From: an uncultured Methylococcales bacterium
GTDB lineage: Bacteria; Pseudomonadota; Gammaproteobacteria; Methylococcales; Methylomonadaceae
Length of the DNA: 33,572 bases
Assembly (NCBI GenBank): GCA_903902705.1
Contig: CAIUVX010000021.1
Span: 1-33,572, forward strand
Reading direction: 5' to 3'
In this document: positions 1 through 33,572 of the stretch, one piece after another
Numbering within the stretch: position 1 is the first letter of the stretch
Layout: each line of letters opens with the position of its first letter
Notes under the pieces: generated by a model
What the model was told of the DNA's origin: nothing
Databases searched by the model: none
Seen by the model: only the letters and a program-made list of their open reading frames with translations
Position numbers and translations under genes: made by a program

Positions 1-72
<72 letters not shown>

Positions 73-128
73 CTACAAAAAAATGAACAAACCTATATTT
101 GTGTAGTCATCTCAATAAACAATTATTC

Positions 129-204
<76 letters not shown>

Positions 205-212
205 TGAATATC

Positions 213-243
213 AAAAGCCCCATTATTTAATGGGGCTTTTTTT
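213..243 (+). terminator. Intrinsic terminator of the tRNA-Phe pair
   Basis: The stem AGCCCCATTA/TAATGGGGCT is preceded by A residues and followed by a run of seven T residues. It lies 8 bp after the second tRNA and is a textbook Rho-independent terminator. Confidence 0.95.
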
Positions 244-344
244 ATGCCTACGGTATTTTGCATAAAGCACTTAACCATCCGTTTTACTCATCCTCTTAAT
301 TGCAGATAAATATCAGCTTGCTGAATCCATACTGATAGTTTATG

Positions 345-350
345 TATAAT
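345..350 (+). promoter_or_regulatory. Candidate -10 box upstream of mrcB
   Basis: A perfect TATAAT lies 41 bp before the mrcB start, downstream of the tRNA terminator. No good -35 is visible at 17 bp (TGAATC is the best). It fits a sigma-70 promoter for mrcB-lolA-rarA, but only the -10 is convincing. Confidence 0.45.
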
Positions 351-391
351 GTCCAAAGAACGCTTGAAAATGAAGTAGTGTAGAAAAGGCT

Positions 392-2755
392 ATGGCAGAC
401 AAAAGAAAACTCAGTTCTCGATATAATAAAACTAAAAAAGTAATAACAAAAAAAAAGCCATCGCATTGGTTTAGAAATAGTTTTTTGTTTTTATTGGTAA
501 TATCGATAGGATGCGGATTTATATTACTCAGTTATTTGAAATACTTAGATATTAACCTGCGTGAGCAATTTGAAGGTAAACGCTGGGCGATTCCTGCCAG
601 AGTGTATGCCGATCCAATGGAGCTTTATGCGGGGAATGGTTTGACGGCTGAAAAGTTTGAAGAACTACTAGGAATGCTGCATTATCGAAAAGATGCGCGA
701 CTTATTGCGGACGGCACTTATGCTAAAAATGGTTTTGACTTTAAAGTAAAAACTAGAAAATTTACCTTTCCAGAACAACAGCAACCGCAACAGAGTCTGC
801 TAATACAGGTATCATTTAGCGATACCGCTATCACTGCCATTCAGGATATCAATGAAAATAAAGCTATTTCAGTAATTCGCATGGATCCTGTGCAGATTGG
901 TAGCTTTTATCCAAAAATTAAAGAAGATCGCATACTTATTAAGCTGGAAGAAGCCCCTGACTATCTGATTAAGGGCTTGCTTGCCTCAGAAGACCGCGAT
1001 TTTTATCATCATTTTGGTGTATCACCACGCGGTATTATCAGAGCATTATTGGCAAATTATCGCGCAGGTAGCGCGGTACAAGGTGCAAGTACCATTACTC
1101 AGCAACTCATCAAAAACTTTTACCTAAGTTCTGAGCGCAGTTTAAAACGCAAAGTCAAAGAAGCATTGATGGCGTTGGTGTTAGAGCATCGCTACAGCAA
1201 AGATGAAATTCTGGAAGCGTATTTAAATGAAATTTACTTGGGTCAGGATGGCGGTAATGGCGTACATGGTTTTGGTTTAGCCAGTGAATTTTATTTTGGC
1301 AGTACATTAAAGGATTTACCCTTAGATCAGCAGGCGTTATTGGTGGCTATCGTTAGAGGTCCGTCTACTTATGATCCTAGACATTACCCTGACCGCGCCA
1401 TACAACGGCGTAATTTGGTATTGAGTGAGATGTTGAAAGAAGGTTACATCACCCAAACGCAGCAATTATCGGCAAGCGCGAAACCGTTAGGTGTAATCCC
1501 TAATGCCTATCGCTCAAATAATATTTACCCTGGTTTTCTTGAATTGGTCAGACGGCAATTAATTCAGGAATATCGCGAAGAAGATTTAACCTCTGAAGGG
1601 CTAAAGATTTTTACCACGTTGGATACCCAAATTCAGGAAACACTGGAAAAATCTGTTACCCAAAAATTAAAACAACTAGAGAAAACCACCTCCGCACGAA
1701 ATCTGGAATCAGCGGTCGTGGTAACGCACCGTGATAGCGGTGAAATTGCTGCCTTAACCAGTGGACGGCAAAATTTACCTTCTGGTTTTAATCGCGCTCT
1801 TGATGCAGTGCGTCCAATAGGTTCGTTGATTAAGCCTGTGGTTTATTTAACCGCCTTGGAATATCCCGAAAAATACACCATCACTACACCGATTAGTGAT
1901 AGGGCGATAACCGTACCCAGTAAGGATGGCGGTCCTGATTGGAGTCCAAAAAACTACGATCATAAAGAACACGGCACAGTTCCATTACATAAAGCGTTGG
2001 CTAAATCTTATAATTTAGCAGCCGTTCATGTTGGTATGGATGTTGGCATAGCCAGAACCGCTAAAACGCTACGCGACATGGGTGTTAGTAGAGAAGTTGA
2101 ACTATTTCCCTCGTTTTTGCTAGGCGCGGTGTCTTTAACGCCTATGGATGTTACGCAGGTATATCAAACTCTAGCAGGTGATGGTTTTTCAACCCCTATC
2201 AAAGCCATTAGAGCGGTAATTTCTGCTAGTGGTGAACGCTTACAAAGTTATCCTTTTATCGTTAAGCAAACGGTAGATCCTGGTGCGACCTATATTGTTA
2301 ATACCATTTTGCAAGAAGTAATGCTCGATGGCACAGGGCATTCTGCCTATAAAACCTTTCCTAAAGATTACGGTTTAGTGGGTAAAACAGGCACCACCAA
2401 TGACGCTAAAGATAGCTGGTTTGCAGGCTACACAGGCGATTATTTATCGGTGGTTTGGGTAGGTAGAGACGATAATAAGCCCATCGGTTTAACGGGTGGC
2501 GAAGGTGCGTTACAAGTGTGGATTTCGTTGATGAAGCAAATTTCAACCCAGCCCGTCACACTAGCACCACCTGACAATATTAAAATGCTCAGTGTTGATC
2601 CGTATAGCGGCTTATTAGCGACTAAAGCCTGTGGTGGTGGAAAACAATACCCTTACATTGAAGGTTCTGAACCAACGGCGCATTCCTCTTGTGAACCAGC
2701 CGTTGAGGAAGAACCCGAAGAGGAAGAAATTATTGAACCTCCTGTTATTAACTAA
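392..2755 (+). CDS. mrcB: Penicillin-binding protein 1B (bifunctional glycosyltransferase/transpeptidase)
   Basis: This class A PBP polymerises lipid II into glycan strands and cross-links them from the inner membrane, facing the periplasm. A basic cytoplasmic N-terminus (1-30) precedes one membrane segment (about 30-52) and a UB2H-like region starting near IPARVYADP (68-75). The GT51 domain has the catalytic glutamate in EDRDFYHHFG (E200) and a second glutamate near 257. The transpeptidase domain has all three motifs: SLIK (S478, K481), SYN (539-541) and KTGT (665-668). The C-terminus is an acidic, proline-containing tail. At 787 aa it has normal family length. The ATG at 392 is preceded by an AAAAGG Shine-Dalgarno. 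lolA follows after 24 bp, so an envelope-biogenesis operon is likely. UB2H favours PBP1B over PBP1A. Confidence 0.95.
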   Translation: MADKRKLSSRYNKTKKVITKKKPSHWFRNSFLFLLVISIGCGFILLSYLKYLDINLREQFEGKRWAIPARVYADPMELYAGNGLTAEKFEELLGMLHYRKDARLIADGTYAKNGFDFKVKTRKFTFPEQQQPQQSLLIQVSFSDTAITAIQDINENKAISVIRMDPVQIGSFYPKIKEDRILIKLEEAPDYLIKGLLASEDRDFYHHFGVSPRGIIRALLANYRAGSAVQGASTITQQLIKNFYLSSERSLKRKVKEALMALVLEHRYSKDEILEAYLNEIYLGQDGGNGVHGFGLASEFYFGSTLKDLPLDQQALLVAIVRGPSTYDPRHYPDRAIQRRNLVLSEMLKEGYITQTQQLSASAKPLGVIPNAYRSNNIYPGFLELVRRQLIQEYREEDLTSEGLKIFTTLDTQIQETLEKSVTQKLKQLEKTTSARNLESAVVVTHRDSGEIAALTSGRQNLPSGFNRALDAVRPIGSLIKPVVYLTALEYPEKYTITTPISDRAITVPSKDGGPDWSPKNYDHKEHGTVPLHKALAKSYNLAAVHVGMDVGIARTAKTLRDMGVSREVELFPSFLLGAVSLTPMDVTQVYQTLAGDGFSTPIKAIRAVISASGERLQSYPFIVKQTVDPGATYIVNTILQEVMLDGTGHSAYKTFPKDYGLVGKTGTTNDAKDSWFAGYTGDYLSVVWVGRDDNKPIGLTGGEGALQVWISLMKQISTQPVTLAPPDNIKMLSVDPYSGLLATKACGGGKQYPYIEGSEPTAHSSCEPAVEEEPEEEEIIEPPVIN

Positions 2756-2779
2756 ACAATTTTTATTATTGAGACTCTT

Positions 2780-3415
2780 ATGAACAAAACCAATTTCTTT
2801 GTTGCTGTGTTATTGACCTTGTTATCGTTGAGTAACATAGCTAACGCAGAAGAACAGCCAGTTGTGCAATTGAAAAATTTTTTATCCACCTCCAAATCAT
2901 TTTCGGCTGATTTTAAGCAAGTATTGATTAATGAGCTAGGTAATCCCGTACAAACTAGTTATGGGGTATTTTATCTGCAACGACCTGGTAAATTTCGCTG
3001 GAATTATGCCAAACCCTTTCAACAAGAAATTGTTTCCACTAGCGGAAAAGTTTGGTTTTATGATGTTGATTTGGAGCAGGTGACTATTAAAAAACTCGAT
3101 GAGTCGGTGGGTTCAACGCCCGCTCTGCTATTAAGTGGTCAAGTGTCATTGGAAGATAACTTTACTATGGAAGAACAGGGTACAGATGGTGATATGCAGT
3201 GGATTAAATTATTGCCTAAAAAGCAGGAAGGTAGCTTCAAATATGTCACCATCGGTTTGGAAAAAGGCAAATTAGCAGGTATGGAGTTAATGGACAATTT
3301 TGGGCAATTAACACGCATTTATTTTTCCAAAATTTTGCTCAATCCACCATTAAAATCTACCTTGTTTGACTTTACCCCACCTAAAGGCGTTGATGTTTTT
3401 TCTGAAGAGAAATAA
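2780..3415 (+). CDS. lolA: Outer-membrane lipoprotein carrier protein LolA
   Basis: LolA is the periplasmic chaperone that takes lipoproteins released by LolCDE to LolB at the outer membrane. The 211-aa product starts with a clear Sec signal peptide, cleaved after ANA near residue 23. The mature part has the LolA pattern: an early FSADFKQ motif, then GVFYLQRPGKFRWNY and a late FDFTPPKGVDVF end. Length is typical. The ATG at 2780 follows a modest GAG. rarA starts 8 bp after the stop, reproducing the lolA-rarA pair known from E. coli. The serS that follows there is absent here, where pssA comes next. Confidence 0.95.
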   Translation: MNKTNFFVAVLLTLLSLSNIANAEEQPVVQLKNFLSTSKSFSADFKQVLINELGNPVQTSYGVFYLQRPGKFRWNYAKPFQQEIVSTSGKVWFYDVDLEQVTIKKLDESVGSTPALLLSGQVSLEDNFTMEEQGTDGDMQWIKLLPKKQEGSFKYVTIGLEKGKLAGMELMDNFGQLTRIYFSKILLNPPLKSTLFDFTPPKGVDVFSEEK

Positions 3416-3423
3416 CCAAACCC

Positions 3424-4716
3424 ATGCTTAACGATTTAAGCAAACCCCTAGCGGATAGAATGCGCCCTAGGGTATTGAATGAGTATATCGGGCAAGCGCA
3501 TATTTTACAGCGGGGCAAACCGTTGTATGAGGCGATTAATTCAGGACGTTTGCATTCCATGATTTTCTGGGGACCTACTGGAACTGGAAAAACCACCTTA
3601 GCGCGATTGATTGCCCAACATTCCGATGCCCAATTTTTACCGCTATCGGCGGTATTATCAGGGGTTAAAGAAATCCGCGCCTCTGTCGATGAAGCCAAAA
3701 AAGTTAAGCAAGCCCACGGCAAAGCTACTGTCTTATTTGTCGATGAAGTCCATCGTTTTAATAAAGCCCAACAAGATGCTTTTTTACCCCATGTTGAAGA
3801 CGGCACGATTTATTTTGTTGGCGCAACCACCGAAAATCCTTCATTTGCATTGAATAACGCACTGTTATCGAGAGCTAGAGTTTATGTCTTAACGGCATTA
3901 ACTAGCGATGATTTATTGCAAGTGTTGAATAATGCCTTAATCGATCAACAACGCGGTTTCGGCGGTTTAATTATCGAAATAGCAGAGGAGATTAAACAAC
4001 AATTTGCCGATGCCGCAGATGGTGATGCCAGAAAGCTACTGAACTTATTGGAAATAGCCGTTGAGCTTGCCGCCGCCCATAATAGCTCCGTCATCAATGA
4101 AGCTATCAGCAAAGAAGTGTTATTCGGTAGCATCAGACGTTTTGATAATCACGGCGAAGAATTTCACAATCAGATTTCTGCACTGCATAAATCAGTACGC
4201 GGTAGCTCTCCCGATGCGTCATTGTATTGGTTATGTCGTATGATAGATGGCGGCTGTGATTTATCTTATTTAGCCAGACGCATTGTTAGAATGGCATCCG
4301 AAGACATTGGCAATGCCGACCCCAGAGGTTTACAGCTTGCGTTGAATGCGTGGCAAGTTCAAGAACGCTTAGGCAGTCCAGAAGGTGAATTAGCTCTCGC
4401 CCAAGCAGTCATCTATTTAGCCTCTGCGCCCAAAAGTAATGCGGTTTACAAAGCCTATAATTCCGCTATGAGTCATGTTAAACACACAGGCAGCCTAGCT
4501 GTCCCTGTACATTTACGCAACGCGCCGACTAAACTGATGAAATCATTAGATTATGGCAAAACCTATCGCTATCCACACGATGAACCAGACGCTTACGCGG
4601 CAGGTGAAAATTATTTTCCAGACGATCTGATTGGCACTGAATACTATCAGCCCGTAGACCGAGGCTTAGAAATTAAAATCAAAGAAAAACTAAGACACTT
4701 AAAATCGTTAGGATAG
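3424..4716 (+). CDS. rarA: Replication-associated recombination protein A (AAA+ ATPase, MgsA/RarA)
   Basis: RarA is a clamp-loader-related AAA+ ATPase that acts at stalled replication forks and on single-stranded DNA ends in the cytoplasm. The N-terminal RMRPRVLNEYIGQ block is the usual family start. Walker A is GPTGTGKT (50-57), Walker B is VLFVDE (103-108), and a sensor-1 region GATTENPS (133-140) follows. The C-terminal half matches the tetramerisation region (EDIGNADPRGLQ, later YRYPHDEPDAYAAGENYFPD). At 430 aa it is close to the family norm. It lies 8 bp after lolA and is probably cotranscribed with it. No serS follows, so the E. coli order is only partly kept. Confidence 0.95.
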   Translation: MLNDLSKPLADRMRPRVLNEYIGQAHILQRGKPLYEAINSGRLHSMIFWGPTGTGKTTLARLIAQHSDAQFLPLSAVLSGVKEIRASVDEAKKVKQAHGKATVLFVDEVHRFNKAQQDAFLPHVEDGTIYFVGATTENPSFALNNALLSRARVYVLTALTSDDLLQVLNNALIDQQRGFGGLIIEIAEEIKQQFADAADGDARKLLNLLEIAVELAAAHNSSVINEAISKEVLFGSIRRFDNHGEEFHNQISALHKSVRGSSPDASLYWLCRMIDGGCDLSYLARRIVRMASEDIGNADPRGLQLALNAWQVQERLGSPEGELALAQAVIYLASAPKSNAVYKAYNSAMSHVKHTGSLAVPVHLRNAPTKLMKSLDYGKTYRYPHDEPDAYAAGENYFPDDLIGTEYYQPVDRGLEIKIKEKLRHLKSLG

Positions 4717-4811
4717 GAAATTCTTTGCAAGCAAAGCCTGCCATTTTGAACAATTAAAACGTGATTTTTCGTGCCTTTCGTGGACGATATAAATCGTGCG
4801 TAGTATCAGGG

Positions 4812-4820
4812 TGTTATAAT
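4812..4820 (+). promoter_or_regulatory. Extended -10 promoter element for pssA
   Basis: TGTTATAAT (TG-N-TATAAT) is a perfect extended -10 located 41 bp before the pssA start in the 145-bp gap after rarA. No good -35 is visible, which extended -10 promoters tolerate. It suggests pssA and the genes after it form a transcription unit separate from mrcB-lolA-rarA. Confidence 0.6.
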
Positions 4821-4861
4821 CCAATAGACTGTTTTTTTACTGTAAATAAGGACTTAAACGT

Positions 4862-5605
4862 ATGACTACTGAAAAACCAACCATTCGCCGCCGTCGTGGT
4901 ATTTATTTACTACCCAATTTATTTACCACTGGCGCGTTATTTGCGGGTTTCTACGCCATTACTTCCGCTATCGGTGGGCGTTATGAAACGGCCGTTATTT
5001 CGATTTTTGTGGCAATGATTTTAGACGGCTTAGATGGGCGTGTCGCACGCCTCACTAATACCCAAAGTGAATTCGGAGCGCAATACGATAGCCTATCCGA
5101 TATGCTCTCTTTTGGGGTTGCGCCCGCCTTAGTGATGTATTTATTTGCTTTTTCTACTCTGGGAAAAGTAGGACTATTTGCCGCTTTTGTACATACCGCA
5201 GGCGGTGCATTACGGTTAGCGCGTTTTAATACCCAACTGCATACTGCCGATAAACGCTATTTTCAAGGCTTACCCAGCCCAGCGGCGGCGGCTATTCCAG
5301 CGGGATTTATCTGGATATGTATCGAGTATAACTACGATATGGCAATCTTCAAATATGTCGCCTTGCTACTTATCATCAGCAGCGGCTTGTTAATGGTCAG
5401 TAACTTTCGTTATTCCAGTTTTAAAGAAATCGATTTTAAAGGCAAAGTACCGTTTATTGTCGCCATTACCGTTATGCTCGGTATCGCATTTGTTATGGCA
5501 CAACCGCAAACTATGCTATTTTTATTATTTTTAGCTTATGCAATTTCAGGCCCTGTGGTCACTTTAATTATGCGTAGACGCAAATGGCAAGCACGCAAAT
5601 CGTAA
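4862..5605 (+). CDS. pssA: CDP-diacylglycerol--serine O-phosphatidyltransferase (membrane type)
   Basis: The enzyme makes phosphatidylserine from CDP-diacylglycerol and serine, the first committed step to phosphatidylethanolamine, in the inner membrane. The CDP-alcohol phosphotransferase signature D-G-x2-A-R-x8-G-x3-D-x3-D is complete (D58, G59, A62, R63, G72, D76, D80). A basic N-terminus (RRRR) is followed by several hydrophobic segments across 247 aa, as in the integral-membrane subtype and unlike the soluble E. coli PssA. LPNLFTTGALFAGFYAI near the start is characteristic of the serine transferase branch. An extended -10 element lies upstream. A phosphatidylglycerophosphate synthase is less likely given that N-terminal block. 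Confidence 0.9.
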   Translation: MTTEKPTIRRRRGIYLLPNLFTTGALFAGFYAITSAIGGRYETAVISIFVAMILDGLDGRVARLTNTQSEFGAQYDSLSDMLSFGVAPALVMYLFAFSTLGKVGLFAAFVHTAGGALRLARFNTQLHTADKRYFQGLPSPAAAAIPAGFIWICIEYNYDMAIFKYVALLLIISSGLLMVSNFRYSSFKEIDFKGKVPFIVAITVMLGIAFVMAQPQTMLFLLFLAYAISGPVVTLIMRRRKWQARKS

Positions 5606-5657
5606 CACTACCGCCTTATTTTTTCGCACCTAACAAACACACTACGCATCGAAACTT

Positions 5658-7103
5658 ATGGAACTATTAAACCTAACAAAACAAGCCATTCTCGCCCCTG
5701 CTGGTTTACAAGAGCATGATATTGAGAAAATTTTCGCTCAACTTTACAGCTCTTCCGCTGATTTGGTGGACATCTATTTTCAATCCAGTCATTCTGAATC
5801 ATGGGTGATGGAAGGCGGCATCATTAAAGAAGGCAGTCACAGCATCGAACAAGGTGCGGGGGTTCGTGCGGTAATGGGTGAAAAAACAGGCTTTGCTTAC
5901 AGCGACCGTCTTGAATTGCCCGTATTATTGGAAGCAGCTAATAATGTTAAAGCTATAGTACGGCAAGGACAACAAGCGCAAATTGGTTTAATTACCCATA
6001 CTCCTCCATCTATTGCACACTACTACGCACCGCTTAATCCGCTAAAATCGCTAACCGATGAACAAAAAATCACGCTACTCAAAAAAGTCGATAGTGAAAC
6101 CCGCAAACTCGATAGTCGCATAGAAGAAGTTATTGTGAGTCTAAGTGGCGTTTATGAACATATCCTGATTGCCAATCAAGACGGCTCATTACTTGCCGAT
6201 GTACGTCCTTTAGTGCGCATGAATGTCAGTGTGATTGTGGTTGATAATGGCAAACGTGAACAAGGGAGCATGGGTGGTGGCGGTCGTTGTGATTACAACT
6301 GTTTCATCGACCAAGACACTGCAATCGGTTATGGACGTGAAGCGGTCAGAGTCGCCTTAGTCAATTTAGAAGCCGATGAAGCCCCCGCAGGTAATATGCC
6401 TGTCGTATTAGGCTCTGGTTGGCCTGGAATTTTATTACATGAAGCCATCGGTCATGGCTTAGAAGGTGATTTTAATCGTAAAGGTACATCTGCATTTAGT
6501 GGGCGAGTCGGTGAGCGTGTTGCCTCTGATCTTTGCACCGTGGTTGATGACGGTACACTGTCAGGACGGCGCGGCTCACTCAGTATTGATGACGAAGGCA
6601 CCGCCAGCGAAAATACGGTGTTGATTGAAAATGGCATTCTCAAAGGTTATATGCAGGACAAGCTCAATGCTCGTTTAATGGGCGTTAAGCTAACAGGCAA
6701 TGGTCGTCGTGAATCTTACGCCCATTTGCCCATGCCACGGATGACTAACACCTATATGTTGGCAGGTCAAAGCGATCCCGAAGAGATTATTAAATCGGTG
6801 AAAAAAGGCTTGTATGCGCGTAATTTTTCAGGTGGACAAGTCGATATAACTTCAGGAAAATTTGTGTTTTCTGCCAGTGAAGCCTATTTAATTGAAGATG
6901 GCAAAATTACCCGCCCCGTCAAAGGCGCGACCTTAATCGGCAATGGCCCTGATGTATTGACTAAAGTATCAATGGTCGGCAATGACTTAGCACTCGATTC
7001 AGGCGTAGGTACTTGTGGCAAAGAAGGGCAAAGTGTCCCTGTCGGTGTCGGTCAACCTACTCTAAAAATTGATAGTATGACGGTGGGCGGCACGAGTGTT
7101 TAA
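5658..7103 (+). CDS. tldD: Metalloprotease TldD
   Basis: TldD is the catalytic subunit of the TldD/TldE (PmbA) heterodimeric zinc protease, known from E. coli for microcin B17 maturation and CcdA degradation. The 481-aa protein carries the HExxxH zinc motif at 261-266 (HEAIGH), which TldE lacks, in the context [20 protein letters not shown]. The glycine-rich C-terminal part ([20 protein letters not shown]) matches the family. The ATG at 5658 has only a weak Shine-Dalgarno. The partner gene pmbA/tldE is not in the window and should lie elsewhere. purD follows after 76 bp. Confidence 0.95.
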
Positions 7104-7179
7104 TCGCCTAATCATGCCTTAAATATTGGCTTTCGACCCTCAAGCCAATCCACAATAACTCTATTTACGAGACTTGCTT

Positions 7180-8454
7180 ATGAAAATCCTCATCGTCGGT
7201 AACGGTGGTCGTGAACACGCCCTCGCGTGGAAAGTTAAACAATCGGCTAAGGTCGAAAAAGTATTTGTCGCACCAGGTAATGCAGGCACAGCACTCGAAG
7301 CCTCTGTGGAAAATGTTGCTATTGCAGTAGACGATATAGCAGGTTTATTGGCATTCGCTCAACAACAGGCGATTGATTTAACCATCATAGGGCCTGAAAT
7401 TCCGTTAGTGTTAGGCATTGTTGATAGTTTTCAACAAGCGGGATTAGCGTGTTTTGGTCCATCGGCTCAAGCGGCACAATTGGAAGGTTCAAAAACCTTT
7501 TGCAAAGATTTTATGATTCGCCACCACATTCCAACAGCAAGCTATCAAAGTTTCACCGATCAGCAACAAGCCATTGCTTACATTGAGCAACACGGCGCAC
7601 CTATCGTGGTTAAAGCCGATGGTTTAGCCGCTGGTAAAGGTGTGATTGTTGCCCAAACGGAAGCAGAAGCCATTGCCGCCGTTGAAGATATGTTATCGGG
7701 CAATGGTTTTGGTGAGGCAGGTCATCGTGTCGTCATTGAAGAATTTTTACACGGTGAAGAAGCCAGTTTTATTGTCATCGCCGATGGACAACACGCGCTA
7801 CCTATGGCAACGTCTCAAGATCACAAAGCCCGCGATAATGGTGATAAAGGCCCGAATACGGGCGGTATGGGTGCTTATTCACCCGCCCCCATTGTCACGC
7901 CTGAAATTCATCAGCGGGTGATGCGTGATGTTATCGAACCGACTCTAAAAGGTATGGCAGCAGACGGTTTGCCTTATACAGGTTTTTTGTACGCGGGTTT
8001 AATGATTACACCCGATGGTAACATTAAAGTGCTGGAATATAACTGCCGTTTTGGCGATCCTGAAACTCAACCGATTATGATGCGTTTAAAAAGTGATTTA
8101 GTGGAACTATGCCTAGCCGCTTTGGCAGGTAATCTCGATACTATTCACACCGATTGGGATGAACGTGTTGCTTTAGGTGTGGTGTTAGCCGCTGGCGGTT
8201 ATCCTGATGCTTATCAAAGCGGAGCAATTATTTCTGGTTTACCTGCCGTTGATGATGAAAACAGCAAAGTATTTCATGCAGGCACAAAGCAAGTCGGAGA
8301 TGATATAGTTACCGCAGGGGGTAGAGTGTTATGCGCGTGTGCCTTGGGTGATGATATTCAAACAGCACAAAAAAATGCTTACACACTTGCCAATAAAATT
8401 GATTGGAATGGAATTTACTACCGCACCGATATTGGTTTTAAAGCCATTAAATAA
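7180..8454 (+). CDS. purD: Phosphoribosylamine--glycine ligase (GAR synthetase)
   Basis: PurD performs the second step of de novo purine synthesis, joining glycine to 5-phosphoribosylamine with ATP in the cytoplasm. The start GNGGREHALAWK is the N-terminal signature. KADGLAAGKGV belongs to the ATP-grasp fold, and EYNCRFGDPETQ forms part of the metal/ATP site. At 424 aa the length is normal. The ATG at 7180 is preferred over an in-frame TTG at 7174 because family members begin MKxLIVGxGGREHA. purH is not adjacent. The acyltransferase gene follows 17 bp later on the same strand. Confidence 0.95.
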   Translation: MKILIVGNGGREHALAWKVKQSAKVEKVFVAPGNAGTALEASVENVAIAVDDIAGLLAFAQQQAIDLTIIGPEIPLVLGIVDSFQQAGLACFGPSAQAAQLEGSKTFCKDFMIRHHIPTASYQSFTDQQQAIAYIEQHGAPIVVKADGLAAGKGVIVAQTEAEAIAAVEDMLSGNGFGEAGHRVVIEEFLHGEEASFIVIADGQHALPMATSQDHKARDNGDKGPNTGGMGAYSPAPIVTPEIHQRVMRDVIEPTLKGMAADGLPYTGFLYAGLMITPDGNIKVLEYNCRFGDPETQPIMMRLKSDLVELCLAALAGNLDTIHTDWDERVALGVVLAAGGYPDAYQSGAIISGLPAVDDENSKVFHAGTKQVGDDIVTAGGRVLCACALGDDIQTAQKNAYTLANKIDWNGIYYRTDIGFKAIK

Positions 8455-8471
8455 GCGATGCTCTCAACCTT

Positions 8472-9173
8472 ATGAGTATTCTTGATGCTTTCAACTACTA
8501 TTTTGAAATGGTAGCCGTCGATTCGGAGGAGCTTAAACAAGAAGTTTATAAATTACGTTATCAAGTTTATTGTCTTGAAAAAGACTTTGAAAATCCCGAA
8601 CAACATACTGACGGTTTAGAATATGACGAATATGATGAACATTCTTGTCATTATCTAATTCGTCATCGTGCGACCGACAGTTACATGGCAACCACTCGCC
8701 TTATTTTGCCGAATAGACATCCATTTCCCATAGAAGCCAATAGTCAAATTGATACCAAGCTAGTAAAGAACATAAACCGCACTAACTTAGCTGAATTGTC
8801 ACGGTTTTGTGTCTCGAAACAATTTAGGCGACGCGCCACTGAACGGGACTTAATCACCACTAATGATACAGATGAGAGCCGTTCACCGAGAGGTAAACAC
8901 AGTTCTGCCAGCATTACCCTGTCATTATTTGCCTGTGCGGTTCAAATGAGTTCGGATCATAACATTCTCTACTGGTATGCGATTATGGAACCCGCGTTAA
9001 AGCGGGTTTTTTCAGCAATGGGGATATATTTTGTTGAAGTAGGTCCTTTGGTCGAATATCACGGAATGCGTGTACCCTGCGTGATTAAAGTGACTGATCT
9101 TCTGATCTCTGTCGCCGAAAAAGACATAGATTATTGGGCTATGGTCACAAAAAATGGACAGATTTTATTATAA
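8472..9173 (+). CDS. PEP-CTERM/exosortase system-associated acyltransferase
   Basis: The 233-aa protein resembles the acyltransferases that accompany exosortase/PEP-CTERM loci and that are distantly related to AHL synthases and N-acyl amino acid synthases (GNAT-like fold). Visible family features are YKLRYQVYCLEKDFE near residues 27-41, an acidic EYDEYDEHSCHYLIRH stretch, the ATTRLILP strand, AELSRFCVSK, and a C-terminal YWYAIMEPALKRVFSAMGI segment. The substrate is unknown. It lies 17 bp after purD, with no clear Shine-Dalgarno, so translation may depend on purD. No exosortase or PEP-CTERM protein is in the window. A terminator-like hairpin lies inside the coding region at 8989-9012. Confidence 0.8.
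   Translation: MSILDAFNYYFEMVAVDSEELKQEVYKLRYQVYCLEKDFENPEQHTDGLEYDEYDEHSCHYLIRHRATDSYMATTRLILPNRHPFPIEANSQIDTKLVKNINRTNLAELSRFCVSKQFRRRATERDLITTNDTDESRSPRGKHSSASITLSLFACAVQMSSDHNILYWYAIMEPALKRVFSAMGIYFVEVGPLVEYHGMRVPCVIKVTDLLISVAEKDIDYWAMVTKNGQILL
8989..9012 (+). other. Terminator-like hairpin inside the acyltransferase gene
   Basis: AACCCGC (8989-8995) and GCGGGTT (9002-9008) form a 7-bp stem with a GTTAAA loop, followed directly by further T residues to 9012. This has the shape of an intrinsic terminator on the sense strand, although it encodes residues around EPALKRVFS that fit the protein family. It may attenuate the transcript or simply reflect codon choice. Confidence 0.5.
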
Positions 9174-9212
9174 CTGAGGGGTAATGGGTTAAACCTGATT
9201 ATAGCAATATTA

Positions 9213-9246
9213 ATGACTGCCAGTCCTTTAAAGGACTGGCAGTCAT
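9213..9246. terminator. Perfect 34-bp palindrome between convergent genes (probable bidirectional terminator)
   Basis: Two 17-base arms meet with no spacer (left arm 9213-9229, right arm 9230-9246). The palindrome lies 40 bp after the acyltransferase stop and 2 bp from the stop of the TonB-receptor gene on the other strand. There is no long T tract on either side beyond the TTTAAA centre. Position and symmetry favour a shared terminator or transcript-end stabiliser for both strands. Confidence 0.7.
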
Positions 9247-9248
9247 GC

Positions 9249-11396
9249 TCAAAAGTTCACGCTCGCTTCAAGGTAAAAAAGCCTACCTGACATTGGAATA
9301 TTTTGTGGTAATGACGCTGGTGATCCAACAGATTCAAGATTATTTTTAGCATCCAATAGATTGCGTACCGATGCACTGACATTCAAATGATCAAATAATT
9401 TTTTACCTCTTAACGTTAAATCAACAGTTTCATAATCTTTCAACGGTCTATTATCAGTTAACGCAGGTATACGACCACCAACCCAGTTAATTTGTGGCTG
9501 TAATTGCCATTGCGGCAAAAATTGCCAGCTGACAGCGGTGTAAATATGATGCTCAGGAACATAAGTAACACGCGTGTGCGTTTGTTCGTTAGTGGCACGT
9601 TGCCACGCATAATTACCTATAACACTCCACTGCTCACTGGCTTGCCAGTTCCATTCAAACTCACCACCATAGCCTTTTTGATTACCGCTATTTTGAAAAG
9701 TAGCCGATGGTTTTCCGACATCGGGTACAGCAGCAATCAGGTCTTGAATCTGATAGTAATACACGTTGACAGCCGTCCGTAGTGATTTAACAGGACGGTA
9801 ATCAACTGCCCATTCAAAGGTATTAATTGTTTCAGGCTTCAAATTTTTATTTCCCAGTAATACTGGGTTGTTTTGATTGCCTTGTTCTGAAAAGCTAGGG
9901 GCTCTAAAGGCTTTGCCATACAGCAATTTGGTGGTGAGTTGTTTATTAATATCCCACACTAACGCTGCGCGTGGATTAAAAGTGCTACCAAAATCCGAAT
10001 AATTGTCATAACGCAAACCTGCCGTCAATTGCCAATTATCCGCAAACTGCCATTCATCTTGCAAAACACCTGAGAAGATGGAACGATGAATATTGGCTAA
10101 ATAAACATAAGGGGTATTGGTCACATCGGTCAATGCACCGCTAATTATTGGCGGCGGCGATGTGCCATTAACGACTCCAGAACCATAATTTTTGCCTTCT
10201 TTGGTGCTAATTTGCTCATAGCGATAAGCCGTGCTGAACCGTAATGAATGGTTATCCCATCCTTTATAAATTGCGCCCAATTCCATAGATGGTACTTGCT
10301 CTATACGCCCTAAATCAGTTCTCACACCAGCAGGAAACAAGGTTCTCGGTAAGTTGGGATTTAAGCTACTACTGATGTTACCATCAGCAGCGATGGGCAA
10401 TTGAGCGTTGTCAGCAAAAAGCTGAAGTTGGGTATCAAAACCAGCATATAAATAACTAAGATGCGCGGTCAACTCCAAGTCTTTTAACCAATCTTCAGTG
10501 GAAAAATGCACATCGCCTAGATACTGTTGACTATTGGTATAGCTATTCGGTTCTAATACAGTCCCAGCACCCGCACGAGTTCCCGTATTCAAGGCACTAA
10601 ACGACCAAAAATCAATATCCCAATGTTTGCGCTGTAAGTTAAGGTGGGCATCTATGCTTTCATAGCGACCTTGATAGCTACCTGGTGCGTGTGAAGCATT
10701 CGTGCCAAATGCCTTATCTTTGGCGGTTTGAAAATCAGCCTTAATGATTCTGTCAGGATCGCCATCAGTGTGCTGATATTGCAAACTAGTGGCAATATCC
10801 CATCCAGCCCACTGCGCACTGTGCTGTCCCCAGCCACTTTGAGTATTCGCATCACCTGCACGAACACCCAGTTTTGTGCCATTAATGTCTTTAGCTTTTT
10901 TGGTGATAATATTGATTACACCTGCAAACGCATCCGCGCCATACAAGGCAGAACCAGGTCCTCGAATCACCTCCACTCGCGCAATCGCTTCCAATGGTAA
11001 TTCAAAATGCGATAGGGTATTACCGCGAAATGGCGTATTAATGCGCGTGCCGTTGACCATCATCAACAATTCTGAATTAGTGGCGTTGCGTATGCCGCGC
11101 AGACTGTAACTGTAATCATAAGTGCTGCTTTGTAAACTAGCATGAATCCCTGGCACAGTTTCCAGCACTTCATGTAGCTCAGTCGCCCCCATCGATTTAA
11201 TCTGCTCAGCGGTAACAATACTGGTCACCGCAGCGGACTGAAATACGGTCTTGGGTGTCCCTGTCGCAATGCTTGTTTGGGCTAATTCAGCGGGCGACAT
11301 ATTAAAAGGATCAATATCCGCTGCTATTGCTTGAGTTACTGGAAAGCAAGCAACAGCGACTAAATGTCGAATGAAGTAGGCGCATTTAATGTTCAT
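9249..11396 (-). CDS. TonB-dependent outer-membrane receptor
   Basis: The protein is an outer-membrane beta-barrel importer driven by TonB-ExbBD. The 715-aa precursor has a signal peptide ending near AIA (25-26). A plug domain (about 45-155) follows with typical blocks: IVTAEQIKSMGATELHEVLE, RGIRNATNS and EVIRGPGSALYGADAFAGVINIIT. The long barrel has alternating aromatic strands, the GKAFRAPSF motif and a terminal aromatic residue (final F). The substrate cannot be read from sequence. Its start overlaps the end of the GGDEF/EAL gene by 4 nt (ATGA), so the two are translationally coupled within the yfiR-like operon. This suggests the receptor takes part in, or is governed by, cyclic-di-GMP signalling. 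Vitamin, siderophore or other ligands are all possible. Confidence 0.9.
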   Translation of the reverse strand: MNIKCAYFIRHLVAVACFPVTQAIAADIDPFNMSPAELAQTSIATGTPKTVFQSAAVTSIVTAEQIKSMGATELHEVLETVPGIHASLQSSTYDYSYSLRGIRNATNSELLMMVNGTRINTPFRGNTLSHFELPLEAIARVEVIRGPGSALYGADAFAGVINIITKKAKDINGTKLGVRAGDANTQSGWGQHSAQWAGWDIATSLQYQHTDGDPDRIIKADFQTAKDKAFGTNASHAPGSYQGRYESIDAHLNLQRKHWDIDFWSFSALNTGTRAGAGTVLEPNSYTNSQQYLGDVHFSTEDWLKDLELTAHLSYLYAGFDTQLQLFADNAQLPIAADGNISSSLNPNLPRTLFPAGVRTDLGRIEQVPSMELGAIYKGWDNHSLRFSTAYRYEQISTKEGKNYGSGVVNGTSPPPIISGALTDVTNTPYVYLANIHRSIFSGVLQDEWQFADNWQLTAGLRYDNYSDFGSTFNPRAALVWDINKQLTTKLLYGKAFRAPSFSEQGNQNNPVLLGNKNLKPETINTFEWAVDYRPVKSLRTAVNVYYYQIQDLIAAVPDVGKPSATFQNSGNQKGYGGEFEWNWQASEQWSVIGNYAWQRATNEQTHTRVTYVPEHHIYTAVSWQFLPQWQLQPQINWVGGRIPALTDNRPLKDYETVDLTLRGKKLFDHLNVSASVRNLLDAKNNLESVGSPASLPQNIPMSGRLFYLEASVNF

Positions 11397-13795
11397 ATTG
11401 GTGCAATCATAAAAGGTTTTATCAGTTTAAGTTCCGTCAATAACACAGGTTTACTGATGCCATAGCCTTGCGCATAATCGACACCTAATTCATTAAGCAA
11501 ATTAAATATTTCCTCATTTTCAACAAATTCGGCAATGGTTTTTTTACCCATAACGTGTCCAACTTCGTTGATCGCTTTTACCATCGCTAGGTCTACTTTA
11601 TCATCTAAAATATCTTTAACAAAAAAACCATCGATTTTAAGATAGTCCACGGGTAGATTTTTTAAATAGGCAAAAGACGATAGACCACTGCCAAAATCAT
11701 CCAGTGAAAAGGAACAGCCCTGCTCTTTTAATAAATTAATAAATTTAATTGCCGATGATAAATTAGCAATCGCAGCGGTTTCAGTGACTTCAAAACATAT
11801 TTTCTGAGTAGGTATTTGCCACTTAGCAAATTGCTCAAAGATGAAGGCTAACACCCCTTCATCACCCAATGATAAGCCCGATAAATTAATAGAACACAAT
11901 GACAAATTTTCCATAAAATCAGGTGTTGTGGCAATAAACTCAAAAACAGAGCCGATAACCCAGCGATCTATCGCGGGAGCTAAACCATAACGCTCTGCCG
12001 CTGGTAAAAACGCATTAGGCGGTATAATACGACCGCTCTCATCGCGATAGCGAATCAGAGTTTCAAAATGCAGTCTTTCATCTTCTTTGGATACCAATAC
12101 GATTGGCTGCCCATACAGGCAAAAACTATTATTCTCTAGTCCTAGCCGTATTTTTTCCACCCACTGCATTTCGCCTTCTCTTAGCGCGAGTTCTTCATCA
12201 TCTGGGCTATAAATATGAATGCGATTGCGCCCTTTATCTTTTGCCGCATAACAAGCGGCATCGGCTTCTTTAAATAAATTGACCGCACTGCCACTGGTTT
12301 TATTGATGACAGAAAGCCCTATACTGACACCTATGGAAAAGTTTTTTCCTTCCCAATGAAAACGAAAATCCCTGATAGTATCGCGTAGCTTTTCACACAG
12401 TAAAAACGCGTCATTCAGTGAACAGTAATACATCAATATGCCAAATTCATCACCGCCTAAACGAGCGATAAAGTCCTGCTCTCGAATGTGTGTTTTTAAT
12501 ACCAAGCCTAATTGTCTTAACAGTTCATCACCCGCAAGATGCCCACAGGTGTCGTTGACCAGTTTAAACTGATCCAAATCTAAATAACACAAGACGTGTT
12601 CAGAATCATCAGTGTGGACTAATTCTATTGCTTGTTTAACGTAACGATCAAACTCAACTCGATTAGCAAGCCCTGTTAACGCATCATGGCTGGCTTGGTA
12701 GGTGATTGTTTCACTCAACTCACGCGCTTCAGTGACATCTTCACACACCAATAACAAGCTGTTTTTTTGCTGCCCATATTCAACAGATTTAGCGGTGACT
12801 CGTAGCCAAAGAATTTGCCCATCCGCGCCTATTTGCCTAAATTCCTCTTTGTATGCGTGGGTAGGATTAAGCAGACAACGCTCAAGAAAAGAACTCATAA
12901 TAGGTATATCAGCGGTATAAATAAAATCAAAAATGCAATGATTACGCAACTCTTTAATGCTTAAACCAATTTGATCGGCACAAGTACGATTAACTGACAA
13001 AATATTGCCCACAGCGTTGACGCTAAACATCATTGAAGGATTATCGTCATACAACGAGACATAACGATTCTTTGCATCCAGTACCGCTACATTTTGCTGT
13101 TCCACAGTATCAATCAACTCATTAAACGCATTCACTAACACGCCTAACTCGTCATTATTGACTTTAACGGCGCGTATCGAATAATCATGACTCGCACTAA
13201 TTGCCTTAGCCGCTGCCACCAATTTATTGATGGGGGCTGAAATGAGCTTTAATAACGGAGTAGCTAAAAGAAAAGCCAGTATCGACACACTGAGTAATAC
13301 TAAAAATAAAAAACCGATAAACTGTATTTTACGCCAGTAAGCAGCAGAAAAATCGGCGTGAATATAAACCGTTCCTTGTTGCTCTGACTCCATCATAATC
13401 GGCTGCACAATACATAAATGGGTATTGGTAAATTGGGTTGCCAATCCATTAACCAACGTAGGACACGTCCATTTATTCTGATTGGGTTTGATTAATTCGG
13501 CAAAAACAACCCCTTCCTGATTATAAAGACAAGCGGCTTGCACTTCTGGCAACATAGCAATCACCGCAAGATTTTCTCGCGCTGTTTCTTGGTCATTAAA
13601 TAATAGCGCGGCCGTGCTACGATTACCGATGATGGTTGCTACTGCTGACAAATCATCTTGGGTATTTTTCTGAAATTCATCGATTTCAAGTATCAATATA
13701 AATATACCCGCCACTATTAATGACAACACGCTAGGAAATATGGTAATTAATAGTAGCTTACGGTTTATTGCTAAATCAGCGATGCGTTTAATCAT
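11393..13795 (-). CDS. CHASE8-HAMP-PAS-GGDEF-EAL cyclic-di-GMP enzyme (YfiN-like sensor)
   Basis: This is an inner-membrane hybrid enzyme for cyclic-di-GMP. Membrane segments lie at about 14-38 and 157-181 and flank a periplasmic CHASE8-like sensor. HAMP (about 181-235), PAS (240-357), GGDEF (368-530) and EAL (545-790) follow. GGDEF is intact (447-451) and has an RxxD inhibitory site (438-441). The EAL signature reads ETL (578-580), while the other phosphodiesterase motifs (NLSG, EVTE, DDFGSG, QGY) look intact, so both activities are plausible. The ATG at 13795 is chosen over an upstream TTG at 13822 because GGAG sits 6 nt before it. It overlaps the yfiR stop by 8 nt. In Pseudomonas, periplasmic YfiR inhibits YfiN through this type of sensor. 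Confidence 0.9.
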   Translation of the reverse strand: MIKRIADLAINRKLLLITIFPSVLSLIVAGIFILILEIDEFQKNTQDDLSAVATIIGNRSTAALLFNDQETARENLAVIAMLPEVQAACLYNQEGVVFAELIKPNQNKWTCPTLVNGLATQFTNTHLCIVQPIMMESEQQGTVYIHADFSAAYWRKIQFIGFLFLVLLSVSILAFLLATPLLKLISAPINKLVAAAKAISASHDYSIRAVKVNNDELGVLVNAFNELIDTVEQQNVAVLDAKNRYVSLYDDNPSMMFSVNAVGNILSVNRTCADQIGLSIKELRNHCIFDFIYTADIPIMSSFLERCLLNPTHAYKEEFRQIGADGQILWLRVTAKSVEYGQQKNSLLLVCEDVTEARELSETITYQASHDALTGLANRVEFDRYVKQAIELVHTDDSEHVLCYLDLDQFKLVNDTCGHLAGDELLRQLGLVLKTHIREQDFIARLGGDEFGILMYYCSLNDAFLLCEKLRDTIRDFRFHWEGKNFSIGVSIGLSVINKTSGSAVNLFKEADAACYAAKDKGRNRIHIYSPDDEELALREGEMQWVEKIRLGLENNSFCLYGQPIVLVSKEDERLHFETLIRYRDESGRIIPPNAFLPAAERYGLAPAIDRWVIGSVFEFIATTPDFMENLSLCSINLSGLSLGDEGVLAFIFEQFAKWQIPTQKICFEVTETAAIANLSSAIKFINLLKEQGCSFSLDDFGSGLSSFAYLKNLPVDYLKIDGFFVKDILDDKVDLAMVKAINEVGHVMGKKTIAEFVENEEIFNLLNELGVDYAQGYGISKPVLLTELKLIKPFMIAPI

Positions 13796-14318
13796 GGCGG
13801 TCTCCCCCAGCAATCTCAACAACTTCCAATAATTTCGCGCTGATTTTTAAACCGTTTTGTTGTAGCAATTTTAGATTTATCTGCAATTTTATTTTGTCTT
13901 GCCGCTTAACAAAGGCAATCATGCCACCTTGGCTAATAAACTCAGGTTCTTCGCCAACCGTTAAGGTGTTTTTGCTACTCGCCGCTATGATTTTAGCATT
14001 GACATTTAACCCCACATAAACAATATGACAATGCACGGCTTTATCCATCACCGTTAATCTGAACAATTTGATAGGTAAATTAAAAGCGGTTCGCTGTTCA
14101 ATGGGGTCAATAATTTCACCAAAAGGATCATTACCCAAAATGCAAATATTGAAGGTCTCAGTAGTTTCTTCAGTCCAAGTAATAAATTTAGTGAAGTTAA
14201 ACAAGTAGCCCACTTTGATTTTATATTCATCAACGGGTGCAGATTCTGCGTAAGAATCCTGCAAAAACAGCGAACACAGTAAACAACATAAAACTAAAAT
14301 CGAACAAATACTTTTCAT
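13788..14318 (-). CDS. yfiR: YfiR family (DUF4154) periplasmic regulator
   Basis: The 176-aa protein has a Sec signal peptide (hydrophobic 5-20, cleavage near YAES at 24-26) and the DUF4154 core: YKIKVGYLFNFTKFITW, then FNICILGNDPFG, a central CHIVYVG strand, and a late GGMIAFVKRQDKIKLQINL block. In Pseudomonas YfiBNR, YfiR binds the periplasmic domain of the diguanylate cyclase YfiN and represses it. Here it precedes and overlaps a CHASE8-GGDEF-EAL gene by 8 nt, which supports the same partnership. No YfiB-type OmpA lipoprotein is nearby. A TonB receptor occupies the third position instead. Confidence 0.88.
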   Translation of the reverse strand: MKSICSILVLCCLLCSLFLQDSYAESAPVDEYKIKVGYLFNFTKFITWTEETTETFNICILGNDPFGEIIDPIEQRTAFNLPIKLFRLTVMDKAVHCHIVYVGLNVNAKIIAASSKNTLTVGEEPEFISQGGMIAFVKRQDKIKLQINLKLLQQNGLKISAKLLEVVEIAGGDRHD

Positions 14319-14359
14319 GCTTTCATAATGATTAGTGAATGAAAAAGACTAGAAACTAC

Positions 14360-14411
14360 GGTAGTGGGTTAAATCTGTTGGGCATCGCTATAACAGGTTT
14401 CACCCATCACC
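14360..14411. repeat. Long imperfect hairpin, REP-like, between apeB and yfiR
   Basis: The 10-bp outer arms 14360-14369 and 14402-14411 pair with one wobble and one mismatch. After one unpaired base on each side, the 9-bp inner arms 14371-14379 and 14392-14400 pair with one wobble, leaving a 12-nt loop. The whole forms one stem of about 19 bp. It sits 41 bp upstream of the yfiR start and could be a structured leader, a processed terminator of apeB, or a dispersed palindromic repeat. Confidence 0.65.
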
Positions 14412-14495
14412 AGAACGACTGACTTTAACTAGAAAATCCACTTGTGGACAAATTGCTTTTTGTAAGTCTAGTCTAGGCTAAGAAAGTTAAGTTGC

Positions 14496-15794
14496 CTATT
14501 CCGCAAAAAATTGGCGCATCGCTCTTATCATATAGTGATGATCCCACACACCCGCACTTTCTCGAATACTGTGCATCGCCCACAGTGGAGATCCCACATC
14601 AACGCAGCTTACCCCGATTAAACTAGAAGTAATCGGTCCTATGGTGCTACCACAACCCAACTCATTACGATGGGAATATTTTTGATAGGGTACGCCTGCT
14701 AATTCACAGCAATCTGCAAATAATGCCTCTGAACCACTGCTGGTACTGTAACGCTGATTGGCATTAACTTTTATAACGGGACCTTGATTAACCAGCACTT
14801 TATGTTCTGAATCATAAGCAGCGGGGAAACTGGGTTGATAGGCGTGCGCCATATCCGCGCTAATCATAAAACTTTTTGCCAATGCTCTTAAAAAGTCTTC
14901 TCGATCGGTTTTTGTCGCTAAGGCAATACGTTCAAGAATATCAGTAAGAAAACTACCCGCCGCGCCTTTTTGACTTTCACTACCGATTTCTTCGTGGTCA
15001 AAAAAGGCACACACTAGCATATTGCCTGATTCCAAGACGCTCTCATCCAATAATGCCAATAAAGCTGCATGACAGGACGCTAAATTGTCCAGTTGACTAT
15101 TCGCATAAAACTCATTGTTTGCCCCCCAAAACACCCCTTGTTGAGTGTCATACACTGCCAAATCCCAAGACAATATGGATTCTATCTCTTTATCTATTTG
15201 CTGCTGTAACCAGTCAGAAAAATACGCACAGGGTAATTGTTGCTCGGTTAAGCGCGTCAAAATTAAGGGTAATTCCTGCTGTTTATGCAGTTTTAAACCC
15301 TCTTCATTGACGGTTCTGTTCATGTGTATGGCTAGATTAGGTAGTCGTAGCAAGGGTTTATCACACTGCACTAACTGGCTCACCAGCTTACCGTGTTCAT
15401 CCTTATAACAAATTCGCCCAGCAAGACTTAAATCCCTATCGGCAAAGGTTGCGAGTATGGGACTGCCGTAGATTTCAACACCTAAACGTAATAATCCATC
15501 GCTTGCTGTTGCGGGATTGGGTTTAATGCGCAACCCAGGTGAATCGGTATGCGCACCAATGAGTTTAAAGCCTGTTTTTACTAAAGGCTGTTGCCCCATT
15601 ACGAAGATAATAATAGAGGAATCATCACGAATGACATAATAACGCCCCCCTGCTTGTAAGCTCCATTTGTCAGTTTCATTGAGCTTTACAAATGAAAACG
15701 CGCTCAGTTGGGTTTCAATGCTATCAACCACATGCCAAGGGCTGGGGCTTGCATCAATAAAATCCAGTAAATATTGAACCTGTTGCGTTGCCAT
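14496..15794 (-). CDS. apeB: M18 family aminopeptidase (aspartyl aminopeptidase type)
   Basis: This cytosolic dizinc aminopeptidase removes N-terminal residues, typically acidic ones. In the 432-aa protein, metal-binding and catalytic blocks appear in order: AHTDSPG (H82), SQLDNLASCH (D234), FDHEEIGS (E266, E267) and AMHSIRE (H408). GCGSTIGPI, a family signature, lies near 380. Length is normal for bacterial M18. The ATG at 15794 has no strong Shine-Dalgarno. It lies 41 bp downstream of the FAD oxidoreductase gene on the same strand and may be cotranscribed with it. The 177-bp gap before yfiR contains a long hairpin, so the signalling operon may be separate. Confidence 0.92.
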   Translation of the reverse strand: MATQQVQYLLDFIDASPSPWHVVDSIETQLSAFSFVKLNETDKWSLQAGGRYYVIRDDSSIIIFVMGQQPLVKTGFKLIGAHTDSPGLRIKPNPATASDGLLRLGVEIYGSPILATFADRDLSLAGRICYKDEHGKLVSQLVQCDKPLLRLPNLAIHMNRTVNEEGLKLHKQQELPLILTRLTEQQLPCAYFSDWLQQQIDKEIESILSWDLAVYDTQQGVFWGANNEFYANSQLDNLASCHAALLALLDESVLESGNMLVCAFFDHEEIGSESQKGAAGSFLTDILERIALATKTDREDFLRALAKSFMISADMAHAYQPSFPAAYDSEHKVLVNQGPVIKVNANQRYSTSSGSEALFADCCELAGVPYQKYSHRNELGCGSTIGPITSSLIGVSCVDVGSPLWAMHSIRESAGVWDHHYMIRAMRQFFAE

Positions 15795-15835
15795 GATTGT
15801 TCTTTAAAATTGGGAAAATTGCATTCTAATCGATT

Positions 15836-17452
15836 TTAGGTAATATCCGCACAACTAATCATTGCCAACGCCACGGCTTCAGCGACTTTAATACCATCGA
15901 CCGCTGCTGATAAAATTCCCCCTGCATAACCTGCACCTTCTCCTGCTGGATACAAGCCTGTTGTATTGATACTTTGATAATGCGTATCGCGCTTGATGCG
16001 AATCGGTGAAGAGGTACGGGTTTCCACAGCTGTTAATATGGCATCATCCATCGCAAAGCCTTTTATTTTTTTATCAAATGCTGGCAATGCTTCACGGATT
16101 GCTTCAATAGCGTAGTCGGGTAACGCGGAACTTAAATCCGTTAAATGTGTGCGGGGCGTGTAAGACGGCTGCACACTACCCAACAAAGTAGAGGGTCGCT
16201 GCGCCAAAAAATCACCCACTCGTTGCGCAGGAGCTTGGTAATTACTGCCACCTAATACAAAGGCATGAGCTTCTAATCGACGTTGCAAATCTATCCCTGC
16301 CAATGGGTGTTCAGGATAATCGACTTCAGGCGTAATACCGACCACAATCGCACTATTGGCATTGCGTTCATTGCGTGAATATTGACTCATACCATTAGTG
16401 ACCACATGACCTGCTTCAGAAGTTGCCGCTACCACTGTTCCACCTGGACACATACAAAAACTATACACCGACCGCCCATTTTTACAGTGATGAACTAATT
16501 TGTAATCCGCCGCGCCTAATAATTGATGCCCCGCATACTTACCAAATCGACACACATCAATCAACGACTGTGGATGTTCAATGCGAAAGCCAATGGAAAA
16601 CGGCTTGGCTTCAATGTACACGCCACGCTCATAGAGCATTTTAAAGGTGTCACGCGCACTGTGACCGACTGCTAACACCACATAATCACTGCTAATCGTT
16701 TCGCCATTAGCCAGTGTCACACCGCGCACTTGATGATTGTCGATAATCAGCTCATCAACGCGTTGTTGAAAGCGAATCTCGCCACCCAAGCTTTCAATTG
16801 TGGCACGGATTTGTTCTACCATCGTCACCAATTTAAACGTGCCTATGTGTGGCTTGCTCACATGAAGAATTTCCGTAGGTGCGCCCGCTTTAACAAATTC
16901 AGTCAATACTTTGCGCCCGTAATGATTGGGGTCTTTGATTTGCGTGTACAGCTTGCCGTCAGAAAATGTCCCCGCACCACCTTCACCAAACTGCACATTG
17001 GATTCAGGATTAAACTCTGATTTTCGCCACAAACCAAAAGTATCTTTAGTGCGTTCGCGTACTTCTTTACCTCGTTCTAAAATAATCGGACAAAAGCCCA
17101 TTTGTGCCAAAATCAACCCCGCAAATAAACCGCAAGGCCCTGTGCCAATAACGATAGGACGTTGTTTTAACTGCGTGGGCGCGTGAGCGACAAATTGATA
17201 AGTGGTATCAGGCGTGACAGAAATATGCGGATCATTTTTGTGATTTTCCAATACAGCAGATTCGTTTTTGACTTCCACATCCAGCGTATAAACCAGCTCG
17301 ATAGCATTACGTTTACGCGCATCATGTCCTAGGCGAAACATGGTGTAGGCAATGAAATCCTGTTCTGTAATGCTCAGCCGTTCAATAACAGCGGTTTTTA
17401 TCAGGCTTTGTTCATGATCCAGCGGCAGTTTAAGTTCAGTAATTCTTAGCAT
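15836..17452 (-). CDS. NAD(P)/FAD-dependent oxidoreductase (COG2509-type)
   Basis: This is a putative FAD-dependent dehydrogenase of unknown substrate. An N-terminal family-specific domain (MLRITELKLPLDH, 1-100) precedes the dinucleotide-binding motif GTGPCGLFAG (103-112). Further blocks include GGAGTFSDGKLYTQ, LAVGHSARDTF, CMCPGGTVVAATSE, and a C-terminal FAD-contact block GLYPAGEGAGYAGGI. With the ATG at 17452 it has 538 aa. An in-frame TTG at 17494 would add 14 residues that do not look like the family start. The Shine-Dalgarno is poor. DUF3301 lies upstream on the same strand and apeB downstream. Confidence 0.85.
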   Translation of the reverse strand: MLRITELKLPLDHEQSLIKTAVIERLSITEQDFIAYTMFRLGHDARKRNAIELVYTLDVEVKNESAVLENHKNDPHISVTPDTTYQFVAHAPTQLKQRPIVIGTGPCGLFAGLILAQMGFCPIILERGKEVRERTKDTFGLWRKSEFNPESNVQFGEGGAGTFSDGKLYTQIKDPNHYGRKVLTEFVKAGAPTEILHVSKPHIGTFKLVTMVEQIRATIESLGGEIRFQQRVDELIIDNHQVRGVTLANGETISSDYVVLAVGHSARDTFKMLYERGVYIEAKPFSIGFRIEHPQSLIDVCRFGKYAGHQLLGAADYKLVHHCKNGRSVYSFCMCPGGTVVAATSEAGHVVTNGMSQYSRNERNANSAIVVGITPEVDYPEHPLAGIDLQRRLEAHAFVLGGSNYQAPAQRVGDFLAQRPSTLLGSVQPSYTPRTHLTDLSSALPDYAIEAIREALPAFDKKIKGFAMDDAILTAVETRTSSPIRIKRDTHYQSINTTGLYPAGEGAGYAGGILSAAVDGIKVAEAVALAMISCADIT

Positions 17453-17524
17453 ATAGTTTTTATTAATATCGTAAATACAAAAGACAGGAGTCAAAACTCA
17501 TGAGTTTGGACTCCAATGTCCAGC

Positions 17525-17836
17525 TTATTCAATTCGATAAGCATCCATCTCAATCGACAAAACTCTATCACCCAACACCGTACAAATCCCCTGATAACGG
17601 TCTTCACCTGTTGAAGCGAATTCAAATGCGTAGCAACGATAAACTTGCCAACGCCCTGCTGCATTTCTTTTTAAACCCATGCGAGTCAAGGCAACATAAT
17701 CATCGAGCATTAGCACTTCCAGTGCATTACAACGCGCTTTTGTAGCTTTCAAAGCAAGGGCTTTAGCGGTTTGAGCATTATGCCAGTACCAATAAAACAA
17801 CAAAAGTAAACTAATTGATACAATATTATTGAACAT
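17525..17836 (-). CDS. DUF3301 family small membrane-anchored protein
   Basis: This 103-aa protein has one N-terminal hydrophobic segment (about 5-18, rich in L and W) followed by LALKATKARCNALEVLMLDD, a central RxxxGRWQVYRCYAFEFASTGEDRY stretch, and a GDRVLSIEMD end. The pattern matches DUF3301, a gammaproteobacterial family of unknown role. It lies 72 bp upstream of the FAD oxidoreductase gene on the same strand and is divergent from the carboxylesterase gene. The family assignment is from memory of its FEFxxxGxxRYxG pattern. Confidence 0.75.
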   Translation of the reverse strand: MFNNIVSISLLLLFYWYWHNAQTAKALALKATKARCNALEVLMLDDYVALTRMGLKRNAAGRWQVYRCYAFEFASTGEDRYQGICTVLGDRVLSIEMDAYRIE

Positions 17837-17942
17837 GAGTTAAAATCAGCACGAACAGCTAAAAGTGTGAGTATGGTGTTTATTGTACTCAATATGCAGG
17901 CATATCTTTGGTAAATACTAAAACATTTTATGGAACGCAACT

Positions 17943-18611
17943 ATGACTTCCGAACTTAGCACGATTGAAATACAGCCGAACGCAGATCACCGATATTCAG
18001 TAATATGGTTACATGGGTTAGGTGCTGATGGTCACGATTTTGAAGATATTGCTCAGACACTCCATTTAAACGCCGCGCCACATTGCCGTTTTATTTTTCC
18101 TAACGCACCTATTCAAGCTGTCACCATCAATGGTGGCGTGGAAATGCGTGCTTGGTATGATATTTTGGTCATGGCACTGGAGCGTGAAGTTGATATAAAT
18201 GGCATTTATCAATCGGCAAAATTGATTGAACAGCTGATTGAGCGCGAGAAAAACAACGGCATAGCCGCTGAAAATATTCTCCTCGCTGGCTTTTCTCAAG
18301 GTGGTGTTGTCGCCCTGCATGTTGGCTTAAGATACCCAGAGAAATTAGCGGGCATTATCGCCTTATCAAGCTATCTACCCACTATTGGGCAACTAAACAC
18401 TGAAGCCTCAGCCGCCAATAAAAACACACCTATTTTTATAGGACACGGCATACTCGATTCAGTGGTTGCTGTTGAATCAGGTAAAGCAGTATTTGATAGC
18501 CTTCATGCTCAAGGCTACCCAGTTCAATGGCATGATTATTTAATGGAACACTCGGTTTGTATCGAAGAAGTAGAACATATCGCCACTTTCATCAATGGCA
18601 TTTTTAAATAG
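17943..18611 (+). CDS. Alpha/beta-hydrolase carboxylesterase (phospholipase/carboxylesterase family)
   Basis: The 222-aa cytoplasmic serine esterase belongs to the acyl-protein-thioesterase-like group. WLHGLGADGHDF provides the oxyanion-hole region (23-33), FPNAPI follows, and the nucleophile elbow is GFSQGG (S118). Catalytic D172 lies in GILDSVV and H203 in YLMEHSV. All three triad residues are present and the length is typical. A GGAA lies about 9 nt before the ATG. The gene converges on parE with only 26 bp between stops and no obvious terminator. The natural substrate is unknown; short-chain esters or acylated proteins are typical for relatives. Confidence 0.9.
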   Translation: MTSELSTIEIQPNADHRYSVIWLHGLGADGHDFEDIAQTLHLNAAPHCRFIFPNAPIQAVTINGGVEMRAWYDILVMALEREVDINGIYQSAKLIEQLIEREKNNGIAAENILLAGFSQGGVVALHVGLRYPEKLAGIIALSSYLPTIGQLNTEASAANKNTPIFIGHGILDSVVAVESGKAVFDSLHAQGYPVQWHDYLMEHSVCIEEVEHIATFINGIFK

Positions 18612-18637
18612 ATAACTTTTATATACCAATCCCTAAA

Positions 18638-20530
18638 TCAAAGTACATCCGCTAGATTACCCTTGGTTTCTAACCATGCTTTTCTATCTTGAGAGCGTTT
18701 TTTTGCCAAGAGTAAATCTAGCTGCGCGGTGGTGTCATCGTCTTCGGCAATAGTAAGCTGCACCAAACGGCGCGTATCGGGGTTCATGGTAGTTTCGCGC
18801 AGTTGGCTAGGATTCATTTCTCCTAAGCCTTTAAAGCGTTGTATATTAATTTGCCCTTTCAATTTTTCAGCTTTGATTCTGTCCAATACCCCTAAACGTT
18901 CGGCTTCATCTAAGGCATAAAAAACCCGCTTACCCACATCAATGCGATATAAAGGTGGCATAGCGACAAACACATGACCTGCTTTCACCAGCGAATTAAA
19001 GTGTTGATAAAATAACGCGCAGATTAGCGTGGCAATATGATTTCCGTCGGAATCGGCATCCGCCAAAATACACACCTTCCCATAGCGTAAGTTTTGTAAA
19101 TCATCTACACCTGGTTCTATGCCTAAAGCAACTGCAATATCGTGGACTTCTTGTGAAGCCATAACTTGGCTGGATTCGACTTCCCAAGTATTGAGAATTT
19201 TACCGCGTAGCGGCATGATGGCCTGAAAATCCCGCTCGCGTGCTTGTTTAGCTGAACCACCCGCAGAATCACCTTCGACTAAAAATAATTCAGTGCGATT
19301 AATGTCTTGTGCAGAGCAGTCCGCCAATTTCCCTGGAAGTGCGGGACCTGAGGTAATGCGTTTACGGATGATTTTTTTATTGGAGCGCAGACGTTTTTGC
19401 GCACTATTAATAATAATCTCAGCGATTTTTTCGCCCTCAGCGGGATTTTGATTGAGCCATAAACTAAAGCTGTCTTTTGCGACCCCTGAGACAAACGCCA
19501 CACATTCACGCGAACTGAGCCGTTCTTTGGTTTGCCCTGAAAATTGAGGGTCTTCCAATTTCACTGATAACACAAAATGACAGTTTTCCCAGACATCTTC
19601 TGGAGCGACTTTAACGCCACGCGGCAAAATATTACGAATATCGCAAAATTCACGCATCGCTTCGGTTAACCCTGCGCGTAGCCCGTTGACGTGTGTACCC
19701 CCTTGCGCAGTAGGGACGAGATTAACATAACTTTCATTGAGTATTTCAGGCGGATTTTCCACTGCCCAAACAATACCCCATTCTACCGCTTCATGAGTAG
19801 TTGCCACTAGCCCCATAAAAGGTTGTTCTGGACAGTAGTCAATGTCGCCGATACGGTCTAACAAATAGCCTTTTAAACCATCCTGATAATACCATTGGAC
19901 TGTTTCACCCGTTTGTTCAACCGTTAGGCTTATTTTTAACCGTGGACACAGTACCGCTTTAGCGCGTAACACATGCTTGAGCTTGCTAACGGAAATGTTG
20001 GCAGAATCAAAATATTTGCCATTGGGTAAAAATTTGACTGCTGTGCCTGTGTTATTTTTGCCGACCGTACCTATTTCTGTTAATTCAGTTTGTTTTTCAC
20101 CATCGGCAAAATCCATACTGTAAAGTTTGCCATTGCGTTTGACTTCAATGTTGAGCGTTGCCGATAGCGCGTTGACTACAGACACGCCTACACCATGCAA
20201 ACCGCCTGAAAACTGGTAGTTTTTATTGGAAAATTTTCCACCTGAATGAAGCTGAGTCAAAATCACTTCCACGCCCGTCATGCCTTGTTCGGGGTGCATA
20301 TCAACAGGCATTCCACGACCATCGTCTTTAACCAACACTGAACCATCTTTATATAACACTACATCGATAGTTTTGGCAAAACCTGCCATTGCTTCATCAA
20401 CGCTGTTATCAACCACTTCCTGTACTAAATGATTCGGTCTTGTGGTATCGGTGTACATACCCGGTCGTTTGCGTACAGGTTCTAAACCACTTAATACTTC
20501 AATTGCCGCCGCGTTATATTCGTTACTCAT
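18638..20530 (-). CDS. parE: DNA topoisomerase IV subunit B
   Basis: ParE supplies ATPase and TOPRIM functions for topoisomerase IV, which decatenates daughter chromosomes. The 630-aa protein starts MSNEYNAAAIEVLSGLEPVRKRPGMY and has a GHKL ATPase site (EVVDNSVDEA, DDGRGMP, GLHGVGVSVVNA) and TOPRIM motifs (LVEGDSAGGSAKQ, then DADSDGNH). A length near 630 aa, the IEVLSGLEPVRKRPGMYTDTxRPNHL start and DADSDGNHIATL favour ParE over GyrB, which is usually about 800 aa. The ATG at 20530 is preferred over a TTG at 20545 because the family starts with this block. parC is not in the window. Confidence 0.93.
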   Translation of the reverse strand: MSNEYNAAAIEVLSGLEPVRKRPGMYTDTTRPNHLVQEVVDNSVDEAMAGFAKTIDVVLYKDGSVLVKDDGRGMPVDMHPEQGMTGVEVILTQLHSGGKFSNKNYQFSGGLHGVGVSVVNALSATLNIEVKRNGKLYSMDFADGEKQTELTEIGTVGKNNTGTAVKFLPNGKYFDSANISVSKLKHVLRAKAVLCPRLKISLTVEQTGETVQWYYQDGLKGYLLDRIGDIDYCPEQPFMGLVATTHEAVEWGIVWAVENPPEILNESYVNLVPTAQGGTHVNGLRAGLTEAMREFCDIRNILPRGVKVAPEDVWENCHFVLSVKLEDPQFSGQTKERLSSRECVAFVSGVAKDSFSLWLNQNPAEGEKIAEIIINSAQKRLRSNKKIIRKRITSGPALPGKLADCSAQDINRTELFLVEGDSAGGSAKQARERDFQAIMPLRGKILNTWEVESSQVMASQEVHDIAVALGIEPGVDDLQNLRYGKVCILADADSDGNHIATLICALFYQHFNSLVKAGHVFVAMPPLYRIDVGKRVFYALDEAERLGVLDRIKAEKLKGQINIQRFKGLGEMNPSQLRETTMNPDTRRLVQLTIAEDDDTTAQLDLLLAKKRSQDRKAWLETKGNLADVL

Positions 20531-20639
20531 TATATATCTAGTCAATGGTTATGAAGCCCACAAACACTATAAAGTATCCATCGACTATGGTTTGCTGTTT
20601 GTTAAAAATTTATTACTCATAGTGAGCGTGGGCGTTTGG

Positions 20640-20662
20640 AAAATCAGGCTTTAGCTGATTTT
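20640..20662 (-). terminator. Terminator of the asmA-mutY-yggX operon
   Basis: AAAATCAG (20640-20647) and CTGATTTT (20655-20662) form an 8-bp stem with a 7-nt loop. On the leftward transcript the stem ends in TTTT, and the structure lies 30 bp after the last gene of the operon. It also separates this operon from parE. Confidence 0.7.
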
Positions 20663-20691
20663 TGTTTAAATTGAGACATTGCCGTTAGCTA

Positions 20692-20970
20692 TCACTCATC
20701 AATACCTTTCTTTCTTTTAGAAAAATCAAAAAACTTTAACTCACCTTCAGATTCGATAGGAATAAGAGATAATTTATCTTTACTAATCACTTTGCTGCGC
20801 CCCCCATCATCTGCTGTCAGTTTTCGTCGCTCAACGAAAACCTTGAGTTCCTCTGTGGCCATCTGCTTGCTAACGTAAGGACCAAAAATGCCTTCGCGGG
20901 CATTGAAATACCATTCCATTAAGCCCGTTTTATCATTGCGTTGGCAAAATGTTCTATCAAGATCAAACAT
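20692..20970 (-). CDS. Small conserved protein, possibly DUF6316
   Basis: This 92-aa soluble protein contains a WYFNAREGIFGPYVSKQMA segment (20-38). A short aromatic-REG-GPY pattern of this kind occurs in small gammaproteobacterial proteins annotated, as I recall, DUF6316. The C-terminal part is charged (FDFSKRKKG). No signal peptide or membrane segment is visible. A GGAG sits 7 nt before the ATG. It is the last gene of the leftward asmA-mutY-yggX group, 48 bp after yggX, just before the terminator. The function is unknown, and its position alone does not define one. Confidence 0.7.
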   Translation of the reverse strand: MFDLDRTFCQRNDKTGLMEWYFNAREGIFGPYVSKQMATEELKVFVERRKLTADDGGRSKVISKDKLSLIPIESEGELKFFDFSKRKKGIDE

Positions 20971-21018
20971 CGACGTTCTCCAATAAAATAAACTAACTTA
21001 ATATAGTAGATTTAATAC

Positions 21019-21297
21019 TCAGCCTTGTGGCGTTGGAGGCACATAGCCTTCAGGCATATCGTTATGATCTTCAAATAAAAACTTAGTTCTTTCTTCCGCT
21101 AAATATGCTCTAGCTTTAGGGTCAAAGCTGGCTAACTTGTTTTCATTAATTAAAATCGTTTGCCTGCCTAACCATTCTTTCCATACTTGCTTGGATATTT
21201 TTTCAAATATTTCTAAGCCTTTTTCACCTGGAAACGGTGCTGAATCTAAGCCTTCAGCTTCTACACCTAATTTTACGCACAATACTCGTCTAGTCAT
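21019..21297 (-). CDS. yggX: YggX, oxidative-damage protection / Fe(II)-trafficking protein
   Basis: YggX is a small cytoplasmic protein linked to protection of iron-sulfur clusters and iron trafficking. The 92-aa sequence has the family features: an N-terminal RRVLCVKLG with the conserved cysteine (C6-C7 region), APFPGEKGLEIFEKIS, the block WKEWLGRQTILINENKL, and a C-terminal FLFEDHNDMPEGYVPP. Its ATG overlaps the mutY stop by 8 nt. The mutY-yggX pair is the same as in E. coli, where the Fe-S enzyme MutY may benefit from its neighbour. Confidence 0.95.
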   Translation of the reverse strand: MTRRVLCVKLGVEAEGLDSAPFPGEKGLEIFEKISKQVWKEWLGRQTILINENKLASFDPKARAYLAEERTKFLFEDHNDMPEGYVPPTPQG

Positions 21298-22342
21298 TTT
21301 TATTCTCAGTTTTTATGTGTTGTTGTAATAATTGTTTAATGGGGGCAGCTAAACCCAACTGCTGTCCAGCGTTATACCAAAGACTTTGATTAGCTTCCAT
21401 CACAAAATTTGTCGGGCTATTGGTTTGTATAACCAGTGGAGTGTAATCCAAGTGGTAATGAGAAAACGTATGTCGCGACGTTGGCAATAGTTGTTGACTA
21501 TTAATCGCCATATTTTTGCTTAAGCACCAATCCTGTGCCGCTTCGATACTATCAAATTCGGGCAAACTCCATAATCCGCCCCAAATGCCTGTGGGTGGTC
21601 TTTTTTCCAAAAATAGTTGCTGGTCATAATTACGCAACAACAAAAATACCCGCTGTTTAACGGGCAAGGTTTTTTTAGGTTTGGGGGTGGGTAATTGTGC
21701 GACTATTCCCATGCTTAGTGCAACACAATGACTGGCAATCGGGCAAACAGTACACGATGGTTTGCTGCGTGTACACACTGTCGCGCCCAAATCCATTATC
21801 GCTTGAGTGTAATCGGCGCAACGTTCAATAGGAGTCAACTCCGCGCTGATTGCCCACAATTGTTTAGTTACCTGAGTATCACCCGACCAACCTGTGATGC
21901 CTTTATAGCGTGTCAACACCCGTTTAACATTGCCATCTAATATAGGATGACTTTTATGAAAAGCAATGCTCAAAATTGCCCCCGCTGTCGATTGCCCAAT
22001 GCCAGATAATGCCATTAATTCTTCTAGTGTATCTGGAAAACGCTGTTGCTGATAAATAATCTGCGCACTTTTATGCAGATTTCTTGCTCTAGCGTAATAC
22101 CCTAAACCAGACCAGTACGGCAACACTTCATCAATATGGGCGACCGCCAAACTGTCCAGAGTGGGAAATTTTTCAATGAACGCCTGAAAATAGGGAATCA
22201 CTGTGGTGACTTGAGTTTGTTGTAGCATGATTTCAGATAACCACACCCGATAAGGCGTGGTGTTCTGTTGCCACGGTAAATCTTTACGTCCTCGACAAGC
22301 AAACCACGCCAGAATACTTTGTTGAAAAGCAGCAGGGGTCAT
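21290..22342 (-). CDS. mutY: A/G-specific adenine DNA glycosylase
   Basis: MutY excises adenine mispaired with 8-oxoguanine. The 350-aa protein has the HhH-GPD fold with catalytic E37 (SEIMLQQTQ) and D136 (LDGNVKRVL), the helix-hairpin-helix LMALSGIGQSTAG (109-121), and a 4Fe-4S loop with cysteines 190, 197, 200 and 206. The C-terminal NUDIX-like domain that senses 8-oxoguanine begins near residue 228 (QRVFLLLRNYDQQLFLEKRP). Length is normal. It starts 5 bp after the asmA stop and overlaps yggX, so it sits in the middle of a tight operon. Confidence 0.95.
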   Translation of the reverse strand: MTPAAFQQSILAWFACRGRKDLPWQQNTTPYRVWLSEIMLQQTQVTTVIPYFQAFIEKFPTLDSLAVAHIDEVLPYWSGLGYYARARNLHKSAQIIYQQQRFPDTLEELMALSGIGQSTAGAILSIAFHKSHPILDGNVKRVLTRYKGITGWSGDTQVTKQLWAISAELTPIERCADYTQAIMDLGATVCTRSKPSCTVCPIASHCVALSMGIVAQLPTPKPKKTLPVKQRVFLLLRNYDQQLFLEKRPPTGIWGGLWSLPEFDSIEAAQDWCLSKNMAINSQQLLPTSRHTFSHYHLDYTPLVIQTNSPTNFVMEANQSLWYNAGQQLGLAAPIKQLLQQHIKTENKND

Positions 22343-22347
22343 CAGTG

Positions 22348-24534
22348 TTAGAAGAATTTTTTAAATAACTTGCCTACTTTCGGAGCTAACTCTTTGAGTT
22401 TTTCTTTTTCTTCGGGTTTCAATTTATCCAAGGCTTTTTCAATTTTCGCTTTACCTTCCTCAGTTTGAGCATTATTGATGACGCTTTCAATTTTGGCTTT
22501 TGCTTTGTCTGTCACCAATGCCGTTACATCCAGCGTATAAGTCGGTTTGCTCAGTGTTCCACCTACTAAAATAACCATAGGTGTATTGTGTAACAAATCA
22601 GCATCTGCGGGATCAACTGAGTCTTTTGGCAACAAAGCGGTGAGTTTGTAGTTCAGCTGTTGATTGAGTAAATTTACCGTGCCTTTGCCTGTCGCTTGGA
22701 CTTTATTAGTTTTTAGCTCTAAATCATCATTCGTGACTATGCCCTTAGCAATAACAGCCGAGCCACCAAGCATTAAAAACGGGGTTTCCTTATTATCAGT
22801 AATCGCCGCCAAATCGCTACCTTTGAGTAAAGCCTTGCCTTTATCAATCATGTTTTGCAAATTAAAACCAAGCATCGCGCCGTCTTTGCATAAGAACTTC
22901 AACTGACCGCTAAGCGAGGATTGAAGCTCAGCTGGTGTATTGCCATATCCTTGTAGCTGTAATGATGAATCTAGCGTTCCACGAATCGTTGCTTTATTGC
23001 CTAAAGCGGTTAATAACGGTTCAATTTGGACGTGATCGAGTTTTTGATCCACTTCCAACACAGTTTTTGGTTGCCGTACATCAACACTGAAATTGCTGGC
23101 ATATTCGCCTTGATAAAATTGTTTGATACTTTGTGTGGTAGTGACCAAACCATTTTTCGCACCGACATGAAGATGAACATCTTGTAAATTCATGCCATTG
23201 GCTTTAAGCGACCCGACCACTAAATCACCGTTGGCATCCAGCTTTCTTAACAGATCAACAGGCAACACAGCCACGCCTGCGGTTAAAGCAAGCAAGGGAC
23301 TGACGTTTGCTGGTTTGCTTTTTTCAGCGGGTGAGGAATAACGGTCAACATCAATACTATCAATTGCTAGATTAAACGCGATAGCGGGTAAGGCAAAATT
23401 ATTCACGCTGGTTGAGCCTTTGATGAGCGTGTCATCTAAGTTAAGCACTATATTTTGTAGATCAACGGAATTGGGTGTAGCGGAGATAGTAAAACTAAGA
23501 GCAAATTTATTCAGTGCGTTAGCATCACGCATCGCAGGAACTGGAATGGCAAATTCTTTTATCAGTTTAGCAGGATTAAATTGTGCAATACTCAATGTTC
23601 CCTGAAAAGTCGCATTAGCTTCTTTAAAATGTTCACTCGATACCTCAGCAGAAAGACTTAAATCACCTGATTTAAGTTGTAATCCAGAAACCTTAATAGT
23701 TTGTTTGGGCAAAGACACTGCACCACTGGCAATGATTAGCGAGCTAGTCATTGATTTATTGGGAATACTATCGCCTGCGGTGATGGTCTGTAGTGTGGTA
23801 TCACTGAAAGCAACCGTATCAAGTTGTTCATTAATGGTCAGTATCGTATCTAGCTTCTGTGTTTGCGTAATGTTGGTGTCAGGATTCAGGGTAATAAAGC
23901 CAATATTAATGGAAATAGGCTGATTAAAACGCGCTTTACTGCTTGCTAGACTGACATCCTTAAAAACATAATTTTGCCCCGTTTGTTGATTCTGCCAATT
24001 TATTTGAGTGTTAGTCAGTGTCACATTGCCAATAGAAAGCTTACTTAAAGCGGCGGCAGTTTCCACAGCGGCAGTGGCAGCAATTTGTTGGGTAGACGGT
24101 GTGCTATTCGTCACACTAGCAGGCGTTTTTTTAGCCGTTAAATCATCCCAATTTGTTACGCCTTGATGATTGGTCGTTAAATTGAGCATTAGCCCTTTTA
24201 AGGCAATATCCCCCACTTGCACTTTTTTTGACAGTAATGGCAATAATGCAACATTGATATGACTTTCTTCCAAATAAGCAAAGTTTTTAGCTTCAAAACC
24301 TTGGGCATTGCTCAAGGTCATTTTTCCTGTATTTACGCCTATAGAAGGAAATACGGTAAGTTTTAAATCACCATCGATACCCAAATCACGCCCAGTTTTA
24401 TTTTTAACCGCTGCAATAATTTCAGGCTTGAAATTATTGGGATTGATGAAAAAAACACCAGCACAAACCACAAGCACGACTAATAACACCAGTGCGGCAA
24501 TGATTGACAACATAATTTTTAACGGATTTTTCAC
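22348..24534 (-). CDS. asmA: AsmA family protein
   Basis: AsmA-type proteins are inner-membrane anchored, with a large periplasmic part of the bridge-like lipid-transport superfamily, and influence outer-membrane assembly. A single N-terminal membrane segment (about 8-30) is followed by the signature INPNNFKPEIIAAVKNKTGRDLGIDGDLKL. The C-terminal part has the AsmA-like GYGNTPAELQSSLSGQLKFLCKDGAMLGFNL block and a charged KPEEKEKLKELAPKVGK tail. I choose the GTG at 24534 (728 aa) because GGAG lies 6 nt before it. A GTG four codons upstream (24546) is possible but that GGAG overlaps it. mutY follows 5 bp downstream. Confidence 0.88.
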   Translation of the reverse strand: MKNPLKIMLSIIAALVLLVVLVVCAGVFFINPNNFKPEIIAAVKNKTGRDLGIDGDLKLTVFPSIGVNTGKMTLSNAQGFEAKNFAYLEESHINVALLPLLSKKVQVGDIALKGLMLNLTTNHQGVTNWDDLTAKKTPASVTNSTPSTQQIAATAAVETAAALSKLSIGNVTLTNTQINWQNQQTGQNYVFKDVSLASSKARFNQPISINIGFITLNPDTNITQTQKLDTILTINEQLDTVAFSDTTLQTITAGDSIPNKSMTSSLIIASGAVSLPKQTIKVSGLQLKSGDLSLSAEVSSEHFKEANATFQGTLSIAQFNPAKLIKEFAIPVPAMRDANALNKFALSFTISATPNSVDLQNIVLNLDDTLIKGSTSVNNFALPAIAFNLAIDSIDVDRYSSPAEKSKPANVSPLLALTAGVAVLPVDLLRKLDANGDLVVGSLKANGMNLQDVHLHVGAKNGLVTTTQSIKQFYQGEYASNFSVDVRQPKTVLEVDQKLDHVQIEPLLTALGNKATIRGTLDSSLQLQGYGNTPAELQSSLSGQLKFLCKDGAMLGFNLQNMIDKGKALLKGSDLAAITDNKETPFLMLGGSAVIAKGIVTNDDLELKTNKVQATGKGTVNLLNQQLNYKLTALLPKDSVDPADADLLHNTPMVILVGGTLSKPTYTLDVTALVTDKAKAKIESVINNAQTEEGKAKIEKALDKLKPEEKEKLKELAPKVGKLFKKFF

Positions 24535-24653
24535 ACGATGCTCCACTCAAAAAACTACAATAATGATCTATTATCGAATATCATGCCTCACTGTTGCTAG
24601 TTAAATTCTAGCCAAAGGTATTAAACATAATAATAATGCGATGAGGTGGATAT

Positions 24654-24941
24654 ATGTTGTTTTTAGCGAAAGCGTTGGCGATAGCTGTTCTGGTTTGGTT
24701 TTACACAACCGCGAGAGAAAAAGGCGAACCGCCTATTAACTGGGCAATTACTGGCTTAATTGGCTATGTAATCGTGTGGATAGCGGTTAGATATACGGTT
24801 GTTCAAGCACTATGGAGTATGGTGTCTAAGAATCCCACAGCGGCTGTGCTTGTCATGCAAATACCAGCACTATGTGCGATTGCGGGAGCATTTTTAATTC
24901 GTAAAAAGTTAATCAGTAATGCCTCTGAAAAAACTAATTAG
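24654..24941 (+). CDS. Small three-helix membrane protein of unknown function
   Basis: The 95-aa product has three hydrophobic segments (about 2-18, 30-51 and 64-83) joined by short charged turns (REKGEPPIN) and a basic, polar C-terminus (RKKLISNASEKTN). I do not recognise a family. A strong GAGGTGG ribosome-binding site precedes the ATG. It is divergent from asmA, and its natural downstream neighbour was the hairpin now displaced to 31134-31165. The integrated element begins 3 bp after its stop codon without altering the coding sequence. Confidence 0.75.
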   Translation: MLFLAKALAIAVLVWFYTTAREKGEPPINWAITGLIGYVIVWIAVRYTVVQALWSMVSKNPTAAVLVMQIPALCAIAGAFLIRKKLISNASEKTN

Positions 24942-24944
24942 TTC

Positions 24945-24961
24945 CAAAGCGGAGTACAAAC
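24945..24961. other. attL core (left 17-bp direct repeat)
   Basis: CAAAGCGGAGTACAAAC is identical to 31129-31145. It begins 3 bp after the stop of the small membrane protein gene. The flanking bases differ between the copies (C/A before, T/C after), so the shared core is exactly 17 bp. Confidence 0.88.
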
Positions 24962-25299
24962 TACTCTATAAGCCACTGTTTTAAATGCTATTTTTTATTT
25001 AGATTAAAAACTACTGTAAAATCTACTGCATTTTTTAGCCGTGGCTTTTTGTGTCATTGCGCAATCATTGCCGATATTGTGGCGCGTTGATAGTAAGGCT
25101 TAGCCAAGCTGTTGTGAGATATGCCAAGCGGTCAACTGTTCAGCATTACCCCGCGCCCGCGTTGTCAGTTCATGCTATACGAAAAACTACGCCCCGTACA
25201 CATTAGGGCAATGTCGTTCATTTAGGCTGGTTCAGCCTAGCACATACAATTTTTCCCCCGCTAAAGGTAGCCACGTTTTAACCATAGCTTAATGCAATC
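24962..25299. other. Noncoding left end of the element
   Basis: I see no convincing gene in this 338-bp stretch. It holds the left arm-site pair (25011-25030), a perfect palindrome ATTGCGCAAT (25056-25065), and a 7-bp hairpin TAGGCTG/CAGCCTA (25223-25239). In satellites this kind of end can hold packaging or recombination signals, but nothing here identifies one. Confidence 0.5.
25011..25030 (+). promoter_or_regulatory. Left pair of putative integrase arm sites
   Basis: CTACTGTA (25011) and CTACTGCA (25023) are direct repeats whose starts are 12 bp apart, 50 bp inside attL. The right end has TTACTGTA then TTACTGCA at the same 12-bp spacing and in the same order. The matched pairs at both ends suggest DNA-binding sites of the integrase or its directionality factor. 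Confidence 0.6.
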
Positions 25300-25324
25300 A
25301 CTAAGGCAAATAAAATGCCTTAGT
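25300..25324 (-). terminator. Hairpin over the stop codon of the DUF5681 gene
   Basis: ACTAAGGCA (25300-25308) pairs with TGCCTTAGT (25316-25324) over 9 bp with a 7-nt loop. The stop codon lies inside the stem. There is no T tract after it on the leftward transcript, so it may stabilise the operon's 3' end more than terminate. Confidence 0.55.
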
Positions 25325-25616
25325 CGTCATTCTCAGGGGTGTAGCCGTCTGCATGGACAACTCGAAAGATGACAGTTCGCTCTTCTGGCTCTGTCGTTTC
25401 GGTATTTTGCACCTCAACACTTTTCAAGCTTGGCAGTACCTTATCCAGTATCAGCTTAGCCGCTTGAATATCGCCCTGTTTAGCTTGCTCAATAACAGTG
25501 GTTAAAATGCCCTGTATATCATCGGCTGTTATTAATTCGCGTAGCTTTGCCGCTGTTACGTTGTGGCTTGGTCGTCCTGCTGGATTGCCACTTGTACCTT
25601 TTTCAAATTTACTCAT
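25320..25616 (-). CDS. DUF5681 domain protein (possible small-terminase-like)
   Basis: The 98-aa protein begins with the DUF5681 signature FEKGTSGNPAGRPSHN, followed by a helical region (AAKLRELITADDIQGILTTVIEQAKQGDIQAAKLILDKVLPS) and an acidic tail. In phage genomes this domain often sits next to the large terminase, which suggests a small-terminase or DNA-binding role; that is family context, not shown here. It is the last gene of the element, 255 bp downstream of the replication gene across the repeat array. In satellites, a terminase-like gene could redirect helper packaging, but no terminase large subunit is present. Confidence 0.75.
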   Translation of the reverse strand: MSKFEKGTSGNPAGRPSHNVTAAKLRELITADDIQGILTTVIEQAKQGDIQAAKLILDKVLPSLKSVEVQNTETTEPEERTVIFRVVHADGYTPENDD

Positions 25617-25661
25617 AGTCTGTTTTTTCCTGCTTAATCAGGTGGTTTTTAATTAAAGTGC

Positions 25662-25868
25662 GCGAATTTGCGAAAATGCGAATTTAGCCACTCTAGCCCT
25701 TTATTCATGCGGGTTTGCTAAATTCTCATGGTTGCGAATTTTGCGAAAATAGCTTTTATCTGTCTGGCATATCGGGCTAAATTCTCAAAATTCGCACGGT
25801 TGCGAAAATAGCAAAACCACGCCACATAAGGGCTAAGCTAGGCAAATTCGCAAATTCTCATTTTCTCA
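25662..25868. repeat. Iteron-like repeat array, candidate element replication origin
   Basis: GCGAA occurs six times (starting 25662, 25670, 25678, 25734, 25743, 25802) and its inverse TTCGC twice (25791, 25847). AAATTCTCA occurs three times (25720, 25779, 25852). Two 37-bp units (25717-25753 and 25776-25812) both begin GCTAAATTCTCA and end TTGCGAAAATAGC, making each an imperfect palindrome. The array lies directly downstream of the primase/ATPase gene. It fits an iteron origin, or operators for the DUF5681 gene. Confidence 0.7.
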
Positions 25869-25871
25869 ATG

Positions 25872-28235
25872 TTAAAGTTTAATAATTGACCACATCACTT
25901 TTTTACTGCCCTCTGTGGGGTGTTGTTTTATTTTGTTCATGCTTTGTAATTCAGTCAGTAATTTCATTAATTCATTGCGTGATTTATGCCCACTAAACAA
26001 TTTACTAATCTCAGTCTGTGACCTATCCTTTTCAGCTAACGCACTCAGTAATTTATCCGCGTCCGTTCCTGTATCAAGTGAGGGTACTGTGAAAATATAC
26101 TGCACTGATTTACGGCAAAATTCGACTACATGACACGCTGCCTCAATGTGTCGCTGTTCAATCGTAGGTAAGCAATCCAGCAAACAAAACAGCAAGCTTA
26201 GACGCATTACATACGCTTCTGAACGTGCAGTAACTGAACCTAATACACCCTGCTCATCTTTGCTCACTTCGTGATATTTAGTCTCCCAGTAAGCCCGTGC
26301 ATCGGTTGATAGCGTTATTTCACTATCGCCATTTGATAGTCTTACCGCTTCTGCTAATCGTTCAGCTAATACTTTTACTTTGTCATCATTCATAGGCAAT
26401 GGAAACGCTAGTTTTTTGGTTCGTCTAACGCACGTCCACAAAAAACGATTAGCTAAGCCGTTATAAATGTCTGAATTACTCATGAGTGCGCTTAGTTCAC
26501 AGTGGGTAATGTGTCCTAATACATTGATATGCGGGTTTGTGGCTACCAGCTTATTGCTTTTAGTCATGGGGGCTAGTGTTCCACCGTCCCACGCCCTGCG
26601 TAGTGTTGCGCTTAATGTATTACCATCACGTTGGCACTGTTTTAAGGCATTGCCGAACTCTTCCTCTACCACTAACAGCCGCTTGTCATTTACAGCGCAC
26701 CATGCGGGGTTGTTGCTTCTGTCTAGCTCTTCTGATTCGTCTCTAACCTGAAAAATTAAACCCTCTGCACTGGATAACCCACCAGTGGCAAAATTTAGAC
26801 TTTCAACTAATGACAGATAGCTTTCACATTCTCGAATAATGCGCACAACAGGTTTAAAACTTGTCCCTTTTCTGGCGCGTGAACTTGCACCCACTAACGC
26901 ACAAAACAATCTAGCAAAGTGTTTTGATTCGCCAATTCGTAAAAACTTATCCCTGCCAAGTAATGCAGAACAGGCGCATAAAAAGCTCATGTACACCGCC
27001 ATTCTGTCCGCTTCACTATGTTCTATTGCTAATGCCGATAATTCACTGGCTATGCCGTAATAATGAGCATCATTGAATGTAGGATAATCGAACGCTAAAG
27101 CGGTATTTTCAAGCTCTTCTGTGTCGGTGTTATCACCTGCGCTGCTTTGCTTTTCAGAACCGCCGCTGTTTTGCGCTTTTTCTTTGGCATGAATGCGCTG
27201 ATTATGTTTAGTCAGTTCAGCATCAAAATCGAGGGCTGTTTTTAAATCACCGCCACATTCCAGCAATTTGTAACAGTCGAAAGCATCATGCGCAAAACCA
27301 TCATTCAACTTGTCTCCACCATGCGAATAAACGCGCTCTATGCCGTCTTTGCAGTTAATGCATAGCTTTGTAGCGGGTATGCCGCTATCGCTGTTAGGTC
27401 GTAAATACGCGCCTTTTTTGAGGGTGTAGCCATTGCGAATAAGCACATCATGCACCCTAAAAGACTGGTTAAATTCTTTAATCGGATTGCGCCGCCCGTT
27501 AGTCTCATTAATCGGCTGTTTGGGTTTTAGTGGCGGTGGTTCTGTCGGTTCTGGCTGTGGATTGTTTTTTAACCAGTCTTGTGTGGTTGCATCAGCATTG
27601 AGGTTTTCACCTTTAGCGTGTTGGAAAAACTCGAACAAATTTAACCGCGCTTGATCTGGTACGCGGGGAAAATACCACGCCTGAGACCATGTTCTATTTT
27701 CCTTAACATCGGCTAACATCACGCCGTTATTGTGCAGTTGCTCAAATATCCAATTGAGCAAAAAAGGCAATTGTTCACGGGTGTATGTGCAGGGAATAAT
27801 TACACGGTATTTGTGATAATCCACGCCATACAACCCACCACTATTAAAAATCTGTGCGGGCTGGGTGTCGGTGACTGGTTTATCTTTCGCGTGTAGCTCC
27901 TCATACGTTGCCCCATTGCTAAAGCTTGAATAAATTAGGTGATTAATCCCTAAATCGCTTAAAACAATGTGGACTAAATCAGGCGATACCGCGCCGCTTA
28001 TTATTTCACCTGTGTCTGTATCGATACGGCTATCACCGTCCAATATCAAAATAGATGCCGTGTCGCTGGTTTCGTTATTGGTGCGTTTAGTACCTGAACA
28101 GCGGATAAAATAATTACCGTCTTTTTTACCAATAGCAGGCACAGATAGTCTGGTTAATAATTCTGTGAATGTGGGTGTGTATGGTGTCAGGTCTGGATTA
28201 TTTGCCTGTTTGCCAGTGGCTAATAATAGCTTCAT
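25872..28235 (-). CDS. Primase-like / DUF3987 replication ATPase of the element
   Basis: This 787-aa protein probably initiates replication of the element. The N-terminal third resembles a primase-polymerase type domain: an acidic ILILDGDSRID (62-72), YSSFSN (102-107) and HKYRVIIP (141-148). A proline-rich linker (228-242) and a middle segment with CINC (292-295) follow. The C-terminal half matches DUF3987: a P-loop-like GASSRARKGTS (449-459) lacking the canonical GKS/T, the GLSSAEGLIFQVRDE motif (487-501), and a Walker-B-like VVEEEFG (522-528). A winged-helix-like tail ends it. Its start overlaps the HTH gene by 4 nt. The primase assignment is tentative; DUF3987 is firmer. Confidence 0.8.
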   Translation of the reverse strand: MKLLLATGKQANNPDLTPYTPTFTELLTRLSVPAIGKKDGNYFIRCSGTKRTNNETSDTASILILDGDSRIDTDTGEIISGAVSPDLVHIVLSDLGINHLIYSSFSNGATYEELHAKDKPVTDTQPAQIFNSGGLYGVDYHKYRVIIPCTYTREQLPFLLNWIFEQLHNNGVMLADVKENRTWSQAWYFPRVPDQARLNLFEFFQHAKGENLNADATTQDWLKNNPQPEPTEPPPLKPKQPINETNGRRNPIKEFNQSFRVHDVLIRNGYTLKKGAYLRPNSDSGIPATKLCINCKDGIERVYSHGGDKLNDGFAHDAFDCYKLLECGGDLKTALDFDAELTKHNQRIHAKEKAQNSGGSEKQSSAGDNTDTEELENTALAFDYPTFNDAHYYGIASELSALAIEHSEADRMAVYMSFLCACSALLGRDKFLRIGESKHFARLFCALVGASSRARKGTSFKPVVRIIRECESYLSLVESLNFATGGLSSAEGLIFQVRDESEELDRSNNPAWCAVNDKRLLVVEEEFGNALKQCQRDGNTLSATLRRAWDGGTLAPMTKSNKLVATNPHINVLGHITHCELSALMSNSDIYNGLANRFLWTCVRRTKKLAFPLPMNDDKVKVLAERLAEAVRLSNGDSEITLSTDARAYWETKYHEVSKDEQGVLGSVTARSEAYVMRLSLLFCLLDCLPTIEQRHIEAACHVVEFCRKSVQYIFTVPSLDTGTDADKLLSALAEKDRSQTEISKLFSGHKSRNELMKLLTELQSMNKIKQHPTEGSKKVMWSIIKL

Positions 28236-28468
28236 TGTTGCACCTCACTTGAAAGCAAAACGTAACGCGCCACGCGGTGCTTTGCTTTGCCGCTGTCTTC
28301 GGTTGTCCAGTGCGTGATGATATTAAAACCCTGTTCGCGTAACTCAAAAACCCGCGCCGCTGGTGACATAATATCGAGATGTTTACGCGCTTGTAACGTG
28401 GTTAATGATTCACTTCTTAACCATTCTAAAATGCGGGTACGTTGCGCTTCATTGCTGTTTTGGTTCAT
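28232..28468 (-). CDS. Small helix-turn-helix protein (HTH_39-like)
   Basis: The 78-aa protein has the pattern AQRTRILEWLRSESLTTLQARKHLDIMSPAARVFELREQGFNI, typical of small phage and element HTH proteins in which the winged helix fills nearly the whole chain. It probably binds DNA and may help the replication protein or regulate its operon. It overlaps the primase gene by 4 nt downstream and the stop of the 47-aa ORF upstream (ATGA), so the three are translationally coupled. The family name is from memory of its ARxxELRExGxNI block. Confidence 0.8.
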   Translation of the reverse strand: MNQNSNEAQRTRILEWLRSESLTTLQARKHLDIMSPAARVFELREQGFNIITHWTTEDSGKAKHRVARYVLLSSEVQQ

Positions 28469-28608
28469 AGCGTCACCTGCAAAAACATCATGACGTTATC
28501 GAATTGTGCAGTGAAAATCGGTGCTAATCTGTTAAAATGGCTTTGTTTTTCGCTATATCCCGCTTGTTGTGCTGGCACGGTTGCCCCCGTGCTAGTGCTT
28601 ATCTCCAT
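28465..28608 (-). CDS. Small ORF of 47 aa between alpA and the HTH gene
   Basis: This short gene is supported by context. Its ATG lies 1 bp after the alpA stop with a GGAG ribosome site 6 nt upstream, and its stop overlaps the ATG of the HTH gene as ATGA. The predicted product starts MEISTSTGATVPAQQAGYSE and ends in a hydrophobic FDNVMMFLQVTL. I recognise no family. Small ORFs at this place in P4-like elements are often regulatory or toxic to the host, but nothing here proves that. It fills the only gap in an otherwise continuous coupled operon. Confidence 0.6.
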   Translation of the reverse strand: MEISTSTGATVPAQQAGYSEKQSHFNRLAPIFTAQFDNVMMFLQVTL

Positions 28609-28609
28609 G

Positions 28610-28834
28610 TTAAGCTCCCATTACACGACGCGATTCGATCCACGCCTGAACTTCTGACTCATAAAAGCCAATGGCTCTTGCACCCAATTTAAGTGGGCGC
28701 GGGAAGGTCGGGTCATAACGTGGGGATTTTTCGTTGAGTGCGTCGTAAATAGTCGAGCGTTTTTTACCAGTACGATTGCTTGTTTCTGGCAGTCTGATTA
28801 TGCGTTGTGTGGGTGTTGGTTGTGAGGGAATCAT
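28610..28834 (-). CDS. alpA: AlpA-type transcriptional regulator
   Basis: The 74-aa protein has the AlpA/MerR-like excisionase fold: RIIRLPETSNRTGKKRSTIYDAL (11-33), FPRPLKLGARAIGFYESEVQAWIESR (44-69). AlpA proteins activate excision and replication genes in P4-type elements and PICIs. An AAGG lies about 7 nt before the ATG. It heads a coupled operon with the 47-aa ORF, the HTH gene and the primase gene. The wHTH fold is shared with excisionases, so an Xis role is also possible. Confidence 0.88.
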   Translation of the reverse strand: MIPSQPTPTQRIIRLPETSNRTGKKRSTIYDALNEKSPRYDPTFPRPLKLGARAIGFYESEVQAWIESRRVMGA

Positions 28835-28933
28835 CTTAGTACCTTGTCGGCTTTGTTTAGATGATTCTTATGATATTCACATTTTAATAAGGGGGTTGAA
28901 AGTCAAAAATAAAAATTGATTTTCAAAATCTGA

Positions 28934-29587
28934 TTATTCCTTAAATTGCTTTAAAGCCTTACCAAGCCGTCTGTTAAAAGATGCAAACTTAGCATCATCA
29001 TCACCAAAAAGTTTTTGAGCTATTGGCAATATATCCTTAGAAATAGCACTGGCGTTTGGTTTATCGCCTGTTCTATATTTGTGTAATTGATTAGAAAGAA
29101 GTAACGCCATAATAGCGAGTGCTTTATCAGCGTTCATTTCTGCTATTTCACCGCCGTCTGTTTTTACAGTCTCTTTTTTTGATAGCCGCGCCACGTCCTC
29201 AGCCGAAACATACTTATTAATATTTTTAAAAGGCACTGGGTCTTTTAATTGAGTTGCAATCGCCTCACAAGCTGGGTAGTCTGGGTTTACGAGTTCACAT
29301 AATTTAGCGTCACGATTGTTGCAATATCTTTGAATTGTCTCAACTGGTATTTGATATGGCTTTGTAATGGTGAATGATTGTGCGCTGATAAGTTGACGAT
29401 ATTTATCCATAGATCCAAAGTTATCAGTCTCGTAGTCTATATCAAATTCAATTACACGAGCTTCAGTTCCATTCTCTATAAAAAAAAGCGGTAGCTTACC
29501 CTCAGCCGCTAGATAGATTAAAAGTTCTTTTGAATAGCCAGTTTTTTCAGCCGCTATCGCTAACGGGTAATGCTCAAGTTCTATCAT
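28934..29587 (-). CDS. Element protein of unknown function (217 aa)
   Basis: I do not recognise a family. The N-terminal YPLAIAAEKTGYSKELLIYLAAEGKLPLFF looks like a MerR/excisionase-type helix-turn-helix (residues 7-36), a layout seen in some phage-borne regulators. The rest is charged and without membrane segments, with a C-terminal helical part (ALAIMALLLSNQLHKYRTG, later KFASFNRRLGKALKQFKE). A GGAG sits 6 nt before the ATG. It lies between integrase and alpA, all leftward, with a structured 61-nt patch upstream. A regulator of lysogeny or excision is plausible but inferred only from fold resemblance and position. Confidence 0.65.
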   Translation of the reverse strand: MIELEHYPLAIAAEKTGYSKELLIYLAAEGKLPLFFIENGTEARVIEFDIDYETDNFGSMDKYRQLISAQSFTITKPYQIPVETIQRYCNNRDAKLCELVNPDYPACEAIATQLKDPVPFKNINKYVSAEDVARLSKKETVKTDGGEIAEMNADKALAIMALLLSNQLHKYRTGDKPNASAISKDILPIAQKLFGDDDAKFASFNRRLGKALKQFKE

Positions 29588-29620
29588 TCAACACTCCATT
29601 AAAGTGCAATCATTACGAAA

Positions 29621-29681
29621 GGGGATAACTGGAAACGGTGTAATGACTACCGCTTGTCGGGTTCGATGCCCTATCCAGTTA
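29621..29681. other. Compact structured patch, tRNA-like
   Basis: TAACTGGA (29626-29633) and TCCAGTTA (29674-29681) close an 8-bp helix around two small hairpins. One is CGGT/ACCG (29636-29639 with 29649-29652). The other, on the + strand, resembles a T-arm (GGG-TTCGATG-CCC). There is no room for both D and anticodon arms and no CCA. It sits between the integrase and the 217-aa gene. It could be a leader RNA structure, a tRNA remnant or chance. Confidence 0.4.
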
Positions 29682-29690
29682 AATTATTGT

Positions 29691-29711
29691 AACAGCTTTA
29701 GCTAAGCTGTT
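29691..29711 (-). terminator. Stem-loop at the end of the integrase gene
   Basis: AACAGCTT (29691-29698) pairs with AAGCTGTT (29704-29711) around a 5-nt loop, with the integrase stop codon inside. No T tract follows on the leftward strand, so termination may be weak. Confidence 0.45.
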
Positions 29712-30949
29712 TTGTTGAATGGAATAATCACCGCGCCATTCTTTAAGCCGTCCAAGTAATCAGCCCACGATTGCATCATGATATGACGTTCTGGCAGGTG
29801 TTGGGTTCTGTTATATGCCCGTCCGTTGGTATCTCTGACAGAATGGGCTAGTTGTTGCTCAATATGCTGGTAAGGGAATTTTAAGACTTCCTCTAACAGC
29901 GTTCTAGCAGTTGCCCTGAAGCCGTGTAGCGTGGTTTCATCCTTGCCAAAGCCTAACCGCCTAAGACCTGCTAATAATGCTTCTTTGCTTATTGGCTGTT
30001 CTTTTTCTGTGTGTTCACTGGTAAAAACAAAACGACTATTACCAGTGACAGACTTTAACCTGCTTAGAATCTCAACGGCTTGGCTTGATAAAGGCACTAT
30101 GTGGGGGGTTTGGGTTTTACTGACTAAATAACGCCACTCTTTAGATTCAAGGTCTATGTCTTGCCATTCTGCACTACATAGCTCACTAGGTCTAACAAAC
30201 AGCATAGGGGCAAGCTGTAAGGCTGATTTAACAACAAACGAACCGCTAAAGCTCTCTATGGCGCGTAATAACTGCCCTAATCTTTGCGGATCTGTTATGG
30301 CGGTAAAATGCCCAGCTTTAACCGTTGACAACGCGCCTCTTAAATCGCTTGAAATATCCCTTTCACAGTAACTTGTTGCTATGCCATACCTGAACACCTG
30401 CCCCGCGATTTGTAGCGTTTTACGCGCCATTGTGGGGCTGTTTTGTTCAATGTCTCGCAATGCGTCCAATAGCATAGGCGCGTTAATTGCTGTTATGGCA
30501 TGATTGCCGATTGCAGGGAATAAACGCTTAAACATACCTTTAACGTTTTGTTGGTTATGCGTTGAGGTGCTTAGTGCCTTTTTTTCGTACCATTCTAAAG
30601 CCACATATTCAAAACTGTTAAGCACGGGTAAGCCTTGCTTAATACGGTTGTCATTCTCTACAGCCTGTTTTATGGTGTGTTTCTTTGCCTGTCTTGCTTG
30701 ACTTGGATCAATACCGTGGTCTATTTCAATACGCGCCGCGTTAGTTTTAGCTCTAGCATCAGCTAGGCTAACAGTTGGATATGTGCCAAGCGATAAAGTT
30801 TTGCGCTTGCCATTGAATGTGTAATCAAAACGCCACCATTTAGCCCCGTTGGTTTGTATCAGCATATACAGCCCTTGGCTATCGCTTAAGCGTTGTGGCT
30901 TGTCTATCGGCTTTGTGTTGCGGATTGTGGTATCAGTAAGTTTTGCCAT
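29702..30949 (-). CDS. int: Tyrosine-type site-specific integrase
   Basis: This P4-type integrase catalyses integration and excision of the element. The 415-aa protein has an N-terminal arm-DNA-binding domain (MAKLTDTTIRNTKP to about 85; RLSDSQGLYMLIQTNGAKWW and LGTYPTVSLADAR are typical), a SAM-like core-binding region (about 110-205) and a complete catalytic domain: R253 (FVRPSEL), K278, H342-x-x-R345 (HGFRAT), H369 and the nucleophile Y379. GGAG lies 8 nt before the ATG. It sits at the right end, 180 bp from the attR core, with arm-type motifs covering its promoter region. It looks intact and probably active. Confidence 0.95.
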   Translation of the reverse strand: MAKLTDTTIRNTKPIDKPQRLSDSQGLYMLIQTNGAKWWRFDYTFNGKRKTLSLGTYPTVSLADARAKTNAARIEIDHGIDPSQARQAKKHTIKQAVENDNRIKQGLPVLNSFEYVALEWYEKKALSTSTHNQQNVKGMFKRLFPAIGNHAITAINAPMLLDALRDIEQNSPTMARKTLQIAGQVFRYGIATSYCERDISSDLRGALSTVKAGHFTAITDPQRLGQLLRAIESFSGSFVVKSALQLAPMLFVRPSELCSAEWQDIDLESKEWRYLVSKTQTPHIVPLSSQAVEILSRLKSVTGNSRFVFTSEHTEKEQPISKEALLAGLRRLGFGKDETTLHGFRATARTLLEEVLKFPYQHIEQQLAHSVRDTNGRAYNRTQHLPERHIMMQSWADYLDGLKNGAVIIPFNKTA

Positions 30950-31031
30950 TGCAGTAACTCCAATTCGATAAAAGGATTGATTTGAATGTTACTGTATATG
31001 TTACTGCAAAAAACGCAAGATGTTACTGTAT
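30950..31031. promoter_or_regulatory. Right arm-site cluster and integrase control region
   Basis: ATGTTACTG(T/C)A occurs at 30986, 30998 and 31020 in direct orientation, and the inverse TGCAGTAAC at 30950-30958 touches the integrase start codon. The first two are 12 bp apart and match the left-end pair in sequence and spacing. The sites probably bind integrase and may also repress its own promoter. Confidence 0.65.
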
Positions 31032-31128
31032 TTTAATGTACTCTGTTGGACAGTAAAATAGACTTAATGCTAATATTATCAAGGCTTTATATACTTTATT
31101 GAACTTTGTTAGACTTGATTTTTCACTA

Positions 31129-31145
31129 CAAAGCGGAGTACAAAC
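31129..31145. other. attR core (right 17-bp direct repeat)
   Basis: CAAAGCGGAGTACAAAC matches 24945-24961 exactly. Here the last 12 bases form the left arm of the hairpin at 31134-31165, which shows that the original attB lay in that hairpin. Confidence 0.88.
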
Positions 31146-31165
31146 CTAAGGAAGTTTGTACTCCG
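31134..31165. terminator. Hairpin downstream of the peroxiredoxin gene; original attB
   Basis: CGGAGTACAAAC (31134-31145) pairs perfectly with GTTTGTACTCCG (31154-31165) over 12 bp with an 8-nt loop. It lies 36 bp after the peroxiredoxin stop. Before integration it would have stood between that gene and the convergent small membrane protein gene, so it was probably a shared terminator or a dispersed palindrome. Confidence 0.7.
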
Positions 31166-31200
31166 TGTAGCCAATTACAGCCTACCTGCAAATCACAACA

Positions 31201-31806
31201 TTACAATTTATCAGCGTTTTTGTCCAAATACTCAGCAACACCTGCTGGGTTTGCATTCATACCTGCCGCACCTTTTTTCCAACCTGCTGGGCAAACTTCG
31301 CCATGAGCTTCGTGGAATTGTAAGGCATCGATCATACGCAATAATTCATCCATATCACGACCTAAAGGCAGATCATTAACGACTTGATGACGTACTAAAC
31401 CGCTACGGTCGATTAAGAATGTACCACGATAAGCGACCGCAGGAACCGCTGCTTCAACGTCATAATCTTTGCAAATAGAATGTGAAATATCAGCAGCCAT
31501 TGTGTAACGAACAGCACCAATACCGCCTTTGTTAATCGCCGTATTGCGCCATGCGTTATGAGTAAAATGCGAATCGATAGAGACAGCAATCACCTCAACG
31601 CCACGGCTTTTAAATTCATCCATACGGTGATCTAACGCGATCAATTCGCTAGGACAAACAAAGGTAAAATCCAGCGGATAGAAAAATACCACCGCATATT
31701 TGCCGTTAGTGGCTTCAGAAAAGCTGAATGAATCAACTATCTGACCGTCGCCTAATACGGCTGGAACTGTAAAATCAGGGGCTTGTTTACCGACTAATAC
31801 GCTCAT
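31201..31806 (-). CDS. Typical 2-Cys peroxiredoxin (AhpC/Prx1 type)
   Basis: This cytoplasmic thiol peroxidase reduces hydrogen peroxide and organic peroxides. The 201-aa protein has the peroxidatic site FTFVCPSE (C51), the resolving cysteine in GEVCPAGW (C172), the flexible-loop GGIG motif (94-97) and the strand LIDRSGLVRH. An extra cysteine lies at 112. The C-terminus ends AEYLDKNADKL, giving YL where overoxidation-sensitive relatives have YF. A GGAG precedes the ATG. It is divergent from the sigma-54 activator gene, 214 bp away. The reductant (AhpF or thioredoxin) cannot be told from the window. Confidence 0.93.
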   Translation of the reverse strand: MSVLVGKQAPDFTVPAVLGDGQIVDSFSFSEATNGKYAVVFFYPLDFTFVCPSELIALDHRMDEFKSRGVEVIAVSIDSHFTHNAWRNTAINKGGIGAVRYTMAADISHSICKDYDVEAAVPAVAYRGTFLIDRSGLVRHQVVNDLPLGRDMDELLRMIDALQFHEAHGEVCPAGWKKGAAGMNANPAGVAEYLDKNADKL

Positions 31807-32020
31807 TAATTATCTCCAAAAAATTAAAAAAACAAATGCTCAATATACCTATCGTTAGCCACTATGACAGTGGAATAGGGTTATTCTACACCAAAACAGT
31901 AAGGAATAGTTTCGTTATTTTTAATAAAAATTATCTACAAAATTAATGGTTACTACTAATTTTATTAAATAATCAGTGCTATATTCGTGACAAAAATAGT
32001 CATCGGAATTTAGTAAACTC

Positions 32021-33358
32021 ATGAAACAAAGCGCGTCCTTTTTAAACAACTCTTCTCAGTGGTTAGCTCAATTCGACCATCACAACTTCTTGTCGAAAAT
32101 TCTTGATCTTTGTACATCGACAAATATTTATATTGTCGATAAAGAGCAACGGGTGCTGTATTGGAGTGCAGGCATGGAAACCTTAACTGGTTTACAACAC
32201 GAGACGGTGATTGGCACTATTTGTTTGCCTGAGTGCATCATCACTCCTACCAGCCTTTCCAAGCAATTGATTCAATTGCCTAATACCAATGGCAATCACA
32301 CCAGCCTCAATAAAAACGTGCAGATTTTACAAGACCAAGATGGTAGTTTCGCGGGTGGTTTAGGTTTACTACTACCTTGTGAACTCACGACCAGTGAACC
32401 GTTAGCAAAACTAACTGTTGGTAGTCAAAACTTTCACGGTATACTCAGTCGCTCACCCGCCATGCAGGATGTTTTTCGGCTGATTGAAAATGCTGCCGAA
32501 ACCACTGTTACCGTGTTAGTCAGAGGCGAAAGCGGCACGGGTAAAGAATTAGTTGCCAGAGCCATACACGACTTAAGTTTACGCAAAAATGCGCCATTTT
32601 TAGCCATCAATTGTGCCGCTCTTTCCAGCAATTTATTGGAAAGTGAATTATTTGGTCATGTACGCGGTGCATTTACGGGCGCAATTAAAGATCACAGTGG
32701 TTTATTTCAACGAGCGCATGGAGGCACATTATTTTTAGATGAAGTGGCTGAATTGCCGCTTGAATTACAAGCCAAACTACTGCGTGTCATTCAAGAAAGA
32801 AATTATATTCCCGTAGGCGGCTCAAGCTCAATAAGCGTCGATGTGCGTATTGTGGCAGCAACTCATCGATCACTACGCGAAGAGGTCAAGAATGGGCGTT
32901 TTCGTGAGGATTTGATGTATAGACTTAGGGTCGTGCCGATTTTTTTACCGCCACTTCGAGAACGCCGTGAAGATATTGGCTTACTCATCTGGCATTTTAT
33001 TCATCAGCATAATGCTGCCAACTTTCGAAAAATTGAAAAAATCGAACCTCATGCTATGCGAACACTACTAGACCATTCGTGGTTAGGAAACATTCGAGAA
33101 TTACAAAATGTCGTTGAATATGCGTTTGCAGTAGGGCGAGGCACAACCTTACGGCTTTCTGAATTACCACCCGAATTTAGAGAACCGCGCAACGTTGCAA
33201 ACCCCATTAACTTAAACTTGCCACAATCAGCCGAGCAGGAAGCTTGTGCTATTCGCCAAGCACTGACACAAAGCAACAACAAAGTTGGTTGTGCTGCACA
33301 ACTACTAGCCATGAGTCGTGCAACTTTTTGGCGTAAACGTAAATTGTATGGGCTGTAA
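32021..33358 (+). CDS. Sigma-54-dependent transcriptional activator with PAS-like sensor
   Basis: The protein is an AAA+ enhancer-binding activator of sigma-54 RNA polymerase. The N-terminus has a PAS-like sensor (about 23-120, [23 protein letters not shown]) and no receiver domain. The AAA+ domain has Walker A GESGTGKE (169-176), the sigma-54 contact loop GAFTGA (216-221) and Walker B TLFLDE (236-241). A Fis-type helix-turn-helix ends it (about 402-445, [35 protein letters not shown]). At 445 aa it is complete. The Shine-Dalgarno is weak. The ligand and target genes are unknown; the divergent peroxiredoxin gene is one possible target, without sequence proof. Confidence 0.9.
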
Positions 33359-33442
33359 CATTTTTATGTTACATTTTCCACATGACTGAAGAATATGTCA
33401 TTCTAGTGATGAAATTAAGGATTCACATCACAAAAGTTAATT

Positions 33443-33572
33443 TGTGGATAAGTTGTGTATAACTGCCTTTTTTTAGTGGATAAGTGTGTTGATAACTTGT
33501 GGATAGTTTTTTTGTCCGTTGAATATCAACAGTTATACACAAGTTGTACCGTGTTATCCACAGGGTTATCCA
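33443..33572. other. DnaA-box cluster, probable oriC or dnaA control region
   Basis: Boxes matching TTATNCACA occur at 33443-33451 (inverse), 33454-33462 (inverse), 33533-33541 and 33554-33562. One-mismatch boxes occur at 33475-33483, 33487-33495 and 33498-33506 (all inverse). A further TTATCCA at 33566 is cut by the window edge. Two groups of opposite orientation are separated by a T-rich stretch. No GATC is visible. Such density fits oriC next to dnaA, but dnaA itself is outside the window. Confidence 0.8.

Follow-up and report, generated by a model that had tools for sequence, protein, structure and literature searches.

The locus described here raises the question of what is sensed by a YfiR-type envelope system that has no YfiB, and whether a TonB-dependent receptor (TBDR) encoded beside it could take the place of this lipoprotein. 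In the window, the whole stretch of 33,572 nucleotides that was analysed, three consecutively overlapping genes were found on the minus strand, with their domains assigned by Pfam:

13788..14318, minus strand: gene of a YfiR-family periplasmic protein, 176 aa
11393..13795, minus strand: gene of a CHASE8-HAMP-PAS-GGDEF-EAL inner-membrane transducer, 800 aa
9249..11396, minus strand: gene of an outer-membrane TBDR with plug and barrel, 715 aa
13788..13795, minus strand: 8-nt overlap between the YfiR and CHASE8 genes
11393..11396, minus strand: 4-nt overlap (ATGA) between the CHASE8 and TBDR genes

The overlaps of 8 and 4 nt that the initial annotation had claimed to join the three genes are borne out by these coordinates. 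The ATG at 13795, which directly follows GGGGGAG, was taken as the start of the CHASE8 gene; the mechanical open reading frame begins earlier, with a TTG at 13822. The genome contains a single YfiR gene and 13 plug-domain proteins.

According to the excerpted text of Malone et al. 2012 (PMC3375315), almost all YfiN-YfiR operons remote from Pseudomonas are devoid of YfiB, YfiR itself was suggested as a possible input, and 99 complete yfiBNR operons in 144 genomes were found starting from Pseudomonas. The complete YfiB-bearing form was rare in the species-level samples of the present analysis. Among the matches listed by keyword searches of the open-licence literature, no paper joins YfiR to TBDRs; as far as the accessible passages go, none of the papers containing both words connects the two, the text of PMC8846402 contains neither 'yfir' nor 'tonb', and that of PMC3375315 contains no 'tonb'.

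The assignment of the first gene product to the YfiR family is based on Pfam DUF4154 'YfiR/HmsC-like' (126.6 bits, cut-off 24.9), and a signal-like helix is present at its N-terminus. When the AlphaFold model (pLDDT 86.9) was searched with Foldseek, the top 15 matches were all chains of YfiR entries (4yn7, E 1.3e-7). A PDB search with the window YfiR as single sequence gave no YfiR match, and a profile built from 84 YfiR rows recovered the PDB YfiR 4yn7 at 1.4e-14. A search of a phage collection for YfiR gave no match. The window protein thus shares family and fold with the YfiR of the YfiBNR system (AwsXRO, TpbB) of Pseudomonas and E. coli. In alignment, its C59 and C97 correspond to the first two of the P. 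aeruginosa YfiR cysteines (Cys71 and Cys110, going by order) and are retained in at least 90% of the 84 aligned rows, whereas the second pair (Cys145/Cys152) has no counterpart in the window YfiR by alignment and profile.

The transducer shares with YfiBNR the CHASE8-HAMP-GGDEF arrangement and an AAxxF stretch, and differs from it by additional PAS and EAL domains:

13598..13612, minus strand: AALLF in the CHASE8 domain, residues 62-66, the sequence counterpart of AAVVF in YfiN

In P. aeruginosa YfiN, the AAVVF stretch is predicted to bind YfiR, according to the available part of PMC3375315. Among 52 proteins of the window transducer type, the GGDEF domain with its I-site and four EAL-domain signatures are intact in all 52, and the fifth EAL signature, DDFGxG, in 51, the lone exception (L113) reading NDFGSG. 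Judged by these signatures, the window transducer is a predicted bifunctional cyclic-di-GMP cyclase/phosphodiesterase.

In place of the YfiB/OmpA-domain lipoprotein of YfiBNR, the window operon contains the TBDR. The initial annotation had described YfiB as missing and a TBDR as present instead, and this was confirmed, with no same-strand OmpA match found within 4.5 kb of the operon. A same-strand YfiB/OmpA gene within 4.5 kb was likewise absent at 144 of 144 TBDR-linked loci. YfiR, CHASE8-GGDEF and OmpA occur together in contrast locus L248, which has no TBDR.

Conserved linkage in relatives had been set beforehand as a test of the receptor's involvement, and the linkage was found. Loci with the three kinds of gene occur repeatedly in Methylococcaceae and in further families, with varying gene order and output domain. 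The order seen in the window (YfiR, CHASE8 transducer, TBDR) is shared by cultured Methylomonas, for instance M. koyamae and M. methanica (L120, L118 and L112) and Methylomonas sp. LW13 (L113). In relatives, 61 of 71 YfiR genes, that of the window included, have a TBDR gene on the same strand at a distance of no more than 3.5 kb. A further sample gave 41 of 49 YfiR genes, a survey of the phylum 42 of 51, and a survey at class level, carried out later, 27 of 41. The relatives sample comprised 75 matches, of which 69 regions were taken (G014:C109 and G005:C137 (partial) were left out, and the weak fragments L025 and L026 were set aside). The further sample consisted of 60 loci minus 11 duplicates of earlier ones. 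For the phylum survey, 54 regions were taken from 57 matches (left out: G066:C1:1970384, G204:C173 and G000), and 51 YfiR genes were counted, since L265 and L266 have no YfiR by profile and the fusion L264, which scored low, was excluded. Of the 44 genomes that gave a match in the class survey, 39 contributed a total of 40 regions; G250, G289, G338, G460 and the genome of the window itself were left out. These shares far exceed the chance expectation of about 3%, computed for two genomes of 4.7 and 4.9 Mb that contain 22 and 27 plug genes, respectively, and the linkage is therefore not a matter of chance. The window is no oddity; in all four samples, most YfiR genes are TBDR-linked. Moreover, paralogues of YfiR and TBDR match in 604 of 1164 comparisons, as against 481 +/- 25 in 500 within-genome shuffles, none of which was as high; for the known pair YfiR/CHASE8 the count was 644.

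A same-strand TBDR is missing from the 3.5 kb around some YfiR genes (10 of 71, 8 of 49, 9 of 51 and 14 of 41 in the four samples, some at contig ends), so the receptor is not obligatory. The 13 such loci of the class survey that are internal to their contigs would also fit a reading in which the TBDR is only a target of YfiR-CHASE8, or is co-expressed with it, and sends no signal, while YfiR senses, for example, redox through its cysteine pair. The conservation of C59 and C97 agrees with that reading, as does the proposal of YfiR as a direct input, e.g. a redox sensor, in the excerpted text of PMC3375315. We nevertheless consider it decidedly unlikely, given that a TBDR is retained where gene order is changed, where it lies on the opposite strand and where YfiR is fused to a kinase, and that linked TBDRs typically carry the tail motif described below. 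Of the 14 YfiR genes that lack a same-strand TBDR in the class survey, four are accompanied by a motif-bearing TBDR encoded on the opposite strand, an arrangement also found at L058, L127 and L282; L127 additionally contains an OmpA gene. The YfiR-kinase fusion L287 has no CHASE8 domain and is separated by 21 nt from a motif-bearing TBDR, an indication that the receptor's partner is YfiR. A second YfiR fusion, L264, has no TBDR close by.

For the window TBDR, the AlphaFold model reached a pLDDT of 86.3 and the nearest Foldseek matches were Fiu, Cir, BtuB and PfeA. These matches point in general terms to siderophore and B12 receptors; an M18 aminopeptidase is encoded upstream in 49 of 57 loci, which is an observation of synteny only. 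An STN domain was reported by Pfam neither on the window TBDR nor on six TBDRs from elsewhere (L287, L291, L020, L064, L272 and L244). In FecA-FecR-FecI type signalling a TBDR likewise reports via a periplasmic partner to the cell interior, but the window receptor has no STN domain, the adaptor is YfiR, and the output is a cyclic-di-GMP enzyme instead of an anti-sigma/sigma factor pair; no anti-sigma or sigma factor gene was detected among the 10 window proteins scanned with Pfam.

A short motif precedes the plug of the window receptor:

11274..11315, minus strand: tail motif IDPFNMSPAELAQT, residues 28-41, after the likely end of the signal peptide and before the plug; candidate YfiR docking site

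The consensus of the tail is approximately D-L-x-x-[LM]-S-[LI]-E-E-L and lies ahead of the TonB-box position. A first regular expression matched 69 of 133 independent linked TBDRs and, among the best 73 of 106 plug matches in six genomes, 5 of 16 linked and 2 of 57 unlinked TBDRs (p 0.0046). As this expression was too strict, a position matrix was adopted after its result was known; its training set consisted of linked TBDRs from genomes other than these six and includes homologues of the linked controls. With the matrix, the motif was found in 15 of 16 YfiR-linked and 3 of 57 unlinked TBDRs of the same best 73 of 106 plug matches (Fisher p 8.5e-12), at a background of about 5e-5 per position. 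The class-survey genomes, which were fetched after the matrix had been chosen, served as a check; here, 24 of 26 distinct linked TBDRs carry the motif (26 of 28 if counted per YfiR gene, as L296 has two TBDRs and two YfiR genes) within a scan window of 60 residues before the plug, compared to about 45 earlier. Linked TBDRs missing the motif accordingly number 1 of 16 in the six genomes and 2 of 26 in the class survey, and elsewhere 2 of 85. The window tail scores 14.7 at a threshold of 10.75 (window locus L135). While the related gene set discussed below is already known, this pre-plug motif that sets YfiR-linked TBDRs apart is new here.

It is very improbable that the tail serves another partner, such as a particular TonB, peptidoglycan or an assembly factor, and is the mark of a TBDR subfamily whose position next to YfiR is accidental. 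The motif is clustered on the barrel tree, where it requires 6 changes, and of 8 independent pairs about 4.5 favour agreement of motif and linkage with 0 opposed, a result that is not significant (median p 0.125); the motif is in part the mark of a TBDR subfamily. However, the linked TBDRs do not form one clade, YfiR linkage requiring 9 changes on the same tree, and the motif tracks linkage within genomes in the counts given above. A possible relative of the motif was considered in the N-terminus of YfiB, where L-[ST]-x-x-Q-I-A was seen in an alignment of the L248 YfiB-like protein with P. aeruginosa YfiB, and was dropped as a chance likeness because L248 scores -2.7 with the TBDR matrix (P about 0.005 per position and about 0.1 per tail).

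Taken together, the comparisons make it moderately probable that the operon is a trans-envelope module in which the TBDR stands in YfiB's place. The outer-membrane TBDR would act as the input, YfiR as the periplasmic go-between and the CHASE8 protein as the transducer in the inner membrane, making and/or degrading cyclic-di-GMP. The genes stay together in permuted orders, conservation extends to YfiR and to the stretch of CHASE8 that putatively binds it, the signatures of both catalytic domains are intact, and YfiB is missing from the loci that have the TBDR. The tail motif, being typical of YfiR-linked TBDRs, is a physical candidate for the link between receptor and YfiR: we infer that this short disordered tail, the N-terminus of the mature receptor ahead of the TonB-box position, could be the docking site. 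In the AlphaFold model the tail is poorly ordered (pLDDT below 50 at residues 1-33 and 36-38), as would be expected of a docking peptide. Ligand binding, or the pull of TonB on the receptor, may alter the availability of the tail, and YfiR would then be partitioned between tail and CHASE8, by which the enzyme would be switched. If the parallel with YfiBNR holds, YfiR would act as an inhibitor of the cyclase and the receptor would lift that inhibition; for a GGDEF-EAL protein the sign could differ.

A route by transport, in which the TBDR imports a ligand that YfiR binds in the periplasm and ligand-loaded YfiR acts on CHASE8, would make the receptor an entry point without contact to YfiR. LuxP-LuxQ provides a parallel for signalling by a loaded binding protein. 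The fold of YfiR is similar to that of a substrate-binding protein (6k1x, E 3.9e-5, Foldseek), one YfiR can stand behind four tandem TBDRs, as at G009:C84, and in two fusions YfiR occupies the position of a kinase sensor domain. The special periplasmic tail of the YfiR-adjacent TBDRs is left unexplained by this route, which we regard as unlikely, and docking of YfiR at the receptor tail is preferred.

A related set of YfiR, TBDR and kinase has already been named by NCBIfam, comprising partners of the same three kinds: the YfiR-like TOL_0243 (NF053591), the TBDR TOL_0244 (NF053590) and a 'sensor histidine kinase, YfiR-like protein-associated' (NF053592). The output of that set is a kinase, whereas the window operon contains none, and the window proteins all score below the cut-offs (YfiR 93.8 of 125, TBDR 156 of 645, transducer N-terminus 190.7 of 194); locus L267 passes those of NF053591 and NF053590. 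In the excerpted text of PMC6304351, OmpS of Alcanivorax dieselolei and TOL_0244 of Thalassolituus oleivorans are TBDRs tied to alkane detection or uptake. TOL_0244 is the namesake of NF053590; nothing points to alkane as the ligand of the window receptor.

Chances appear about even that these cases belong to a second, STN-independent form of envelope signalling by TBDRs, in which a disordered tail docks YfiR and thereby addresses CHASE8 transducers. The outputs behind CHASE8 would then be interchangeable, either cyclic-di-GMP enzymes or hybrid kinases, the receptor would be the usual outer-membrane partner of a larger YfiR family of which the YfiB-bearing systems form one branch, and the tail would pick out the sensor receptors of a genome, including those without an adjacent YfiR gene. 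The occupancy of nutrient receptors would be tied to the control of biofilm and motility by cyclic-di-GMP. With most sampled YfiR genes adjoining a TBDR, what the YfiB-less YfiR systems sense becomes a testable question, and the tail motif provides a mark by which sensing receptors without an STN domain can be recognised from sequence.

The host of the window operon is a methane-oxidising bacterium whose genome shares its genus with Crenothrix sp. D3. Among members of this genus, the output gene is split at locus L004 and shortened at L002.

The three genes described in the initial annotation, linked by overlaps of 8 nt and 4 nt, were confirmed. All three are on the minus strand, YfiR first, then the CHASE8 protein and the TonB-dependent receptor (TBDR):

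14318-13788, minus strand: YfiR (Pfam DUF4154/YfiR, 126.6 bits)
13795-11393, minus strand: CHASE8-HAMP-PAS-GGDEF-EAL protein (Pfam CHASE8 61.8, GGDEF 137.9, EAL 215.3)
11396-9249, minus strand: TBDR (Pfam TBDR barrel 151.5, plug 77.5)

No STN domain was reported for the window TBDR by the Pfam scan, and the genome contains a single YfiR gene and 13 plug proteins. An M18 aminopeptidase gene (14496-15794) is located directly upstream on the same strand. Its place is kept in 49 of the 57 loci of the window's type, which suggests that the locus is old and vertically inherited. The ORFs 25872-28235 (787 aa) and 28934-29587 (217 aa) of the window gave no Pfam match at E 0.001.

The first gene product is a real YfiR. 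P. aeruginosa YfiR (PDB 4yn7) was found at 1.4e-14 by an 84-row profile, and a Foldseek search with the AlphaFold model (pLDDT 86.9) gave chains of YfiR entries as its top 15 matches. Cys59 and Cys97, kept in at least 90% of the 84 rows, correspond in the alignment to the first two cysteines of the P. aeruginosa protein and were matched by order to the Cys71/Cys110 pair named in PMC4655355; the second cysteine pair of that protein has no counterpart.

The linkage survey proposed with the initial annotation was performed for relatives (YfiR present in 36 of 61 genomes), named contigs (60 loci with YfiR resembling the window's) and a phylum-wide sample (YfiR in 39 of 150 genomes), and a same-strand TBDR was found within 3.5 kb of 61/71, 41/49 and 42/51 YfiR genes, respectively; chance linkage is about 3% by our arithmetic from the plug-gene numbers of two genomes. 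Some of the remaining YfiR genes are at contig ends, and at three loci (L058, L127 and L282) an opposite-strand TBDR bearing the tail motif described below lies within 340 nt. In a class survey (44 of 276 genomes with YfiR; 40 loci), whose sequences were retrieved once the profiles and the tail matrix existed, 27 of 41 YfiR genes had a same-strand TBDR within 3.5 kb and 4 of the other 14 an opposite-strand, motif-bearing one. The orders R-N-T, T-R-N, R-T-N and N-T-R (R, YfiR; N, CHASE8 transducer; T, TBDR) were all found, which argues for function rather than a frozen neighbourhood.

The absence of YfiB noted in the initial annotation extends to the TBDR-linked loci sampled: in a search with a profile built up from the OmpA protein at L248, a locus with YfiR, CHASE8-GGDEF and OmpA, same-strand OmpA within 4.5 kb was detected at 0/144 TBDR-linked loci and at 2/27 loci without TBDR link, one of which (L127) also has the opposite-strand, motif-bearing TBDR. 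In 14 genomes with at least two complete sets, YfiR similarity and TBDR similarity chose the same locus in 604 of 1164 comparisons versus 481 +/- 25 after shuffling within genomes (0/500 as high), and the known pair YfiR-CHASE8 gave 644 versus 487 +/- 39; as the comparisons overlap, the YfiR-TBDR partnership is supported but not proven.

AALLF in the window CHASE8 domain corresponds to AAVVF, a stretch through which YfiR is predicted to be bound (PMC3375315). A loose pattern for this stretch matched 93/132 TBDR-linked and 14/22 unlinked CHASE8 proteins, and many misses look conservative. The Methylococcaceae form is R-N-T with GGDEF-EAL; GGDEF, I-site and four EAL-domain signatures are kept in 52/52 proteins of the window's type and a fifth in 51/52. 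L113 (Methylomonas sp. LW13) carries NDFGSG at a site that matches DDFGxG in 51 of 52 relatives, a change that may weaken its phosphodiesterase activity. Elsewhere, cyclic-di-GMP outputs beside TBDR and YfiR are found in other orders (L255, N-T-R, GGDEF; L263, T-R-N, GGDEF; L278, T-R-N, GGDEF-EAL; also L291, L292, L297 and L311, of which L291 and L311 by Pfam), and kinases are the output in most other loci. In the window's own genus, TBDR and YfiR at L008 are followed by a 1,818-residue protein that combines CHASE8, HAMP, kinase, three receivers, Hpt, PAS, GGDEF and EAL; the CHASE8 protein is broken into several frames at L004 and cut to 250 aa at L002, by decay or assembly error. Two natural fusions have YfiR in front of a kinase: L287, without CHASE8, has a motif-bearing TBDR 21 nt away, and L264 is without a close TBDR. 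At L322 and L323 YfiR is immediately preceded by a histidine-kinase gene, and neither a CHASE8 nor a TBDR match lies within 5 kb.

NCBIfam holds YfiR-like, TBDR and YfiR-associated kinase families, and locus L267 scores above the first two cut-offs, so the kinase version has already been seen by curators; the window's proteins score under these cut-offs. Malone et al. (PMC3375315), who counted 99 complete yfiBNR operons among 144 genomes, found distant operons to be almost all without yfiB and varied in output, and they suggested YfiR itself as an input. No paper joining YfiR to TBDRs was among the matches listed by keyword searches of open-licence literature.

We consider it fairly probable that the TBDR would serve as outer-membrane input acting through YfiR, with the receptor tail as the putative contact, the latter being the less sure part. 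The main rival is that the TBDR delivers a ligand to a ligand-binding YfiR. PMC6304351 reports a sevenfold rise of TOL_0244 on n-C28 alkane and its 40.3% similarity to OmpS, described there as essential for alkane detection and as the trigger of a chemotaxis response, a hint that such receptors can sense.

The candidate contact is a short stretch of the module TBDRs after the signal peptide and ahead of the TonB-box position presumed from alignment. It reads xDDFFAMSPAELAATPVTIATG in the window's type and xLSVEDLLNVEVTSVAKK in other TBDRs. We built a matrix of 14 positions from 133 linked TBDRs, none of them from the six genomes used as controls; its commonest residues are approximately E-D-L-L-D-L-S-L-E-E-L-M-N-V, with leucine in 94% at the eleventh position, and its background is about 5e-5 per position. 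Among the best 73 of 106 plug matches of the control genomes, 15/16 TBDRs linked to YfiR (within 10 kb) versus 3/57 others were above threshold (Fisher p 8.5e-12), the training set including homologues of the linked controls; 24/26 distinct linked TBDRs of the class survey were also above it. The window tail scores 14.7 (threshold 10.75); it is poorly ordered in the AlphaFold model, unlike the plug and barrel, most of which is predicted well. The motif is in part a TBDR subfamily mark, and a tree-based paired test of motif versus YfiR linkage was not significant.

Just after the motif, which occupies 11274-11315 in the window, and about at the TonB-box position, the window TBDR is two residues shorter than that of L007 (AQTSIATG versus AQTSVSIATG). 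The motif also occurs in TBDRs without a YfiR gene within 10 kb (L185 on G009:C83, L170 in G034, L193 in G015), possibly sensors working with a YfiR from another locus. On contig G009:C84 (L012, L195) four tandem motif-bearing TBDRs are followed by a single YfiR and a single large CHASE8-kinase-GGDEF-EAL protein, which we read as a putative arrangement of many receptors with one adaptor.
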